This document shows positions 1 through 64,000 of a DNA stretch of 64,000 bases, piece by piece. This stretch comes from Lachnospiraceae bacterium A2 (GTDB lineage: Bacteria; Bacillota; Clostridia; Lachnospirales; Lachnospiraceae): assembly GCA_000403315.2 (NCBI GenBank), contig KE159641.1, forward strand, positions 126,501-190,500, written 5' to 3'. The translations under genes and the position numbers were made by a program. The notes beneath the pieces were generated by a model, which was given only the letters and a program-made list of their open reading frames with translations, ran no database searches and was not told where the DNA came from. How positions within the stretch are numbered: position 1 is the first letter of the stretch; each line of letters begins with the position of its first letter.

Positions 1-752
1 ATAGTTGCCCTTGTTTCAAGGCCTGTAGCTGCCTCAATCCGTTTTGCCATGCTTGCGGAATGGCCGATGCCTTCTGCATTGATAATGATATGGTGCTTCT
101 TCCCGCGCTTGCGGTTTGCAATAATATTATTTACTAAAATCTGTTCGTCATAGTCATATTTTTCTGGCAGCAAAATATCCTCTGCGCCGTTGGCAATGCC
201 GCACCACAACGCGATATACCCAGCCCCGCGGCCCATAACTTCAATAATGGAGCACCTTTCATGGGATGTGGAAGTGTCCCGCACCTTGTCGATGGCGTCC
301 ATGGCAGTGTTTACTGCCGTATCAAAGCCAATGGTATATTCTGTACATGCAATGTCCAAATCAATGGTCCCCGGGATGGCTACTGTATTAATCCCAAGGC
401 CTGCCAGCTTCTGGGCGCCCTTGAAGGAACCGTCCCCGCCGATTACGATAACGCCGTCAATGCCGTGCTTGCGGCAGACTTCTGCGCCCAACGCCTGTCC
501 TTCCGGCGTGCGGAACTCACTGCACCTTGCCGTCTGCAGAATCGTGCCGCCACGCTGGATTGTATCTGAAACGCCTTTTGCTTCCATGTCGATAATTTCT
601 TCCTGAAGCAGGCCAGCATATCCACGCTTGATCCCTTTCACTTTCTTGCCCCGTGCAAGCCCCTGACGTACTACTGCACGGATTGCAGCATTCATTCCCG
701 GCGCGTCGCCGCCGCTGGTGAGCACACCGATTGTTTGTACTTCTTTTCCCAT
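1..752 (-). CDS. pfkA: ATP-dependent 6-phosphofructokinase, 3' end beyond window
   Basis: Catalyses the committed glycolytic step, phosphorylation of fructose 6-phosphate to fructose 1,6-bisphosphate, in the cytosol. The first 250 residues are present; the family is about 320 long, so the C-terminus lies outside the window. Visible motifs are GGDAPGMN (residues 14-21), the nucleotide/Mg loop GGDGS (105-109), PGTIDLD around the catalytic Asp (127-133) and MGR (173-175). TIDLD replaces the TIDND of E. coli PfkA. The ATG at 752 is preceded by a strong AGGAGG. It follows dnaE on the same strand after about 257 bp; dnaE-pfkA is a familiar clostridial pair, so co-transcription is plausible. Confidence 0.95.
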   Translation of the reverse strand, partial: MGKEVQTIGVLTSGGDAPGMNAAIRAVVRQGLARGKKVKGIKRGYAGLLQEEIIDMEAKGVSDTIQRGGTILQTARCSEFRTPEGQALGAEVCRKHGIDGVIVIGGDGSFKGAQKLAGLGINTVAIPGTIDLDIACTEYTIGFDTAVNTAMDAIDKVRDTSTSHERCSIIEVMGRGAGYIALWCGIANGAEDILLPEKYDYDEQILVNNIIANRKRGKKHHIIINAEGIGHSASMAKRIEAATGLETRAT

Positions 753-1009
753 AACCGTCCCTCCTGTTTTCTGTCCTGATACTCTCTTATCTATCCATTT
801 GAATCTCCCAAAGCTTAGGCAAATCCCTGACGCCTTAGGGCACTGCAAGCCCTTTGGGCTGCTGCCCTCGTTCCCTGCAAAAACCCTCTGCACTTTGGGA
901 AGATCTTCCATGCATTTCCCTAAACTTTGGCTTTCTCCCTGCACATGGCTGTATGCGCATTGCTGCACCACATACGGCCAATGCGGCAAAATCCTTAATC
1001 TATTCTATT

Positions 1010-4000
1010 TTAATATCTTTTGGAAAGATTTTCAATGCTCTTTTCTACAACTTTTACATTTTTTTCCCCAAAAAAGTTAGTAAAACTGTTCATTTGTTCC
1101 GGTGTGATGCCAATTCCATAACGGGGAGGCAGGCGTTTCATCAGTTTTTCCCCGGAAATATAGACCACCACCTGGCTGGTCCCATCCCCGGACTGCAGCA
1201 GCTCCATCAGTTTCCCTTCCTTCTGGCTGTATTCCTCCTTTGTGGCAAACTGGATCCAAAGCTCCTTGGGAGTATCGTCAAAGGAGTAAATTTTTTCACA
1301 GATTAATTTGCCATTTTTCTCCTCCTCGGTCACTACCCTGCCCCTGACGAAAACTTTCGCGTCCAGGTTCAGCATATGGCTGTTTTTCTCGTAATTTTTC
1401 GGGAAAATAATAATTTCCAGGTTCCCCACCAAATCCTCCAACGTAATAAACGCCATGGTCTGGTTCTGCTTGGTGTATTTAATGGTCTTATCCACAATCA
1501 TGCCCCCCACCATGGCAATTTCCCCTTCCTGTGCCTTTGTCTGTCCAGTATCCTCCTCTATAAGGAAATCTGTGGTGACACGGGTGACATTCTTTTTCAG
1601 TTTTTCTTCATACTCCTCAAGGGGGTGGCCGCTGATATAGATGCCCAGCACCTCTTTTTCAAAGCCTAGGTAAGTTTCCCTTGCATACTCCCCTACCTCC
1701 GGCATTTTAACCTCAAAATCTGATTTTTCTTCCTCCCCGGCTAAGTCAAACAGGGTCATCTGTCCAGCCATGGTATTTTTCTTGTCCTGGGCAAGGCCTT
1801 CCATAATCCCTGCATAGACCATCATGCTCTGCTTCCTTGTAGCCCCGAGGTTATCAAGCGCCCCCGCCTTAATCAGGTTTTCCACCACGCGCTTGTTGAT
1901 TTCCTTGTCTGCCATCCGGGTGAGGAAATCCAGAAGGCTGGTAAATTTCCCCCGCTCCTTGCGTTCCTCGCAGAGGTTCTTGATAAATGCATGGTTGACG
2001 CTTTTGATGGCGGAGAGGCCGTAGCGGATTGCCCCGCCTGACACGGAAAAATAGCTTTCCCCTTCATTGACGCTGGGGGGCAGTACGGGAATCCCCATTT
2101 GGCGGCAGGTAAAAATATACTCGGAAATCTTGCCGATATGCCCCATGACGGAGCTCATCAGGGAAGCCATATATTCCAAGGGATAGTAATATTTCAAATA
2201 AGCCGTCTGATAGGCCACCACGGCGTAAGCCGCCGCATGGGACTTATTGAAGGCATATTTTGCAAAATCTATCATTTCGTCATAGATTTTATTGGCGGTT
2301 TTCTCGTCAATCCCGTTGCTGATGCAGCCCGGGACCCCTTCCTCCGGGTTGCCATAGACAAAATTTTTCCGCTCTTTTTCCATGACGGAAACTTTCTTCT
2401 TGGACATGGCCCGGCGCACCAAATCGCTGCGGCCTAAGGTATACCCAGCCAAATCCCGCACAATCTGCATTACCTGTTCCTGGTATACAATGCAGCCATA
2501 GGTGGGCGCAAGGATTGGCTCTAGCTGCGGGCAGTCATAGGTGACGGATTCCGGGTTATTTTTCCCCCGGATATAGGCGGGGATAAAATCCATAGGGCCC
2601 GGGCGGTACAGGGAAATCCCTGCTATAATGTCCTCCAGGCTCTGGGGCTTTAGCTCTTTCATAAAGCTTTTCATCCCGCCGCTTTCCAGCTGGAACACCC
2701 CTTCGTTCCTGCCGGTGCCGATGGAATCCAGCACCGCCTTGTCCGCAAAATCAATGCTGTCAATGTCTAAGCCCGCGCCCGTCCCTTCATTGATTAAATT
2801 CACCGCATCCTGCAGGACCGTCAGGTTCCGAAGGCCCAGGAAATCCATTTTCAGGAGGCCCAGTTCCTCTAATGTAGTCATGGTAAACTGCGTGGTAACC
2901 GCGCCGTCGCTTCCCCTGGAAAGGGGCACAAATTCATCAATTTCCCTGGAACTGATTACCACCCCCGCCGCATGCATGGAAGTATGCCTTGGAAGGCCCT
3001 CCAAGCGCTTTGACATATCAATCAGCCTTGTAATGCTTTCGTCTGTTTCGTACATGGTACGCAGTTCCCGGTTCATTTGCAAGGCCTTGTCGATGGTAAT
3101 CCCCAGCTCTGTGGGAATCTGCTTGGCAATGTTGTCCACAAAGGCGTAAGGCATATCCATGACGCGGCCTACATCCCGGATTACGCCCCTGGCAGCCATA
3201 GTACCGAACGTGACAATCTGCACTACCCTGTCCTTACCGTATTTTTCCCCCACATAATCTATCACTTCCTGCCTGCGCTCCACGCAGAAATCAATATCAA
3301 TATCCGGCATGGTCACACGCTCCGGGTTTAAAAAACGTTCAAAAATCAGGCTGTAGCGGATTGGGTCAATATTTGTAATTTTTAAGGTATAGGACACAAG
3401 GGAGCCTGCCGCGCTCCCACGGCCCGGCCCTACCGCAATGCCGTTCTCCCGTGCAAAGCGGATAAAATCCCATACAATCAGGAAATAATCTACATAGCCC
3501 ATCTGCTGGATAATGCCAAGCTCATAAGCAAGCTGGCTTTTCAGTTCCTCATAAGGAACCTCCCCTTTTCCGGGAATGAACACGGTTCCATCCTGTTGGG
3601 GATACCTGTGCCCCAGCCCCTCATAGCAGAGCTTTTGCAGGTATTCCCAGGAGGTATAGCCTTCCGGCACGTCAAATTTCGGCAGCTTTGTGACGCCAAA
3701 CTCAATCTCCACATTGCACCGGTCCGCGATTTTCTGTGTATTTTCCAAAGCCTCTAAGGCATAGGGGAACAGCCCCCGCATCTGCTCCTCGGATTTCACA
3801 TAAAACTGCCCGCCTTCATAGCGCATACGGTTTTCATCGCTGAGCTTTTTCCCGGTCTGGATGCACAGCAGGATATCATGGGAATCCACGTCCGTTTCAT
3901 ACGTGTAATGGACGTCGTTGGTTGCCACAAGGGGGATTCCTGTTTCCTGGCTCAGCCGCAGAAGCTGCTGGTTTACGCCCTTCTGCTCCGGCAGCCCATG

Positions 4001-4531
4001 GTCCTGCAGCTCCAGAAAATAATTTCCGTGCCCAAAGGTGTTATCATGCCAAAGCGCCGCTTCCCTTGCCTCACTGTATGCCCCGCGGGACAAGTGCTTC
4101 TGGACTTCCCCGGCCAGGCAGGCGCTCAGGACAATCAGCCCTTCCTTATAAGTTTCCAGCACCTCCCGGTCTACCCGGGGCCTGTAATAATACCCTTCTG
4201 TAAAGCCACGGGACACAATTTTCATCAAATTGGCATATCCCTGGTTATTTTCCGCCAGCAAAATCAGATGGAAATAGCGGTCCTCCCCTTCCACCTTCTC
4301 CCTGTCAAACCGGGAACCGGGAGCCACATAGACCTCGCAGCCTAAAATGGGCTTAATGCCCGCCGCATGGGCCGCACGGTAAAAATCAATGACCCCGTAC
4401 ATTACACCATGGTCCGTGATGGCTGCTGCATCCATGCCCAGCTCCTTCACCCTTGAAACGTATTCATCGATTTTATTGGAACCGTCCAGCAGGCTGTATT
4501 CCGTATGGACGTGGAGGTGCACAAATGACAT
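1010..4531 (-). CDS. dnaE: DNA polymerase III subunit alpha
   Basis: Replicative polymerase of the C family, 1173 residues, close to the usual DnaE length. The N-terminal PHP domain starts with FVHLHVHTEYSLLDG. The polymerase active site PDIDIDF lies near residues 409-415. A C-terminal OB-fold region is visible around residues 1000-1060 (VGGMIVDKTIKYTKQNQTMA). No DEDD exonuclease insertion is seen, so this is DnaE and not PolC. Firmicutes normally encode both and use DnaE early in primer extension; PolC is not in this window. pfkA follows downstream on the same strand. Confidence 0.96.
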   Translation of the reverse strand: MSFVHLHVHTEYSLLDGSNKIDEYVSRVKELGMDAAAITDHGVMYGVIDFYRAAHAAGIKPILGCEVYVAPGSRFDREKVEGEDRYFHLILLAENNQGYANLMKIVSRGFTEGYYYRPRVDREVLETYKEGLIVLSACLAGEVQKHLSRGAYSEAREAALWHDNTFGHGNYFLELQDHGLPEQKGVNQQLLRLSQETGIPLVATNDVHYTYETDVDSHDILLCIQTGKKLSDENRMRYEGGQFYVKSEEQMRGLFPYALEALENTQKIADRCNVEIEFGVTKLPKFDVPEGYTSWEYLQKLCYEGLGHRYPQQDGTVFIPGKGEVPYEELKSQLAYELGIIQQMGYVDYFLIVWDFIRFARENGIAVGPGRGSAAGSLVSYTLKITNIDPIRYSLIFERFLNPERVTMPDIDIDFCVERRQEVIDYVGEKYGKDRVVQIVTFGTMAARGVIRDVGRVMDMPYAFVDNIAKQIPTELGITIDKALQMNRELRTMYETDESITRLIDMSKRLEGLPRHTSMHAAGVVISSREIDEFVPLSRGSDGAVTTQFTMTTLEELGLLKMDFLGLRNLTVLQDAVNLINEGTGAGLDIDSIDFADKAVLDSIGTGRNEGVFQLESGGMKSFMKELKPQSLEDIIAGISLYRPGPMDFIPAYIRGKNNPESVTYDCPQLEPILAPTYGCIVYQEQVMQIVRDLAGYTLGRSDLVRRAMSKKKVSVMEKERKNFVYGNPEEGVPGCISNGIDEKTANKIYDEMIDFAKYAFNKSHAAAYAVVAYQTAYLKYYYPLEYMASLMSSVMGHIGKISEYIFTCRQMGIPVLPPSVNEGESYFSVSGGAIRYGLSAIKSVNHAFIKNLCEERKERGKFTSLLDFLTRMADKEINKRVVENLIKAGALDNLGATRKQSMMVYAGIMEGLAQDKKNTMAGQMTLFDLAGEEEKSDFEVKMPEVGEYARETYLGFEKEVLGIYISGHPLEEYEEKLKKNVTRVTTDFLIEEDTGQTKAQEGEIAMVGGMIVDKTIKYTKQNQTMAFITLEDLVGNLEIIIFPKNYEKNSHMLNLDAKVFVRGRVVTEEEKNGKLICEKIYSFDDTPKELWIQFATKEEYSQKEGKLMELLQSGDGTSQVVVYISGEKLMKRLPPRYGIGITPEQMNSFTNFFGEKNVKVVEKSIENLSKRY

Positions 4532-4572
4532 AAAATTCCCATCCTTCCTAAAAATTGAAAAAGCCCAGCCAG

Positions 4573-5751
4573 CTACAGAAATTCAGGGTTAATGAAGGGG
4601 ACTACAAGCTCCGCCACCTGCCCATCCTTATCAATTCCCCAATAGCCGCTGTAAATGCCGTCCCCCATGCCGCTTGCAAACATTGCCAGCCGGTCCCCTG
4701 TCCCCGGCATCTGCCAGAGGAGGAAATCCCCGCTTTCCCGCTGGAGGGTTGGGTGCTGTTCAAAACTTTTCTGGAAAAAATACGCAAAATATTCAAAATA
4801 TTCATTTTTCCCCGGGTTATCCCGTTTCCAGCCGTTAATAAATTCGCGGTATTTTTCTGCTACCCTTGCATCGGTGAAGCAGGCCAGCCCATTGTCCACG
4901 CCAAAAAATGCCCATACTCCCGGCTTGCCCAAATCTTCTTTGGAGCTGCCCTTCGGCATTGCGATCTCATGGCGGACAGGCTCCTGGCTGCTGACAATCA
5001 GCCTTGCCGCAGCAATCCGCACCCCTACCTGCTCGGAATGGCAGATACACAATTCTACTGGGTAGCTGCCCGCAGGGATTTTTTGCTCCAGCGTCACCAT
5101 GTATTGGCTCCCCAGATACACAATTGGGTCGGAAAGTACAATTTCCCCTGTCGGAAAATCTGCTTTTCCCAAAAGATAAGGTTCCTGTATGCCGCCTTTT
5201 TGGAACAGGCCCCGGAAAAATTCTTCCGGGTAGGTTTCCTTATTTAAAAATTTCAGATTTTTTTCAAAAATTGCCCGGAGGGGCGGCAGTACCTGTTCCC
5301 GGATCTCCTGCCCTGTGGCATTGTCCACAAAATAGGAGCCTGTCCCGTCTGTCCGGAACTCCAAATCTGCCCCAAAGGGCATGTAATAAACATTTACTAC
5401 TGCCGGCTCAATCTTTGCCAGTTCGTTAAAATCCACCACTGCCATATTGTCCGGGTTGTCCACATATTCCTGGGTATCGCTGTCCCCAAAGGCAATCCAG
5501 CCATTCCCCTGCCCGTTGTCATGGCGGAACAGCCATTTCAGCTTGGACGTCCCATTTAAGATGGATTTGCTGACAATGGTAAACCCTGCAGCTTCTATGT
5601 AAGGCTGCGCAGGGGCTTCCGCTGGCTCTTTGGGGGCTGGCCCCGGGGCGTTTCCCTCTTTGGGCGCTTCTGTTTTTGCTTCTGCTTTTTCTGCTTTTAC
5701 TTCTGTTTTTTCTGCTTTCGCTTCTTTTTTCTTCCTATTGAATAATCCCAT
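4573..5751 (-). CDS. DUF2185 / DUF4241-like two-domain protein
   Basis: Unknown function, about 392 residues. The start at 5751 (MGLFNRKKK) is chosen over an in-frame ATG 39 bp upstream because AAAAGGAGT lies 6 bases before it. The N-terminus is a low-complexity Lys/Ala/Glu-rich stretch (residues 5-50). A domain resembling DUF2185 follows (about 60-150; SKSILNGTSKLKWLFRHDNG and GWIAFGDSDTQEYV). The C-terminal half resembles DUF4241 (about 200-390; ends with a G-D-G-x-Y-x-x-Y-W-G type motif). DUF2185 relatives occur among polymorphic-toxin immunity proteins, but no toxin is adjacent. Domain names come from pattern recall only. It lies 41 bp upstream of dnaE on the same strand. Confidence 0.7.
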   Translation of the reverse strand: MGLFNRKKKEAKAEKTEVKAEKAEAKTEAPKEGNAPGPAPKEPAEAPAQPYIEAAGFTIVSKSILNGTSKLKWLFRHDNGQGNGWIAFGDSDTQEYVDNPDNMAVVDFNELAKIEPAVVNVYYMPFGADLEFRTDGTGSYFVDNATGQEIREQVLPPLRAIFEKNLKFLNKETYPEEFFRGLFQKGGIQEPYLLGKADFPTGEIVLSDPIVYLGSQYMVTLEQKIPAGSYPVELCICHSEQVGVRIAAARLIVSSQEPVRHEIAMPKGSSKEDLGKPGVWAFFGVDNGLACFTDARVAEKYREFINGWKRDNPGKNEYFEYFAYFFQKSFEQHPTLQRESGDFLLWQMPGTGDRLAMFASGMGDGIYSGYWGIDKDGQVAELVVPFINPEFL

Positions 5752-5919
5752 GCTTACTCCTTTTATATGGGCAATTCCGTGCATGCCCAACCGTAATTAA
5801 AAACTTCCATTCTATCTTACCCTTAAATGGAAAAAAGTGCAATAAAAAAGTGAGGGGATTGGATACTTTGCAGGCCTTGCGCAGCCCCTGGACAGAATGA
5901 TACGTGATAACTGACGCTG

Positions 5920-5978
5920 GTGTACTGGCACGTTTCTACTTGAGGTAAGTTTGCCTGGACAAAAACATGCCAGTACAC
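5920..5978. repeat. inverted repeat, 11-bp perfect arms
   Basis: Arms GTGTACTGGCA and TGCCAGTACAC are perfect complements separated by 37 bp; further pairing GTTT/AAAC lies just inside. It lies between convergently or independently transcribed units and abuts a family B repeat. Function unknown. Confidence 0.75.
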
Positions 5979-5982
5979 GAAA

Positions 5983-6021
5983 GCGTGTCTGAAAATTGTA
6001 GGAATAAATTTCCAAACACGC
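5983..6021. repeat. family B repeat, short hairpin copy
   Basis: GCGTGTCTGAAAATT at 5983-5997 and AATTTCCAAACACGC at 6007-6021 form a hairpin with a 9-base loop. The end sequence matches the ends of the larger family B elements at 61969-62128 and 63537-63697. Confidence 0.75.
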
Positions 6022-6117
6022 TCCAGCCAAGAAAAGATTTGTGTTTGCCCTGGAAGGCAGAGAACTGCATAAATCAGGCATTATTCATGGAAAGGCTATT
6101 TCCCTATTGGGAATAGT

Positions 6118-6351
6118 TTAGCACCTAACCCAGCTCCCAACCCATTTCCCTGTTGAACGGTTAAACTGGCGCTTATACATCACGCCATTTTCTAATTTGT
6201 ACCTCCACTCCAGCACGTCAGCCAAAGGCATAATGCCCTCTGCGCCATCTTCCATAGCGCAGACCTCGCCAACCGGCACAAACGGCAGGCATGAAAATGC
6301 CATGCATGCAAAAGTTACGGCAATCAACAGTTTTTTTCCCTTATTTCTCAT
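6118..6351 (-). CDS. small secreted protein downstream of BlaR1-type gene
   Basis: 77 residues with a clear N-terminal signal peptide (basic MRNKGKK, hydrophobic core to about residue 32) and a short mature domain with a WRYK...NGVMYKRQFNRSTGKW motif. It starts inside the 3' end of the M56 peptidase gene (11-bp overlap), so it is probably translationally coupled to it. No known domain is recognised. Its position in a BlaI/BlaR1-type operon suggests a role in, or output of, that envelope-sensing circuit; this is inference. Confidence 0.75.
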   Translation of the reverse strand: MRNKGKKLLIAVTFACMAFSCLPFVPVGEVCAMEDGAEGIMPLADVLEWRYKLENGVMYKRQFNRSTGKWVGSWVRC

Positions 6352-7477
6352 TTCGTACCTCCTCTAAATTTTTATAAACTTTAAGTTCCAGCACAGGTTC
6401 TGTAATTTCCATCATTTCGCCATAATAGTCCCCATCCAGGTAAAACTCGTAATAGCCATCCTTTTCAACTAAAAAAGAAGTTTCCGGGTCAGGGCACACA
6501 AAAGTCTTAGGAAGCTCATAATCATAATAAGGCTCCACGACTATAGACACAGATATGGCATACAGCAGAAAAGAACATAGTGTGACTACTGCCCCTTTCC
6601 ACTTTTCTGATTTCCAGCAATTTCCCCAAATGCAACGGAACCTCTGTTTCATTACAGAATTTTTCCTAGGAACAAAGGTAATCAGCAAATCCGCCCCCTT
6701 TTTTCCCCTTTCAGCCTTCATTGACTTCACAATACATTCCAGATAACTGATTTTCTCTTTTTCATTAAAACTGGACGTGAGGGAACAGTCCACATTAATT
6801 TCCATCACGGAGCCCACCAGACTTTTCAGCAAGTAAACTGCCGGGTTCCACCAATAGATGGTGCAGAACACCTCGCAGAACACTTTTATCAGCATATCAT
6901 AATGGTAATAATGCATCATCTCATGCTTTAAGATGTAAGTAAACTCCTCCTCTGTGTAATCCGTTTCCGGCATCAGTATGACAGGCCGTACCAGCCCAAA
7001 AATCGCCGGCGCCTGTACGGACGGCACAAACCGTACTTCAAATTTCCCATCTTTCCCATACTCCTTGTTGATCCTCCGGACAGCATCCTCACAATCATGC
7101 TTCTGGTAACGCGGGCATCTGCGGAGGATACCGGAAAAACGGATATATTCCAATAATAAAATAAGCAGCCGCCCAACCGCCCCTGCTACCCAAAAAGCCA
7201 GCAGAACCTGCCAAACAGGACTTTTATGCCCAAATAGGCCAACCTCCCCAACCATGAAGTTCCTCAGCCCTGTCAGCAGACGCTTGCTAATCAGCGTCAC
7301 AGTAAACCCAAATTCCGCCGGCACTGCCATCCGTACTGCAATTACTGCCAGAAAGATACTGCTATACCTTCCGGAAAATTTCAGCACATTGTCATTTTCC
7401 AAGGCAAGGCATGCCAAGAGAATAAGGATTGTACCGCTTATGGTACAGGACAGCAGGGATGTGGGTGAGAATGACAT
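6341..7477 (-). CDS. M56 family metallopeptidase, BlaR1-like antirepressor
   Basis: 378-residue membrane protein with N-terminal transmembrane helices and the zinc motif HEMMH at residues 185-189, followed by NPAVYLL near 220. BlaR1/MecR1 proteins cleave BlaI-type repressors after sensing beta-lactams. Classical BlaR1 is near 600 residues because of a C-terminal penicillin-binding sensor. Here only about 100 residues follow the peptidase core, with one more transmembrane segment (VVTLCSFLLYAISVSIVV), so the classical sensor is missing. It lies 10 bp downstream of the BlaI-like gene. The signal it senses cannot be deduced. Confidence 0.88.
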   Translation of the reverse strand: MSFSPTSLLSCTISGTILILLACLALENDNVLKFSGRYSSIFLAVIAVRMAVPAEFGFTVTLISKRLLTGLRNFMVGEVGLFGHKSPVWQVLLAFWVAGAVGRLLILLLEYIRFSGILRRCPRYQKHDCEDAVRRINKEYGKDGKFEVRFVPSVQAPAIFGLVRPVILMPETDYTEEEFTYILKHEMMHYYHYDMLIKVFCEVFCTIYWWNPAVYLLKSLVGSVMEINVDCSLTSSFNEKEKISYLECIVKSMKAERGKKGADLLITFVPRKNSVMKQRFRCIWGNCWKSEKWKGAVVTLCSFLLYAISVSIVVEPYYDYELPKTFVCPDPETSFLVEKDGYYEFYLDGDYYGEMMEITEPVLELKVYKNLEEVRNEK

Positions 7478-7487
7478 GGTTCCCTCC

Positions 7488-7883
7488 TTATTCTGACTTT
7501 TTCTTCTGTATAAATTCCTCTAATTCCCCGATAAGCTCCTCGCTGTTTTCCGCACTGTCAAACAGTGCGTTGAAAAGGCTTGCCCTTGACAGGAACTTGT
7601 CAAATGGGTAGATTTCCTTGGTTACAAACTTCACCGCGTATTCTTCCGAGGAAATAATCGGGCGGTAACTCCTTGTCAGGACAGTCCCGCTATGGACGAT
7701 CTTATCTACCTCTATGAAATTCCGCATGAGCAGTTTCTTCAGTACAGACTGCACAGTATTGATGCTCAGGCTTGGCTGAACTCCTGGAATGTCAGAAGCT
7801 ATCATAGGCCTCCCTGCCTCCCAAAGCACGTTCATAACATCCAATTCCCGTTTGCTTAATGCATATTCATCTTTTCTAGCCAA
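7488..7883 (-). CDS. BlaI/MecI/CopY family transcriptional repressor
   Basis: Winged-helix repressor of about 131 residues. The TTG at 7883 (MARKDEYALSKREL...) is chosen because GAGGAGAG lies 6 bases before it. An in-frame ATG 21 bases upstream would place that Shine-Dalgarno sequence inside the coding region. The N-terminal half matches the BlaI fold: ELDVMNVLWEAGRPM, then the recognition-helix region INTVQSVLKKLLMRNFIEV. The C-terminal part should dimerise and contain the site cut by the partner peptidase. It is the first gene of a three-gene operon. Confidence 0.9.
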   Translation of the reverse strand: MARKDEYALSKRELDVMNVLWEAGRPMIASDIPGVQPSLSINTVQSVLKKLLMRNFIEVDKIVHSGTVLTRSYRPIISSEEYAVKFVTKEIYPFDKFLSRASLFNALFDSAENSEELIGELEEFIQKKKSE

Positions 7884-7933
7884 TGTTCTCTCCTCACAAT
7901 ACAATAAATTTACAGCAACGTGTCCTTAAAATA

Positions 7934-7962
7934 ATAATATATCATTTTTCTTCTAGCGTCAA
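7934..7962 (-). promoter_or_regulatory. promoter of the blaI-blaR1-like operon
   Basis: On the minus strand TTGACG (-35, 7957-7962) is followed after 17 bases by TATTAT (-10, 7934-7939), about 50 bp upstream of the TTG start. No clean TACA-TGTA operator was found nearby. Confidence 0.7.
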
Positions 7963-8057
7963 TATAATATCCATAAATCTATCGTTTTTTCCGTAGTTTT
8001 TTGTCACTTTTTTCTATATCCAGCCGTTTTTCCCAGACTGATGTCCAATTACTGCTT

Positions 8058-8783
8058 TTATGATTGTCCCTGTTCCTCGGTAAGCTGTCTTTTCACATGT
8101 GCATACCTTGCCTTTGGTATCGCCAGTTCATCTCCATTCACCAATATTGCTTTATATCTGACTACATTCTTGATATATTTTATATTTACAAGATAACTCT
8201 GATGTATGCGGACAAAACCATGTTCTTCCAACTCTTGTTCCAATGCATTTAATGTCCCATACATGGTATAGGCTTTCAAATCCCCTTCCATAACATGGAA
8301 CTCAAGCTTATGTAACTTGCTCTCAATGTACAACAGCCTATCCAACAGCACTTCTTTTGCCCCTTCCTGAAAAATAAATTCCCTTTTTTCCACAGAAAAG
8401 CCTATGTTATCCATGATGGCATCCATACATTCTCTAAAGGTATCCTCAAAATTAATATCATCTTTTAACAAATACCTTATAATGCCAAATCGATACCCTT
8501 CCAACGAATAATCTACATATGCAGTTACAAATACAATAGGCACTTTCCTGTTTATTTCCCTAATTTTTTTAGCTACCACAATACCATTCATCTTTCCCAT
8601 ATGGATATCTAAAAATATGGCTGAATACCGTACCAAACCAACTCCCAACCCTAGCAGTGCTTCACCAGAATTATAAGTATCTATTTCAAAAACAATACCC
8701 ATTTCTGATAAATAACCTGCTATTACTTTTTTAAATCTTTCTGCAAAAAAACTATCATCGTCGCATACTGCAGCTTTGAACAT
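8058..8783 (-). CDS. LytTR family response regulator
   Basis: 241-residue DNA-binding regulator. Start ATG 8783 is preceded by GAGAGGAAAAGG; an in-frame ORF extends 56 codons further upstream across the promoter and is not credible. The receiver domain spans about residues 1-118, with acidic pocket D8-D10, phosphoacceptor D59 (FLDIHMG) and K107. The LytTR domain spans about 135-236 (FVRIHQSYLVNIKYI). LytTR proteins bind direct repeats of about 9 bp one to two helical turns apart; such repeats lie upstream of its own promoter and of the operon at 9265-11628. No partner histidine kinase is nearby. Confidence 0.92.
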   Translation of the reverse strand: MFKAAVCDDDSFFAERFKKVIAGYLSEMGIVFEIDTYNSGEALLGLGVGLVRYSAIFLDIHMGKMNGIVVAKKIREINRKVPIVFVTAYVDYSLEGYRFGIIRYLLKDDINFEDTFRECMDAIMDNIGFSVEKREFIFQEGAKEVLLDRLLYIESKLHKLEFHVMEGDLKAYTMYGTLNALEQELEEHGFVRIHQSYLVNIKYIKNVVRYKAILVNGDELAIPKARYAHVKRQLTEEQGQS

Positions 8784-8922
8784 CCTTTTCCTCTCCCCTT
8801 CCCTTATAAATATACCAGCAGCTTCTTTCCCCTTACCCTCATGACCCAGCCATTTTGCATTTCGGTATATCTTAATAAAACCTTTAATTTTCCCTACATT
8901 TATAGTAAAGCAATACATTATC

Positions 8923-8951
8923 ATTATATTTCCCTTCTGCGTTTTCGTCAA
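8923..8951 (-). promoter_or_regulatory. near-consensus promoter of the LytTR regulator gene
   Basis: Minus strand TTGACG (-35, 8946-8951), 17-bp spacer, TATAAT (-10, 8923-8928), about 140 bp upstream of the start codon. Confidence 0.75.
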
Positions 8952-8958
8952 GGAAATT

Positions 8959-8990
8959 CCAGAAAATGACCATATTATGCAGAAAACGAC
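8959..8990 (-). promoter_or_regulatory. putative LytTR box pair (autoregulation)
   Basis: Minus strand GTCGTTTTCTGCA (8978-8990) and GTCATTTTCTGG (8959-8970) form a direct repeat with a 20-bp period. It ends 8 bp upstream of the -35 element, the usual placement for an activator of this class. The same repeat occurs three times upstream of the gene at 10045-11628. Confidence 0.65.
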
Positions 8991-9264
8991 ACAGAATTTT
9001 AATCATAACAATTTCATTCCCATTTGCTGAGCCAGATATCCATGCAAACGCGGCACTTGAACCATTTCCCGCAGGAATAAATATCTAACAAAATACTAAC
9101 CGTTGGGGAAAAGTTATGTTTATCAATTGCCAGCAGAATGGCATTTTAAAGAATTCAACAATAACGAATGGCATACAAAGCCACTTTTTGTATTTGCAGT
9201 AAATACATCAAAAAGGACCTGTATGCCATTTATTTCAGAGCCAAATCTTGCGGCCTATCCATGG
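8991..9264. other. stretch without recognised feature
   Basis: Between the regulator promoter and the end of the 258-residue gene. Short reading frames exist but have no ribosome binding site or recognisable product. Confidence 0.5.
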
Positions 9265-10041
9265 TTAGGAAAACAGCTTTCTTGTACTCTCCCTGAAATG
9301 TCCATTTTTATTTAAAATTCCCATAAGTACTTCAACGGCGGCTTTCTTGTTTTGCCTGTTTTGTGATAATGCCAAAAATTCTTCCCGGGCTGATTTCATG
9401 ATTGATCTTGCAGTGTCTTGGTAGGCCTTATCGAAATAATTATAATCTTCCTGTTCTGTTTCCTGATTTTGCTGCTTTTTCTGTTGGGCAAGCCATGCAG
9501 CGCCCCCCTGCCCATACCTCTTATTCGTTTGCTGGCATGTAATGTACCCTTCTACCATTGCCATGCACCGTTCAAATGCTTTATCCAACCCAGCTAAATC
9601 TTCTTCAAGAGTAATTGGACGTTCCTGCAACGGATGATAAGCAACTTGCCGGTTTCCGTTTTCATGTTCCTTTACAATCCTATCGTAGAGGGTTTCATAG
9701 GCGTCCATAATAGATTTCATCAATCCTTCAACATTATCATTTGCATTTCCTTCTTTCCAAGGCCGTGTACTCCTTACCTCTTGCATTGCCCAGAAATGTT
9801 CCATTTCAACGTCATTCGTTACTGAGTAAAGTTCCATATTCTCCGGTTCTGTTCCAAGTCCACTGATCGTTTCCCGTAACGCCTCCATCCCTTCGCTTGA
9901 TATTGATAAATAATCTGCCGCATTCTTAACCGGATGTGATTGTACATCCATCTTAGTTTTAGGTATTGTACACTTTTCTGCCGCATCTTGCATCTGATGT
10001 CTTTGGTAATAGAATGTCTGCTGAACCCTCATGATAACCAC
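9265..10041 (-). CDS. hypothetical protein, DUF6033-like architecture possible
   Basis: 258 residues, no signal peptide or membrane segment, predicted mostly helical and rich in Gln/Glu. The N-terminus (QQTFYYQ...) is followed by an ISSEGMEALRETI segment and a central helical part with KAFERCMAMVEGYI. I do not recognise a domain with confidence. The layout, a disordered N-terminus then helical body in small secretion- or regulator-linked cytosolic proteins, recalls the protein at 36212-36850. It begins 3 bp after the stop of the secreted protein gene upstream, so the two form an operon whose promoter carries LytTR-type boxes. Confidence 0.7.
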   Translation of the reverse strand: MVIMRVQQTFYYQRHQMQDAAEKCTIPKTKMDVQSHPVKNAADYLSISSEGMEALRETISGLGTEPENMELYSVTNDVEMEHFWAMQEVRSTRPWKEGNANDNVEGLMKSIMDAYETLYDRIVKEHENGNRQVAYHPLQERPITLEEDLAGLDKAFERCMAMVEGYITCQQTNKRYGQGGAAWLAQQKKQQNQETEQEDYNYFDKAYQDTARSIMKSAREEFLALSQNRQNKKAAVEVLMGILNKNGHFRESTRKLFS

Positions 10042-10044
10042 CTC

Positions 10045-11628
10045 CTACCAACTGAGTGGTTCTTCCCCATCAAAATATGGGTAATAATGTTTTGTAGAAC
10101 TGCTATATGGCCTTGTAAACAACATGCTATTTGATCCAGTTGCATAATCATAAAAATAATTGATGTTTTGGATATCCACTAACTTTCCTGTGTTTGGATT
10201 TATAAACACTGTCGTAAAATTGAAGTCTTTATACATATTGTTTTCGGCATATGCTCCGCTACAGATACAATGTACTTTATAAAACTTCTCAGAATTCACA
10301 GAATATAGTGACAATTCCAGCACATTCCCTGCTGGCCCAACGCCTTTAGTTCCACTGATATAATTTACCGTATTAGGCATTACCATCCCATAATATGACG
10401 TTTCTTCTGCATCTTCAAACATAAACTGGTTCTGATAAACCTTCGCTCGCAAATTAGAACTGTTTCGCATCGTAATATCATATTTCTGTGTCCCCGCAGA
10501 AGTAGATGCATCAACATGATAGTCATAGTTTATATCTATCGGGTTCCCATTTACATACATATTATTTCCATTTGCATCAGATTGGAAAACAATTTTTGCT
10601 TTCTCATTCACTGTAAAATAAAAAGAACTTGCATTATCTGCTATATTTGCAATTATATTTGCGGTAATCTTATAATCCTGATCTACACTATAAGTTCCAT
10701 CCTTACTATAAACCGCAAAATAATATGTTCCAGCATTAAACTGATACATCCCGTCCTTTTCGGAAATTTTATAAACCTTTGTAGAATTATCTGCCGCCAG
10801 TATACTGAATTTGTAATTTCCCAAATTTTCCGTAATGCGCATTATCACAGGGGATGACAGTGTAAATTTATAATAATCTATGTCATATGGCGTATCAATC
10901 GCCCCTGTAATTTTCTCATTTATGTCAATCTCTGTTGCATTGCTTGCTGTATCATTAATTTCATTCTCTATATCTAGGGTTGCATAAAGCGCAAATCCAT
11001 ATTGCCCGCTCCCTTCATATGCACTAATTGCAAAATAATAAATACCTGTTTCAAGGATATCTGTATAATATTCATACTTGCCTAACCCAGTTCTTGAACT
11101 TCCACCTATCAGATTAAGCTCATAAGTTTCTTGATCCAATTTGAATAAATACAGATCTGCATCTACCTCCGAAACTGTTTCCAACATAATGGATACTTTA
11201 CTGGTCTGTTCTAGTATGAAACCGTACCATCTCATTTCTTTTTCTTGTTCCAAAGTCCCCTGCACAATATTTTCATACTCTACAAGATATGCATTATTGG
11301 GATCTGTATTTTCTGGATTCTCTTGTTCTGCATATAAAGTTGCATTGTTTGGTAAATCTGTAACGTCTGCTGCTTCCCCTTCATATGCCCTATTCATCGT
11401 GTTAGAAATATAAGTTTCACTGCCCCCTTCTATTTGTGCCACATTTTCATATGCATCACTTATATCGTGAATCGCTGTATCCCCCTTAAAGGCTTCTGCC
11501 GGAATATCCCTTTCTTCCTTCTGTAAAATCTCCGAATCCAATTTTTGAGCATCTACCAACAGCGGAGGACAAACCAAGCATATAACCATACATATTGCCA
11601 TTAATCCTTTCCATATTTTTTCCCTCAT
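10045..11628 (-). CDS. secreted protein with PPC-like beta domains
   Basis: 527 residues from ATG 11628, which has AAGGTGG 8 bases upstream; the longer ORF start runs into the operator region. A signal peptide (MREKIWKGLMAICMVICLVCPP, cleavage near VDA) directs export. Residues about 95-330 hold two stretches resembling bacterial pre-peptidase C-terminal domains (TSKVSIMLETVSEVDADLYL; GAIDTPYDIDYYKFTL; YYFAVYSKDGTY). The C-terminal third is rich in Asn, Tyr and Ser and is not recognised. No peptidase catalytic domain is present. It is the first gene of an operon with the 258-residue protein and is probably under LytTR control. Confidence 0.82.
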   Translation of the reverse strand: MREKIWKGLMAICMVICLVCPPLLVDAQKLDSEILQKEERDIPAEAFKGDTAIHDISDAYENVAQIEGGSETYISNTMNRAYEGEAADVTDLPNNATLYAEQENPENTDPNNAYLVEYENIVQGTLEQEKEMRWYGFILEQTSKVSIMLETVSEVDADLYLFKLDQETYELNLIGGSSRTGLGKYEYYTDILETGIYYFAISAYEGSGQYGFALYATLDIENEINDTASNATEIDINEKITGAIDTPYDIDYYKFTLSSPVIMRITENLGNYKFSILAADNSTKVYKISEKDGMYQFNAGTYYFAVYSKDGTYSVDQDYKITANIIANIADNASSFYFTVNEKAKIVFQSDANGNNMYVNGNPIDINYDYHVDASTSAGTQKYDITMRNSSNLRAKVYQNQFMFEDAEETSYYGMVMPNTVNYISGTKGVGPAGNVLELSLYSVNSEKFYKVHCICSGAYAENNMYKDFNFTTVFINPNTGKLVDIQNINYFYDYATGSNSMLFTRPYSSSTKHYYPYFDGEEPLSW

Positions 11629-11694
11629 AAAATATTCCACCTTCCTTATCTTTATATTGTTAGACAGCACCAACAGCTTAAAGGATACCACAGA

Positions 11695-11749
11695 TTCAGA
11701 AAATGGCAATAACCTGTGCAGAAAACAGCTCTTTCTTGCAGAAAACAGC
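11695..11749 (-). promoter_or_regulatory. three LytTR-type direct repeats upstream of secreted-protein operon
   Basis: Minus strand GCTGTTTTCTGCA at 11737-11749 and again at 11717-11729, then GCCATTTTCTGAA at 11695-11707. Periods are 20 and 22 bp. The motif matches the pair at 8959-8990 in front of the LytTR regulator gene. It ends about 67 bp upstream of the start codon. Confidence 0.65.
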
Positions 11750-11893
11750 CAAAAAAATGTGCCTACATAAAAATCAACAGGAAAGAAATTCTATAGAACG
11801 CGAAAACATCACCTTTGGACAGAACCTTACTTTCACCCAAGGGGCTGCTTTCACGTTCCACAAAACAGTACTCTCATGTTGAAGCTATATCTT

Positions 11894-13306
11894 TCAAATC
11901 CCTAAAAACTCCTCATAAATCCCACAGATTTCCGCCGCCCTTGCCGCATCCGGCATCTCGCAGAAAATTCGGAGCAACGGCTCTGTGCCGGAAAACCGGG
12001 CGATGACCCAGCCGCCGTTTTTGAAATAAACCTTGCTGCCATCCAGATAGGAAACATGGTCGATTTCCTCGGAAAGCCCCGGCAGGAGCCTGTCTTCCAT
12101 CAGGAGCCGTTTCATTTCCTCTTTCTTCTCCGGCGTGAACTTGTAGTCCCGTTCTTCCATATGTATTGCCCCACATTCCTCCTGAATGCCCGCCATAATC
12201 TGGGACAGCTTTTCCCCCGTAACTGCAATCATTTCCACAAGGAGGGCGGCTGCATAAATGCCATCCTTGCCGTTAATATGCCCATGGACGGTAAGTCCCC
12301 CGGAGGATTCCCCGCCAAGGACCGCCCCCGTTTCCTTCATTTTGGCAGAGATATGCTTAAAACCTACCGGCACCTCATAGCACTCCTGCCCAAACCGCTT
12401 GGCTACCTTGTCCAGCATATGGGTAGTGGCAATATTCCGTACCACCGGGCCGCTCCAGCCCTTGTATTTCACAAGGTAATAATAAAGCAGCACCAAAATG
12501 TCGTTGGGATGGAGGAAATTCCCCTTATCGTCAATAACCCCTATCCGGTCCGCATCCCCGTCCGTGGCAATCCCAATGTCAAATCCCTTTTCTGCCACAA
12601 AGTTCTGCAGGGAATGGAGGGTGGCCGCGGAAGGCGCAGGGAGCTTGCCGCCAAAGAGCGTGTCATGCCTGTCGTGGATTGTTGCCACCTCGCAGCGGGC
12701 AGTCATTAAGATTACCTTCAGGGAGGTTTCGCTGACCCCATACATAGGGTCTAAGGCCACCTTCAGTCCGGCGTCCCGGATGGCCTTCATGTCCACGGAG
12801 GCAATGATATTGTCCAGATATTCATTTAAGGGATAAATTTCCACAATATAGCCTTCCTGTTTCCCAGTTTCATAGGGGAGCTCTGCCACTTCCCCAGGCT
12901 GTATGTTCCCCATATACTTTTCCAAATCCTTGGTCTGGGCTTCGTCCGCGTCCCGGCCCCCGGCGGTAAATACCTTGATCCCATTATAGATGGCCGGGTT
13001 GTGGCTGGCAGTCACCATCATCCCATAAGGGAACCCGTGCTCCATTACATAAAACATTACCAATGGCGTAGGGGAGGACTTGTTGATTAAATACACTTTG
13101 ATATGGGCTGCTGCAAATACCATTGCCGCCCACTGCATGGCTTCTTTGGAGAGGAACCTGCGGTCGTAGCCCATGACGATTCCCTCTCCTGCTGCGCCCT
13201 CATCTTTCATTTTGTTTACCAATCCCTGCGCCAGAAGCTGTATGTTCTCTTTTGTAAACCCATCCCCAATGACGGCTCTCCAGCCGCCTGTCCCAAATTT
13301 TACCAT
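11894..13306 (-). CDS. phosphoglucomutase/phosphomannomutase family protein
   Basis: Interconverts hexose 1- and 6-phosphates, 470 residues. Start ATG 13306 (MVKFGTGGWR) has AGAGGAGAA upstream; the 54-codon in-frame extension crosses a family B half-repeat. The catalytic phosphoserine is S101 in TASHNP, the metal-binding loop is DGDADR (249-254), the sugar loop is GGESSGG (about 330), and the C-terminal phosphate-binding loop is RFSGTEPLLRIF. The GTGGWR start is typical of this clade. Substrate (glucose or mannose) cannot be fixed from sequence. It is transcribed alone, divergent from the CPBP gene. Confidence 0.93.
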   Translation of the reverse strand: MVKFGTGGWRAVIGDGFTKENIQLLAQGLVNKMKDEGAAGEGIVMGYDRRFLSKEAMQWAAMVFAAAHIKVYLINKSSPTPLVMFYVMEHGFPYGMMVTASHNPAIYNGIKVFTAGGRDADEAQTKDLEKYMGNIQPGEVAELPYETGKQEGYIVEIYPLNEYLDNIIASVDMKAIRDAGLKVALDPMYGVSETSLKVILMTARCEVATIHDRHDTLFGGKLPAPSAATLHSLQNFVAEKGFDIGIATDGDADRIGVIDDKGNFLHPNDILVLLYYYLVKYKGWSGPVVRNIATTHMLDKVAKRFGQECYEVPVGFKHISAKMKETGAVLGGESSGGLTVHGHINGKDGIYAAALLVEMIAVTGEKLSQIMAGIQEECGAIHMEERDYKFTPEKKEEMKRLLMEDRLLPGLSEEIDHVSYLDGSKVYFKNGGWVIARFSGTEPLLRIFCEMPDAARAAEICGIYEEFLGI

Positions 13307-13365
13307 AGCCTTCTCCTCTTTTCTGGTATTTTCCTGACGTTTCCCAAGTGATAAGCCCGCACCCA

Positions 13366-13400
13366 GAGCGCGTGTTTGAAAAATTGCTTTCCCCAAAAAA
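13366..13400. repeat. family B half-repeat
   Basis: AGCGCGTGTTTGAAAAATTGC matches one terminus of the family B elements; no second arm is evident. It lies between the divergent mutase and CPBP genes. Confidence 0.55.
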
Positions 13401-13499
13401 GCCTGCATGCTATTTTCGTAAGTGCGCTTGATTTTTCCTGTGTGCGACCCTATAATAAAGTATACCAAAAAACGCCATAGAAAGAAAGGATTTTAGACA

Positions 13500-14369
13500 A
13501 TGAAAATACTGAAACAAATCGGGCGCATCCTGTTCTGCCTGCTGCCTGCACTGCTGGCCCTGGCTATCCAGTTCCTTGTGGTCCTGGCCGGGTTTGTCCT
13601 TAAAATTGTGTCCCTCATCGGCAAAGACCCCAGCCTGATCAATGGAATCGCTTCCCCAGACTTTATCTACGGGCTTTTGGGGGACAGCCAATTCCTGATG
13701 CTGCTGTCCGCCATTTATGGGATAATTTCAGCCCTTGTGCTGGGGTTCTGGTACTGGAAGCGGTTTGTGCCGAAGAAAAAGCCCCGCCGGACAATTTCCG
13801 ATATCTTAAACCCCGGCATGTTCCTTGGGCTGGTATTCCTGATGGTGGGGATGCAGTATATTTCCACCTATCTGATTGCCATAGTCGCTGCCATCAACCC
13901 TTCTTGGCTGGACACCTATGAAAGCCTGATGGAAAATGCCGGTTTTGGGAACATTACCCTTGTCCTTGCGCTGTATTCTGTGTTGGTGGCGCCTATCAGC
14001 GAAGAGTTGATTTTCCGGGGCGTCACTTTAAGGTACGCGTCAAAGGCCATGCCATTTTTCCTTGCAAATATTTTCCAGGCATTTCTGTTTGGCCTGTTCC
14101 ACGGGAATATGGTGCAGGGAACGTATGCCTTTGTGGTAGGGCTGTTCTGCGGGTATGTGTGCATGAAAGGGGGCAGCATTTACCTGTCCATCCTGTTCCA
14201 TATGCTGTTTAACCTGTGGGGGACCTTTGCTTCGGATTCCCTTACTTATGCGGGAGATTCTGTTTTTGCCCATATTGGGATTTTCGCAGGGGCTTGCTGT
14301 GCGGCGGCATTAGGGGTATTTTTGTATCAGAAAGGGGCAGGGAAGCGGTCGCTGCATGGAACTTCCTGA
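13500..14369 (+). CDS. CPBP family intramembrane metalloprotease
   Basis: 289 residues with about eight transmembrane helices. CPBP (CAAX protease/Abi) signature: EE at 168-169 with R173 (SEELIFRG), H201 (FGLFHGN), and H234/N238 (LFHMLFNLW). These residues form the membrane-embedded active site; bacterial substrates are mostly unknown, with roles in bacteriocin immunity or protein processing reported for some. All key residues are present, so it should be active. Its 3' end overlaps the convergent esterase gene by 43 bp. Confidence 0.93.
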   Translation: MKILKQIGRILFCLLPALLALAIQFLVVLAGFVLKIVSLIGKDPSLINGIASPDFIYGLLGDSQFLMLLSAIYGIISALVLGFWYWKRFVPKKKPRRTISDILNPGMFLGLVFLMVGMQYISTYLIAIVAAINPSWLDTYESLMENAGFGNITLVLALYSVLVAPISEELIFRGVTLRYASKAMPFFLANIFQAFLFGLFHGNMVQGTYAFVVGLFCGYVCMKGGSIYLSILFHMLFNLWGTFASDSLTYAGDSVFAHIGIFAGACCAAALGVFLYQKGAGKRSLHGTS

Positions 14370-15106
14370 AACCCTTGGGATGTGAGTTCCCCAAGGGTTT
14401 CCTTCAGCCAGCTAATGCTGTCCGCCACCCAATGGGGGAGCCGTGCAGGGGCTTTGGCTGTACGGATCCAGCAATCCCCGGTGGAAAAGCCGTGGCCGCC
14501 ATAGGAATAAATATGGCTTTCGAAGGGCACGCCGTTTTCGGCAAGAGCCAATTCAAACATCAGTGAATTTTGGATGGATACGGTGTTGTCATCCCGTGCG
14601 GCAGCGAGAAAGCAAGGGCAGGTATTGGGTGTGACATGCTCGTTTGGGTATGGCATGTTGGGGGCATATGTGTCTGCGCTCTCTTTTAAGATGACTGGGT
14701 AGGCCAAAATAGCTGCGGCAGGCCTGTGCTCCGCCATTGTTGCGGCACAGGCGGCAAGGTGCCCTCCGGCGGAAAAGCCGATGACTGCAATTTTGCCTGC
14801 TGCAACATGCCATTGTTCTGCATGTTCTTTAATTAGGGACATGGCCTGTCCATAATCTTCCAAGGGCTTGGGCCATAAGCCTTTGTCCCTAAGGGTATAG
14901 CGCAGGATAAATGCCTGATATCCTGCCTGCGCATAGCAAAGGGCAACCGGGTCGGCCTCCCGGTCAGAGCACATGGCATATCCGCCGCCGGGCAGGATTA
15001 GGATGGCTGGGCGCGCAGGGAAACCGAATTCACCTTCTGTTTCCTGAAGGTAGGCTGTTAGGGTAACGTTACGTTCTTTATCTAGTAGTATGGTTTCTGT
15101 TTTCAT
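14327..15106 (-). CDS. alpha/beta hydrolase, acetyl-esterase type
   Basis: 259-residue cytosolic hydrolase. ATG 15106 has GGAGG 7 bases upstream. Motifs: oxyanion region LPGGGY (38-43), nucleophile S112 in GFSAGGH, and the C-terminal acid/His region (AARDDNTV, YSYGGHGF). This fits the BD-FAE / endo-xylanase-like esterase clade, often acting on acetylated or feruloylated sugars. It is convergent with the CPBP gene, with a 43-bp tail overlap. The exact substrate is unknown. Confidence 0.88.
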   Translation of the reverse strand: MKTETILLDKERNVTLTAYLQETEGEFGFPARPAILILPGGGYAMCSDREADPVALCYAQAGYQAFILRYTLRDKGLWPKPLEDYGQAMSLIKEHAEQWHVAAGKIAVIGFSAGGHLAACAATMAEHRPAAAILAYPVILKESADTYAPNMPYPNEHVTPNTCPCFLAAARDDNTVSIQNSLMFELALAENGVPFESHIYSYGGHGFSTGDCWIRTAKAPARLPHWVADSISWLKETLGELTSQGFQEVPCSDRFPAPF

Positions 15107-15425
15107 AAAGATGCCTCCATAATAAAATTGTATGGTTTTCGCCTTTTCCATTCATATATATACAACATATTACTTTGGCTATTAAAAGTCAACATTTTTA
15201 ATAGCCATACATTTTAATATATTCCAACTTTTTTCCTGCATATCTGCTCTTTTGTATGAGGAATTATGCCACGATGGATATTCTGTTACAGGCTGTGGTT
15301 TAAATGTCCGTCAGGATTTGTCAGTATCTTTGATAAGGCGCCCCATAAAGTCTATAAATCTTTGCTGTGCCATGTTTTCTTCATACCACAAAAAATGGCA
15401 GCTTCCCTGATTGCCGAAACCATAT
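15107..15425. other. gene-free stretch upstream of esterase
   Basis: Contains a hairpin TGGCTATTAAAA (15176-15187) / TTTTTAATAGCCA (15195-15207) and sequence leading into an insertion-sequence remnant. No gene is supported. Confidence 0.55.
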
Positions 15426-15581
15426 TTATCTTCCGTTGCCAAGGCGGCTGGCTCTCATCCAGCCATACATGGTATTCTTGGGAACTCCTAGTTCTTTAGC
15501 GGCCTTAGCCTGTCCAATTTTTCTTGCAAGTTTTACGGCCTGTACTTTGTATTCGTAGTCGTATTGCCTGTTTTCTGCCAT
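15426..15581 (-). pseudogene. IS3-type transposase OrfA, N-terminal fragment
   Basis: 51 codons starting at ATG 15581 with GGAGTG upstream: MAENRQYDYEYKVQAVKLA then KAAKELGVPKNTMYGW, the helix-turn-helix of COG2963/IS3 OrfA proteins. A TAA at 15426 ends it after about half of an OrfA; no OrfB follows. The right end of the element seems to lie near 15645. A decayed insertion sequence, abutting a truncated NlpC-like gene. Confidence 0.75.
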
Positions 15582-15655
15582 TTTTGTTCACTCCTTATTC
15601 TCTTAATTATATCTCAAATCCTTGAGAATGGGCTGTCAACTTTTTTTATACCACA

Positions 15656-15840
15656 TCATGGCGGGCTATGACAAAATGCATGCCATTTAACTTCCTGATA
15701 CAGTCTCTGCACCAAAGAACTGCAGTTGTAATATCCCTCCTGATACCGCTTGTCCTGGCTGTACCGGCGGCCAATCTTTGTCAATACCGTCCGGGGATTG
15801 TCATACCCGGTGTCCGGCAGGGGGAAGATCATTTTACGCT
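15656..15840 (-). pseudogene. NlpC/P60-like hydrolase fragment
   Basis: Minus-strand reading frame with NPRTVLTKIGRRYSQDK then YYNCSSLVQRLYQE. The YxCSSLV motif contains the expected catalytic Cys of NlpC/P60 (C40) cell-wall peptidases. The frame breaks after the Cys helix at the insertion-sequence junction, and the His and later catalytic residues are absent. Start is not defined. A remnant, not a functional enzyme. Confidence 0.5.
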
Positions 15841-15958
15841 TTCCTTTATGATAGTACCTTTCACAAAAAACAGTACTTGTATTTTCCCCATTATCAACTA
15901 TAATTATATTTATGGGCATAAGCCCTGTCAATCCCATAAAAGAAAAGAGGTAAATGCA

Positions 15959-16525
15959 ATGAGAAAGAAACTCAATATCACAGAAGGCATTTTCCCAATG
16001 CCTGTCTTAATGGTTGCAACTTACAATGAAGACGGCAGTGTTAATGTCATGAACGCCGCATGGGGCACCATGCAGGAAAGGGGCAATGTCGCCCTCAATC
16101 TGACTGAGACGCACAAAACAGTGAAGAATATCAAGGCAAGGGGCGCTTTTACAGTAAGCATTGCTGACGCTGCCCATGTAGCCGAGGCAGATTATTTCGG
16201 CGTAGAGTCCGGCAACAAAAATGCAGATAAATTTGAAAACAGCGGCCTCACCGCCAGCAAAGCCGAGACAGTGGATGCACCTGTCATCAATGAATTCCCG
16301 CTCTGTTTGGAGTGTGAGTTTATCGAATACCAGGACAATAAATACGGATGCGGCGTAATTGGCAGGGTTGTAAATGCCACGGCAGATGAAAGCGTCATGT
16401 CCGGCGACAAGATTGATATTTCCCTTGTAAACGCCATTGCTTTTGACCCTTATACGCACGGCTATTACAAGGTAACGGAGCGGGTTGGCGAAGCCTTCAA
16501 GGATGGCCTGAAACTAAAAAAATAA
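15959..16525 (+). CDS. flavin reductase family protein
   Basis: 188 residues. ATG 15959 has GAGG 8 bases upstream; the longer in-frame ORF crosses the NlpC remnant on the other strand and is rejected. The sequence (FPMPVLMVATYNEDGSVNVMNAAWGT, later HKTVKNIKARGAFTVSI) matches the flavin-reductase-like, FMN-binding split-barrel family, which covers NAD(P)H:FMN oxidoreductases and flavoredoxins of anaerobes. No partner oxygenase is adjacent; a small monooxygenase-like gene lies 1 kb away on the other strand. Confidence 0.9.
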   Translation: MRKKLNITEGIFPMPVLMVATYNEDGSVNVMNAAWGTMQERGNVALNLTETHKTVKNIKARGAFTVSIADAAHVAEADYFGVESGNKNADKFENSGLTASKAETVDAPVINEFPLCLECEFIEYQDNKYGCGVIGRVVNATADESVMSGDKIDISLVNAIAFDPYTHGYYKVTERVGEAFKDGLKLKK

Positions 16526-16671
16526 TTTTTGCTTAGTGTGACAGCCCCTTGTTTTTTAGCATAAATGCCTCATCCTAACCCTGCCCGGTCCAGCAAATGC
16601 CATCTTACATCTCCCTTTCACTTTCATCAAATCCCTGCCATTCCCATATTTCCACTGACATATTATTCCAA

Positions 16672-16707
16672 GTCAAATACCCCGCAGCTTGCTGCGGGGT
16701 ATTTGAC
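16672..16707. repeat. perfect 36-bp palindrome, solo end of repeat family A
   Basis: GTCAAATACCCCGCAGC is followed by its exact complement with a 2-base centre. The arm is identical to the terminal hairpin arm of the family A repeats. It is 29 bp downstream of the DUF1349 gene stop and may act as its terminator. Confidence 0.8.
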
Positions 16708-16735
16708 TTTCCATCTGGCAATCAAACAAGGCGTG

Positions 16736-17347
16736 TCACTCCATATCAGGAGCCTGCCCGTCATGTGCTTTCCACATGCATTCTGTAATCTGCATATCGG
16801 TAAAGACCGCTTTGAATGTTGATTGTTCCGGACTGCAGGCATAAATCCCAAATTTTATCTTTCCTGCCCCCTCCCACATATGGCAGACACGCATTTGTGT
16901 AAAGGAACGTCCATCTGCTGAACATTCGATGCAATAATCATCTTCCCGGCGGCTGAACCTATACCACATCGTGCTGACATCTGCCGGTATCGCTGTCGTT
17001 GCCCAATCAGAATAACCATGGTTTGTTACGACACTTCCAAGATGCTGAAATTCATCATTCTCATATTCCACGGAACCTTTCAGCCAGTTTTCACTATCAA
17101 GATACATAACAACGCCGCACTGGTCAAAGCGGTGATGGCTCTCTGTAAAGTCCGTTTTTACGATAAAGGAGAAATACTTTTCTTCTGTTTCCAACTGTAA
17201 TACAGGCGCATTATCATTTCTAAAATGATAATATGTCCTTTGCCACAGGTCTGTCCGGGGCATGGTTACTATTTCTATTTTATCTTTACCAATCCTGTAT
17301 TGCTCAGGCTCTCTTGTCCATCTAAGAATATCTGTATTAAAATCCAT
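16736..17347 (-). CDS. DUF1349 domain protein
   Basis: 203 residues from ATG 17347, which has AAGGAAGG 6 bases upstream. The beta-rich sequence (DLWQRTYYHFRNDNAPVLQL, FSFIVKTDF, DQCGVVMYLDSENWLKGSVEY) fits the DUF1349 / concanavalin-like family of intracellular proteins, sometimes annotated as regulation of enolase protein 1-like. No catalytic residues are known. An in-frame extension of 41 codons exists upstream (KVEVKWAMAFRVPKEAILH) that looks protein-like and could be the remnant of another gene. Confidence 0.75.
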   Translation of the reverse strand: MDFNTDILRWTREPEQYRIGKDKIEIVTMPRTDLWQRTYYHFRNDNAPVLQLETEEKYFSFIVKTDFTESHHRFDQCGVVMYLDSENWLKGSVEYENDEFQHLGSVVTNHGYSDWATTAIPADVSTMWYRFSRREDDYCIECSADGRSFTQMRVCHMWEGAGKIKFGIYACSPEQSTFKAVFTDMQITECMWKAHDGQAPDME

Positions 17348-17520
17348 GTCTGCCTTCCTTTCCATGTTTTCTTTCCAGTAGTACCGGAACGTTTCCGGTG
17401 AAATATGCAAAATGGCTTCCTTTGGCACACGGAAAGCCATTGCCCACTTTACTTCCACTTTCTGCCCCAACGTAAATTTCCAGTGGAACAGACGGCAGGA
17501 ACCAGGACCATCTGCTCCCC

Positions 17521-17853
17521 TTATTCCTTTATAAATGCCCTGTCTGCCGCAGGAACCCCGGTTTCATCAGACACATACCGTTCCACCCTCATATGCAGGC
17601 CATATTTTTCCCGAAGTTCCGTAATCTTTGCCATCATGGGGGAGGCATGGTGAATATCTAAGGAATGCTGGTCTTTCCAACTGTCGATTAAAAGCACCGT
17701 CTCCTTATCATCCATAGGGAAAAAATATTCATACCTCACGTTTCCATCTTCCGCACGGATGTCGCTGACTACACCGCTTAAGACCATTTCTTCGGCAAAT
17801 TTTTTTGCATTCCCATTCACTCCGCTATAATAGATGTTTACTGTAACTGCCAC
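17521..17853 (-). CDS. antibiotic biosynthesis monooxygenase-like protein
   Basis: 110 residues starting at GTG 17853 with AAGGAGG 8 bases upstream; the longer ORF is translation of a family A repeat and is rejected. Dimeric alpha+beta barrel fold typical of ABM/YgiN putative quinol monooxygenases: VNIYYSG, RYEYFFPMDDKETVLLIDSWKDQHSLDIHHASPMM. Members act on quinones or are of unknown role; no cofactor residues are visible. Downstream (same strand) is the DUF1349 gene. Confidence 0.82.
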   Translation of the reverse strand: MAVTVNIYYSGVNGNAKKFAEEMVLSGVVSDIRAEDGNVRYEYFFPMDDKETVLLIDSWKDQHSLDIHHASPMMAKITELREKYGLHMRVERYVSDETGVPAADRAFIKE

Positions 17854-17900
17854 TCCATTTACCTCCTTCTGCCCTGAAACACAAAACCACATCCTCTGTT

Positions 17901-18053
17901 TATTTCCGCGAGCAACGATCCAAGCAGCCGCGCTTGCGCGGATATTTGGCGAATGCCGCGAGGGTAAGTGCCCTGCGGGTGCAAATACCCCGCCCCTTGG
18001 GGCGGAAAGAACAAGCCAGGCCATGCCCCGTAGCTTGCTGCGGGGTATTTGAC
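17901..18053 (-). repeat. repeat family A, copy B
   Basis: Read on the minus strand it begins GTCAAATACCCCGCAGCAAG and passes through CGGGGCATGGCCTGGC, the hairpin GCCCCAAGGGGC, and the hairpin CCGCGCAAGCGCGG. This copy has about 15 extra bp in the middle compared with the others. It faces copy C (18921-19058) in inverted orientation; the two flank the conjugation-gene remnants. Confidence 0.85.
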
Positions 18054-18125
18054 TCATATATCTTTCCCATATACAATATTTTCGCAAATGTTTTGTAATC
18101 CACCTTTTCCCAATCTACCGTGTCA

Positions 18126-18308
18126 TCAAAAATCTATCAAGTCATATAGGTACATTTTTCCTTTCCCCGTACAGTTTACCACAAGGCAGCCGGAATGTTT
18201 CTCTTTCCGGTTCTTCTGGAACCTTTTATTTGATGCAATCCCCACCATTTCACGGATGCCCTGTGCCGCAGTTTTCATCCAATGCGATTTCCAGTGTTTC
18301 CATGACAT
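18126..18308 (-). pseudogene. small unrecognised gene fragment, probably frameshifted
   Basis: Frame ending KEKHSGCLVVNCTGKGKMYLYDLIDF. The best ribosome binding site (GGGAGG) points to an ATG (18303) in a different frame, METLEIALDE, which stops after 17 codons. A single frameshift would join the two into about 58 residues. It sits downstream of the VirD4-like fragment between inverted family A repeats, so it probably belongs to the same dead element. Function unknown. Confidence 0.4.
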
Positions 18309-18428
18309 TCCTCCCTTGTGTTGAAACTATTGTAACACGCCCAGAGAGCAATACACAACCGAAAATTTCTTTATTCATATCTCCTGCGTATCCCCATTAT
18401 CCTTACCACCGGAGTTTCCGGCTTTTCA

Positions 18429-18812
18429 TCATTTCCCGCCACAAGCGGTTTCGCTGTTCCTGCCTCCCCTGTCACAAAGGATTCCGGCATCTTCCCCTGA
18501 CGAATCCGCCGTTTCATCTTCCATATCAAAGGCATATTCCAGTTCCAGGCCTGACTCCATATCTTCATTCAGGCGCTCCCTCTGCTCCTGTTCATCCAAA
18601 TCCATAAACCGCTTCTCCATATCCACCTGCCCCAGCAGCATGAAGTTCTCATAAGGTGTCCCGTCCCCGTCTGCGGTCTGGAAAAATACCGGATGTTTGA
18701 ACAGATTCTATTTATTGTCCAGTACCGGCTCAAACCCACGGATAAAGATAAGGCATTTCTTATTGTCCATCTTCCTCACTTCATCAGGTGCCATAATCTC
18801 TTTGCCACATTG
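18429..18812 (-). pseudogene. VirD4/TraG-like conjugative coupling protein, C-terminal fragment
   Basis: Between stops on the minus strand: IMAPDEVRKMDNKKCLIFIRG, EPVLDNK, then an in-frame TAG (18708-18710), then NLFKHPVFFQTADGDGTPYE, FMLLGQVDMEKRFMDL. This matches the C-terminus of VirD4/TraG-type ATPases of Tn1549-like conjugative transposons. Only the last 120 codons or so remain and an amber codon interrupts them. The ATPase core is absent, so this is a relic of an integrative conjugative element. Confidence 0.65.
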
Positions 18813-18920
18813 TCAAGTGAAGCATTCATTCTTTTTGCTTTTCATACACGGAATCTTGTAAATGTTCTATAACTATGCTAAACTGAATGCAACAACAAAC
18901 GGGAAATTGTACTGGGAGAA

Positions 18921-19058
18921 GTCAAATACCCCGCAGCAAGCTACGGGGCATGGCCTGGCTTGTTCTTTCCGCCCCAAGGGGCGGGATATTCAACCCTCGC
19001 GGCATTCGCCAAATATCCGCGCAAGCGCGGCTGCTTGGATCCTTGCCCGCGGAAATAA
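18921..19058 (+). repeat. repeat family A, copy C
   Basis: About 138 bp beginning GTCAAATACCCCGCAGCAAG and ending near GCGGAAATAAA. It contains hairpins CCCCGCAGC..GCTACGGGG, CCGCCCCAAGGGGCGG and CCGCGCAAGCGCGG. It ends about 110 bp upstream of the gene at 19171. Confidence 0.85.
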
Positions 19059-19170
19059 AATTTTTCTGGGAACAGATGATGATTGGCAAAAAATTCAATA
19101 TTTAAGATAATTAGGATTCAAAAAACAGAAAATTTATTGATGTCGTGTTTCGTAAGAAATGGAGGAAAAA

Positions 19171-19899
19171 ATGGTCGATTATTCACAATTTGAGGCAAGT
19201 GTAAAATCCGGCATCCATGCAGATGTGAACCGGATACGGCAGAAGGATGAAATAATAAAAGCCGTCGTCAAAAAGCGGAGAAGCTCCGCGATAATCTGCG
19301 TGTGCTTCCTGTGCATGGCAGGAATTTCTTTGCTTAAAAGCTGGATTCCCGCCGTTATCTGTTTCCTTCTTGCATTGTTTTTCCTATGGCGGGCTGTCGG
19401 AAAATTTTCTGACGAATATTTACGGGAAATGTACGAGGAGGGGCTTTTGGTTCCTGGCATGATCGTGAAAACGGAACCCCTTACTATCATGGCAATCGCA
19501 AACCTGACTGCGCGGGATGGTGCGGCAACCGTAAATGGGTGCTACTGTCTGGAGGTGAAGGAGCTTGACGGGGCGCAAAAAATTCTATTTGAAAAAATCC
19601 CCTGCTCCTGTTTTTTCTGCTATGAGGGCGGCGATTACCATTCTTCCTTCCAGCCCCATCCTCTCTATTGGGGAACGGCAGATCAGCAGTCTGTTCAAGA
19701 AGCGCTAAGACAGGTGGAGGAAGACAACAAAGAAAATACCAGAGATAAATGGGAAGTGATCAAGGAGGTTGCGCGGCAGTTCCCTGATTTGGGAAACGGA
19801 AACTTGATTTTACTGGATGAAAATTACGTTCCCTTCGGGAAAAAGAACTACATGGACAGCAACTATAAGCCCCTCAATGAGGAAACTGACACCAAGTAA
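19171..19899 (+). CDS. membrane protein, DUF3239-like
   Basis: 242 residues. ATG 19171 (MVDYSQ) is preferred over ATG 19159 because GGAGG directly precedes it. Residues about 38-75 form two transmembrane segments (SSAIICVCFLCMAGISLL; WIPAVICFLLALFFLW) in a hairpin, so most of the protein is cytosolic. The C-terminal domain (EEGLLVPGMIVKTEPLTIMAIANL) has the pattern of DUF3239. Function unknown. It stands alone on the plus strand between a family A repeat and a decayed region. Confidence 0.65.
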   Translation: MVDYSQFEASVKSGIHADVNRIRQKDEIIKAVVKKRRSSAIICVCFLCMAGISLLKSWIPAVICFLLALFFLWRAVGKFSDEYLREMYEEGLLVPGMIVKTEPLTIMAIANLTARDGAATVNGCYCLEVKELDGAQKILFEKIPCSCFFCYEGGDYHSSFQPHPLYWGTADQQSVQEALRQVEEDNKENTRDKWEVIKEVARQFPDLGNGNLILLDENYVPFGKKNYMDSNYKPLNEETDTK

Positions 19900-20007
19900 T
19901 ATGTTCCATTTAGGGAAACGCTGATGAAAGCGTTTCCCGCGCCGCAAATGCGGGATTTATAAGTGAGAAAAGAGTTCCTGATACGAATTTTCGGAGATAA
20001 TTTTTAT

Positions 20008-20334
20008 GTTTTTTTTCAGTAATATTAATCTTGTTGATTGCCATTGTATTCAGAAAACAGAAAATGGCCGAAACAGAACAACAGAAATCTGATGAAATAG
20101 AATATTTGTCTAAAAATAAAAAAGAACTCATCCTCTGCTTAGCATGGTAAATATTCTATTTTATGCTGTCTTACATAAGCTGCGCCTTTCAGGTCGATAT
20201 AATAAATGAATTATCAAACTGGCTGTTTCTGGTACTCTTTCCCCTCCTGATTATTCCTGTTTCCAGAAAAGAGAAAGTGATACAAACCCTGAAAGAAACA
20301 GGCTTAAAACATTTTGACAGAAAAACTGTAGTGG
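20008..20334 (+). pseudogene. membrane protein N-terminal fragment, possibly CPBP family
   Basis: Plus-strand frame with a hydrophobic start (FFFSVILILLIAIVFRKQ), an in-frame TAG after ELILCLAW (about 20150), then IFYFMLSYISCAF, NWLFLVLFPLLIIPVS and KEKVIQTLKETGLKHFDRKT. The order hydrophobic helices then LKETGLKxxDRK recalls the N-terminus of CPBP membrane proteases. The frame is cut at the insertion-sequence remnant that begins near 20330, and the catalytic half is missing. Confidence 0.4.
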
Positions 20335-20760
20335 TCAAGCTTTTTTGTAACATTTGTCAGAGAAAAATCAAGTCACTTATCGTTAGGATGAATGCGGTTT
20401 CCGCCACCCTTGACAGCTACCCAAAGGGATGGCGTCCTGTACCATTGTCATTGTCGTATGGATACCCGGCTTTGCTCATGCTCTGTGACACATGGACGGA
20501 TTCGCAGAACTCTATGAAGGCCTTTGACGTATACTGGCTCCCCTGGGCGCTGTGAAGGATCAGGCCATCCTTTACCGGATGTTGGGCATCCAATGCTTTC
20601 TGCAGGGCGCGGACAGCCAGGTCGCTGGCGATGTGCCAATCCGTTATGCTGGCCACCACGCTCCGGCCATATAGGCCTATCATCGAGCAGTTATAGGCGG
20701 ACAATCCTCTTCTTAAATTCGGATGTGTAGTTTTGTGACATAATGAGTACCTCTTTCCTT
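20330..20760 (-). mobile_element. IS3-family element remnant with internal deletion
   Basis: On the minus strand the OrfA start MSQNYTSEFKKRIVRL (ATG 20741, GAGGT upstream) is joined directly to the integrase part of OrfB: IGLYGRSVVASITDWHIASD, ALQKALDAQHPVKDGL, HSAQGSQYTSKAFIEFC (about 20430-20690). The middle of the element is deleted. The usual catalytic HSDQGSQY reads HSAQGSQY, so the second DDE Asp is replaced by Ala. After AGYPYDND the sequence diverges from IS3 proteins. Dead insertion sequence. Confidence 0.75.
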
Positions 20761-20962
20761 ATATTTTTGATTATATCTCATTAGCCACTCCCGTTACAAC
20801 TTTATTATAGCAGTATTTCGCCTCAAATGCAGCAAGCCAGTGTTTTGCCTGATCCTTTCTTCGATCCCACCTCACGGTGGACACCCTTGGCTTCGGCTGT
20901 ATCCTTCCCACTGCTGGATGGATTGGGGACTTTCACTCGTCAGAACGTGTGCCCACCGGGTA

Positions 20963-21078
20963 CACGGAAAAAGGGGCTGTCGTACTAAGCAAAACATATA
21001 CAAGATATCGTATAGAAGAAAGATTCAAACCAACTATATCTTGTATCGTTTTTCTTAATGCGGCAGCCCCCATTTTGC
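20963..21078. terminator. large hairpin, terminator-like
   Basis: GGGGCTGTCG (from about 20969) pairs with CGGCAGCCCC near 21061-21070; inside, CATATACAAGATAT pairs with ATATCTTGTAT. An A-run precedes and a T-containing stretch follows, so it could stop transcription from the left or form an element end. It follows an 80-bp GC-rich stretch of insertion-sequence character that I cannot assign. Confidence 0.4.
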
Positions 21079-21089
21079 CTAACTTTCCA

Positions 21090-21710
21090 TTAATCATGTT
21101 CTATTTGAAATTTGCGGTATATTAATTCTTTATTATACCTTTCAATCCAAAACAGCATATCAGCATAGGTAAGGACATCAAAATCATTGCCACACAAATC
21201 ATTCAGTGCTAATGTTTTTATACGCCCTTGGACATATGGGTCATGCCCGGAATTTGTCTTAGGAAATGCAAAGGTGGCGCGGCTTTTCAGTTCATTATAA
21301 CATTCCATGTTCCCTTCATGTTCAAAATCTGACAAAAGAAATAGGTACATTACATAGATTGCCGCCAAAAAAGCAACCTCATAATTGGCATAAACAACCT
21401 TTACTGGCAGCTCCTCCCCAGACATGCTATAAGTTATCATACGTACATTCAATAATGCCCCTGTGATGCAGGCACAAATTTTATGTCCATCTATTTTATT
21501 CTCTCCATTTTTACCAGTATCAAAATATTTTTCCCGTACGGAGTGCCTAACATTTTCATATTCATGAAATAAATTGATACACATAGCGTCGGAAACATCA
21601 ATGTGAACGGAATACTTCTCCCGTAAAGCAGGTGAAATCCCATCAAATACATCCTGCGCAGACTTTGCAATGCCCTGCTTCCAAATATATTTAAATGTAT
21701 CTATTTTCAT
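21090..21710 (-). CDS. hypothetical protein, third gene of unrecognised cassette
   Basis: 206 residues, predicted mostly alpha-helical, no signal peptide. A conserved-looking core reads INLFHEYENVRHSVREKYF then IDGHKICACITGALLNVR, with paired His and Arg residues. A hydrophobic stretch follows (YEVAFLAAIYVMYLFLLSDF). The last part carries an aromatic-rich DVLTYADMLFWIERYNKELI. I do not recognise the family. The ATG abuts the TAA of the 62-residue gene with no spacing, so the two are translationally coupled. It lies in a region of mobile-element relics, where defence or toxin cassettes are common; a role there is a guess. Confidence 0.75.
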   Translation of the reverse strand: MKIDTFKYIWKQGIAKSAQDVFDGISPALREKYSVHIDVSDAMCINLFHEYENVRHSVREKYFDTGKNGENKIDGHKICACITGALLNVRMITYSMSGEELPVKVVYANYEVAFLAAIYVMYLFLLSDFEHEGNMECYNELKSRATFAFPKTNSGHDPYVQGRIKTLALNDLCGNDFDVLTYADMLFWIERYNKELIYRKFQIEHD

Positions 21711-21899
21711 TTAATATTCACCCACATCTACTTTGAATTCAGAAACAAAATTTTTATCAGACAGCCGTTTTATTTTATCTTCAACACTTTCACTTGTGTT
21801 TTTCAGCCTAAAGTTCTGAAGCATTTGAAATGCCAGTTCTCGATAATTGGTTTCCTCCCTATATTCTTTTGTAAATACTTCACGAACTTTACTCAGCAT
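21711..21899 (-). CDS. small hypothetical protein, second gene of unrecognised cassette
   Basis: 62 residues, charged and helical: MLSKVREVFTKEYREETNYR, LAFQMLQNFRLKN. AAGGGGAATT lies upstream of the ATG. It is 20 bp after the 132-residue membrane protein gene and immediately before the 206-residue gene, so it may be a partner or regulator of either. No family recognised. Confidence 0.7.
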   Translation of the reverse strand: MLSKVREVFTKEYREETNYRELAFQMLQNFRLKNTSESVEDKIKRLSDKNFVSEFKVDVGEY

Positions 21900-21919
21900 A
21901 ATAATTCCCCTTTTCTTTA

Positions 21920-22318
21920 TTATCTTTTAAGCTTCATAAACTTAAAAAATAAGAACACATATACGGCAGATACAACCGCCATTAGAATCGTTGTTTCTAA
22001 ACAATAACGACATGCATTAATTATTGCAACCACACAATATCCAGCAGTCGAAATAACTGTAAGGCCTATCCATCTCCTAGAAAGCCCTGACCGTTCTTGC
22101 TTTTTCTTGTCATAAACAGAAAAAAACTGATACGCCATACATATCACCATTGAAATGTAGGTAGAAAACGTATTACTGTTAAAAACATCTAACCAATCTA
22201 ATATATGAATTTCATTGCCAGTTTGGAACATCTTCCCAACCGATAGGCACATACAGGAAACCCAAAAAATGATTGGAATAATGATTAACCAGTCAACTTT
22301 CTTGCCCTTTTTATTCAT
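21920..22318 (-). CDS. four-helix membrane protein, first gene of unrecognised cassette
   Basis: 132 residues with four predicted transmembrane helices: DWLIIIPIIFWVSCMCLSV, TYISMVICMAYQFFSV, WIGLTVISTAGYCVVAI and ILMAVVSAVYVFLFF. Short charged loops (KKKQERSGLSRR) lie between them. AAAGGGGAT is upstream of the ATG. No family recognised. Small multi-helix membrane proteins paired with soluble partners occur in toxin-immunity and anti-phage systems, but nothing here proves that. Confidence 0.72.
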   Translation of the reverse strand: MNKKGKKVDWLIIIPIIFWVSCMCLSVGKMFQTGNEIHILDWLDVFNSNTFSTYISMVICMAYQFFSVYDKKKQERSGLSRRWIGLTVISTAGYCVVAIINACRYCLETTILMAVVSAVYVFLFFKFMKLKR

Positions 22319-22821
22319 ACTCGCGAATCCCCTTTATTTAGTAACAAAGCACGCAAGCAATATTATATCATATCTCCAAAAAAAGACAAGTATCGACAAG
22401 AAATTCAACTTATGTTTATGGATATTTTACAATAAAAACTAGATAAAATCAACATAATTTATGCCTACTTTGAGCAGTTTACCATTATTATGTGCAAAAT
22501 GGCATTATTTTATAAATAATGTTAGCACTACCTTACTTGTCTTTTCTTTACTGCCTTGCCAAGGCTCCATTCTTTTCCCTAATTTGATGGCCAACTAGCA
22601 AGCCCTTTGAAGCAGTCCCCTTAGAATTTCTGTTGAAATAATTCCCCAACATGACAGCTAGGTGTCATATTTGATATGCTATCATTGATTTGTAACAAAA
22701 AGAGTTGCTGCTGCTGTTGTTATCATTTATATTTAACTTTAGGGCAACATGGCCGGAAACTGGCGGCAACTTATGGACATAGCCTTTCTGGCTATATGAT
22801 TTTTATTTTTGGAGGAAAAAA
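22319..22821. other. 500-bp intergenic region
   Basis: AT-rich, no supported gene. It contains the palindromic site at 22651-22668 and the leader of the YciI-like gene. Confidence 0.6.
22651..22668. promoter_or_regulatory. palindromic operator candidate
   Basis: ATGACA-N6-TGTCAT, a perfect dyad of 6-bp arms, about 155 bp upstream of the YciI-like gene. It looks like a site for a dimeric repressor or activator; no matching regulator is adjacent. Confidence 0.4.
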
Positions 22822-23121
22822 ATGGAAAAATGGTTATATGTCATGACAATCAAAAAGGGAAAATCTTATAACAAAGTTACAAAAGCCGTAATTACAAGGC
22901 ACGTGGAAAATTTGAAACAGTTAGATGCTGATGGGAAAATCATGCTTTGCGGCCCCTTTCAGGGTTATCCCGGTGTTGCCGGCATGGTTATTTTCAAAAC
23001 GGAAAGCTACGAGGAGGCCGAAGCCCTTTGTAAGCTGGAGCCACTTGTAGCAGAGGGTTATGCAACCTATACCCTTGCATCCCTGCAAGTAGCTGACAAA
23101 GAGAATAACTATTTGCTATAA
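22822..23121 (+). CDS. YciI family protein
   Basis: 99 residues; GGAGG lies 7 bases upstream of the ATG. The ferredoxin-like YCII fold is visible: KWLYVMTIKKGKSY, ITRHVENLKQLDADGKIMLC, then GMVIFKTESYEEAEALCKLEP ending in a short tail. The His in ITRHVENL matches the conserved YciI His. The family is of uncertain enzymatic role (hydrolase or dehalogenase-like). Transcribed alone. Confidence 0.88.
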   Translation: MEKWLYVMTIKKGKSYNKVTKAVITRHVENLKQLDADGKIMLCGPFQGYPGVAGMVIFKTESYEEAEALCKLEPLVAEGYATYTLASLQVADKENNYLL

Positions 23122-23227
23122 CAGCAAAAGAAGCCTTTACCACTGCTATGCCGCTTGAATTTACGGCAGAAAAATAATATGATTAAGCAACAGGCAGGAA
23201 GCAGCCAACCTACCTCATAGTTAAAAT

Positions 23228-23247
23228 GGCGGGAAATTCTTCCCGCC
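23228..23247. terminator. hairpin after YciI-like gene
   Basis: GGCGGGAA-ATTC-TTCCCGCC, a perfect 8-bp stem, about 106 bp downstream of the stop. No clear T-run follows, so terminator function is uncertain. Confidence 0.35.
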
Positions 23248-23356
23248 TACGGTGGTCCAAAGAGCTCTCGCCCAGACCGAACTTGTAACGTATTACAAAT
23301 GAAACCTTATCGGCAAATCCTTTAGGGCATTGGTATATCCTCGCAAATACCGATAT

Positions 23357-23821
23357 TTACCGCCCTGCCATGCTTCTTCCTACTACATAGACACCCACCA
23401 GCATTTCACCAATTGACAAGCCTACAAGAAGCCCCGATAAGAAGTCTGTTACATCAGAACCGCCAAAGGTATGCGAAAGCGCCTGTAAAGCTATTCCCAT
23501 TACGATTAGTATGATTCCATATAACTGCTTTTTTTGCTTCTCCAATTCCTGTGTCCGCCGTAACAAGTCCATCATCTGCCCATCATCATATGTGCGGACA
23601 CTCTTTCCTTCTGCTTCTTCCCCATCCATCAGCTCTGCAATTGTGATTTCTAATTCCGCACATAAGCTTTCCACAATAACATAATCTGGCATACATTTAC
23701 CTGTTTCCCATTTTGAAATGGTTTTATTCGAAACCCCAAGCTTTTCTGCCAATTGTTCTTGCGTTAAATTTTTCTCTTTCCTCTTTTTGGATAAAAATTT
23801 TCCTGTCGATAATTGGTTCAT
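23357..23821 (-). CDS. XRE-family regulator with C-terminal membrane segments
   Basis: 154 residues. ATG 23821 (MNQLSTG) is chosen because GGAGGG lies upstream; the ATG five codons earlier overlaps it. Residues about 8-62 are a Cro/C1-type helix-turn-helix (KRKEKNLTQEQLAEKLGVSN, KTISKWETGKCMPDY). A coiled segment follows (LLRRTQELEKQKKQLY), then two hydrophobic stretches (GIILIVMGIALQAL and FLSGLLVGLSIGEMLVGVYVV). A membrane-tethered regulator is suggested. Targets are unknown. Confidence 0.88.
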   Translation of the reverse strand: MNQLSTGKFLSKKRKEKNLTQEQLAEKLGVSNKTISKWETGKCMPDYVIVESLCAELEITIAELMDGEEAEGKSVRTYDDGQMMDLLRRTQELEKQKKQLYGIILIVMGIALQALSHTFGGSDVTDFLSGLLVGLSIGEMLVGVYVVGRSMAGR

Positions 23822-24056
23822 TCTCTTTCCCTCCATTGACGTAACGGTATAACAGAATCATACCTTTTTTCGCCTAAAATACCATCCCCTATTGGGCGAA
23901 TTTGAGTGGAATTCCTATAGAACCTATCTTTTCTGATGCCTTTTCGCCTATTTGTTTCCTGTTTTATATTTCAGGCCTTGTTTCAATGCACCTGCAATTG
24001 CCTTCCATGTTGCTGGAAACTTGGCTGCTCCTTAAAGCTGCATTGAGGCTGGGTTT

Positions 24057-25607
24057 TTACTGCACTGTGATGACTTTCGTTGCCATTGTGTCGCGGAACA
24101 TCCTGTCATGCTCCACAAACACCATGGTGGGGGCAAATTCCTGAATCAGCCCCTCAATCTGCATCCGTGAGTACACGTCGATAAAGTTAAAGGGTTCATC
24201 CCACACATACAGGTGGGCGCGCTGGCAAAGGCTTTTGGCAAGCAGCATTTTTTTCTTCTGCCCACCGGAAAATTCTGAAATATCTTTCTCAAACTGTACC
24301 CGCTCAAAATCCAATTTCCGCAGGACAGCTTTGAACAGGCTCTCGTCCACGTTGTTTTCCTCTGCAAAATCGGACAGGTTTCCCTTTAGATAGGAAGTGT
24401 CCTGCGGCACATAGGAAATGACAAGGCCTGCGCCTACTGTGACTGCGCCGGTGTGCCCAATGGGGCTGCATGATGGGATTATGCCAGTATGCCCCTTGGG
24501 GCTGTATGCTTTGGCTCCAAGGGGCCCAGCAAGTTCTCCTACGAGAAGCTTAAGCAAGCTGCTTTTGCCGCTGCCATTCCTGCCGTCCAGCGCAATGCGC
24601 TCCCCACGGCGCACCGTAAAGGAAACAGGTTCACAGACCGGGTTCCCTCCATAGCAGACAGAAACCCCAGAAAAAGAGGCAAGTGTATCGGCATGGTATT
24701 CCAGTGGCAGGATTTTCAGGCTCTCTGCGGTTTCCATGTTTTTTAAAAGGCCCGTGGTTTCTTCCATTGCCCGGGCCTGCCTTGCCTCAATCACCTTCGA
24801 ACGCTTCATCATCTTGGCTGATTTGTGCCCAATATATCCCCGGTCTGGCCTGAGGCCGGAATTTCTTGTCCCTTTTTTCGTTTTTTCCACTTTTCCGGAC
24901 CAATCCCCGGTGCGCCTTGCCGCTTTTTGCAGACGTCGGACGTCTTTTTGCAGCCGCTCCTTCTTTGCAGCCTCAAACTCCTGCTGCCGGGTGAAATTTT
25001 CCATCCAAGAAGAAAAATTCCCGCCCTGTACCTCAATATCCGCCCGGTTCAGGGAAAGGATATGGTCCACGCAGCCATCCAAAAAATGGCGGTCATGGGA
25101 CACTAGGATAAATCCCTTTTTCTTTCCCAGATAAGCAGACACCAGCTCCCGCGCCCGGATATCCAGATGGTTGGTGGGCTCGTCAATCAGCAGGAAATTG
25201 CCTTCCTTCAGGAACAGGGCAGCCAGCAGTACCTTGGTCTGCTCCCCGTTTGACAGTGTTCCAAAGGGCCGCCAAAGCACCTCTGGGGCAACTTCAAGGT
25301 AAGATAGTTCCCGCAGCAGTTCCCATTCTTCTGCAAGGGGGCAGATGGCTGTTAAGATTTCTTCTGTCCATAAGGATTTGTCCGGGACGGGATAGGGGAA
25401 ATAATCGAACTGGACGGAGCTTGTAATGCTCCCGCTGTATTCATACTTCCCAAGCAGGAGGCTTAAAAAAGTTGTCTTTCCCCTGCCGTTGCGGCCTACA
25501 AAGCCCAGCTTCCAGTCCGTGTCTATCTGGAAGCTGACATTTTCAAAAATGTTGTCATAGCTTGTTGGGTAGGAAAATGTTAGGTTTTCTATCTTTATCA
25601 TTGACAT
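24057..25607 (-). CDS. Lsa-like ABC-F ATPase, putative ribosomal protection protein
   Basis: 516-residue soluble protein with two ABC ATPase domains and no membrane part. NBD1: GRNGRGKT (38-45), signature LSNGEQTK (about 117), Walker B LLIDEPTNHLD (about 137-147). NBD2: GRNGSGKSS, FSGGQKKKM, YVWDEPFNFID. The degenerate second Walker B (DEPFN), the long basic inter-domain linker and the YVPQDTSYL segment fit the Lsa/Vga group, which displaces lincosamides, pleuromutilins and streptogramin A from the ribosome. Resistance is inferred, not shown. NBD2 carries an unusual insertion (SPKGHTGIIPSCSPIGHTGA) just after the Walker A helix. Ribosome binding site AAGGAG. Confidence 0.85.
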   Translation of the reverse strand: MSMIKIENLTFSYPTSYDNIFENVSFQIDTDWKLGFVGRNGRGKTTFLSLLLGKYEYSGSITSSVQFDYFPYPVPDKSLWTEEILTAICPLAEEWELLRELSYLEVAPEVLWRPFGTLSNGEQTKVLLAALFLKEGNFLLIDEPTNHLDIRARELVSAYLGKKKGFILVSHDRHFLDGCVDHILSLNRADIEVQGGNFSSWMENFTRQQEFEAAKKERLQKDVRRLQKAARRTGDWSGKVEKTKKGTRNSGLRPDRGYIGHKSAKMMKRSKVIEARQARAMEETTGLLKNMETAESLKILPLEYHADTLASFSGVSVCYGGNPVCEPVSFTVRRGERIALDGRNGSGKSSLLKLLVGELAGPLGAKAYSPKGHTGIIPSCSPIGHTGAVTVGAGLVISYVPQDTSYLKGNLSDFAEENNVDESLFKAVLRKLDFERVQFEKDISEFSGGQKKKMLLAKSLCQRAHLYVWDEPFNFIDVYSRMQIEGLIQEFAPTMVFVEHDRMFRDTMATKVITVQ

Positions 25608-26180
25608 AATGGTGTTCTCCTTTCCGGTCTTGTGGTTGGTAAGGCTTGAAAAGCACTTATAGCTGATAAGTGGGCAAGCCCCACTTCAGCTCCCCTAACC
25701 CCTCACTCATGAGGGGCTTGCACATTTTGCGCGCCGAGCACGGTCGCTTTAGCGACATAATTCCCCTCGTGCGAGTACCCTCGCTTCGCTGGGGCAGACC
25801 CTGCGCATCTCTATTTTTATATTATAGGAAAGTCATGGACTTTAACACTTTACAGTAACACAGTCTTTCCTATAAGATAAGAAAAAGGCCGCAGGAAAGT
25901 CCTTTCCTACAGCCCAATATAGCCTAATACGCCGCTTGTAAAAGCGGCGGCAAATCGGTATAGAGTCAGAGAGATTTCTCACTTTCCTGCAAACAGGCAC
26001 AACAATATTGCGGCAAAAAGCCGCAAACCATTGGCGCATATTCTGTTCTTATCTGCAAGAAACGTGAAACATCCCTCCACCCCTTTCTTTTTATTTTTCT
26101 GACAGTGTACCACAAAGCCTAGGAACAAGCAAGCAGAAATAAAAATTTCTATGGCTTTCCTACAGGCTTACTTCCGGGAT
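25608..26180. other. upstream region of ABC-F gene with hairpins and a family C repeat
   Basis: No gene is supported. It contains GCAAGCCCC (25674-25682) pairing with GGGGCTTGC (25713-25721), with CCCCTCACTCATGAGGGG nested inside. This could act as an attenuator in the ABC-F leader or as a terminator. A family C repeat and further short GC-rich hairpins follow. Confidence 0.5.
25822..25875. repeat. repeat family C, copy 1
   Basis: TTATAGGAAAG (25822-25832) and CTTTCCTATAA (25865-25875) are perfect inverted 11-mers. The inside sequence TTTAACACTTTACAGTAACAC resembles that of copy 3 at 57306-57359, and an A-rich run follows in each copy. Confidence 0.8.
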
Positions 26181-26320
26181 ACCGGCCTGCTGCCAATTGA
26201 TGCTTTTTCCCAAAAAAGCAAAGCCGTAGCTTCGAACCCGCTCACATCCCCAGACAGGAATGCCCGGATAAAATCATTGTAATTGGAAGTATCCTCCTTG
26301 GGTTTTCTCGGCCCTTCCCA
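26180..26320 (-). pseudogene. AAA-ATPase/PD-(D/E)XK family fragment
   Basis: Minus-strand frame with SNYNDFIRAFLSGDVSGFEA, a segment seen near the end of the AAA-ATPase-like proteins that carry a PD-(D/E)XK nuclease domain. The rest of the gene is missing. Low confidence because only about 35 residues match from memory. Confidence 0.35.
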
Positions 26321-26338
26321 CGGGAACGCCTAGCAACA

Positions 26339-26536
26339 TTATTTCTCCATGGGCTGAATCTTTGCAAGCTGCTTCACTTCTTCCACTTTTAGGCCTGAAT
26401 ACTCTGCAATTTTCTCAATGGGCAGTTCCCTATCCCTAAGCATTTTCAAAGCTGTTTCTTTTTTCGTTTCATTCTGCCCTGTGTTCAGAATTCTCCGTGC
26501 TGCTGTACCTCCTAATGCACCCTTCATAACTATCAC
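26339..26536 (-). pseudogene. Rpn-family nuclease/transposase C-terminal fragment
   Basis: 65 codons: ETKKETALKMLRDRELPIEK, IAEYSGLKVEEVKQLAK. This is the typical C-terminal helical tail of Rpn (PD-(D/E)XK) recombination-promoting nucleases and related transposases, without any catalytic domain. There is no good ribosome binding site. Likely a remnant; a stand-alone small protein cannot be excluded. Confidence 0.5.
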
Positions 26537-26793
26537 CTATCCCTTTCTGCAAATTCACATAATTTCGCTTTAATGATAATTGATTAACTCTATTATGCTA
26601 CAAAAACAGCAAAAAGTGAATAGTTTTCAAAAGAAATTTAGCTGTTTTTTTGAAAAAATGCGAAAACAAGGAAAGAAGAAGGCTGGAAGATTTTTATTGG
26701 GACATACAAAAACATACTTATTCGCCAAATGACTTGCTGTTTCTCCTGAAAGAATGGCAAATCATTTGGCGCAAAGCCATAAAAGATTATCTT

Positions 26794-28269
26794 CTATGCA
26801 AAGGGGTTTTCCGTGGGATAAAGCATCCCCTTGGGCTGGTTAAAGTCAATTTCCTCCACTGGGACGCCTAGGTATTGAAATACCTCATACAAGGTTTTCC
26901 CAAAATGCCCAAATACAACAGCCCCATGGTGGGGATAATTTTTCTCAATCAGCACATGGCGGTAGAACCGGCCCATCTCCGGGATGGCAAAGACGCCGAT
27001 GGAGCCAAAGGAACGGGTGGCAACCGGCAGCACTTCCCCTTGGGCGATATAAGCGCGGATTTTTGCGTCCGAAGTGCTTTGCAGACGGTAAAAGGTAATA
27101 TCCCCCGGCGCAATATCCCCTTCCAGAGTCCCTTGGGTGACTTCTTCCGGCAGGCTCCGCGCCATAATAAGCTGGTATTTCATTTCACAGAAGGACAGCT
27201 TGCTGGATGGGGTATTTCCGCAGTGGAATCCCATAAAAGTGTCTTTCAGCGCATAATTAAATTTACCTTTTATTTCCTGCCCATACATGTCGGCAGGCAC
27301 GGAGTTATTGATGTCTAATAATGTTACCGTATCTTGGCTAATGACAGTCCCGATAAATTCACTGAGGGCGCCGTAAATATCCACTTCGCAGGACACTGGG
27401 ATTCCCCTCTGGGTCAGGCGGCTGTTCACATAGCAGGGCACAAAGCCAAACTGTGTCTGGAAAGCCGGCCAGCACTTCCCAGCAATGGCTGTAAACTCCC
27501 GGCTCCCTTTGTGGTTTTCCACCCAATCCAAGAGGGTAATCTCATACTGCGCCAGCTTGGAAAGGATTTCCGGCTTCTTATTCCCTGCGCCCAGTTCCTC
27601 TTCCATCTCTGCCACAACTGCCGGAATCCGCCCATCTCCAGCGTGATTGTTGAAAGATTCAAACAAATCCAGTTCTGAGTTTTCCTCAATTTCCACCCCA
27701 AGGTTATAAAGCTGCTTAATGGGTGCATTGCAGGCCAGAAAATCCTGCGGCCTTGGGCCGAAAGAAATAATTTTCAGGTTCCGAAGGCCAAGGATTGCCC
27801 TTGCAATTGGCCGGAACCCATGTATCATGTCGGCACATTCGTCTGCGGTCCCAACCGGATATTCCGGGATATAGGCCTTCAGGTTCCGAAGCTTTAAGTT
27901 ATAGCTGGCATTCAGCACGCCACAGTAGGCGTCGCCCCTGCCCTGCACCAAGTTATCCCCCGTTTCCTCTGCTGCCGCAACTACCATGGCCGGCCCGCCA
28001 AATTCCTTGATTAACAGTGTTTCGGCGGATTCCGGCCCGAAATTCCCTAGGTAAACCACCAAGGCATTGCACCTGGCTTCGCTAAGGTCAGCAAGGGCTT
28101 TTCGCATATGGATTTCATTTTCCACGCAGATGGGACATTCATAAATCTCCCCATATTTGTCCTGATAGGCTTTCACAAGGTTTTTCCGCCTTGTTTCGGA
28201 TAAGGCCATAGGGAAACAGTCCCGGCTTACGGCTACGATTCCAATTTTTTCTACTGGCATATTATTCAT
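26794..28269 (-). CDS. L-fucose isomerase family protein
   Basis: 491 residues of the FucI/AraA isomerase superfamily, which interconverts aldoses and ketoses with a divalent metal. The N-terminus IGIVAVSRDCFPMALSETRR and later GPRPQDFLACNAPIKQLYNLGVEIEE, PCYVNSRLTQRGIPVSCEVDIYG (the Glu/Asp metal-binding segment) and MGFHCGNTPSSKL support it. Next upstream is a xylulokinase-type kinase, then a divergent LacI regulator, so a sugar-to-ketose-phosphate pathway is likely. Substrate (fucose, arabinose or another sugar) is not determined. Confidence 0.85.
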   Translation of the reverse strand: MNNMPVEKIGIVAVSRDCFPMALSETRRKNLVKAYQDKYGEIYECPICVENEIHMRKALADLSEARCNALVVYLGNFGPESAETLLIKEFGGPAMVVAAAEETGDNLVQGRGDAYCGVLNASYNLKLRNLKAYIPEYPVGTADECADMIHGFRPIARAILGLRNLKIISFGPRPQDFLACNAPIKQLYNLGVEIEENSELDLFESFNNHAGDGRIPAVVAEMEEELGAGNKKPEILSKLAQYEITLLDWVENHKGSREFTAIAGKCWPAFQTQFGFVPCYVNSRLTQRGIPVSCEVDIYGALSEFIGTVISQDTVTLLDINNSVPADMYGQEIKGKFNYALKDTFMGFHCGNTPSSKLSFCEMKYQLIMARSLPEEVTQGTLEGDIAPGDITFYRLQSTSDAKIRAYIAQGEVLPVATRSFGSIGVFAIPEMGRFYRHVLIEKNYPHHGAVVFGHFGKTLYEVFQYLGVPVEEIDFNQPKGMLYPTENPFA

Positions 28270-28403
28270 GGTTTCTCCTCTCTTACTTCTTATTATATTT
28301 AGATTTAATTTTTATCGGTAGAGTTTCCTAGGAATGCTTTGTTCGCGAGGCACATTTCCTTCTTAGAAAAATGCCCAAGAAAATCCCTCTCGATATGTTC
28401 TCC

Positions 28404-29876
28404 TTATTTCAACGTTCCAAATAGCTGCTTGCAAGCTGGGTAGATTTCCTTAAACTGCTGGTAGCGTACTTCATAGAGGGCTGCCAAGGCTGGCTCCGGT
28501 TCTATGGTTTCTGTTACCTTCACGATGGCTTTTGCTGCCTGTTCTGCAGACTGGTATTCCCCACATGCTACGGCGGCTAGCATGGCTCCGCCCAGCGCAG
28601 GCCCTTCCTCCAGTTCCAGCACGTCAATCTTGATGTCCAGCACATTGGCAAGGATTTTTTTCCACAGGGGGCTTTTGGCGCCGCCGCCGCAGATTTTGGA
28701 ACGCTTTACCTCAATCCCCAAGGATTTTGCAACCTCAAGGGAATCCCGCAAGGCAAAAGCCACCCCTTCCAAGACTGCTTGGGTCATGTCTGCCCTTGTA
28801 GTGTCCATGGACATGCCGATAAATGTCCCCCTTGCATTGGGGTCGTTGTGGGGAGAGCGTTCCCCCATCAGGTAGGGCAGGAAAAATACATGGTTTTCCC
28901 CAAGCTTTTCGCTTATCCCCTCCTGCTCCTTGGCATATTCCTTGGTGCCTAGGATGTCATCCATCCACCATTTATTGCAGGAGGCCGCGCTGAGCATGCA
29001 CCCCATCAGGTGGTAGCTGCCGTCCGCATGGGCAAAGGAATGGAGGGCGTTGCCTTTATCTACCCCAAACTTTTCCGATGAGAGAAAGACCGTCCCACTG
29101 GTCCCCAGCGAAATATTGCAGGCCCTGTCCCCCACCGTGCCGGTACCTACTGCTGCCGCTGCATTGTCCCCAGCGCCTGCAGCAACCTTTACAGTTTCCG
29201 ATAACCCCAGCTCTTTTGCAATCTCTGGCTTTAGGCAGCCTACGGCCTCAAAGCTTTCATACACCTTGGGCAGCCATTCCTCCAAAATTCCGCAGATGCC
29301 ACACAATTCCTTGGACCAGCAACGATGCTCCACATCAAAAAACAGCGTGCCGGAAGCGTCCGACACATCCGTGCAGTGCACCCCGCACAGGCGGTATGCA
29401 AGGTAATCCTTGGGCAGCATAAGCTTGCGGATTCTTGCAAAATTTTCTGGCTCATGTTTCTTCATCCATAAGACTTTTGGAGCCGTAAATCCTGGAAATG
29501 AAATATTTGCCGTATGCTTTGCCAAGGTTTCCTGCCCAATCTTATGGTTCAGGTAATCGGATTCCTCCGCCGTCCGCCCGTCGTTCCACAAAATAGCCGG
29601 ACGGATAACTGCATCCTCTTCATCCAGCACTACCAGACCATGCATCTGCCCGCCAAAGCTAATGCCAGCCACCTCCGATTTATCCCTTCCCCAAAGCAGT
29701 TCCTTGATCCCTGCCATGGTTTCCCGGTACCAATCCTCTGGTTCCTGCTGGGACCATCCCGGTTTAGGGAAGCTGATAGGGTACTCCCGGTTCACAACCT
29801 TTAAAATACTGCCATCCCCCTGCATCAGCAAAAGCTTTACCGCAGAAGTCCCAAGGTCAATTCCTATGTAATTCAT
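28404..29876 (-). CDS. xylB: xylulokinase-type FGGY carbohydrate kinase
   Basis: 490 residues. It phosphorylates a ketose, typically D-xylulose, with ATP. N-terminal phosphate loop YIGIDLGTSAVKLLL, substrate region ISFGGQMHGLVVLDE and WNDGRTAEE, catalytic Asp in AAGAGDNAAAAVGTG (about 232), and C-terminal ATP site KICGGGAKSPLWKKILANVL. These match XylB. AGGAGG lies just before the ATG at 29876. The isomerase gene follows 134 bp downstream, and a LacI regulator is divergent. Symbol assigned by family; the true substrate may differ. Confidence 0.88.
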   Translation of the reverse strand: MNYIGIDLGTSAVKLLLMQGDGSILKVVNREYPISFPKPGWSQQEPEDWYRETMAGIKELLWGRDKSEVAGISFGGQMHGLVVLDEEDAVIRPAILWNDGRTAEESDYLNHKIGQETLAKHTANISFPGFTAPKVLWMKKHEPENFARIRKLMLPKDYLAYRLCGVHCTDVSDASGTLFFDVEHRCWSKELCGICGILEEWLPKVYESFEAVGCLKPEIAKELGLSETVKVAAGAGDNAAAAVGTGTVGDRACNISLGTSGTVFLSSEKFGVDKGNALHSFAHADGSYHLMGCMLSAASCNKWWMDDILGTKEYAKEQEGISEKLGENHVFFLPYLMGERSPHNDPNARGTFIGMSMDTTRADMTQAVLEGVAFALRDSLEVAKSLGIEVKRSKICGGGAKSPLWKKILANVLDIKIDVLELEEGPALGGAMLAAVACGEYQSAEQAAKAIVKVTETIEPEPALAALYEVRYQQFKEIYPACKQLFGTLK

Positions 29877-29891
29877 GGGTTCCTCCTATAT

Positions 29892-29903
29892 GTGCACGTG
29901 CAC
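29892..29903. promoter_or_regulatory. palindromic operator upstream of xylB-type gene
   Basis: GTGCACGTGCAC, a perfect 12-bp palindrome 15 bp upstream of the start codon and directly before the ribosome binding site. Placement and central CG symmetry fit a LacI-family operator; the divergent LacI gene at 30158 is the obvious candidate. Confidence 0.6.
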
Positions 29904-30157
29904 GTTTTTCTTTCATCATAACCCTGGAATAGGATTTTTACAACTGGTTTTTGCGTTGGCGGGAATATTTATATATTTTTGCTAAATTCCTGTTTTAAAA
30001 TTTGTGCATTTTTTTGCAATGGAACGATTCCTTGCATATATTACTCCGGAAGTATGAAACCAGATAAAGACAGAACCTTGACTTCCCAAGAAATATCTGT
30101 AATATAGAAACCAACGGCATTACCGCTTTAAAACAACGCATTTTTGGGAGGTGCACC

Positions 30158-31174
30158 ATGGCGACAATGAAAGAAATTGCAGACCTGTCCGGCGTTTCCC
30201 GGGGCACAGTGGACCGGGTCTTAAACGGCCGGGGCTCTGTCCGCCCGGAAACAGCCAAACGGGTGATGGAAATTGCAGAACAGCTAAACTACCAGCCCAA
30301 CAAGGCTGGGCTTATCCTTGCTGCCCAGAAGAAAAACTTAAAAATCGGCGTCCTCCTCTTCCAAGACACCAACCCCTTTTTTCAGGAAGTGCTGGAAGGG
30401 GTTGACGCAAAAGCAAGGGAACTGTCCGGCTACAACTGCCAAGTTTCCATCCGCCAAGTCCCCTTTGACGAAGCCTGCCAGCTACAGGCCATGGACAGCC
30501 TTTTATCAGAACACATCCATGGGCTGGTGATTTCCCCCTACAACGCCCCCTGCATTGCAGAGAAAATCAACCAGTTTGCGGCACTGGGAATTCCCGTGAT
30601 TACTACAAATACAGATATTCCCTCCCACCGCATGGCCTATGTGGGCAGCAATTATTTTCTCTCTGGGCAGACCGCTGCCGGCCTTTTGGGGCGGATGACC
30701 TTTGGGGAAACCAAGGTTGGGATACTCACCGGCTCCTCCCATATCCTTTGCCATACCGAGCGGATTGCAGGGTTTACGGAAACTGTCCGCAGCCATTATC
30801 CCCATATCTGCATTGCAGAAATTTTGGAAAACCATGACAATGACAAGGAAAGCTATGAAAAAGTGGAACAGCTCCTTACGCGCCGCCCCGATATCAACGC
30901 CCTTTATTTTACCGCAGCAGGGGTCTATGGAGGGTGCCAGGCCGTACGTTCCCTTGGGCTTTCGGGAAACATCAAGATTTTTACCTATGACAATGTGGAA
31001 ACCACTGCAGAACTTGTGAGAACCGGCGTGATTACTGCTACCATCTGCCAGCAGCCTTTTGTGCAGGGCTACCGGCCGTTGGAATTGCTTTCCAGATATT
31101 TGCTGGAAGGCGCTGCGCCGGAGGAGGAATTTTACTATACAGATATTGATATCCGGATTCGGGAGAATATTTGA
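30158..31174 (+). CDS. LacI family transcriptional regulator
   Basis: 338 residues. The N-terminal LacI helix-turn-helix (MKEIADLSGVSRGTVDRVLN, then RPETAKRVMEIAEQLNYQPN) is followed by a type I periplasmic-binding-protein fold (about 60-335; KIGVLLFQDTNPFFQEVLEG, GLVISPYN, VITTNTDI, AYVGSNYFLSGQTAAGLL). The PBP part resembles sugar-ABC-transporter receptors. GGGAGG is upstream. It is divergent from the kinase-isomerase operon and probably represses it until sugar binds. Convergent with the MATE gene. Confidence 0.92.
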   Translation: MATMKEIADLSGVSRGTVDRVLNGRGSVRPETAKRVMEIAEQLNYQPNKAGLILAAQKKNLKIGVLLFQDTNPFFQEVLEGVDAKARELSGYNCQVSIRQVPFDEACQLQAMDSLLSEHIHGLVISPYNAPCIAEKINQFAALGIPVITTNTDIPSHRMAYVGSNYFLSGQTAAGLLGRMTFGETKVGILTGSSHILCHTERIAGFTETVRSHYPHICIAEILENHDNDKESYEKVEQLLTRRPDINALYFTAAGVYGGCQAVRSLGLSGNIKIFTYDNVETTAELVRTGVITATICQQPFVQGYRPLELLSRYLLEGAAPEEEFYYTDIDIRIRENI

Positions 31175-31179
31175 AAACC

Positions 31180-32538
31180 TTATCCTCCCTCAAACTCCCG
31201 GGTAATGTCCTTGAGCCACTTAAAGCTTTTATAATGATGGTACACCACTGGGATTTTCCAGAACTCATCCAAGCACAGGATAAAATAGACTGCCATCGGC
31301 GGCAGCTTCAGCACAAATGCTGCTAAAACCCCCAACGGTACGCTGACGCACCACATATCGATGATATCACAGACCATCCCAAACCGAGAATCGCCCCCTG
31401 CCCGGAAAATCCCGGCAATCAGCAGGGTATTCATGGCCTGCCCCACCACATAATAGGAACTGATTAGCAGCATGGTGTCCAGATAGCCCGCCGCCCGCTC
31501 TGTCAGGCTAAAAAACAGGAATACCAGCGGGCGGATGAGCAGCAGGAACAGCCCCGTCAATATCCCAACCGCCAGCGTCACATGGCAGGAACGCCTAGCG
31601 TCCCGCTTTGCCAGTTCCATTTTCCCTTCGCCAATCTCAATCCCCAAAAGCACGGTAGCCCCAGCCCCAAGGGCAAAGCACAGGATGGTGCACAGGTTCC
31701 TGACAGTGGACGCCACGGAGCTTGCCGCCACCACATCCGCATTGAGCCGCCCCATAATGGCAGAATACATAGAAAAGGCTACCGTCCACGTGCAGTCATT
31801 AATCAAGGCAGGGACTGCGTATTTTACAAAATCCTGAAACAGCAGCTTATGGCTCCCAAACATCACCCGAAGGTCAATGGAAAATACTTTTCCCCGGAAG
31901 GCATCGAAAAGGCACAGCAGCAATTCCACAATCCGGGCCGTTACGGTCCCAATCGCCACGCCAATGACACCCAGCTTGGGCGCGCCGCCAATCCCAAAAA
32001 TAAAAACTGCATTTAATATGATGTTCATTGCCAGCGCTGTCGTGCTGATCACAGTACTTAAAGGCGCACGTTCCATGCTCCGCAGGGCACAGAGGTACAC
32101 TTGTGAAAAGCTCATGCACACATAGGACACTCCGATAATCCGAAGATACCCAGCGCCAATAAAAACCAGTTCCCCGTCATTGGTATAAATCCTCATCAAA
32201 GCCTCCGGGGCTGCCACTGCCCCAATGGCAAGGACGGCGGTAATTACAGCCGCAATCTTGATGGCAATCCCCATGACGGCTTGGATGGAATTAGTATCCT
32301 TCTTCCCCCAATACTGGGAAGCCAGCATCGTAACGCCGGAAGAAATGCCAAAAAACACCCCGGACAGCAGGAACTGGAACTGGTTTGCCAAAGACACGGC
32401 GGATAATTCCGTCTGCCCCACATACCCCAGCATAAAAACGTCTGCGGAATTTACCGCATTTGTAATAAAATTTTGGATGGTAATCGGTATCACCAGCGAC
32501 GCAAGCCCATGGTAAAACCGTTTGCTTTCTGCTTTCAT
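31180..32538 (-). CDS. MATE family efflux transporter
   Basis: About 452 residues, twelve transmembrane helices. The start KAESKRFYHGLASLVIPITIQNFITN and repeated helices (VDVFMLGYVG-type signature as ADVFMLGYVGQTELSAVSLA) identify a MatE/MATE multidrug and toxin extrusion pump, driven by H+ or Na+. ATG 32538 is chosen; an alternative ATG six codons upstream (32556) cannot be excluded because neither has a strong ribosome binding site. The longer ORF is rejected. The 3' end lies 5 bp from the convergent LacI gene. Substrate unknown. Confidence 0.9.
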   Translation of the reverse strand: MKAESKRFYHGLASLVIPITIQNFITNAVNSADVFMLGYVGQTELSAVSLANQFQFLLSGVFFGISSGVTMLASQYWGKKDTNSIQAVMGIAIKIAAVITAVLAIGAVAAPEALMRIYTNDGELVFIGAGYLRIIGVSYVCMSFSQVYLCALRSMERAPLSTVISTTALAMNIILNAVFIFGIGGAPKLGVIGVAIGTVTARIVELLLCLFDAFRGKVFSIDLRVMFGSHKLLFQDFVKYAVPALINDCTWTVAFSMYSAIMGRLNADVVAASSVASTVRNLCTILCFALGAGATVLLGIEIGEGKMELAKRDARRSCHVTLAVGILTGLFLLLIRPLVFLFFSLTERAAGYLDTMLLISSYYVVGQAMNTLLIAGIFRAGGDSRFGMVCDIIDMWCVSVPLGVLAAFVLKLPPMAVYFILCLDEFWKIPVVYHHYKSFKWLKDITREFEGG

Positions 32539-32724
32539 TCTAAAACCCCCAACCATTGCTTCTCTTTGTATCCACAAATATAGGTATGTAACCATGTTTC
32601 CTTCATGAAAAATATCTGTATCAGCGGCTGCTTTTCCTATACAGAAAAAGAACCCCAAAACCATACCGGCTCTGGGAATCTTTTTGGCAGCAGCTATTTC
32701 TTTTCAGACATTACCAAACATGCA

Positions 32725-33822
32725 CTAAACATTAAAGCGGAACAGGATGACATCCCCATCTTTTACGATATAGTCCTTCCCTTCCAGCCCTACCAGCCCT
32801 TTTTCCTTAGCGGCTGCAAGGGAACCGCAGTCCAGCAAGTCTTGGTAATTCACCACTTCGGCACGGATAAAGCCGCGCTCAAAGTCAGAGTGGATTTTCC
32901 CTGCCGCCTGCGGCGCTTTCGTGCCTTTTTTGATGGTCCATGCACGGGTTTCATCCTCCCCGGAAGTCAGGTAACTGATAAGCCCGAGGAGGCTGTAGCT
33001 TGCCTTAATCAATTTTTCAAGGCCAGATTCCTTAAGTCCCAGTTCTTCTAAGAACATCGCCTTCTCATCCTCGTCCAGCTCTGCAATTTCCTGCTCAATC
33101 TGGGCGCAGATCACAAAGACCTCACAGCCCTCATCTTCTGCATTTTTCCGCACTTCCTGTACAAATGCATTTCCTGCGCCATCGTCCGCCAAATCATCCT
33201 CTGTAACATTTGCCGCATAAATCACAGGCTTTGCCGTCAGAAGGTTATAGCCTTGGAACCAGAGTTCTTCCTCTTCGTCCTCCAGCTCAAAGGTCTTGGC
33301 AAGCTTCCCATCTTCCAGATAAGCCTTCACCCGCTCCAAAAGTTTCAGCTCCTTGGCCAGGACCTTGTCCATCCTTGCGCCCTTGCTGGCCTTGGCAATC
33401 CGCCGCTCTAAAATCTCAATGTCGGAAAAAATCAGTTCCAAGTTGATGGTTTCAATATCCCGCACTGGATTAATGCTCCCATCCACATGGACAATATTGC
33501 TGTCCTCAAAACAGCGCACCACATGGACAATGGCATCCACCTCGCGGATATTGGAAAGGAACTGGTTCCCTAGCCCCTCCCCTTTGCTGGCGCCCTTTAC
33601 CAGCCCGGCAATGTCTACAAACTCAATGGCTGCCGGAGTCACTTTTTTCGACTGGTACAAATCCCCCAGCTTTTTCAGGCGTCCATCCGGCACTGCCACA
33701 ATACCCACATTGGGGTCTATGGTGCAGAAAGGGTAATTGGCGGACTCTGCCCCTGCCTTTGTCAGTGAATTGAATAATGTGCTTTTCCCTACATTGGGCA
33801 ATCCTACGATCCCTAGTTTCAT
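32725..33822 (-). CDS. ychF: redox-regulated ATPase YchF
   Basis: 365 residues, exactly the family size. Obg-like P-loop ATPase: G1 GLPNVGKST (7-15), switch region CTIDPNVGIV, DIAGLVKGASKGEGLGNQF (G3), and ANVTEDDL near G4, with a C-terminal TGS domain (about 280-363; AWTIKKGTKAPQAAGKIHSD, FIRAEVVNYQDLL). YchF binds ATP rather than GTP and associates with ribosomes in stress responses. Transcribed alone. Confidence 0.96.
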   Translation of the reverse strand: MKLGIVGLPNVGKSTLFNSLTKAGAESANYPFCTIDPNVGIVAVPDGRLKKLGDLYQSKKVTPAAIEFVDIAGLVKGASKGEGLGNQFLSNIREVDAIVHVVRCFEDSNIVHVDGSINPVRDIETINLELIFSDIEILERRIAKASKGARMDKVLAKELKLLERVKAYLEDGKLAKTFELEDEEEELWFQGYNLLTAKPVIYAANVTEDDLADDGAGNAFVQEVRKNAEDEGCEVFVICAQIEQEIAELDEDEKAMFLEELGLKESGLEKLIKASYSLLGLISYLTSGEDETRAWTIKKGTKAPQAAGKIHSDFERGFIRAEVVNYQDLLDCGSLAAAKEKGLVGLEGKDYIVKDGDVILFRFNV

Positions 33823-33909
33823 TTTTCTATATACCTCCTTGAAAATGCCTCAAAATAGGCGGTTTTCGTAATTTCTATATTTCTTCGAGTACCAATCCAA
33901 GTACCAATT

Positions 33910-34110
33910 TTATATGATTTTGAGCACTTTTTCAATATTCTGCACTTCCTTTTCATCGTCTGTCACATGGACATACTGATTCATGGTGATTCCTATGTTG
34001 GAATATCCCAATATCATTTGCAAGGTCTTTGGCCACATTCCACTTTCAATGCATTGAGCAGCAAACGTATGTCTTAGTATATGTATGGAAAAGATAACCG
34101 CTGCTTCTGT
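33910..34110 (-). pseudogene. tyrosine-type integrase, C-terminal remnant
   Basis: About 66 codons ending in TAA at 33910: ILRHTFAAQCIESGMWPKTL, QMILGYSNIGITMNQYVHVT, then DDEKEVQNIEKVLKII. This holds the HxxR motif (RHTF), the Gly-rich LGYSN segment and the catalytic Tyr (NQYVHV) of phage and transposon integrases. The N-terminal two thirds are missing and no start is present. It lies next to the nested inverted repeat and a family A copy, marking an old integration site. Confidence 0.8.
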
Positions 34111-34183
34111 ATTCCAACAAGAATATTTTGATACAGGCTAATATTATATCATATCCTCTGGCATTTTGGAATAGTCAAATACC

Positions 34184-34379
34184 TTTGAGTTTCCCCATTT
34201 TTTATAATAGCCGATACTATAGAGCCAAAAGGTCTTGCTGCCTTTGGCAGCATAGACATCTTGCACAAAAAGCGCTCTGAAAAGCTGGCTTTCCAGAGCG
34301 TTTTTATGTGCAAAGTGTTTCCATCACTTTGTGACGGAAACCTTTTGGCTCTATGAATTGCAAAATGGGGAAACTCAAA
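34184..34379. repeat. 196-bp nested inverted repeat
   Basis: Outer arms TTTGAGTTTCCCCATTTT (34184-34201) and AAAATGGGGAAACTCAAA (34362-34379) are perfect 18-mers. Inner arms ATAGAGCCAAAAGGT (34219-34233) and ACCTTTTGGCTCTAT (34340-34354) are perfect 15-mers. In the centre TTGCACAAAAAGCGCTCTG pairs with CAGAGCGTTTTT...TGTGCAA, a bidirectional terminator-like hairpin. The whole can fold into one long structure. It could be a MITE or the end of the integrase-bearing element. Confidence 0.85.
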
Positions 34380-34517
34380 TCAAACACCCCGCAGCAAGCT
34401 ATGGGGCATGACCTGGCTTGTTCTTTCCGCCCCAAGGGGCGGGGTATTCAACCCTCGCGGCATTCGCCAAATACCGCGCAAGCGCGGCTGCTTGGCTCAT
34501 TGTTCGCGGGAATAAAT
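34379..34517 (+). repeat. repeat family A, copy D
   Basis: Starts TCAAACACCCCGCAGCAAGC (first base shared with the inverted repeat arm) and continues through GCCCCAAGGGGCGGGG and CGCGCAAGCGCGG to GCGGGAATAAAT. One bp is missing in the third hairpin relative to other copies. Confidence 0.82.
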
Positions 34518-34688
34518 AAGGCAAGGCCAATTTGAGGAAAAAGATAAAAGGCCACGATTCCAAAGAACTTGAAACCGAGATTATGCAGTTGGCATAATCA
34601 TCCGTATTAATCATTATATAGGAACAAACGGGCATATAGAAACCCAAAATCTATATGCCCTATTTTTTGCCATAAAAGAGTTGCCATG

Positions 34689-35168
34689 CTATCCCACTAG
34701 CATCTCATAATGCATATCCAATTTATCTGTCCCTTCAATCACCGCTGTTTTCCCAGACGCAGAAAACCCATGTGCTTCATAGAATTCCCTTGCCTTCTGG
34801 TTCTCGGCAATGACCCATAAATAAATGGAGAACTTTCCCTGCTGCCTTGCCTCTTGAACTGTCTTATCCAACAACTGTGTGCCAATGCCTTGCCCTAGAA
34901 AAAACGGCTCTACATAGAATTCGCAGATTTCAATAGCATCTGCTCTCCGCTGCCTATTTATGACACCTTTTACAATCCCGTCGTCATAGACCAGCATCTG
35001 TTCCAACAGCTTATGATTCTTGTTATAGTGCCCTGCAAGGCTTACCACCTGTAATTCCTGAAAGGACACGGCATCGTTTTGGAATATGTCCCGGTATGCC
35101 ACCCGTTTGCCAAAAATAATGATTTCTGCTATCCGAGGAATGTCCCTTGCTTCTGCATTCCGTACCAT
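34689..35168 (-). CDS. GNAT family N-acetyltransferase
   Basis: 159 residues, single GNAT fold. The acetyl-CoA-binding motif A is EPFFLGQGIGTQLLDKTVQE (Q/RxxGxG/A as GQGIGT), followed by LWVIAENQKAREFYEAHGF, typical of motif B. N-terminal RNAEARDIPRIAEI. AGGAGG precedes the ATG by 9 bases. Substrate unknown; could acetylate a small molecule, antibiotic or protein N-terminus. Stand-alone gene. Confidence 0.9.
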   Translation of the reverse strand: MVRNAEARDIPRIAEIIIFGKRVAYRDIFQNDAVSFQELQVVSLAGHYNKNHKLLEQMLVYDDGIVKGVINRQRRADAIEICEFYVEPFFLGQGIGTQLLDKTVQEARQQGKFSIYLWVIAENQKAREFYEAHGFSASGKTAVIEGTDKLDMHYEMLVG

Positions 35169-35207
35169 CGCCGCTTTCCTCCTGTTCTTGTGCTCGGGAA
35201 CCCACCC

Positions 35208-35402
35208 TTAAGATTCTAAGAGCCGTACATTTATGGCTCTCTCCTTATTTTCATTACGGACAATTTTATAACTAACCTTCTGCCCAATATATGACCGATC
35301 CATACCAAGATTATCAAATTCATGGAAAAAAACATTATTAGGCATATGTTCAATAATTCTTATAGGACAACGTTTGGCAAACCCACATGAACTCCCAGCC
35401 TC
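35208..35402 (-). pseudogene. cold-shock-like domain fragment
   Basis: Minus-strand frame between a TAG (about 35403) and the TAA at 35208: CGFAKRCPIRIIEHMPNNVF then FHEFDNLGMDRSYIGQKVSY, KIVRNENKERAINVRLLES. The order GF-x-VFFHEFD-x-GQKVSYKIV-x-AINV resembles an OB-fold cold-shock domain. No credible start is present. Too weak for a gene call; reported as a likely remnant. Confidence 0.35.
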
Positions 35403-35460
35403 AGTCTAGATGACTTGAACACTTTGCATGCCAAATACGCCTTTCCTATGAAATGAAAAA

Positions 35461-35497
35461 GGAAAAGCCCAGAGAACTGCGCCTTTGTGGCTTTCCC
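35461..35497 (-). terminator. rho-independent terminator of agr-linked operon
   Basis: Stem GGAAAAGCC (35461-35469) pairs with GGCTTTCCC (35489-35497, one mismatch); read on the minus strand it is followed by CTTTTTC. It lies 2 bp after the stop of the response-regulator gene. Confidence 0.65.
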
Positions 35498-35498
35498 T

Positions 35499-36203
35499 TT
35501 AATGGTTCGCAAATACATCTTCCCGCACCCGTTTCCGGTTTGCCTTGCTGATGGACAGCACCATCCCATTCCTTAATTCCACAGTATCGTAGGTATAGCG
35601 GTAGACATGCTCCTTATTTACAACATACGATTGATGGATAAGAAGGAAACTGCCTGGAAGCCTTGGAAGGATATCCTTCATCCTTCCATAAAACTCCCAT
35701 TGGCCTTGGGCTGCCACCACCTTTATTTTCCTCCTCTCACTGACAAAACAGAGAATGTCCCGGAAAGGGATTGCATAAAGGTCTTTCCCTGCCTGAAATT
35801 CAAATTTCCCTGCGCCCCGTTCCAGCACTTTTATGGCGCGTCCCAAGGTTTCGTCTATTTGGGTCTGTAAAATGGGCTTCACAAGGAAATCAAGGGGCTG
35901 TGTCTTAAATAGCTGCATGGCATAGGAAGGTTTTGCCGAAATATAGACAATCTGCATGGCCCAGTTTTCCAGCCGGTTCCGTATGAAATCCCCTGCTTGG
36001 ATTCCTGTCATCTCAAACAGGGCAATATCCAGAAATAAAATATCCAAATCATTATGTTCTGCCAGATAGCTGCAAAGCTTCTCCGCGGTATACCAGACCA
36101 TGGTTTCCACCGAAATCTTTTTTTCTTTTGCATACTGCTGTACCATCTCTTCCAAAGAAGCACAGATACCTTTTCCATCGTCGCATATCCCAATATTGTA
36201 CAT
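35499..36203 (-). CDS. LytTR response regulator, AgrA-like
   Basis: 234 residues. Receiver domain about 1-120 with D8/D9, phosphoacceptor D59 (LFLDIALFEMTG) and Lys in FLVKPI; LytTR domain about 135-230 (LLIHQSYVVNKEHVYRY, ISKANRKRVRE). It is the last gene of a run beginning at agrD, ending 2 bp before a terminator. LytTR-type direct repeats lie upstream of agrD, so it most likely activates its own operon when phosphorylated by AgrC. The gene starts 8 bp after the DUF6033-like gene. Confidence 0.9.
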   Translation of the reverse strand: MYNIGICDDGKGICASLEEMVQQYAKEKKISVETMVWYTAEKLCSYLAEHNDLDILFLDIALFEMTGIQAGDFIRNRLENWAMQIVYISAKPSYAMQLFKTQPLDFLVKPILQTQIDETLGRAIKVLERGAGKFEFQAGKDLYAIPFRDILCFVSERRKIKVVAAQGQWEFYGRMKDILPRLPGSFLLIHQSYVVNKEHVYRYTYDTVELRNGMVLSISKANRKRVREDVFANH

Positions 36204-36211
36204 AGGAACGC

Positions 36212-36850
36212 CTATTCAATGCCCAGCTTCTGCAGCTTCCTTCCCCGCTCCTCTATGGCATTTAAATATTGCTCCAGCAAGGAATCTTTTATATTTTGGA
36301 AATTTATTTTTATTTGGCTCTGGGCGGATTCCTGTTCCCGCATTTCTTTTATCTCTTCTTCGGTAGAGAAAGGCATTTTGGAGTTCACCAAGGACATCTG
36401 GGGCCGTGCTCCCCCATCCTCAATTTCCACACAGACATAGGGATATCCATCCCTTCCAGCTTGGCTTTCATACATGGAATATGTATCTCTGGCGTCTTGG
36501 ATTGTGCCCTTTACGTGTTTTTCATACTCTGGGTCCTGCTGCATTTTTTTGAGTACGGAAATGTCAATCTGAATACTGCACTGGCCCGGACTGCCAAAAC
36601 TCTCCCCCATCTGGTTCATGCTGCCGCCATACCCTAGGACAGAACCACCAGAAGCCTTCTGCGCTGCCTTGTCCCCCAGACGGAATGTAACGCCTTGGAA
36701 CTCCCGGCATAATGCTTGGTAATATTCCATGGGGGACTGGGGTTTGGGGCTGTTTTCCGCTTGGATGCCAAAGGATGTTTCCGTTTTGGGGATATTGGCG
36801 GCCTGCGGCTGGTAAGCTGTGAAACTGGCTGTTTGTGCAATTTTCATCAT
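36212..36850 (-). CDS. DUF6033-like protein in agr operon
   Basis: 212 residues, no signal peptide. N-terminal part is Pro/Gln-rich and probably disordered (QTASFTAYQPQAANIPKTET). Residues about 45-205 form a folded part with SPMEYYQALCREFQGVTFRL, CSIQIDISVLKKMQQDPEYE and YPYVCVEIEDGGARPQMSLV. The order recalls DUF6033 proteins of Lachnospiraceae, whose function is unknown. It lies between the secreted Cys-rich protein and the response regulator, so it is expected to be under quorum control. Confidence 0.65.
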   Translation of the reverse strand: MMKIAQTASFTAYQPQAANIPKTETSFGIQAENSPKPQSPMEYYQALCREFQGVTFRLGDKAAQKASGGSVLGYGGSMNQMGESFGSPGQCSIQIDISVLKKMQQDPEYEKHVKGTIQDARDTYSMYESQAGRDGYPYVCVEIEDGGARPQMSLVNSKMPFSTEEEIKEMREQESAQSQIKINFQNIKDSLLEQYLNAIEERGRKLQKLGIE

Positions 36851-36951
36851 TGTGATTCCTCCCTCATTTCATAAGCAGTACAATGTTTGAAGTAACTCTG
36901 GAACACATTGTACTACCTACCATTTATTTATTGTTTCAATCAATACTTTAC

Positions 36952-37335
36952 CTAATAATCCCTCTTGCCATTTGTGTAATGCTCCGTCGGCCTATTTGGG
37001 TATAGCTTCATATAAGTCCGGTCTGGCACATCAATATGGCTACAACTTGAGCTATTACAAGTAAAATAATACATATCGCTTGTATACAAATACATATGAT
37101 ATTCCCCAGCAGGCACTACTTTTCCACATGGTTCACAATACTGCCCACTCTGAGGTGTCTTCGTTGTCCATCCAAAATTAGCTTCATATCCAAAATTAGT
37201 ATTTAAGCGCCCACACCGTGGACATGGCTCTGTCTTTGAGGCTGCAAATGCTGATATTGATAATGTTAACATTAATGCCAAACACACAACGGCTGATGCT
37301 ACATTTTTTGCAATCTTACAATTCACTCTCTTCAT
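36952..37335 (-). CDS. secreted Cys-rich protein in agr operon
   Basis: 127 residues with a signal peptide (KRVNCKIAKNVASAVVCLAL, cleavage near AFAA, about residue 33). The mature part has CPRCGRL, YCEPCGK and TCNSSSCSH, that is paired Cys residues that could bind zinc or form disulfides. No known family. It starts 14 bp after agrB, so it is probably co-expressed with the autoinducer genes and may be an exported output of the circuit. Confidence 0.8.
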   Translation of the reverse strand: MKRVNCKIAKNVASAVVCLALMLTLSISAFAASKTEPCPRCGRLNTNFGYEANFGWTTKTPQSGQYCEPCGKVVPAGEYHMYLYTSDMYYFTCNSSSCSHIDVPDRTYMKLYPNRPTEHYTNGKRDY

Positions 37336-37349
37336 AAAATAACTACCTC

Positions 37350-37928
37350 CTACAAATGTTTTTTTCGTTCATACTTCAGTTTTCCTGTAAAAAGAGATAT
37401 ACTGATGATAAAGAAACACATTGCAATTATGATGAGTACCTTTTTACATTTAACATATAATGCCATACCGAATAACATAATTTCAGTTACTAAAACCAGT
37501 TTTGCCCGTTTCTGATATACTCTGTATTCTAAAGAATCTAAAGGCTTATTAATGCTATCGACTGGAACCAACAAAAATATAACGCTTGAACAAAATAATG
37601 TAACTGCAACTAATTCCCTTACTTTCCATTCTAATTTGAAAAAAATTATATATGAAATTATCAGAATCCCTACTGATATGTATGAACATCTCTCTTTTGT
37701 TTCTGCATGGAATCCACCTGAATATTTTCTTAGAGGAAAAATTAGACACCAAAAAATAAAGCTGTCCCTAAGATGCCCAAAGGCTCCTCCTATGACAAGA
37801 ACCAGAAGAAAACCTAACACATTATTTCCTAAGGTATCTAATCCATATCTTATGATATCAACTTCTTCTGGCAATATAATGCCATCCTTAAGAAATTTTT
37901 CTGTCATTTTTTCTGCATACTTCAACAT
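37350..37928 (-). CDS. agrB: AgrB-type autoinducer peptide processing protease
   Basis: 192-residue integral membrane cysteine protease that cleaves and cyclises the AgrD precursor. The segment RKYSGGFHAETKERC contains the expected catalytic His (GGFHA) and a nearby Cys (about 79-84), with several transmembrane helices around. Its ATG overlaps the agrD stop by 7 bp, so the two are translationally coupled. Family length is about 190, so it appears complete. Confidence 0.93.
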   Translation of the reverse strand: MLKYAEKMTEKFLKDGIILPEEVDIIRYGLDTLGNNVLGFLLVLVIGGAFGHLRDSFIFWCLIFPLRKYSGGFHAETKERCSYISVGILIISYIIFFKLEWKVRELVAVTLFCSSVIFLLVPVDSINKPLDSLEYRVYQKRAKLVLVTEIMLFGMALYVKCKKVLIIIAMCFFIISISLFTGKLKYERKKHL

Positions 37929-38068
37929 TTTCGCAATTTTTTAATTTCTGGTGGTTCCTTTGATTGAAACCCCCAAAGAGAACAGGTCGAATTTGACTCT
38001 ATGACAGCAAATTCCTTTGCTATTTTTACAATTGCCTTTTTAACATATACTGCAATCGCTTGTTTCAT
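37922..38068 (-). CDS. agrD: AgrD-type cyclic lactone autoinducer precursor
   Basis: 48 residues. ATG 38068 has GGGGG 6 bases upstream. The layout is an amphipathic N-terminal leader (MKQAIAVYVKKAIVKIAKEF), a core with a Cys at about residue 29 (ESNSTCSLWGF), and an acidic/Pro tail SKEPPEIKKL. This is the AgrD plan: a thiolactone ring formed by the Cys with the C-terminus after AgrB cleavage. The ring probably closes within CSLWGF but the exact cut is not certain. Confidence 0.88.
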   Translation of the reverse strand: MKQAIAVYVKKAIVKIAKEFAVIESNSTCSLWGFQSKEPPEIKKLRKC

Positions 38069-38120
38069 TACTTCCCCCTTTCTTATTTATTATCTTAACA
38101 TAAAATTCCCCTCTGTGCCG

Positions 38121-38152
38121 CAAGATGTAACAATTTGCCTATCAAAATGTAA
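38121..38152 (-). promoter_or_regulatory. LytTR box pair upstream of agrD
   Basis: Plus-strand CAAGATGTAA (38121-38130) and CAAAATGTAA (38143-38152) repeat with a 22-bp period, equal to TTACATTTTG and TTACATCTTG on the transcribed strand. They lie 53 bp upstream of agrD, where an AgrA-like activator should bind. Confidence 0.65.
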
Positions 38153-38163
38153 TAATTAGGCTT

Positions 38164-39453
38164 TTATACATTTTCTTCCGGCAAATACATCATTATTTTC
38201 ACATGGAATTGCTCCCCTTCCGCCCAAACTTCCATCACCCCTTGGTGCTTTTCTACAGCTTTCCGGACACTTTGTAGGCCAAATCCATGGTGTCCTTGGT
38301 TTTTTGTTGTTTTTAAAGTGTATTCCCCGGAAAAGCTGTTCACGATTTCTATTTTCAAGATGCCTTTTTGAAATTCTACCACAGCATGGAGCATTTTCTC
38401 TTCTGTCTGCTGGGCGGCTTCTATGGCATTTTCCAGTAAATTTCCCAGAACCATATTCACGTCAAAGGTATGGCATATTTTTTCTGGGAGATGCACTTTT
38501 ACTTGAACATCCCAAAGAACCTGATTGGTTTTTTGCAGCATATAGTTTAAAATACTGTCAACCTCTGTATTTCCAGAAGATACAATTTCATTGGGATTTT
38601 GCATAAATTCTGCCATGCTATCAATATATTCTTCTATTGCAAGGAACTCTCCTTTTATCGCCATCAATTTTAATTCATTCAGATGGTGCTTGATGTCATG
38701 TTTCAATAAATTTACTTTTTCTTCACTTTGCTGGATGGCCTGAACCTGATTTGCATAGGATTGGACAGTCTGTTTCAGCATCTCATTTTCATATTTGTGG
38801 CTGAATGACTTTAGCATCATATTATAGAGGTAGAGTACCAGAAAATTGATAACCAAAAATCCAATACACACAATTACCAAACCTTTTTCAACATAATCTA
38901 TATACATTAAAAGTCCGACTATTATAATAGCAGAAATTGGAACAATTGTCATTACAAATGGCAAGCTTTCTCCCATATGCACCCCTTTCCTGCCATTCAC
39001 AATTTTTTCTGTCATCAGTTCACATACAAGAAAAAGAAATATTGTTAGTATTTCGTAAAACTGGTTAAATTCTTTTCCATATTCATACTTTATAAAAGAA
39101 AGGACAACAATACTGTCACATGCAATATTAATGCACTATATGGAACAAGCCACAAAAGAAATTGTTTTCCACGATTTATGATACATGGCTGCGAGCAAGC
39201 TAATTCCCACCAAATTAGTAGTAAAATTCATCCATGCTGAATGAAAGACTAAATAGCAGCTTGTATTTACCAAGAAAAATATAACAAAAAGCATCCTTCT
39301 TAAAAATTCCGCACGGGATATTCCAAACACACATTTTCCATTGTGGGCAAAAGCACCTTGTTCCCTGTCTTCCCCTGCAAATATCTTAATATAGCGGTAA
39401 ATCAAATATACCCGGAACATATTTGTCAGTATGCAAATGGCAGTGTTTACCAT
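38164..39453 (-). pseudogene. agrC: AgrC-type sensor histidine kinase with in-frame amber codon
   Basis: Frame of 430 codons: a TAG at 39136-39138 (codon 106) is the only interruption. Residues 1-105 and those after it read on in the same frame as transmembrane helices (FLRRMLFVIFFLVNTSCYLV; IACDSIVVLSFIKYEY; ILTIFLFLVCELM; TIVPISAIIIVGLLMYI). The kinase is GHKL type: H252 in LLKHDIKHHLNEL and N-box VLGNLLENAIEAAQ, ending HHGFGLQSVRKAV. The C-terminal part could also be made alone from ATG 39015 or 38976, giving a kinase lacking part of the sensor. Its position before agrD and agrB identifies the peptide receptor. Ribosome binding site AAGGGGAG. Confidence 0.85.
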
Positions 39454-39556
39454 AACCCATTCTCCCCTTCCTCTATATCAAGCCAACACCCATCCTGAGT
39501 CCCATCCTGAAACGATATGTACTCCTAACCTACAACTTTCAGACCAAGATTTTTAT

Positions 39557-40219
39557 TTAGTCCAAAGACTCCACCACAACCAGCACCCCATCCTGAAACG
39601 AAATCTCCCCTGCATCCCCGGCAATCTCATTGCTGACCCCAAGGGAATGGTAACATTCCAAGGTATACTGATTCAGCGGGTATTTGAAGCCTTTGAGGGT
39701 GAGGCCCGTGACTTGCGGGGTGAAGGGAAGCAGCGACACATAGCGCCCATACTGTTCTTCCCTCCTGAGCACAAGCCCTTCCTGCACCATGCGGATGCGG
39801 TTATTTTTATCCGCCATAATCGCTTCCACCCCCTGCTCCATTGCCATCCCAAGGAGATGGAGGTTGCCCAGCATATGGTCCATGCGGGTGCCAGTGCCCC
39901 CAAGGATGTGGATGGTTCGGCATCCCTGCCCGATTGCTGTGCGGATGGCAAGCTCTGTGTCGGTTTCATCCTTTTCCGGCTGGAACTGCAAAATCTTTGG
40001 CTTTCCCTGCCCGGAATCCCTCATTGCCCTAAAATTGTGCAAGATTTCAGGGCTTACCGAATCAAAATCGCCGACAATGTAATCCGGGACTAAGCCTTTC
40101 CGGTAAAAAAAAGCCATGCCGGAATCCACGGCAATGGTGAACTGGAACTGGTATTTTTCCATATAAGAAACAGCAAAGGCATCTTCCAGATGCCCGCCGC
40201 TGATAATCAATGCCTGCAT
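39557..40219 (-). CDS. thiN: thiamine diphosphokinase
   Basis: 220 residues from ATG 40219 (AGGAAAAT upstream). It makes thiamine pyrophosphate from thiamine. The N-terminal catalytic fold (ALIISGGHLED, IAVDSGMAFFYRKGLVPDYI, GDFDSVSPEIL, EKDETDTELAI, GGTGTRMDHMLGNL) matches Thi80/YloS. Last gene of the housekeeping run from murE; the linkage with rpe and rsgA is the common Firmicutes order. Confidence 0.93.
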   Translation of the reverse strand: MQALIISGGHLEDAFAVSYMEKYQFQFTIAVDSGMAFFYRKGLVPDYIVGDFDSVSPEILHNFRAMRDSGQGKPKILQFQPEKDETDTELAIRTAIGQGCRTIHILGGTGTRMDHMLGNLHLLGMAMEQGVEAIMADKNNRIRMVQEGLVLRREEQYGRYVSLLPFTPQVTGLTLKGFKYPLNQYTLECYHSLGVSNEIAGDAGEISFQDGVLVVVESLD

Positions 40220-40248
40220 ATTTTCCTGCCCTCCCAAAGCAAGTAAGC

Positions 40249-40902
40249 TTACCCTTCCATCAATTTCAGGAACTGCTCCACATTTTCTGAGATATCCCCT
40301 TTGAACACAGAACTCCCTGACACAATCACATTTGCCCCAGCCTCAAGGATTTCTGCCACATTGGAAAGGGTCACGCCCCCATCTACCTCAATATCTGTGG
40401 CAAGGCCGCGTTTTTCTACGATATGGCGCAATTCCCGGATTTTGCCTATGGTATAGGGAATCAGCTTCTGCCCGCCGAAGCCGGGGTTTACCAGCATTAC
40501 CAGCACCATGTCCAGCTTGGGCAGGATATAGTCAAGGACGCCCAAATCTGTGGCTGGGTTTAGGGCTACGGCCGGGCGAAGGCCCAGCTCCCGGATGGCT
40601 TCTACGGTCCGGTCAAGGTGGACGCATGCTTCGGCATGGACGGTAATGATGTCTGCGCCGCAATCCGCAAATTCCTTCACATAGCGCACTGGCTCCTCCA
40701 CCATCAGGTGGACGTCAAAAACCCGGCTGGTGCAGGGGCGGATGGACTTTATCACAGGCATCCCAAAGGAGATGCTGGGCACAAATGCCCCATCCATCAC
40801 GTCAATGTGGACATATTCTGCCCCGGCTGCGTCGATGGCTGCAAGCTGTTCCCCTAAACGGGTGAAATCGGCTGATAGAATTGAGGGTGCTAAGTGATTC
40901 AT
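40249..40902 (-). CDS. rpe: ribulose-phosphate 3-epimerase
   Basis: 217-residue TIM barrel of the pentose phosphate pathway, interconverting ribulose 5-phosphate and xylulose 5-phosphate. Visible: APSILSADFTRLG, catalytic HIDVMDGAFVPSISFGMPVI, FDVHLMVEEPVRYV, PATDLGVLDYILPKLDMVLV, MLVNPGFGGQKLIPYT, and the Asp of IEVDGGVTLSN. Full length for the family. Lies 14 bp after rsgA. Confidence 0.96.
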   Translation of the reverse strand: MNHLAPSILSADFTRLGEQLAAIDAAGAEYVHIDVMDGAFVPSISFGMPVIKSIRPCTSRVFDVHLMVEEPVRYVKEFADCGADIITVHAEACVHLDRTVEAIRELGLRPAVALNPATDLGVLDYILPKLDMVLVMLVNPGFGGQKLIPYTIGKIRELRHIVEKRGLATDIEVDGGVTLSNVAEILEAGANVIVSGSSVFKGDISENVEQFLKLMEG

Positions 40903-40915
40903 AATCCTTCTCCTT

Positions 40916-41794
40916 TTAATATTTTTTCCTGTGTTTTAGTTCTTCGTATAACATTACATAATTTTCGTACCGCACAGGGCTGATTTTCCCTTCCCCAAGG
41001 GCTTCTCTTACCCCGCAGCCCGGCTCATGGATATGGCTGCAGCCCAGAAAGCGGCAATTCCCCTCATATTCCCCAAATTCCCGGAAATAGGATTTCAGTT
41101 CCTGATGCTCCATGCCCAGCAGGTACATGGAGCTGAACCCCGGCGTGTCCATAATGTAGGTCTGGCCTTTGATATGGATTAATTGGGAATGGCGGGTGGT
41201 GTGTTTCCCCCGCGCAATCTTTTCGCTGATATCCCCGGTTTCCATGCCGGCGTCTGGCTGGAGCAGGTTGATGAGAGAGGATTTCCCTACGCCGGAAGGA
41301 CCGGCTACTGTGGTGGTCTTCTGCCCTAAGATTTGGTGGAGTTCTGCTAAGCCTGCTTCCTCCTTTGCGCTGGCAAACAGGACTTGGTAGCCGCAGGCGC
41401 CATAAATACCCCTTAAATGTTCCTGCTCCTGCTCCCCTATCAAATCCTGCTTATTAAAGCAGATGGCGGTTTCCACCTGCTGCTGCCCCATCATCACCAG
41501 AAAGCGGTCCAACAGGTTGAAGTTCGGCTTTGGCTTGTCTGCTGCAAAAATCACCAACGCCTGGTCTACATTTGCCACAGCCGGGCGGATAAGCTCGTTT
41601 TTCCGGCTGTGTATTTTCACAATATTCCCTGTCTGTTCTTCTGGGCTGATAATGTCAATTTCCACATTGTCCCCGACAAGGGGCTTTATTTTCTCCTTAC
41701 GGAAAATCCCTTTTGCTTTACACTCAAAGACCCCGGCGTCCTCTGTATGCACATAGTAGAACCCGGCAATCCCTTTTATAATTTTTCCCTGCAT
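40916..41794 (-). CDS. rsgA: ribosome small subunit-dependent GTPase A
   Basis: 292 residues from ATG 41794; a longer in-frame ORF start would give 57 extra residues unlike the family. Circularly permuted GTPase: G4 CFNKQDL precedes G1 GPSGVGKSS (164-172) and G3 DTPGFSS. An N-terminal OB-fold and a C-terminal zinc-binding CSHIHEPGC motif are present. It acts in late 30S maturation. Part of the rlmN-stp-prkC-rsgA-rpe-thiN gene order. Confidence 0.94.
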   Translation of the reverse strand: MQGKIIKGIAGFYYVHTEDAGVFECKAKGIFRKEKIKPLVGDNVEIDIISPEEQTGNIVKIHSRKNELIRPAVANVDQALVIFAADKPKPNFNLLDRFLVMMGQQQVETAICFNKQDLIGEQEQEHLRGIYGACGYQVLFASAKEEAGLAELHQILGQKTTTVAGPSGVGKSSLINLLQPDAGMETGDISEKIARGKHTTRHSQLIHIKGQTYIMDTPGFSSMYLLGMEHQELKSYFREFGEYEGNCRFLGCSHIHEPGCGVREALGEGKISPVRYENYVMLYEELKHRKKY

Positions 41795-41936
41795 CCTAAT
41801 TCCCACTCTAAATGAATCCTGTTTCAGCCCTCCGAATTGTTCCCCGCAGGCCACGGGCCAGGCTGCCGCGGATTTCTGGCTGCGGAAAAGCCAAAGAGCA
41901 GCGCTGCCTGTTCCTTTGGCTTTCCAGGTCCTTTCT

Positions 41937-44069
41937 TTAATTCTGCGTAAAGGGCACGCCCTCAATTACCGTCTTGTCTGTTTCTCTAATCTCTGTGTCA
42001 TCTTCGTCCACATAGCTCCATTCCCATTCAATGACAAAATACCCACGGCTGCAGTTTTCGATATTTGACACATTCACCGTATAGGGGAACGAATTTGCGG
42101 TCCATGTGCCAATCACGTCGTCCCCTTCAGACTTATGGAGGGTGATTTTAGCTTCCACCCAAGTGGAATCCAGGGGGATGTGCCCCGGCAGGTCAATGCT
42201 GTAGTTCAGGGAATAATACTGGGTGGTTATTTTTTTCCCTAAGCTGATGACAAGCGTAATCTGGGTTCCTGTTTCCACAGTTTTCCATGGGGAAATGCTC
42301 TGGCTGATCACATTCCCTTCTGCAATATTATCCGAATAATCCCCGGAAGTGCTGGCTACCACAAGCCCCATGCCTTCCAGCTCTGCCCTTGCGTCTGCTT
42401 CCGGCTTGTCCCGGACGTCCGGCACCTGGAGGGTTTCCCTTCCCTGGCTTAAAATAATTGTAACGGTATCGCCCTTCTTTGCCTTAGCCCCTACATCCGG
42501 GTTCTGGGAAATCACCTGATCGTTGGGGATACTGTCGTCATGCTGGTAATCATAAGCAGGCACCAGCCCTGCTTCGGTTAAAATGCTTTCCGCTTCGCCC
42601 TTGGACCTGCCCTTTACGTCCGGCACGTCAAATTCCCCTGCGCCGCTGCTGATAATGACTGTAATGGTCGTATTCTTCTCAACCATGCTGCCTTCTGCCA
42701 CGCTCTGGGACACAATCTGGCCTTCGGGATATTCCTCGGAGGATTCCTCCCCGTCTTTCTCAAGGCCAAGATGGATGTTATTGAGGGCGTCCAGCGCTTC
42801 CTCAAACGTATAGCCGCGGATATCAATCATCTCTACTTTTTCTGTTTCCTGCGTCCCTGTGTCCCCGTCTTCCCCCTCGTCCTTTTTGATTTCTTCCTGC
42901 TTCTGTTCCGGCTCCTTCCTGTCCTCTTTTTCCGTGCTGCCAAACTTAAATAACCCCATGAAGCTGCCGCCGATATAAATGATTATCGCCACGATAATGA
43001 CGGCTGCCACAATCCCCATAATTGTAACGGCCTTCTCCATTTTCGGGTTTAAAAAACCATCTTCATCGTCGTCCTCGTCCTCATCTTCCTCGTAATCGCC
43101 CTCTGCTTCCCCATAGCCGTCCTCCTCGTCCACCAGCTCTTTCCGGTACATGTTCTGGGTCTGCTGCTTGATGGTTTCCACTTCCTCCTGCTTTACAATC
43201 CTGGTCTTGTCCTGCTGCCCAAGGGGAACCATTACCACAAAATCCTCGTCCGGGCTGATTAAGGCTTTCTTCAGGTCCATCAGCAGGTCGCTGATGGTAT
43301 CGTAACGTCTGTCCGGGCTTTTCTGGGTACATTTTAAAATAATTTTTTCAATGCTGACAGGCAAATCCGGGGCATAGGCGGTTGGCACCACCATTTCTTC
43401 CTGCAGATGCTGGATGGCAACGGCCACTGTGGATTCCCCGTCAAAAGGCACCCGGCCAGTCACCATTTCATACATGACAATCCCAAGGGAATAAATGTCG
43501 CTTTTCCCATCTACAAAGCCATTCCTTGCCTGTTCCGGGGACGCATAGTGGACGGAGCCCATCACCTCCGAATTGATGGTGTTGGCATTGGCTACCCGGG
43601 CAATGCCAAAATCCGTCACCTTTACCTTGCCTTCCGTGGAAATGATAATATTCTGCGGCTTAATGTCCCGATGGATGATATGCTTATTGTGGGCTGCTTC
43701 AATCCCCCTGCCCACTTGGATGGCAATGCTGACTGCTTCCTTAAAGGAAAGCTGCCCCTTTTTTTCAATATACATTTTAAGGGTGATGCCCTCCACATAT
43801 TCCATAACAATATAATGGATGGAATTCTCGCTCCCTACATCATAAATATTTACAATATTTGGATGCTCCAGCCCAGCCGCGGACTGGGCTTCCGTGCGGA
43901 ACTTCGTTACGAAATTCACGTCCTCGGAAAATTCCGGCTTCAGTACCTTTATCCCTACAAAACGCCCCAGGGTATGGTCCTTTGCCTTATAGACGTCCGC
44001 CATTCCCCCGGCCCCTATTTTCCCTACAATTTCATATCTGTCTGCAAGATAGATTCCCTCTCTTAACAT
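41937..44069 (-). CDS. prkC: PASTA-domain Ser/Thr protein kinase
   Basis: 710 residues, membrane-bound. Kinase domain about 10-270: GAGGMADVY loop, K41, HRDIKPQN (133-140), DFG (153-155). A Lys/Glu/Asp-rich juxtamembrane segment is followed by a single helix (about 348-370, VTIMGIVAAVIIVAIIIYIG). Three PASTA-type repeats lie outside the cell: FEEALDALNNIHLGLE, KGEAESILTEAGLVPAY and KPEADARAELEGMGLVV. A further C-terminal beta domain of about 95 residues is less familiar. PASTA binds muropeptides and signals growth or spore germination. Its stop follows the phosphatase gene with a 7-bp overlap. Confidence 0.95.
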   Translation of the reverse strand: MLREGIYLADRYEIVGKIGAGGMADVYKAKDHTLGRFVGIKVLKPEFSEDVNFVTKFRTEAQSAAGLEHPNIVNIYDVGSENSIHYIVMEYVEGITLKMYIEKKGQLSFKEAVSIAIQVGRGIEAAHNKHIIHRDIKPQNIIISTEGKVKVTDFGIARVANANTINSEVMGSVHYASPEQARNGFVDGKSDIYSLGIVMYEMVTGRVPFDGESTVAVAIQHLQEEMVVPTAYAPDLPVSIEKIILKCTQKSPDRRYDTISDLLMDLKKALISPDEDFVVMVPLGQQDKTRIVKQEEVETIKQQTQNMYRKELVDEEDGYGEAEGDYEEDEDEDDDEDGFLNPKMEKAVTIMGIVAAVIIVAIIIYIGGSFMGLFKFGSTEKEDRKEPEQKQEEIKKDEGEDGDTGTQETEKVEMIDIRGYTFEEALDALNNIHLGLEKDGEESSEEYPEGQIVSQSVAEGSMVEKNTTITVIISSGAGEFDVPDVKGRSKGEAESILTEAGLVPAYDYQHDDSIPNDQVISQNPDVGAKAKKGDTVTIILSQGRETLQVPDVRDKPEADARAELEGMGLVVASTSGDYSDNIAEGNVISQSISPWKTVETGTQITLVISLGKKITTQYYSLNYSIDLPGHIPLDSTWVEAKITLHKSEGDDVIGTWTANSFPYTVNVSNIENCSRGYFVIEWEWSYVDEDDTEIRETDKTVIEGVPFTQN

Positions 44070-44809
44070 ATTTTCACCTCACCTGAAGAAAATGGCTCTG
44101 TCAAAATGATTGTAATATTATCATTTCCGCCATAACTGTTGGCGGTATCCACCAATTCATCTATGGCTCCTTGCACGTCCTGGTTTTCCTTTATAATTTC
44201 AAATATTTCTTCATCCTCCAGCATATCGGTCAAGCCGTCTGAGCACATCAGGATTTGGTCCCCTTCGGCAAGCCCTACCTCAAAAAAGTCTACGTCAAGC
44301 CCCCGTCCTCCCCCAACGGCCCTTGTGATAATGTTCCGGTCCGGATGGGTCCTTGCAGCTTCCTTGGAAATCTCCCCCCTGCGCACCATCTCCTGCACAT
44401 AGGAATGATCCTTTGTTACCTGCCGGAATGTGGTGCCTGCAAGGTAAAGCCTGCTGTCCCCCACGTTTGCCACGCACAGTTCCTGCCCTTTTCTGGTAGC
44501 CACCACCACCGTGGTCCCCATGCCCTCTAAGTCAATGTCTGTCCGCGCCTTTTCCATTACCGCCTGGTTCGCCTGCTGAATCGCGCTCTGGATAATGGAA
44601 ACCGGCGACGGCTCGCTGCTGTTTCTCACGGAAGCCACAATCACTTCTACCGTATACCGGGAAGCGTAATCCCCTGCATTGTGGCCGCCCATGCCGTCTG
44701 CTAAAATAAACAGGTTCGGCAGATTTCCAACTGGCGTTTCAGAGGTATACACATAGTCCTGGTTCATGTCACGCCTTCTCCCCGTATCCGTTCTGGAAAA
44801 AGTCTTCAT
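44063..44809 (-). CDS. stp: PP2C-family Ser/Thr phosphatase
   Basis: 248 residues. It reverses phosphorylation by the PASTA kinase encoded next to it. PP2C motifs with metal-binding acids: TGRRRDMNQDYVYTS, ILADGMGGHNAGDYAS, VANVGDSRLYL, THPDRNIITRAVGG, LMCSDGLTDML and GGNDNITIIL. It overlaps prkC by 7 bp and rlmN by 4 bp (ATGA), so translation is coupled. Confidence 0.95.
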   Translation of the reverse strand: MKTFSRTDTGRRRDMNQDYVYTSETPVGNLPNLFILADGMGGHNAGDYASRYTVEVIVASVRNSSEPSPVSIIQSAIQQANQAVMEKARTDIDLEGMGTTVVVATRKGQELCVANVGDSRLYLAGTTFRQVTKDHSYVQEMVRRGEISKEAARTHPDRNIITRAVGGGRGLDVDFFEVGLAEGDQILMCSDGLTDMLEDEEIFEIIKENQDVQGAIDELVDTANSYGGNDNITIILTEPFSSGEVKIC

Positions 44810-45852
44810 CCCTCTCCCTGCCTTTCTGAAAATCGTTTTCTCAACTGTCCACAGGCCCCGTCAATGTCACGGCCCATTTCCCTTCTTATAGTAACATTTA
44901 TTCCATATTTTTCAAGTTCATTTTTGAAATCCAGCACCCTCCTGCGGTTTGGGGGCCTGTAATCCCGTTCGGCAACCGGGTTTACCGGAATCAGGTTCAC
45001 ATGGCAGTTCATACCCTGGAGCAACGCCCCCAGTTTCCCTGCGTCCTCCCTGCTGTCATTGGCTCCTTCCACCAGGCTGTACTCAAAAGTCACCCGCCGC
45101 CCGGTCTGCTGGAAATAATACCTGCAGGCCTCTACAGCCTCCTGGATGCCATACTTCTTAGCAATTGGCAGCAAGGCCTCCCGTTTCTCCTGGGTGGGCG
45201 CATGGAGGGACAATGCCAGGGTAACCTGCAGCTTCTCGTCTGCCAGTTTCCGCATTTTGGGCACAATCCCACAGGTGGAAACCGTGATATTACGCTGGCT
45301 GATGTTTAAGCCGTTCCCATCTGACAGGAGCCGGATAAATTTCAGCACATTCCCATAATTGTCCAGCGGCTCCCCCATGCCCATGACTACTACATGGGAT
45401 ACCCGCTCCCCGCTGTCCTCCTGGATGCGGTACACCTGTTCCAACAGTTCTGCCGGGGTAAGCCCCCGGACCAGCCCGCCCAAGGCGGAAGCACAGAACT
45501 TACAGCCCATCCGGCAGCCCACCTGGGAGGAAACGCAGACGCTGTTCCCATGGCTGTAACGCATAAGGACGCTTTCTGCCAGATTCCCGTCCGGCAAGGC
45601 AAAGAGGTATTTCCTCGTCCCGTCCAGCTTAGACTGCTGCATATCCACCTGCCGCAGCACGGTAAGATGACATGAATTAATTAATTTTTCTTTTAATTTT
45701 TTTGAAATATCCGTCATATCCTCAAAGGATACTGCGTGTTTGATATGCAGCCAGGGGTAAAGCTGCTTCGCCCGGAAGGGCTTTTCCCCCAGCGACACCA
45801 GAAATTCACCCAGTTCCTTTTGGTCCCATGACTTGATATCTGCTTTTTCCAT
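44806..45852 (-). CDS. rlmN: 23S rRNA A2503-C2 methyltransferase
   Basis: 348 residues from ATG 45852 (GGGGG upstream; an ATG four codons earlier overlaps it). Radical-SAM enzyme that methylates A2503 in 23S rRNA and also tRNA; [4Fe-4S] ligands C113, C117 and C120 in GCRMGCKFC. Other RlmN/Cfr motifs are MGMGEPLDNYGNVLK and TVSTCGIVPKM. RlmN and Cfr are relatives, but housekeeping context and gene order with rsmB and stp favour RlmN. Overlaps stp by 4 bp. Confidence 0.95.
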   Translation of the reverse strand: MEKADIKSWDQKELGEFLVSLGEKPFRAKQLYPWLHIKHAVSFEDMTDISKKLKEKLINSCHLTVLRQVDMQQSKLDGTRKYLFALPDGNLAESVLMRYSHGNSVCVSSQVGCRMGCKFCASALGGLVRGLTPAELLEQVYRIQEDSGERVSHVVVMGMGEPLDNYGNVLKFIRLLSDGNGLNISQRNITVSTCGIVPKMRKLADEKLQVTLALSLHAPTQEKREALLPIAKKYGIQEAVEACRYYFQQTGRRVTFEYSLVEGANDSREDAGKLGALLQGMNCHVNLIPVNPVAERDYRPPNRRRVLDFKNELEKYGINVTIRREMGRDIDGACGQLRKRFSERQGEG

Positions 45853-45865
45853 AAAAACCCCCATT

Positions 45866-47182
45866 TCAGTACGTTCCCTTTACCATCCTTGCCAAAAAGA
45901 AGCCGTCCTGCCTTCCTTTTTGGGGAAGTATCTGCTGCTGCTTTTCCAGGCAAAATTCTGGGTGCTCCTGCAGGAACCATGCGGCATTTCCCTCATTTTC
46001 ACCGGGATTGATGGTGCAGGTACTGTAGAGCAGGACACCGCCAGGTTTTACATACTGCTGGACCGTATGAAGGATTTCCCGCTGCAGGGCTATTAACCCC
46101 TGGCAGGATTCTTTCTTAAGTTTATATTTAATATCTGCTTTCCTTCCAAGTACGCCAAGGCCGGAGCAAGGCAGGTCTGCAATCACAAGGTCTGCCTTCC
46201 CTACCATCCCCGCATCTAATTCCCTTGCGTCTGCCTGTACGGCCCGGATATTGGGAAGCTGGCAGCGGCTGATATTTTCCTGTACCAAAGCAACTTTTGC
46301 TTCCGTCAAATCCCTTGCCTCCACCATCCCTGTCCCATGCATTAATTCTGCTGCATGAAGGCTTTTGCCGCCGGGAGCCGCGCACACGTCTAAGACAAAG
46401 CTTCCCTCGGCTGGGGCTGCCCACAGGCCGGCCTGCATGGAACTGATATCCTGCACATAGAACTTCCCTTCCAGAAATGCAGGTATTTTCTCCAAGTAAT
46501 CATAATTTTCCAAAAATAATGCACCCGGAATCCCTGCTTCTTTTGCTTGGATTCCGGCTGATTCCAGTTCTTTTTTCAGTTCTTCTTCGGTTGCCTTTAA
46601 TGGGTTGACGCGGACGGCAGTGGGCATTTCCGTTAAAAATGCTTCCAAAAACCCTTCCATCTGCTCCATAGAATAGGAATCCTGCCACAATTCTAAAATC
46701 CACTGGGGCATGGAATAAGCCACAGACAAATACCGGAGAGGCTCCTGCCCCCTGTCCGGCATGGGGATGTTGGACAAGTTCCGGCTGACGCTGCGCAAGA
46801 CCCCGTTCACAAACCCTCCCAAGTTCCCAAACCCCCGCTTCTTAGCCAGCTTTACGGCTTCATTGCAGGTAGCGGAAGGCGGTATGGCATCCATATATTT
46901 CAGTTCATAGACGCTGCTCTGCAAGATGCAGCGGACTGCCGGCTTCATTTTCCTTACCTTTACGCTGGAAAACTGGTCCAGCACATAGTCAATCCATATC
47001 ATATGTTCCAGCGTGCCTTCGCATACCCGTTTCAGGTAACTGCGTTCCTGTTTTTGCAGGTAACGGTATTTATCCAGCATATTCCGTATGGCGATATGGC
47101 TGTACGCCCCATCCCGCGTCACTGCCAGCAAAACTTCCAGCGCCAGTTCCCGGCAATTTACTTGATTTTTATTGCTGCCCAT
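45866..47182 (-). CDS. rsmB: 16S rRNA C967-C5 methyltransferase
   Basis: 438 residues. An N-terminal NusB-like RNA-binding domain (about 1-140; RELALEVLLAVTRDGAYSHI) is followed by a SAM-dependent m5C methyltransferase: DVCAAPGGKSLHAAEL (about 260), QADARELDAGMVGKADLVIA, DLPCSGLGVL, and catalytic Cys in YSTCTINPGENEGN (about 388). Family-typical length. It is 13 bp upstream of rlmN. Confidence 0.95.
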   Translation of the reverse strand: MGSNKNQVNCRELALEVLLAVTRDGAYSHIAIRNMLDKYRYLQKQERSYLKRVCEGTLEHMIWIDYVLDQFSSVKVRKMKPAVRCILQSSVYELKYMDAIPPSATCNEAVKLAKKRGFGNLGGFVNGVLRSVSRNLSNIPMPDRGQEPLRYLSVAYSMPQWILELWQDSYSMEQMEGFLEAFLTEMPTAVRVNPLKATEEELKKELESAGIQAKEAGIPGALFLENYDYLEKIPAFLEGKFYVQDISSMQAGLWAAPAEGSFVLDVCAAPGGKSLHAAELMHGTGMVEARDLTEAKVALVQENISRCQLPNIRAVQADARELDAGMVGKADLVIADLPCSGLGVLGRKADIKYKLKKESCQGLIALQREILHTVQQYVKPGGVLLYSTCTINPGENEGNAAWFLQEHPEFCLEKQQQILPQKGRQDGFFLARMVKGTY

Positions 47183-47314
47183 AAACCCTCCTATGCTAAG
47201 CCTTCTGTCCCTCTTTTGTATTCCTTCTATACTTTATCCCAATGCCAGCAGCATATGCCAAAAAGACGCCTGACACCCCTTTTTCTGCCCAAGCCCTGCC
47301 GGAAGAACCTAAAA

Positions 47315-48022
47315 TCAGTCATCCCTCCTGCCATTGGTTAAAATTAAAAGCCGCAGGAGCTGCAGGATAGCCGCCGCTGCACCTGCCACATACGTCAATG
47401 CTGCCGCACCCAGAACCTTCCTTGTGCCGCGGAGTTCCTCCTCCCGCAAAATCCCGGTCTGGCCCAGCATATGGATCGCACGGCTGGAAGCATTAAACTC
47501 CACTGGCAGTGTCACAAGCTGGAACAGTACAGAAAGGGAAAAACAGAGAATCCCAATATTTATCAGCAGGCTCCCGGTGCTGCTGGTGATAAACATGCCA
47601 ATCAGGATCAAAGGCCATGCGGCAAAAGAACCTAAATTTGCCACCGGCACAATGGCGCTGCGGATTGACAACGGCGCATAATCCTGCTGGTGCTGGATGG
47701 CATGGCCGCACTCGTGGGCAGCTACGCCTACCGCTGCCACAGAAGTGGATCCATAGGTGCTGTCAGAAAGGCTCAGGGTCTTATTCCTTGGGTCGTAATG
47801 GTCAGTCAGTTCCCCAGAAACATGCTGGACAGACACATCATAAATGCCAGCGGAATGCAAAATACGCTCTGCCGCCTGCGCGCCTGTCATGCCAGACATG
47901 CTCCGTACCCTGTTATATTTATGGAACGTAGTCTTTACCCTTGCGGAAGCTATCAGGCAGATCACTGCGCCGATAATGATTAAAATGTAAGTTGGGTCAA
48001 AATAGTAACCGTATAATGGCAT
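47315..48022 (-). CDS. YugP-like zinc metallopeptidase
   Basis: 235 residues with zinc motif HECGH (103-107). Membrane helices at the N-terminus (YILIIIGAVICLIAS) and around the middle and end (SFAAWPLILIGMFI; TYVAGAAAAILQLLRLLIL). This is the Zn_peptidase_2 family, known as YugP in Bacillus; substrates are poorly known. It lies between fmt and rsmB in the usual clostridial order. Confidence 0.9.
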   Translation of the reverse strand: MPLYGYYFDPTYILIIIGAVICLIASARVKTTFHKYNRVRSMSGMTGAQAAERILHSAGIYDVSVQHVSGELTDHYDPRNKTLSLSDSTYGSTSVAAVGVAAHECGHAIQHQQDYAPLSIRSAIVPVANLGSFAAWPLILIGMFITSSTGSLLINIGILCFSLSVLFQLVTLPVEFNASSRAIHMLGQTGILREEELRGTRKVLGAAALTYVAGAAAAILQLLRLLILTNGRRDD

Positions 48023-48036
48023 AATATCACTCCTTT

Positions 48037-49032
48037 TTAAACTTTTTTAAACTTTTTGCCTAATTCTTTTCCCGGTGCAAGGGCAAACCCCCGGAGGAAG
48101 GCTTCTGCGGACATGCGCTTTTTCCCTTCTAACTGGAGTTCCTCCAGGATTAAGGCGCCCTGGCCAGTCTGCACGGAGATGGCGTCCCGGGCAACCGCTA
48201 AAATGGTTCCCGGCCGGCACCCGGCTACGCCTTGGTTTTCCTGTGCAGTTCCCGTAACGCCCTGCCCGGTATCTGGCAGCCCCTGCACCCTGGCTTTCCA
48301 GATTTTTAAGGTTTTCCCATCCAGATAGGTGTAGGCGCTGGGCCAGGGATCCATGCCGCGGATGAAGCGTTCCAGCTCCACGGCTGGTTTTGCCCAGTCC
48401 ATCTCCCCTAGCTGCTTTTTTATGATCGTTGTATGGGTGGCTGCATCATGGTCCTGGGGCGTATATACGGCAGTCCCCTGCGCAATGGCGTCAAGGGTCT
48501 TTACGCAAAGCTCCGCCCCTGCTTCTGCCAGACGCCCAAAAAGCGTCCCTCCTGTTTCGCCTTCCTTTAAGGGCACTTCCGTTTTCAGGATCATATCCCC
48601 TGTGTCAAGGCCTTCGTCCATGCGCATGGTGGTAACGCCAGTCACAGGTTCCCCATTGATAACAGCCCACTGGATGGGGGCAGCCCCACGGTATTTGGGG
48701 AGCAGGGAAGCATGGACGTTGATGCACCCCTTTGGGGGCAGTTCCAAAATTTCTTTTGGGAGAATCTGGCCAAAGGCAACTACCACAATAATATCCGGCT
48801 TATATCCCCTTAAATATTCAATACATTCCGGTTCCCGCACCCTGCGGGGCTGGTAAACCTCAATCCCATGGGCAAGGGCAGCTTCCTTTACCGGGGGATG
48901 CTGCAGGGCTTTGCTGCGCCCCTTTGGCTTATCTGGCTGGGTAACGGCCAACACAATTTCATGCCCTGCCTGTATCAGCATTTCCAATGTGCCCACAGAA
49001 AAATCAGGGGTCCCCATAAATATAATCCTCAT
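48037..49032 (-). CDS. fmt: methionyl-tRNA formyltransferase
   Basis: 331 residues. It formylates initiator Met-tRNA. N-terminal catalytic domain: MRIIFMGTPDFSVGTLEML, INVHASLLPKYRGAAPIQWA, MRMDEGLDTGDMIL. The C-terminal oligonucleotide-binding part follows (about 205-330). A variable linker rich in Gly/Gln (TGQGVTGTAQENQGVAG) sits in it. Paired with def, which removes the formyl group. Confidence 0.96.
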   Translation of the reverse strand: MRIIFMGTPDFSVGTLEMLIQAGHEIVLAVTQPDKPKGRSKALQHPPVKEAALAHGIEVYQPRRVREPECIEYLRGYKPDIIVVVAFGQILPKEILELPPKGCINVHASLLPKYRGAAPIQWAVINGEPVTGVTTMRMDEGLDTGDMILKTEVPLKEGETGGTLFGRLAEAGAELCVKTLDAIAQGTAVYTPQDHDAATHTTIIKKQLGEMDWAKPAVELERFIRGMDPWPSAYTYLDGKTLKIWKARVQGLPDTGQGVTGTAQENQGVAGCRPGTILAVARDAISVQTGQGALILEELQLEGKKRMSAEAFLRGFALAPGKELGKKFKKV

Positions 49033-49047
49033 TTTCCCACACTCCTT

Positions 49048-49527
49048 TTACTCCTCATCTTCATCCTCATAGACGGCATCATGGAGCGGCCCTTCGATTT
49101 TTTCCACATACATATGCCCGTCCAAATGGTCGATTTCATGGCAGAAGGCACGGGCCAGCAAATCTTCCGCTTCCATTTCATACCATTCCATATCCTCATC
49201 CCAAGCTTCTATTTTTACGTAATAGGGCCTTGTCACAACCCCGGCTTTCCCCGGCAGGCTCAGGCAGCCTTCATCCCCGGTCTGCTCCCCCCGGCTGGCA
49301 ACAATCCTGGGGTTGACCATGACAATGGGGCCGTCCCCGATATCCACCACGGCAATACGCCTTAAAATCCCTACCTGCGGGGCGGCAAGCCCTACGCCGT
49401 TGCCATCGTACATCGTATCCAGCATATCCTCCACAAGCTGTTTCAGCTTGGGTGTCATCTCTTTTACTTCCCTGCATTTCTTCTTTAACATGTCGTCGCC
49501 CATCTGGCGGATATTCCTCAAAGCCAT
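49048..49527 (-). CDS. def: peptide deformylase
   Basis: 159 residues. It removes the N-formyl group from new proteins with a metal ion. Motif 1 GVGLAAPQVG (44-53), motif 2 EGCLSLPG with metal ligand C88, motif 3 HEIDHLDG with H130, E131, H134. The tail is acidic (YEDEDEE). Lies 15 bp before fmt and downstream of priA. Confidence 0.96.
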   Translation of the reverse strand: MALRNIRQMGDDMLKKKCREVKEMTPKLKQLVEDMLDTMYDGNGVGLAAPQVGILRRIAVVDIGDGPIVMVNPRIVASRGEQTGDEGCLSLPGKAGVVTRPYYVKIEAWDEDMEWYEMEAEDLLARAFCHEIDHLDGHMYVEKIEGPLHDAVYEDEDEE

Positions 49528-49579
49528 TGCTTTTTCCTCCTAAAAATAAACCATAATCCAAAACATCTGTACTGTTATC

Positions 49580-51826
49580 TCAAAACCCATTCATGGGGTT
49601 AAAATCAAATTGTATGGTAACTGCTGCAAACTCCCGGTGGCCGGCTACAAACGCTTCCAGCACATCCTTTATGTTCACCAATTCCTGATATTCTTTATGC
49701 TTAAAATAAATCACCTTTTTATAAATGTCCTTGACCTTTGCCACCGGGGCATTAGCGGGGCCTACCAGCGCCAAGCCGGACAATTTCCCCTTGTTTTGGG
49801 CCTGGCGTATCTTCTGGCCCAGGAGCTCCGCACACAGGAAGGCCGTCATCTCGTCGGAGGACGCCACCAGCATTACCATCATATGGCCGCAGGGGGGATA
49901 ACCCATCAGGCTCCGGCACTGGATCTCCGCTTCATAAAATTGTGCGTAATCCTGCTGTGACGCCAATTGGATGCAGTAATGGGCCGGGCTGTAAGTCTGG
50001 ATTACCACTTCCCCGGGAAGCTTCCCGCGCCCTGCCCTGCCCGCCGCCTGCGTCAAAAGCTGGAAGGTCCGCTCAGCGGCATGGAAGTCGCTGACATACA
50101 GGGATAAATCCGCAGCCAGCACCCCCACCAGCGTTACATTGGGGAAATCATGCCCCTTGACAATCATCTGGGTCCCAATTAAAATATCAGCTTCCTGGTT
50201 GGCAAAGGCAGAAAGGATCTTCTCATACCCGGACTTATTCCTGGTAGTGTCAAAATCCATCCGTAAGACCCTTGCTTCTGGGAACCTCTTTTTCACGATT
50301 TCTTCTATTTTCTGGGTGCCCGCCTTAAAGCCGCTGATATACTTGGAGCCGCACTCCGGGCACGTCTTTGGGACCGGTTCCTCATAGCCGCAGTAATGGC
50401 AGACCATTTTCCCATTGTTATGCTGGCTCAGTGAAACGTCGCAATGGGGGCATTTCAGCACATGGCCGCAGGAACGGCAGGACACGAACCCCGCCATTCC
50501 CCGCCGGTTAATAAACAGCATAACCTGCTGGCGGCTGGCAAGCCTGTCTTTGATTAATTCCTCCAGCCTTCCGCTTAAGATCGAACGGTTGCCCTGTTTT
50601 AATTCTTCCCGCAAATCTATAATCTCACACGCAGGCAGCGGCTTTTCTTCGATTCTTTTTTCCAGTTCCAAAAGGGTGTATTCCCCCTGCATGGCCTTGT
50701 AATAGCTGTCCAGCGAAGGGGTTGCAGAGCCTAGTACCACGGACGCCCCCGCCATCCTTGCCCGCTCAATGGCGGTTTCCCTTGCATGGTACCGGGGGAT
50801 AGTTTCGCTTTTGTAGCTGGTTTCGTGTTCCTCGTCTATGATAATAAACCCTAAATTTGAAAATGGCGTGAACAATGCGGAACGTGGGCCAATCATAACG
50901 TCCAGTTCCCCGTTTTTCGCCCGCTCAAACTGGTCGTACCGCTCCCCGGCGGACATTTTGGAATTCAGGATGGACACCCGGTCCCCAAACCGCTGGTAAA
51001 AACGCACCACTGTCTGGTAAGTCAGGGCGATTTCCGGGATCAGCACAATGGCCTGTTTCCCACTCTCCACGGCTTTTTCAATAAGCTCTATGTAAACTGC
51101 AGTCTTACCGCTGCCAGTCACCCCATGGATCAGCCATGTTTTCTGCCGCCCTTCCTGGAATTCCTGCCAGATCCTGCCCACAATGCCCTGCTGCTCCTGG
51201 TTCAGCACAAGGCGTTTCTTTTCCTGCGGGAATTCCTGCCCAAAGGGGTTCCGGTATTTCCGTTTTTCTTCCACGGCAAGGATGCCCATGGAGGCCATGG
51301 TGCGGATAACGGAGGCTGTGATGTTTAATTTTCCGGTAACTACCTCGTAGGGAAGGGAGCCCTGCTCCATCAGGGCCAAAAGGAGCCTTGCCCTGGCTTT
51401 GTGGTTTTTCCTTTCAAAAGCGGCAAGCTGCCCCTTGGCTTCTTCGCCCCCCAGAAGCAGCTTTACCTCACGCTGTTTCTTTTCCTTTGTTTTCTGCCTG
51501 ACAGGCAGGACGGTTTTCAGGGCGTGGTTCATGGTCCCGCCATAATTTTCCCGCATCCATCCTGCAAGGGCGATAAGCTGGGATTCTATAGGGATGCTCC
51601 CCTGCACCACGCCCCTGATTTCCTTTATTTTATCCACGTCATACTCCGGCGTGCCAGAAAGCCCCACCACATAGCCGGTGGCTGCCCGGTCCCCGTTCCC
51701 AAAAGGGATTTCCACCTGCATCCCCAGGGAAAGGGTTTCCTGCAAATGGGCCGGCACACGGTACTGGAAGGCTTTGTCCAGCTTTTCGTGGGAAATATCG
51801 ATAATGATATTGGCAAATTCTGCCAT
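49580..51826 (-). CDS. priA: primosomal protein N' (replication restart helicase)
   Basis: 748 residues. It restarts stalled replication forks and loads the replisome. N-terminal 3' DNA-binding part, helicase motor with Walker A GVTGSGKTA (about 236) and DEEH box (IIDEEHETSYK, about 330), and eight Cys in two zinc groups (CRSCGHVLKCPHC, CHYCGY, CPECGSKY). Helicase motif VI VGVLAADLSLYVSDFHAAER is present. Sits between murE and def. Confidence 0.96.
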   Translation of the reverse strand: MAEFANIIIDISHEKLDKAFQYRVPAHLQETLSLGMQVEIPFGNGDRAATGYVVGLSGTPEYDVDKIKEIRGVVQGSIPIESQLIALAGWMRENYGGTMNHALKTVLPVRQKTKEKKQREVKLLLGGEEAKGQLAAFERKNHKARARLLLALMEQGSLPYEVVTGKLNITASVIRTMASMGILAVEEKRKYRNPFGQEFPQEKKRLVLNQEQQGIVGRIWQEFQEGRQKTWLIHGVTGSGKTAVYIELIEKAVESGKQAIVLIPEIALTYQTVVRFYQRFGDRVSILNSKMSAGERYDQFERAKNGELDVMIGPRSALFTPFSNLGFIIIDEEHETSYKSETIPRYHARETAIERARMAGASVVLGSATPSLDSYYKAMQGEYTLLELEKRIEEKPLPACEIIDLREELKQGNRSILSGRLEELIKDRLASRQQVMLFINRRGMAGFVSCRSCGHVLKCPHCDVSLSQHNNGKMVCHYCGYEEPVPKTCPECGSKYISGFKAGTQKIEEIVKKRFPEARVLRMDFDTTRNKSGYEKILSAFANQEADILIGTQMIVKGHDFPNVTLVGVLAADLSLYVSDFHAAERTFQLLTQAAGRAGRGKLPGEVVIQTYSPAHYCIQLASQQDYAQFYEAEIQCRSLMGYPPCGHMMVMLVASSDEMTAFLCAELLGQKIRQAQNKGKLSGLALVGPANAPVAKVKDIYKKVIYFKHKEYQELVNIKDVLEAFVAGHREFAAVTIQFDFNPMNGF

Positions 51827-51840
51827 CTCTCCATCTCCTT

Positions 51841-53313
51841 TTACTTTTCCTGCGCCAACTCCTTTAAAACCTCCTGAATCAGCACACGTTCATCCATCGG
51901 GTACTTTTTGCCTTTGATTTCCTGATAATCCTCATGGCCTTTCCCGGCCAGCACAATAATATCCCCGGGCTGCCCATGGGAAATCACGTATTTGATGGCT
52001 TCTTTCCGGCCAATAATTTCCACATACTGCCCGTCGGTCTTTGCCATCCCTTCCTTAATGTCGTCGATAATAGCCTGCGGCTCCTCAAACCTTGGGTTGT
52101 CGGAGGTTATTACCGTCAGGTCCGCAAGGCGGCCGGAAACCTCCCCCATTTCATAGCGGCGCAGCCTGGAACGGTTCCCGCCGCAGCCAAACAGGCAAAC
52201 AAGGCGCTTTGGCTCATATTCTTTTAAGGTTTTCAGCAGGCTTTCCAGGCTCATGGCGTTGTGGGCATAATCAATCATCAATGTAAATTCGCTGGATACC
52301 GGAACCATTTCAATCCGGCCTTTTACCTTTGCCGCCTTTAAAGCCTGCTTCATGTTTTCTTCCGTCACATTAAAATGGCGGCAGATGGCAATGGCTGTCA
52401 GGGAGTTGTACACGCTGAATTTCCCCGGCACGTCAATTTCCACTTCCATGTCCACGAGTCCTTTTGCGGTGTAGGAAACCCCAAGATATCCCGGTTTTTT
52501 CACCAAATGGAGCCCTTCCGCCCGCAAATCCGCCTCCGGGGAAAGCCCGAAGGTTTCCAGTTCGCAGGTATGTCCTTCCAACACCTGCGCCCAGTGGGCA
52601 TCATCCCGGTTGGCAATCCCAATCCTGCATTGCCGGAACAGCTTCGCCTTGCAGGCCAAATACTCCTCAAAAGAAGCATGTTCGTTGGGGCCGATATGGT
52701 CCGGCTCAAGGTTGGTGAAAATGCCGATATCAAAGGTAAACCCTGCGGTGCGGTGCATCATCAGCCCTTGGGAAGATACCTCCATCACCACGCACTGGCA
52801 CCCCGCTTCCGCCATCTGGTGGAAATATTCCTGCACAAGGTAAGATTCCGGGGTAGTATTGTTGGCAGGGATTGACTTGCTGCCGATAATGGCTTCAATG
52901 GTGCCAATTAATCCCACCTGGTAGCCTGCCTGCTCCAAAATGGACTTTACCATATAGGTGGTAGTGGTTTTGCCTTTCGTCCCAGTGACGCCAATCACCT
53001 TAAGCCGCTCGGCAGGATGGCCGAACCATGCCGCAGAAGCCAGTGCAAGGCCATAACGGGTATCCGGCACTTTCAGGACTGTAGCGGAATCCGGCACAGA
53101 TACATCTTCCTGCACAAGCAAGGCTGCCGCGCCTTTTTCTGCGGCGTCCGCTGCATAAGCGTGGCCATCTGACACCGCGCCTTTGATGCATACAAAAAGG
53201 CATCCTTTTGCCACCTTTCTGGAATCGTAGGCAATGCCTGTGATGTCCAAATCTGTTTTCCCCTGCACTACGGCGTAGTCCAGGCGTTCTAACAGTCTAT
53301 CTAACTTTTCCAT
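51841..53313 (-). CDS. murE: UDP-MurNAc-tripeptide synthetase, diaminopimelate-adding
   Basis: 490 residues. It adds meso-diaminopimelate to UDP-MurNAc-L-Ala-D-Glu during peptidoglycan synthesis. Mur ligase ATP site GTKGKTT (111-117), TNLEPDHIG, and the substrate motif DNPR (about 404-407) of the diaminopimelate type, as opposed to the Lys-type sequence. Full length. First gene of the long minus-strand run; a small upstream region follows. Confidence 0.95.
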   Translation of the reverse strand: MEKLDRLLERLDYAVVQGKTDLDITGIAYDSRKVAKGCLFVCIKGAVSDGHAYAADAAEKGAAALLVQEDVSVPDSATVLKVPDTRYGLALASAAWFGHPAERLKVIGVTGTKGKTTTTYMVKSILEQAGYQVGLIGTIEAIIGSKSIPANNTTPESYLVQEYFHQMAEAGCQCVVMEVSSQGLMMHRTAGFTFDIGIFTNLEPDHIGPNEHASFEEYLACKAKLFRQCRIGIANRDDAHWAQVLEGHTCELETFGLSPEADLRAEGLHLVKKPGYLGVSYTAKGLVDMEVEIDVPGKFSVYNSLTAIAICRHFNVTEENMKQALKAAKVKGRIEMVPVSSEFTLMIDYAHNAMSLESLLKTLKEYEPKRLVCLFGCGGNRSRLRRYEMGEVSGRLADLTVITSDNPRFEEPQAIIDDIKEGMAKTDGQYVEIIGRKEAIKYVISHGQPGDIIVLAGKGHEDYQEIKGKKYPMDERVLIQEVLKELAQEK

Positions 53314-53748
53314 TGTAATTCCTCTTTTCTAAAAAGCATACTCGCCTTATTATATGATATATTTGGGGATTTGGCAAGGCGCGGAATCGTTTCCGTCCAG
53401 ACGTAAAAGATATGCGTGATTGTGGATACCATAGGGGTGAATATGAACAGAACTGCCACAAGAATGGCAGAAACCAGAAACAGGAACAAAGAATCCTGCT
53501 TTGCAGGATTCTCCGCCTGCGGCGGGTCGCTTTGCGACAGATTTCATACCCGCCGCAGTGCGATAAAAGCTTTTTTATTCTATAGGAAAGAAACTTTTAC
53601 GCTTTAGCGTAACAAGGTCTTTCCTATAGAACCAGAAAGCCCCCTCAGCGCCCCTCCAGCCAAGGGATAACTTCTTCCAGTGAAGCCAGTTGGGCTGCTG
53701 CCAGTTCCCGGGATGCTTCCCCCTGCTGAAGGCAAGCCCCAACGGGAA
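53314..53748. other. intergenic region between murE and the hybrid kinase, with repeats
   Basis: No supported gene. It holds a hairpin GAATCCTGC (53491-53499) / GCAGGATTC (53503-53511), a GC-rich palindromic patch near 53512-53560, and a family C repeat. A similar arrangement precedes copy 3 at 57200-57360. Confidence 0.55.
53580..53629. repeat. repeat family C, copy 2
   Basis: CTATAGGAAAG (53580-53590) and CTTTCCTATAG (53619-53629) are perfect inverted 11-mers enclosing ACTTTTACGCTTTAGCGTAA, itself partly palindromic. Flanked by the GAATCCTGC hairpin on the left. Confidence 0.8.
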
Positions 53749-56700
53749 TTACCCAAGGAACTTCTGCAGCATCCCAATAAATATTTCCATATCCAGCGGC
53801 TTGGCAATGTGGGCGTCCATCCCGTTCTTTAAGGCCGCTTCCTTATCCTCCTCCAAGGCATTGGCAGTCATGGCGATAATGGGCATCTGCTTCACGTCCT
53901 GCCTTGGCAAACTGCGGATTTCCCTTGTGGCTTCATAGCCATCCATAATTGGCATCTGGATATCCATCAGGATTACGTCATAATAATGCTCCTTGGATCC
54001 CTTCACCATGGCGACTGCATCCGTCCCGTCTGGGGCAAACTCCACCACAAACCCTGCTTCTTCCAGAATAATCTCTGCAATTTCCCGGTTCAGCTCAATA
54101 TCGTCCACCAACAGGACCCGTTTCCCGCTGAAATCTGCCAGCGTCCAGACTGCCGCTTCTTCTTCCTTCCCAGAGGACGCGTTGCTGGCTGCCAAAAGGG
54201 CTGATTTCAAATCAGACATAAAGAGGGGCTTTGCACAGAAGGCAGTCACCCCGGCAGCTATCGCCTCCTCCTCAATGTCGGACCAATCGTAAGCCGTCAG
54301 GATAATAATAGGCGCATCCTCCCCTGCCACGGCACGGATCCTCCTTGCAGTTTCCACCCCGCTGGTTTCCGGCATCTGCCAGTCAATGATATAGGTATGG
54401 TATACGTCCCCTTCCTCATAGGCGCCTTTCGCCCGGTAAACAGCTTCCCGGCCGGAAGTGGTCCATTCAGCGCGCATCCCTAACTGCTTCAGCATTTTGC
54501 TTACGCTGTCGCAGGTGTTGAAATCATCGTCCACCACCAGAGCCCGCAGCCCTTCCATTTCTTTCATCTGCGCTGCATTTTTTTCGGTATCCTGCAATTT
54601 CAGGGTAAGCTCTATGGTAAATGTGCTGCCTTGCCCCAGCTTGCTTTCCACGCTGATGGAACCGTTCATCATTTCCACAATATTTTTCGTAATTGCCATG
54701 CCAAGCCCCGTGCCCTGGATCCCAGACTGGGTGGCGCTTGCTTCCCGCTCAAATGGCTCAAAAATATGCTCCACAAATTCCGGGGACATGCCATTGCCGT
54801 TGTCCTTTATGGTAAAAATATAGTCGCCGTACCCATGGCGGAATGTGGTCTTTTGCATGATCCGGAAAGAAATGCTCCCCCCCGCCGGCGTGTATTTCAC
54901 TGCATTGCTCAAAAGGTTAATGAACACCTGGTTCATTTTCAAGGCGTCTGCGATGACGTCCTCGTTTACCACCTCAAAGGTATCAATAAAAAGCTCAAGC
55001 TGCTTTGCCTTCACCTGGGGCTGGATGATATTGACAAGGTTGTGCATCATTTCCGAAATATTGCACTCCTGCTCCTTAATCTGCACTTTCCCGCTCTCAA
55101 TCCTGCTCATGTCAAGGATATCATTAATCAGGCTGAGCAAGTGGTTGCTGGAGGAAAGCACTTTCTGCAGGCTGTCTTTCACCTGCTCCTTATTGTCAAT
55201 ATGGCTGGCCGCAATGGTAGTAAAGCCGATAATGGCATTCATAGGCGTGCGGATGTCATGGGACATATTGGAAAGGAAGGTGGTTTTCGCCCGGTTGGCA
55301 TGCTGCGCCTGCATCAAGGCATCCTGCAGGGCCTGGGTCTGTTCCCGCTGCTTTTTCTCCGTTTCCGTAATATCCTTTGTGACAACCATTACCATAATAT
55401 CATCCGTATCGGAATCTTTTACCATAAGGAAAGACTGGCGGACGCAGACCAGCGTCCCGGTTGGGTCCTGTTCCCAATATTCCATGGCTACTTCCCCGTC
55501 CCCCAGGGCAAACCGTTCCTTTAAGTAGGCAAGGTCCGCCACCTTGTCATAGCTTTCCAGCGACTCCTCCAGCACAAACTGCCGCCACTGCCGGAAACAC
55601 TCAGAAGCCTTGCAGGGGGCTTTTAGCCCTGCTTTTTCCAGCATGGAAATCTGCTGCCCGTGGATGGTGCGGATAATATCCCCCTCCACCAAATCCTTTG
55701 TCAGGTTAAAGTCAAACGTGCAGAGGGCATTGGAGGTAATAGCAATCCGGTACTGCCGTTCCTTGCGGTTTGCAAGGGACATTTTGGCTTGGATGCGCAG
55801 CTCCCTTTCCTTTACCTCTGTAATATTCTGGCGGCTCAGGAGGGCTTTCAGGGGCGTCCTGCCGCTCCGCTCCAGGCACACCATATTTACATGCTCCCAC
55901 TCTTCCTTCCCATTCCGCAGCACATGGTGCTCACAGCGCATGTCTTCCTGGTCCCTCAATGTTTTGGTAATGGCGTCTTGTTCCATAATGTCAGCAAATT
56001 CCTGGCGTTCCTCGGTATTTTCCATAGCGGCGCACAGGTACGCGCACAAATCCCCATAAGAGCCGGTGCTTGCAAGGCTCTTATCCTCCGGGGACGTCCC
56101 TGCCAGATACTGGTAGGTGCCTTTTTCAAAATCCACCATGGCAAACCGCGGGAACAAGGTGTTCATGCCGCTGATAATATAGCCCATCTCCAAATTTTCC
56201 TGTTTCAGCCGTTTCCGTTCCCGGCCTGAACGTAGAACCAGGGCAATAATATAAATGGCAAACAAGGCAATCAGCGAAATTTCCAACTGGATGCCTGCCA
56301 GATTTTCCTTCCTTACCATAGCCTGCGTTACATTTTTCGGGAATGTCTGCACAAGGACATAATTATTTTCCGGCAGGTACATCACGCAGATATTGTCCGT
56401 CATGCTGCCAGAAGTGCAGACAAAGGAACCTTTCCCGCCATTTTTAAATACATTATCCGCATCCTTCATGGTTTTTTCATCTATTATGCCGTCCGCTGAC
56501 AGGTTTTCTAACAGGTTCCCTTCATATTCCCGGCCATCGGAGCTGGCAATGACCCTGCCGTCCGGCATACAGAGGTATACATTTGCCGCTTCCCCGAAAT
56601 AAGTAGTCCCAAGCATTTCCTTTAAGTTTTCTTCCGCAAGGAACGCCCCCCGGAATACCCCTACAATTTCCCCCTGGAAACGCACTGGGGCGTAAAAGCA

Positions 56701-57150
56701 TGCCATCGTTTCATCGAAAAAGTGGGGATCGAAAATAATGTCCATCCCGCTTTCCCCCTGCATGCCTTTCTGGTAAAAATCCCGGTTGGTAACGTCCGAA
56801 ATCCGCCCGTCTGGTGCATAGTCCTTGCCATTGGCGTCAGTGTAAATCAGGACGTTAAACAAGTGCTTTGAATGTTCCTCCATCTTCCGCAGCATTTCCG
56901 CAGTGACCATTGGCTCCTTCAGGTTTTCCTCCAAAAAATGCACATAAACGCTGATTAGGCTCTGGGCGCTTTTTAGCTTTTCATCTATCTTGGCTGCCGT
57001 TAAATGCGCCGAATCCGCCGCATAGTTTTTATTCTGCTCCACCATGCGCTTGCGGTTCTGCAGGGTATACCAGTGGAATAATAAAATGATTGCTGCTAAA
57101 AAGAGCAGCACATAGATGGCGCCCTGCCGTGATTTCTTTTTTCTTTCCAT
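53749..57150 (-). CDS. hybrid sensor histidine kinase / response regulator
   Basis: 1133 residues from ATG 57150, which has GGGAGG 7 bases upstream; the longer frame runs through a repeat. Two transmembrane helices (about 12-32 and 285-310) enclose a Cache-like extracellular sensor (SVYVHFLEENL, YTDANGKDYAPDGRISDVTN, NRDFYQKGMQGESGM). A cytosolic PAS-like part (about 330-600) precedes HisKA with H631 (MSHDIRTPMNAIIGF), HATPase (NGNGMSPEFVEHIFEPF, GTGLGMAI), and two receivers with D near 921 (IIDWQMPETSG) and 1062 (LMDIQMPIMDG). Downstream of an HD-GYP regulator on the same strand, which may share its signalling chain. Confidence 0.9.
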   Translation of the reverse strand: MERKKKSRQGAIYVLLFLAAIILLFHWYTLQNRKRMVEQNKNYAADSAHLTAAKIDEKLKSAQSLISVYVHFLEENLKEPMVTAEMLRKMEEHSKHLFNVLIYTDANGKDYAPDGRISDVTNRDFYQKGMQGESGMDIIFDPHFFDETMACFYAPVRFQGEIVGVFRGAFLAEENLKEMLGTTYFGEAANVYLCMPDGRVIASSDGREYEGNLLENLSADGIIDEKTMKDADNVFKNGGKGSFVCTSGSMTDNICVMYLPENNYVLVQTFPKNVTQAMVRKENLAGIQLEISLIALFAIYIIALVLRSGRERKRLKQENLEMGYIISGMNTLFPRFAMVDFEKGTYQYLAGTSPEDKSLASTGSYGDLCAYLCAAMENTEERQEFADIMEQDAITKTLRDQEDMRCEHHVLRNGKEEWEHVNMVCLERSGRTPLKALLSRQNITEVKERELRIQAKMSLANRKERQYRIAITSNALCTFDFNLTKDLVEGDIIRTIHGQQISMLEKAGLKAPCKASECFRQWRQFVLEESLESYDKVADLAYLKERFALGDGEVAMEYWEQDPTGTLVCVRQSFLMVKDSDTDDIMVMVVTKDITETEKKQREQTQALQDALMQAQHANRAKTTFLSNMSHDIRTPMNAIIGFTTIAASHIDNKEQVKDSLQKVLSSSNHLLSLINDILDMSRIESGKVQIKEQECNISEMMHNLVNIIQPQVKAKQLELFIDTFEVVNEDVIADALKMNQVFINLLSNAVKYTPAGGSISFRIMQKTTFRHGYGDYIFTIKDNGNGMSPEFVEHIFEPFEREASATQSGIQGTGLGMAITKNIVEMMNGSISVESKLGQGSTFTIELTLKLQDTEKNAAQMKEMEGLRALVVDDDFNTCDSVSKMLKQLGMRAEWTTSGREAVYRAKGAYEEGDVYHTYIIDWQMPETSGVETARRIRAVAGEDAPIIILTAYDWSDIEEEAIAAGVTAFCAKPLFMSDLKSALLAASNASSGKEEEAAVWTLADFSGKRVLLVDDIELNREIAEIILEEAGFVVEFAPDGTDAVAMVKGSKEHYYDVILMDIQMPIMDGYEATREIRSLPRQDVKQMPIIAMTANALEEDKEAALKNGMDAHIAKPLDMEIFIGMLQKFLG

Positions 57151-57305
57151 AAATAACCTCCCTAGTCCCCATGTAACATATTCCCCTTTTGACGCCCTAA
57201 TCCTATAAGACAAGAAAGAATCCTGCCTTGCAGGATTCTCCGCGCGCAAGCGGATTGCACAGCAATAAATTTCCTCTCCGCGAGCTGCGCATAATTGTTT
57301 TTCTC

Positions 57306-57359
57306 TTATAGGAAATTCATACACTTTAGCACTTCACAGTAACACAGTATTTCCTATAA
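57306..57359. repeat. repeat family C, copy 3
   Basis: TTATAGGAAAT (57306-57316) and ATTTCCTATAA (57349-57359) are inverted 11-mers around ACTTTAGCACTTCACAGTAA. A GAATCCTGC..GCAGGATTC hairpin and a further TCCTATAAGA copy lie at 57201-57238. Confidence 0.8.
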
Positions 57360-57362
57360 GAT

Positions 57363-57404
57363 AAAAAACACCCCCAGAACGCTGCCTCGCCTTCTGGGGG
57401 GGGT
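57363..57404 (-). terminator. rho-independent terminator of HD-GYP gene
   Basis: Minus strand CCCCAGAAGGCG..TTCTGGGG forms a strong stem (57373-57401 region) followed by TGTTTTTT. It begins about 22 bp after the stop of the gene at 57424. Confidence 0.8.
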
Positions 57405-57423
57405 GCAGAAAAGAACGGAAGGG

Positions 57424-58527
57424 TTACTTCGTTCTCTCCAAATTCTCCGCATCGGCAAAGGACAGCTCTGTTTCCGCTGCGTGGAAAAATTCTTCCTTTG
57501 CCAGTCCAAAACAATCTAAAATCTTGGGTGAAAAAGTACCGCATTCTCCATCTGCAATCATACGTGCCGCCTCATGGACTTCAAATGGGGCTTTATAGAC
57601 ACGTTTGCTCACAAGTGCATCATACACATCCGCAATGGAAACAATCTGGGCGCTGATTGGGATTTCTTCCCCGGACAGCCCATCCGGGTATCCTTTCCCA
57701 TCATACCTCTCATGGTGGTGCCGGCAAATCTCATAACAGTAACGGTAGAAATCATCGCCTTCCTGCCTGAAATTCTCCAGCAGCTCACACCCATAGACCG
57801 TGTGCTTCTTCATCTCCTCAAATTCTTCCTTTGTTAGCTTGCCCGGTTTCAGCAGGACGCTGTCCGGAATTGCAATCTTGCCCAGGTCGTGCAGGGCAGA
57901 CGCGCTTATAATCAGCTCAATATCCTCCTCCGTCAGCCCATATTCCGGGTAAAACTCTGCCAGATACTTAAGCAGGACGCTGGTATAATACTTTACCCTC
58001 TGGATATGCTCCCCCGATTCCAGGCTTCGGAACTCTACAACGGAACTTAGCGCATTAATCAGGAAATCATTATTCCGTTTCAGCTTCTCCCTGCTTTCCC
58101 GGAGCTGCCTTGTGCGCTTCTCCAGCTTCCGCTCAATATCTATCCTGTGGGAAAACAGTTCAATAATATTCATGGCGCGCCGCATAACCACCTTTGGGGT
58201 AAAAGGCTTGTAAACAATATCGGATGCCCCATATTCGTATGCCTTAAGCTCTGTGTCCACGGAAGCCTCCCCGGTAATGATAATTACTGGTATGCAGTCC
58301 ATGAACCCCTGCTCCACCATGTATTCCAGCACATCTAAGCCAGACTTGCACGGCATGACTACATCCAGGAAAACCAGCACAATCTGCTCATTTTTCTCCT
58401 CCAATAGCTGGATGGCTGTTTCCCCGTCCCCGGCTTCTATAATGTCAAACTGTTCTTCAAAAATGAATTTCAGCATTTCACGGTTGATGTCAATATCGTC
58501 GGCAATTAATAAAGTATTCCTTTCCAT
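57424..58527 (-). CDS. HD-GYP response regulator, likely c-di-GMP phosphodiesterase
   Basis: 367 residues. Receiver domain about 1-125 with D11 and phosphoacceptor D55 (LVFLDVVMPCKSG), then a coiled linker (RKLEKRTRQLRESREKLKRN) and an HD-GYP domain: HDLGKIAIPD (about 211), HHHERYDGKGYPDGLSG (about 270-286), VSIADVYDAL. The HD metal site and the GYP loop are both complete, so c-di-GMP hydrolysis is likely. The hybrid kinase gene follows downstream across a terminator. Confidence 0.92.
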   Translation of the reverse strand: MERNTLLIADDIDINREMLKFIFEEQFDIIEAGDGETAIQLLEEKNEQIVLVFLDVVMPCKSGLDVLEYMVEQGFMDCIPVIIITGEASVDTELKAYEYGASDIVYKPFTPKVVMRRAMNIIELFSHRIDIERKLEKRTRQLRESREKLKRNNDFLINALSSVVEFRSLESGEHIQRVKYYTSVLLKYLAEFYPEYGLTEEDIELIISASALHDLGKIAIPDSVLLKPGKLTKEEFEEMKKHTVYGCELLENFRQEGDDFYRYCYEICRHHHERYDGKGYPDGLSGEEIPISAQIVSIADVYDALVSKRVYKAPFEVHEAARMIADGECGTFSPKILDCFGLAKEEFFHAAETELSFADAENLERTK

Positions 58528-58635
58528 GGGTTCTCCTTCGGTATGTTTTTTCTGGCGCTATTATAGCATATGTACATAGGAAAATGCAACCTGCAAATCC
58601 TTTGGATTTCCTCTAAACTAATATTTTATGGCATG

Positions 58636-59223
58636 CTATCTGCTGTACTGGGCAAAGCGGCTTTCAATCGTTACTAAGTTCTCTGCATATTCTTTCAGCT
58701 CTGCCGCCACCTTTTCCCTGTCGTCCCGTTCCATTTTGTATAGGACCCGGTGCTCCAGGCTGGCCCAGAAATCCATGGACATGGTTCGGAACTGGATTTC
58801 CACCGGGAAATATTCCATCCCATCCAGGCAGTACACCGGAACCCCCACGATCACATGGTAGCTGCGGTAGCCGTTGGGCTTGGGCTTTGCAATATAGTCG
58901 CATTCCCGGATGACAATCAGGTCGGTCTGCCGCTTTAAGGCCCCTGCAAGGTTGTAAATGTCCTCCACAAAATAACAAATCACCCGGATTCCTGCAATAT
59001 CCTGCAAATAGTCTTTTGCATTCATGACAGTAGGGTCTTTTTCCTTCTTCCTAAGCTTCTCCTCCATGCTGTCCTTTTCCTTAATCCGGTTCTGGATGTT
59101 GTGGATAGGCTGGCCGGCAGATTCGCCGTACAAATTATGCTTTAACACATTCAGCCGTGCAAGAAGCACTTCGCTGGCATCTGCATAAGGCTGGATAAAC
59201 GTATAATATTCCTCGTTCGTCAT
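58636..59223 (-). CDS. small alarmone synthetase, RelA/SpoT-like nucleotidyltransferase
   Basis: 195 residues, single synthetase domain without HD hydrolase or TGS regions, as in RelP/RelQ-type small alarmone synthetases. Visible: KDYLQDIAGIRVICYFVEDI, then NGYRSYHVIVGVPV and VEIQFRTMSMDFWASLEHR (the RxExQxR-like and catalytic segments). It makes (p)ppGpp from ATP and GDP/GTP. Transcribed alone. Confidence 0.9.
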   Translation of the reverse strand: MTNEEYYTFIQPYADASEVLLARLNVLKHNLYGESAGQPIHNIQNRIKEKDSMEEKLRKKEKDPTVMNAKDYLQDIAGIRVICYFVEDIYNLAGALKRQTDLIVIRECDYIAKPKPNGYRSYHVIVGVPVYCLDGMEYFPVEIQFRTMSMDFWASLEHRVLYKMERDDREKVAAELKEYAENLVTIESRFAQYSR

Positions 59224-59356
59224 TGGTTATTACTGTTCCTCCTCAATGTGATAGGTAAATTATACCAAACATTTTGCAGAAAAAGATAAAAATTTGTTAT
59301 AAAAAATCTTAAAATTGTGTAAAGTAGAAAAATAATAGCCGTAAGGTTTACGCAGG

Positions 59357-59413
59357 CTAGAGCGTGCCTGAAAACTGCTTTCTGCAAGATTCCGTCCCAG
59401 TTTGCATCAGATT
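59357..59413. repeat. family B half-repeat overlapping a gene end
   Basis: AGAGCGTGCCTGAAAACTGC then TTTCTGCAAGATTCCGTCCC, GTTTGCATCAGATT. This matches the complement of the right half of the full family B copy at 61969-62128. It spans the TGA (59407-59409) of the hydrolase gene, so the gene end is formed by the repeat. Confidence 0.75.
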
Positions 59414-61890
59414 CTATGCTGGATTCCCACGTTGTCCACGGCCGCTTTCCCGCTTTTCCCTGAAAAACGTATGGTAACCTTACAGATTTTCCCCTGATCT
59501 ATGCCTGCAAAACTATCTGCCGGGACAGAAACCGTTTGGAATTGGTGCTTATAATCTGCATCCCCCCACAGGTACTGCAGCTTATTGAGCCGTACCAAAA
59601 ACGAAGGGTACACCGTGCAGTATTCCCCAACATCCACGGCTGCTTCCCTGCCGCTGCTGTCCTCCAGCACAAGTTCCATCCCAAGGAGTTCTGCTTCCTC
59701 CTCGGAAAAGCCCTCCTGCAAGTCCATCACGTCAAACTGCAGGGCCTTCCCCTCCAAATCCATTTCCGGCATGGAAAATGTAAGCTCTGGCATGGCAGCT
59801 TCCTGCCCTGCCATCTCTCCGGCTTCCTGCCCCTCTGTCTGTCTCCCTGCCTCCCCTTGGCTCCCTTCTGAACTCTCCTCCTGCTCCCACCGCAGGACGG
59901 CCGCATGGTTTCCCCTGGGCTCGCCGTTGGAAAAATATAAAAGCTGCTCCCTCCAACTGTCCACATGGCTTGCCGTTACCCGGACGCCCGGGGCGGTTCC
60001 CGTTTCTAACCGCGCATCTTCCTCAAAATTGCACAGCGTTTCCATGCTGGAAGACTGATAGGACTGCACATACAAGGTCCTTGGCAGGATTTCCTGGTAC
60101 TTCCTGTAATCTGTAAGCAGCCCTTCCAAGGGCTTCCGGCTGCCGTTTCCTGAACTGCCCGCCCCTGTTTCCACACTTGAATCTCCCAAGGGTTTCCGGC
60201 CGCCGTTTCCTGAACTGCCTGCCCCTGTTTCCACATCTGAATTTTCCTGCTGGATGTTGCATTCTAAAGTTTCATCCAGAAACGCACGGAGAAATAACTT
60301 TGCGACCTGCTGCTGTTCCTCCTCTGAAATAAAATTTTTCACATTCAGCGCACGGTTTACCGGCTCCATCAAATCATACTTCCCCCACAGGGAATTGAAC
60401 TGCCCATGGTTGGCGCCTGCAAGGTACAGGGAAGCTTTGATACAGTCCTTTTTCCCGGTGAAAGCAACATTTTCATACTGCTCCATCCCCATAAAAGTGA
60501 AAACATCCTGGTCGTTCGCCCCATGGAGGACCAGGTAATTCACGTCCTTAAGCTCCACATCCCGGCCGGAAGGGCGGTACTGCCCACAAGTAGGCGCAAT
60601 GGCCGCCAAAGATTTTATGGAAAAATGGTATCGGAACGCACAGTTCCCATTTTCCGGGTAATAATCCAAACCGTTGAACAGATAGGCCGTGGCAATGGCC
60701 TCCCCTCCTCTGGAATGGCCCGCAAGGGCAAGGTTCCCTTCGTCTATTTTTTTGTACAGAGGGCTGCGCTCCTGCCGGTTATAGCGCTCTATCTGCCGGA
60801 TATTTTCTAACAGCAGCACCGCCCGCCCATCGTTTTCATTGGACAGCCCGTTGCAGGCATTTTCATCCACCGAAACCACCACATAGCCATGGGACGCCAG
60901 ATAAGCCCCCAGATACCCGTATCCTAAGTAGGAATCCGTAATCCAGTTATGGTTGCCATGGGCAATAAACAACGTGGGGCAGCGGAAAACCTCCTTGGGA
61001 TACCAAACCATGCCGGACAGGGGGACTTCTGTCAGTGGATACCCCTGGTATCTTTCTTTCAGGAACCCGTCAATCCCTTCATTCTGGGCAAAACGGCTGA
61101 TATTTACCGTACCGGAACCAAGGGCGTCCCCGCTGCCCGTCCCATATGCAGCAGCCATTACGGTATATGGGCCATCTTCCAGTTCCTGCAAAACCCCTGC
61201 TTTTTCCTGCGCCGTAAGCTGCCCCAGGCCTTGCTTTCCTGCTTCCACGTCCTTTCTGCCAGCCCTGCCAGAGCCAGCCCTTTGCTGCGCGCCCATCTCC
61301 AGGTATGTATTAATGTAGGTATCCTCAAATCCCTGCCCTGCCAAAAAAACCACTGCCGCAAATACAAAAGCGCCTGCCAGCAGCAGCACAGCAGCCACCG
61401 TCTTTGTCCTTGCCTTATGGCAAAAGTATGCCCATATGCTTTTGAGCAGCAACGCAAATACAGCGCTGCACAGTGCGGCGGCAGCAACAGCCCCTGCCAC
61501 ATTCCCTTCTGGAAGGCAGACAGCCAGCAGGACGGTGCAGACAAACCAGAGCAGCAGCCAAGACAAAAATTCCGTGATCCCATTCCGCAGGAGCAGCCGG
61601 GCCAAATGTTTGAAAAGCCACAGGGCCAGCATGGCAAAGGGGACTGCCAGCAGGGAAACCAACAGGCTCCCTGCCCAATATGGGAGCATAAATGTCCCTG
61701 CCATCATCCCAGCGCAAAGGCTGAATAAGAAAATAGCCGCCCAGTATACGGGTGTGCCTGTGTCTTTCCAATTCCGCTGCCAGTAGGCTGAGAAACGGCG
61801 TTTTATGTTTTGGTATGAGGTTTGTAAATGCCGTTTCGTGTTCCGGCACATGAGATGCAACTGCAAATAATATTTCTTAGCTTTTTTCAT
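59407..61890 (-). CDS. membrane-anchored alpha/beta hydrolase
   Basis: 827 residues. The N-terminus holds about four to five transmembrane helices (residues about 48-190: YWAAIFLFSLCAGMMAGTFM, LPYWAGSLLVSLLAVPFAML, LLLLAGAFVFAAVVFLAGQG). The catalytic domain (about 290-540) has HGNHNWITDS, the nucleophile elbow GHSRGG (S near 394) and VLHGANDQDVF. A tandem duplication of 20 residues (VETGAGSSGNGGRKPLGD) occupies about 551-590, followed by a C-terminal beta domain with carbohydrate-binding character. It may act on a cell-envelope substrate. The 3' end lies in a family B half-repeat. Confidence 0.82.
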   Translation of the reverse strand: MKKAKKYYLQLHLMCRNTKRHLQTSYQNIKRRFSAYWQRNWKDTGTPVYWAAIFLFSLCAGMMAGTFMLPYWAGSLLVSLLAVPFAMLALWLFKHLARLLLRNGITEFLSWLLLWFVCTVLLAVCLPEGNVAGAVAAAALCSAVFALLLKSIWAYFCHKARTKTVAAVLLLAGAFVFAAVVFLAGQGFEDTYINTYLEMGAQQRAGSGRAGRKDVEAGKQGLGQLTAQEKAGVLQELEDGPYTVMAAAYGTGSGDALGSGTVNISRFAQNEGIDGFLKERYQGYPLTEVPLSGMVWYPKEVFRCPTLFIAHGNHNWITDSYLGYGYLGAYLASHGYVVVSVDENACNGLSNENDGRAVLLLENIRQIERYNRQERSPLYKKIDEGNLALAGHSRGGEAIATAYLFNGLDYYPENGNCAFRYHFSIKSLAAIAPTCGQYRPSGRDVELKDVNYLVLHGANDQDVFTFMGMEQYENVAFTGKKDCIKASLYLAGANHGQFNSLWGKYDLMEPVNRALNVKNFISEEEQQQVAKLFLRAFLDETLECNIQQENSDVETGAGSSGNGGRKPLGDSSVETGAGSSGNGSRKPLEGLLTDYRKYQEILPRTLYVQSYQSSSMETLCNFEEDARLETGTAPGVRVTASHVDSWREQLLYFSNGEPRGNHAAVLRWEQEESSEGSQGEAGRQTEGQEAGEMAGQEAAMPELTFSMPEMDLEGKALQFDVMDLQEGFSEEEAELLGMELVLEDSSGREAAVDVGEYCTVYPSFLVRLNKLQYLWGDADYKHQFQTVSVPADSFAGIDQGKICKVTIRFSGKSGKAAVDNVGIQHRI
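60121..60240 (-). repeat. 60-bp tandem duplication within hydrolase gene
   Basis: Two in-frame copies encode VETGAGSSGNGGRKPLGD and VETGAGSSGNGSRKPLEG. It lies in a linker-like region. Confidence 0.85.
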
Positions 61891-61968
61891 CTTTCATCCA
61901 CTCTTTGCCTTAAAATGCGCTGGGTATCTCAAAATATTCATTAATATTAGAACCCCTTCTGCCTAGAG

Positions 61969-62128
61969 CGTGTTTGAAAATTCATTCCCACAATTTTCCG
62001 CCCCACTTTACACCGGATTATATGCTGAATTTCGTCAATGTAGCCCACTACACCTCCCAAATCCAGCATAAAATCTGATGCAAACTGGGACGGAATCTTG
62101 CAGAAAGCAATTTTCAAACACGCTCTAG
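61969..62128. repeat. family B repeat, full copy
   Basis: Ends AGAGCGTGTTTGAAAATT and AATTTTCAAACACGCTCT are perfect complements. The centre holds TCAATGTAGCCCACTACACC, shared in pattern with the copy at 63537 and the 161-bp element. Length about 160 bp. Confidence 0.85.
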
Positions 62129-62327
62129 CTTTTCCCATGCGCAAACCGTATTTACTCTTATCTCAAATTGCTTTTTATCCACCTCATATTGATTTACGGT
62201 AAAACAATCTTTTTTCTTTAATGCAGCCAGCATAAATTGGCTTGATTTCCCATTTGCATGAAGCGCTTGGTAAATTTTTTCATCAGACTTAAAAGCGCCT
62301 ACATCACGGCAGCCCATCTCTTTTGTA

Positions 62328-62466
62328 GTCAAATACCCCGCAGCAAGCTACGGGGCATGGCCTGGCTTGTTCTTTCCGCCCCAAGGGGCTGGGTATTCAA
62401 CCCTCGCGGCATTCGCCAAATATCCGCGCAAGCGCGGCTGCTTGGCTCATTGCTCGCAGAAATAAA
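62328..62466 (+). repeat. repeat family A, copy E, inserted in an ATPase gene
   Basis: GTCAAATACCCCGCAGCAAG to about GCAGAAATAAAG. It interrupts the AAA ATPase frame just after KEQIYFI, showing that these elements can insert into genes. Confidence 0.87.
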
Positions 62467-63337
62467 GTAAATCTGTTCTTTCATATAATTCCTCAGATCC
62501 AGATGCCTGACGTTATGGGTAGTAAAAACAAATTGCCCATGGTGCTGCTTTCCATGGATAAACGAAAGCACACGGTCCATTTCGTCTGCAAATACTACTT
62601 TATTGCAGTATACAACTTTAAAAACCTGAACTGCCCATGCAAAAAATTCCCTGGCTCCGCTGGAATCATTCCTAAGCTCCCGCAAAAAAATGCTGCCGTC
62701 TTTCTTCTTCCTCCTGATGGCAGATTTCGAAAACGGGGCATCACTGTCTAACTCAATGCCAACGATGCTGCAGTCCACCATACGGAAAATTTCAAAAAAC
62801 CGTGTATCACCCAATATATGGAAATCTTCTTCTCTTTTCATGGATTTGTATATATCATAATTCACCACATTTGTTTCTGGGAGAAGGCTGCTTTTTACCC
62901 ATGCTGCAAACCTTATTGCGTGCCCATTGCCAAGTATCGCCAGCTTGGTAAGAAAGAGGCCGACCTGCCTTTTGCCATCCATAGCTTTCCTTAGCAGTTC
63001 TCCCATCCCCTCCTCAAAGCCGGGAATTTCCAAGCTATAACTTACTTCTGCTTCCGTCTTGCATTGGCTCTCTCCCGGGCACTGGTATGCATCCTTATCA
63101 CATCCCAGCACGCATCTTACCCTGCCGCTGACATAACCTGCTGGTACTCCTGGAGGTACTGCCCCTTATAGCTCAGTTCTTCCCTGACAATGCCAATAAA
63201 ATCTATTTCTAAATGGTATAAATAAAAATATTTCCCATCCAGCAATACTTCCAATTCAAAGCTTTGGCGTGTACTATCTTCTTTCCCGCAATTCCTTTTT
63301 AGGTTATTGGCATGTACCATGTTTCGGTATGCCCTTA

Positions 63338-63498
63338 TATTACTCCGGCGGTTAAATGTCGACGAATTTTACGCAGAATAAATTTTCATCTGCAAGGCGG
63401 AAGAAGGCGGCGTAGCGGGGCTACGTCAACGGATGACAACATAGCAGATGGAAATTTAGGCAAGTAAAAACGTCGGTATTTAACCGCCGGAGTAATAT
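63338..63498. repeat. 161-bp element with long terminal inverted repeats
   Basis: Left end ATATTACTCCGGCGGTTAAA is mirrored by right end TTTAACCGCCGGAGTAATAT; pairing continues inward to GTCGACG / CGTCGGT with few mismatches. The centre contains GGCGTAGCGGGGCTACGTCA, the same dyad core as in family B. It has no coding content and looks like a MITE. Confidence 0.85.
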
Positions 63499-63536
63499 GC
63501 CCATTTTCCATAAAAAAATTCTTTAAGTACCTTAGC

Positions 63537-63697
63537 GCGTGTCTGAAAATTCATTCCCGCCATCTGCATCCCCTAATTTGCGGCATATTTCTGCCAAATT
63601 CAGTCAACGTAGCCCGCTACGCCTCCTTCATTTGGCAAAAATCTCCCACAAATTGTAGAATACATCTGTCAGAAAGCAATTTTCAGACACGCTCTAG
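63537..63697. repeat. family B repeat, second full copy
   Basis: Ends GCGTGTCTGAAAATT and AATTTTCAGACACGC, with centre GTCAACGTAGCCCGCTACGC. Inserted in the ATPase gene right after the Walker A segment. Confidence 0.85.
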
Positions 63698-63912
63698 TCT
63701 CTCCACAAAATTGGATTTTCTGCCAGCATTTTCCCCAACAACAACTGCTGTCTTTAAAATACCGCACTTTGGCTCCGCTGATACATAAGAACCGGGAAAC
63801 CTGTTTTTTCTTCCGTATCCGGTGCAAGCATAGAAAATTCTGCATGTTCCCGGAATGACATGAAATTTTCAAAATTATAATTTAATACCATATTCCTGTC
63901 CCCCTGCGCTCC

Positions 63913-64000
63913 TCACCGGTCCTCCAGCAGCGTTTCCGCCAGCCCGCCATACCCATAAAGCTTCATCGCATCCTGAATGCCTTCCGCAACTTCCTCCCGG
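63913..64000 (-). CDS. unidentified protein, C-terminal end only
   Basis: Frame entering from beyond the window: REEVAEGIQDAMKLYGYGGL, AETLLEDR, then TGA at 63913. The stop is 21 bp upstream of the ATPase pseudogene start, suggesting a former operon. Too short to identify. Confidence 0.55.
   Translation of the reverse strand, partial: REEVAEGIQDAMKLYGYGGLAETLLEDR

What the first reader, a model, noticed from the sequence alone, without database searches (positions are those of the whole stretch)
38164..39453. Single amber codon interrupts an otherwise intact AgrC receptor kinase
The 430-codon frame is open on both sides of a TAG at 39136-39138, and the protein reads on smoothly as membrane helices and a full GHKL kinase. 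agrD, agrB and the response regulator look intact. The strain may be quorum-deaf, may make a truncated kinase from a later ATG (39015 or 38976), or may read through. The VirD4 fragment at 18708 also carries a TAG in frame. Loss of agrC is a familiar adaptation in Staphylococcus agr systems (established for that genus; extension here is inference).
Basis: partly seen in the sequence, partly recalled or inferred. Interest (0 to 1): 0.8.

Follow-up and report, generated by a model that had tools for sequence, protein, structure and literature searches.

The report
Broken quorum-sensing receptor in gut bacterium
A stop signal cuts a bacterial cell-to-cell communication receptor in two, most likely switching it off, and two further copies of this signalling system in the same genome are damaged too, each in a different way.

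Summary
The TAG is real: codon 106 of a 430-codon AgrC frame (39453-38164, minus), at 39138-39136. The frame is otherwise open and kinase motifs are kept. Orthologues in G023 and (from a contig edge on) G019 are single frames; G025 is broken elsewhere. Recoding is unsupported: no CUA among 37 anticodon classes read, RF1 intact, no PylS over cut-off, 9 of 43 window genes end in TAG, agrB included. Best reading: a fairly recent nonsense mutation that leaves the receptor deaf while signal, exporter and regulator genes stay open. It is not isolated: 0 of 3 agrB-bearing loci of this genome is complete, against 34 of 39 (4 not, 1 undetermined) in other genomes of the genus. A start at 38976 has a good ribosome-binding site, so a shortened kinase is possible; 39015 is unlikely. 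In passing: a near-identical 13-kb agr plus radical-SAM island in nine genomes lost agrB and peptide-making genes by at least four different deletions.

The parts
39136..39453 (-). agrC, part before the stop: 105 aa of the membrane sensor half, ending at the TAG
39136..39138 (-). in-frame TAG, codon 106
38164..39135 (-). agrC, part after the stop: 323 open codons with the last membrane segments, the H-box and the GHKL ATPase domain (PF14501), then TAA
38974..38990 (-). possible restart: ATG at 38976 (codon 160) with a Shine-Dalgarno-like stretch, -8.2 kcal/mol
37922..38068 (-). agrD, 48-aa cyclic autoinducer precursor, open
37350..37928 (-). agrB, 192-aa AgrD-processing membrane protease, open; its own stop codon is TAG
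36952..37335 (-). 127-aa protein with a signal-peptide-like start (read by eye), no family over cut-off; candidate output gene
36212..36850 (-). DUF6033 protein (PF19498), candidate output gene
35499..36203 (-). agrA-type response regulator (receiver plus LytTR), open, about 60% identical to the regulator next to the orthologous agrC in G023 and G025, but at the other end of the cluster

Best explanation
This is an agr quorum-sensing locus of a Lachnospiraceae bacterium whose receptor kinase gene agrC carries a single, fairly recent nonsense mutation. AgrD is presumably still processed by AgrB and exported as a cyclic peptide, but the full-length receptor is not made, so the cell cannot pass this signal to its LytTR regulator: it may talk but is deaf. 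Shown: the stop, the openness of the rest, single-frame orthologues, no amber decoder found, and broken sibling loci. Inferred: loss of signalling, continued signal production, and relaxed or adverse selection on agr in this lineage.
For: One stop in the frame with the kinase motifs kept. A tree puts the window gene with G023, G019 and G025 (support 99/99); G023 has a 427-aa single frame and G019 a single frame from the contig edge on. TAG is a working stop: RF1 530.6 bits (cut-off 423), 9 of 43 window genes end in TAG, no CUA anticodon read. Sibling loci are broken: in L070 agrB is split by a transposon with perfect 16-bp terminal inverted repeats; in L071 agrC lacks profile positions 214-272 (H-box included) and agrB is in two frames. 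L069 has an open agrC, an AgrD remnant and no agrB found. Complete agrB-agrC sets: 0 of 3 here, 34 of 39 elsewhere in the genus; Fisher p 0.003 to 0.005, not corrected for related loci. Simulated random mutation with 10% indels leaves the frame this clean in 26% of trials after 10 hits and 1.9% after 30.
Against: One assembly only; no reads and no second strain of the species could be examined. A good ribosome-binding site at 38976 would allow a 270-aa kinase. The clean downstream frame could mean that it is still under selection rather than newly broken. The tRNA list lacks tRNA-Ile(GAU), so the set found is incomplete and a suppressor could be missed. The sibling comparison judges each locus alone: the window's open agrB could serve other loci in trans, and the open receptors of L068, L069 and L070 might hear its peptide, so the whole cell need not be deaf.
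Confidence: 0.75

Rival explanations
1. The gene still makes a shortened kinase from ATG 38976: two membrane segments plus the histidine and ATPase domains, without most of the peptide sensor, giving peptide-independent signalling.
For: Shine-Dalgarno energy -8.2 kcal/mol against -8.5 at the native start and a median of -9.1 for 25 window genes; hydropathy peaks at codons 167-185 and 191-209 lie after it. H-box and GHKL motifs are kept.
Against: About 9% of 800 random minus-strand ATGs reach -7 or better, and 14 in-frame start codons were scored in codons 101-260. Of seven orthologues, four could be lined up at the spot: L072, L074 and L180 have no comparable start; L073 has an ATG there with a weaker site (-5.5); L177, L178 and L179 could not be lined up by the motif used. 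The consensus scan found no more promoter-like sites than shuffles gave (15 against 15.1).
Confidence: 0.13
2. The TAG is a sequencing or assembly error in a working gene.
For: No reads are available; a single base would be enough.
Against: It is a substitution-type stop in an otherwise clean frame in a 10-contig assembly. Two other agr lesions in the same genome (a transposon, about 60 missing codons) are not of the kind base-calling errors make, though they do not bear on this base.
Confidence: 0.08
3. The TAG is decoded, by a suppressor tRNA, pyrrolysine or programmed read-through, and a full-length AgrC is made.
For: The frame reads on cleanly. Three weak tRNA-like Rfam matches have no readable anticodon arm, and the tRNA list is incomplete.
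Against: 60 tRNA matches, 37 anticodon classes read, none CUA; PylS model best 26.1 bits against a cut-off of 178; RF1 intact; TAG ends 9 of 43 window genes; no orthologue examined has a stop there.
Confidence: 0.03

Closest known systems
agr quorum sensing (agrBDCA) of Bacillota, type system Staphylococcus aureus (recalled)
   Same: AgrB protease, AgrD cyclic-peptide precursor, polytopic GHKL kinase, LytTR regulator
   Different: agrC is cut by TAG; the regulator sits at the far end of the cluster; DUF6033 and a 127-aa protein lie between agrB and the regulator
agr-defective variants of Staphylococcus aureus (PMC7479134; abstract sentence and passages seen)
   Same: independent agr lesions in natural isolates, premature stops among them
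   Different: the passages seen report premature stops in agrA and amino-acid changes in AgrC; here agrC carries the stop, and two sibling loci of the same commensal-type genome are hit in other ways
agr loci of Clostridioides difficile (agr1 with agrBD only; agr3 also in phage phiCDHM1; PMC5225093, passages seen)
   Same: partial agr sets exist in the same class of bacteria
   Different: those are described as locus types; here complete orthologous sets exist in L177 and L180, so loss of parts is the simpler reading

Membership tests
agr quorum-sensing locus | AgrB-family membrane protease | tested here: met
   PF04647 107.1 bits, cut-off 23; His and Cys seven residues apart in the sequence, a spacing recalled for S. 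aureus AgrB
agr quorum-sensing locus | AgrD cyclic autoinducer precursor beside agrB | tested here: met
   TIGR04223 26.3 bits, cut-off 19
agr quorum-sensing locus | full-length polytopic GHKL receptor kinase | tested here: not met
   frame interrupted at codon 106; both halves match an AgrC profile
agr quorum-sensing locus | LytTR response regulator | tested here: met
   PF04397 52.1 and PF00072 36.2 bits, over cut-off, but displaced
loss-of-function pseudogene | lesion absent from orthologues | tested here: met
   single frames in G023, G019 (from contig edge), L177, L178, L179, L180; G025 broken elsewhere
loss-of-function pseudogene | no active product | not testable with these tools
   needs protein or reporter data; a restart at 38976 is possible
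recoded or read-through gene | tRNA or system that decodes TAG | tested here: not met
   caveat: tRNA-Ile(GAU) is also absent from the list, so the set is incomplete
recoded or read-through gene | stop conserved at the site in orthologues | tested here: not met

The most novel reading that the evidence does not exclude
Gut Lachnospiraceae are under recurrent selection to drop out of agr signalling. The window is one case of a general pattern in which receptor, signal or exporter is lost separately, also after recent horizontal spread, as in the 13-kb agr-radical-SAM peptide island that lost agrB and its peptide-making genes at least four times while the regulator and transporter genes stayed in place.
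Probability: 0.35. Interest if true: 0.65.

Novelty: new member of a known kind. Interest (0 to 1): 0.4.

Why it matters
Loss of agr is a familiar adaptation in staphylococci; the five literature searches made here (listings only, three of them capped) showed no paper on it in gut Lachnospiraceae. A genome whose three agrB-bearing loci are each broken in a different way while most relatives' loci are complete, and a recently spread agr peptide island trimmed repeatedly, offer natural replicates for asking what selects against quorum sensing in the gut.

Tried and rejected
The single-protein scan of named genomes with the window AgrC found no relative; the scan with a three-row alignment gave 39 loci. 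That the gene is normally split was rejected by single-frame orthologues. Amber suppression was rejected. A duplication scar that would explain the displaced regulator was looked for and not found; the flanks share only short chance-level matches. Phage or plasmid carriage: 52 phage records match the kinase, each under 60% identity, so none is a near source; the island of L186 has no plasmid match in near mode. Structure prediction was not used because it would not decide between the explanations. The first tree held one out-of-frame row of mine (L077), with its stops deleted by the script; it was redone with the right frame and a check for stops. Literature: searches were seen as listings (7 of 7, 15 of 19, 12 of 67, 9 of 9 and 10 of 13 papers shown); of two papers, PMC5225093 and PMC7479134, I saw passages.

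Full report
Observation. On the minus strand, 39453-38164 is a 430-codon frame with one inner stop, TAG at 39138-39136, codon 106. The read-through protein carries PF14501 in its second half (E 3.3e-18). A profile built from four whole AgrC proteins matches the part before the stop at positions 2-92 and the part after it at 95-419 of 421, so the halves are one gene. Histidine 252, asparagine 338 and glycines 390 and 392 are invariant in an eight-row alignment; that these are the phospho-acceptor, N-box and G-box residues is recalled. agrD (TIGR04223, 26.3 bits), agrB (PF04647, 107.1 bits) and a receiver-LytTR regulator are open.

Host. The window lies in contig 6 of a 5.24-Mb, 10-contig genome, 93.45% complete. 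So the window comes from an unnamed Lachnospiraceae of the same genus; that it lives in the gut is inferred from its relatives.

Is TAG read as an amino acid? Rfam finds 60 tRNA matches. I gave ARAGORN 50 loci that cover all 60 places; 37 anticodon classes were read, none CUA. Three low-scoring matches have no readable anticodon arm. tRNA-Ile(GAU) is absent too, so the set is incomplete. RF1 scores 530.6 bits (cut-off 423.25). PylS reaches 26.1 bits against a cut-off of 178.15. Of 43 window genes that I picked as plausible, 9 end in TAG, agrB among them. Recoding is therefore unlikely.

Orthologues. An IQ-TREE tree of 21 AgrC rows puts the window gene with G023, G019 and G025 (99/99), and these with L177, L178, L179 and L180 (100/99) (the rows of G025 and L071 were partial). 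State of these eight loci: L177 and L180 have regulator, agrC, agrD and agrB all open. L178, L179 and G023 have regulator and agrC, with no agrD or agrB found beside them. G019 has agrC open from the contig edge on, agrD, and an agrB lacking its first half. G025 has agrC broken into two frames and no agrD or agrB found beside it before the contig ends. The window has agrC broken and the rest open. So 2 of 8 are complete, and 0 of the 4 in the window's genus. G023 and G025 do have other agrB genes elsewhere. In these relatives the regulator directly precedes agrC where the contig shows it; in the window it lies after DUF6033 at the far end. No scar was found.

The rest of the genome. The AgrB model finds four places, forming three loci. 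Besides the window: L070 (contig 5, about 320-325 kb) has open regulator, agrC and agrD, but agrB is split by a DDE transposase gene lying between perfect 16-bp terminal inverted repeats. L071 (about 356-359 kb) has an open regulator and agrD, but agrC lacks profile positions 214-272, which include the H-box, and agrB is in two frames. Two further regulator-agrC pairs lack agrB: L069, with an AgrD remnant, and L068, whose nearest kin in the tree (L076, L077) also showed no agrB or agrD. These are verdicts locus by locus; help in trans from the window's open agrB, or hearing by another open receptor, is not excluded.

Control. The same AgrB search over 29 genomes of the genus gives 43 rows: 3 in this genome and 40 elsewhere, forming 39 loci. 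Of the 39, 38 were fetched and the other is G019 (L073). agrB is one frame in 35 of 38 (not L165, L168, L169). An AgrC-type kinase in one frame is present somewhere in the fetched stretch in 36 of 38; L168 has none and in L159 it is cut by the fetched end. Complete by both: 34 of 39, with 4 not complete (L165, L168, L169, G019) and 1 undetermined (L159). In this genome: 0 of 3. Fisher p is 0.003, or 0.005 if the undetermined one is counted as broken. Caveats: at least three pairs of loci (L135/L136, L144/L145, L163/L164) give equal scores and are not independent; I did not check that each kinase is the partner of its agrB; loci that lost agrB entirely are invisible to this search; many of the genomes are fragmented assemblies.

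Age. Random mutation of the frame with 10% indels, each indel counted as a break, leaves no second lesion in 51% of trials after 5 hits, 26% after 10 and 1.9% after 30. The break is thus recent, or the remainder is still under selection.

Could a shortened kinase be made? Anti-Shine-Dalgarno pairing is -8.5 kcal/mol at the native start, +0.4 at 39015 and -8.2 at 38976, with a median of -9.1 for 25 window genes and -3.0 for 800 random minus-strand ATGs, 9% of which reach -7. A product from 38976 would have two membrane segments, the H-box and GHKL. Of seven orthologues, L072, L074 and L180 lack a comparable start at that spot, L073 has an ATG with a weaker site (-5.5), and L177, L178 and L179 could not be lined up by the motif used. 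So this is possible, but not conserved.

Mechanism. From established knowledge of agr (recalled), AgrB cuts and cyclises AgrD, the exported peptide binds the AgrC membrane domain, and AgrC phosphorylates the LytTR regulator. With the stop in the sensor half, the receptor step fails and the rest may run on. That is inference from sequence; no activity was measured.

In passing. Nine genomes (L181-L188 and L190, the reference L186 included) share a 13.2-kb stretch that, where present, is 99.8-100% identical (L183 only from position 1599 on): regulator, agrC, agrD, agrB, a 42-aa reading frame without family match, three radical-SAM proteins (best NCBIfam matches PapB-type ranthipeptide maturase and YydG-type epimerase, each below its curated cut-off) and an ABC transporter ATPase. 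Against L186, L181 and L184 are complete and L188 has an insertion of about 66 bases in agrC. L182, L183, L185 with L187, and L190 lack pieces with four different sets of end points. All five lose agrB wholly or in part, the 42-aa frame and the first two radical-SAM genes, and all keep the stretch from 11979 on, which holds the transporter genes. L190 also loses the end of agrC. L185 has small frame breaks in both the regulator and the transporter ATPase, which may be base-calling errors. This fits repeated loss of producing and signalling genes after recent spread; a mutation hot spot is not excluded.

Verdict. Observation confirmed; a familiar kind of event (loss of agr) in a little-studied host, made more interesting by the damage to its sibling loci and by the repeated losses around it.

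Noticed in passing
L181-L188, L190 (L186 as reference, 5100-13200): A 99.8-100% identical agr plus radical-SAM peptide island in nine Lachnospiraceae genomes; 5 of 9 copies lost agrB wholly or in part (some also agrD), a 42-aa frame and the first two radical-SAM genes by at least four different deletions, keeping the regulator and transporter genes (both frame-broken in L185).
   Followed up: partly
L070:6308-7893: DDE transposon with perfect 16-bp terminal inverted repeats inside agrB of another agr locus of the same genome.
   Followed up: partly
window 35499-36203: The agrA-type regulator sits at the opposite end of the cluster from its place in relatives; no duplication scar found.
   Followed up: partly
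window 17521-18087, 18862-19110, 62329-63111: A dispersed repeat whose reading frames give similar short peptides appears at three places at least, by eye from the ORF lists.
   Followed up: no
L092:255-348 (genome C1:410054-410147): tRNA-like Rfam match (39.6 bits) with a good acceptor and T arm but a disrupted anticodon arm; ARAGORN does not call it.
   Followed up: partly
window 18432-18812: Remnant of a VirD4-like conjugation gene with an in-frame TAG; only the piece before the stop matches a family.
   Followed up: partly
L135/L136 and L144/L145: Two agr loci give identical profile scores in genomes G024 and G023, which may mean recent transfer; the DNA was not compared.
   Followed up: no
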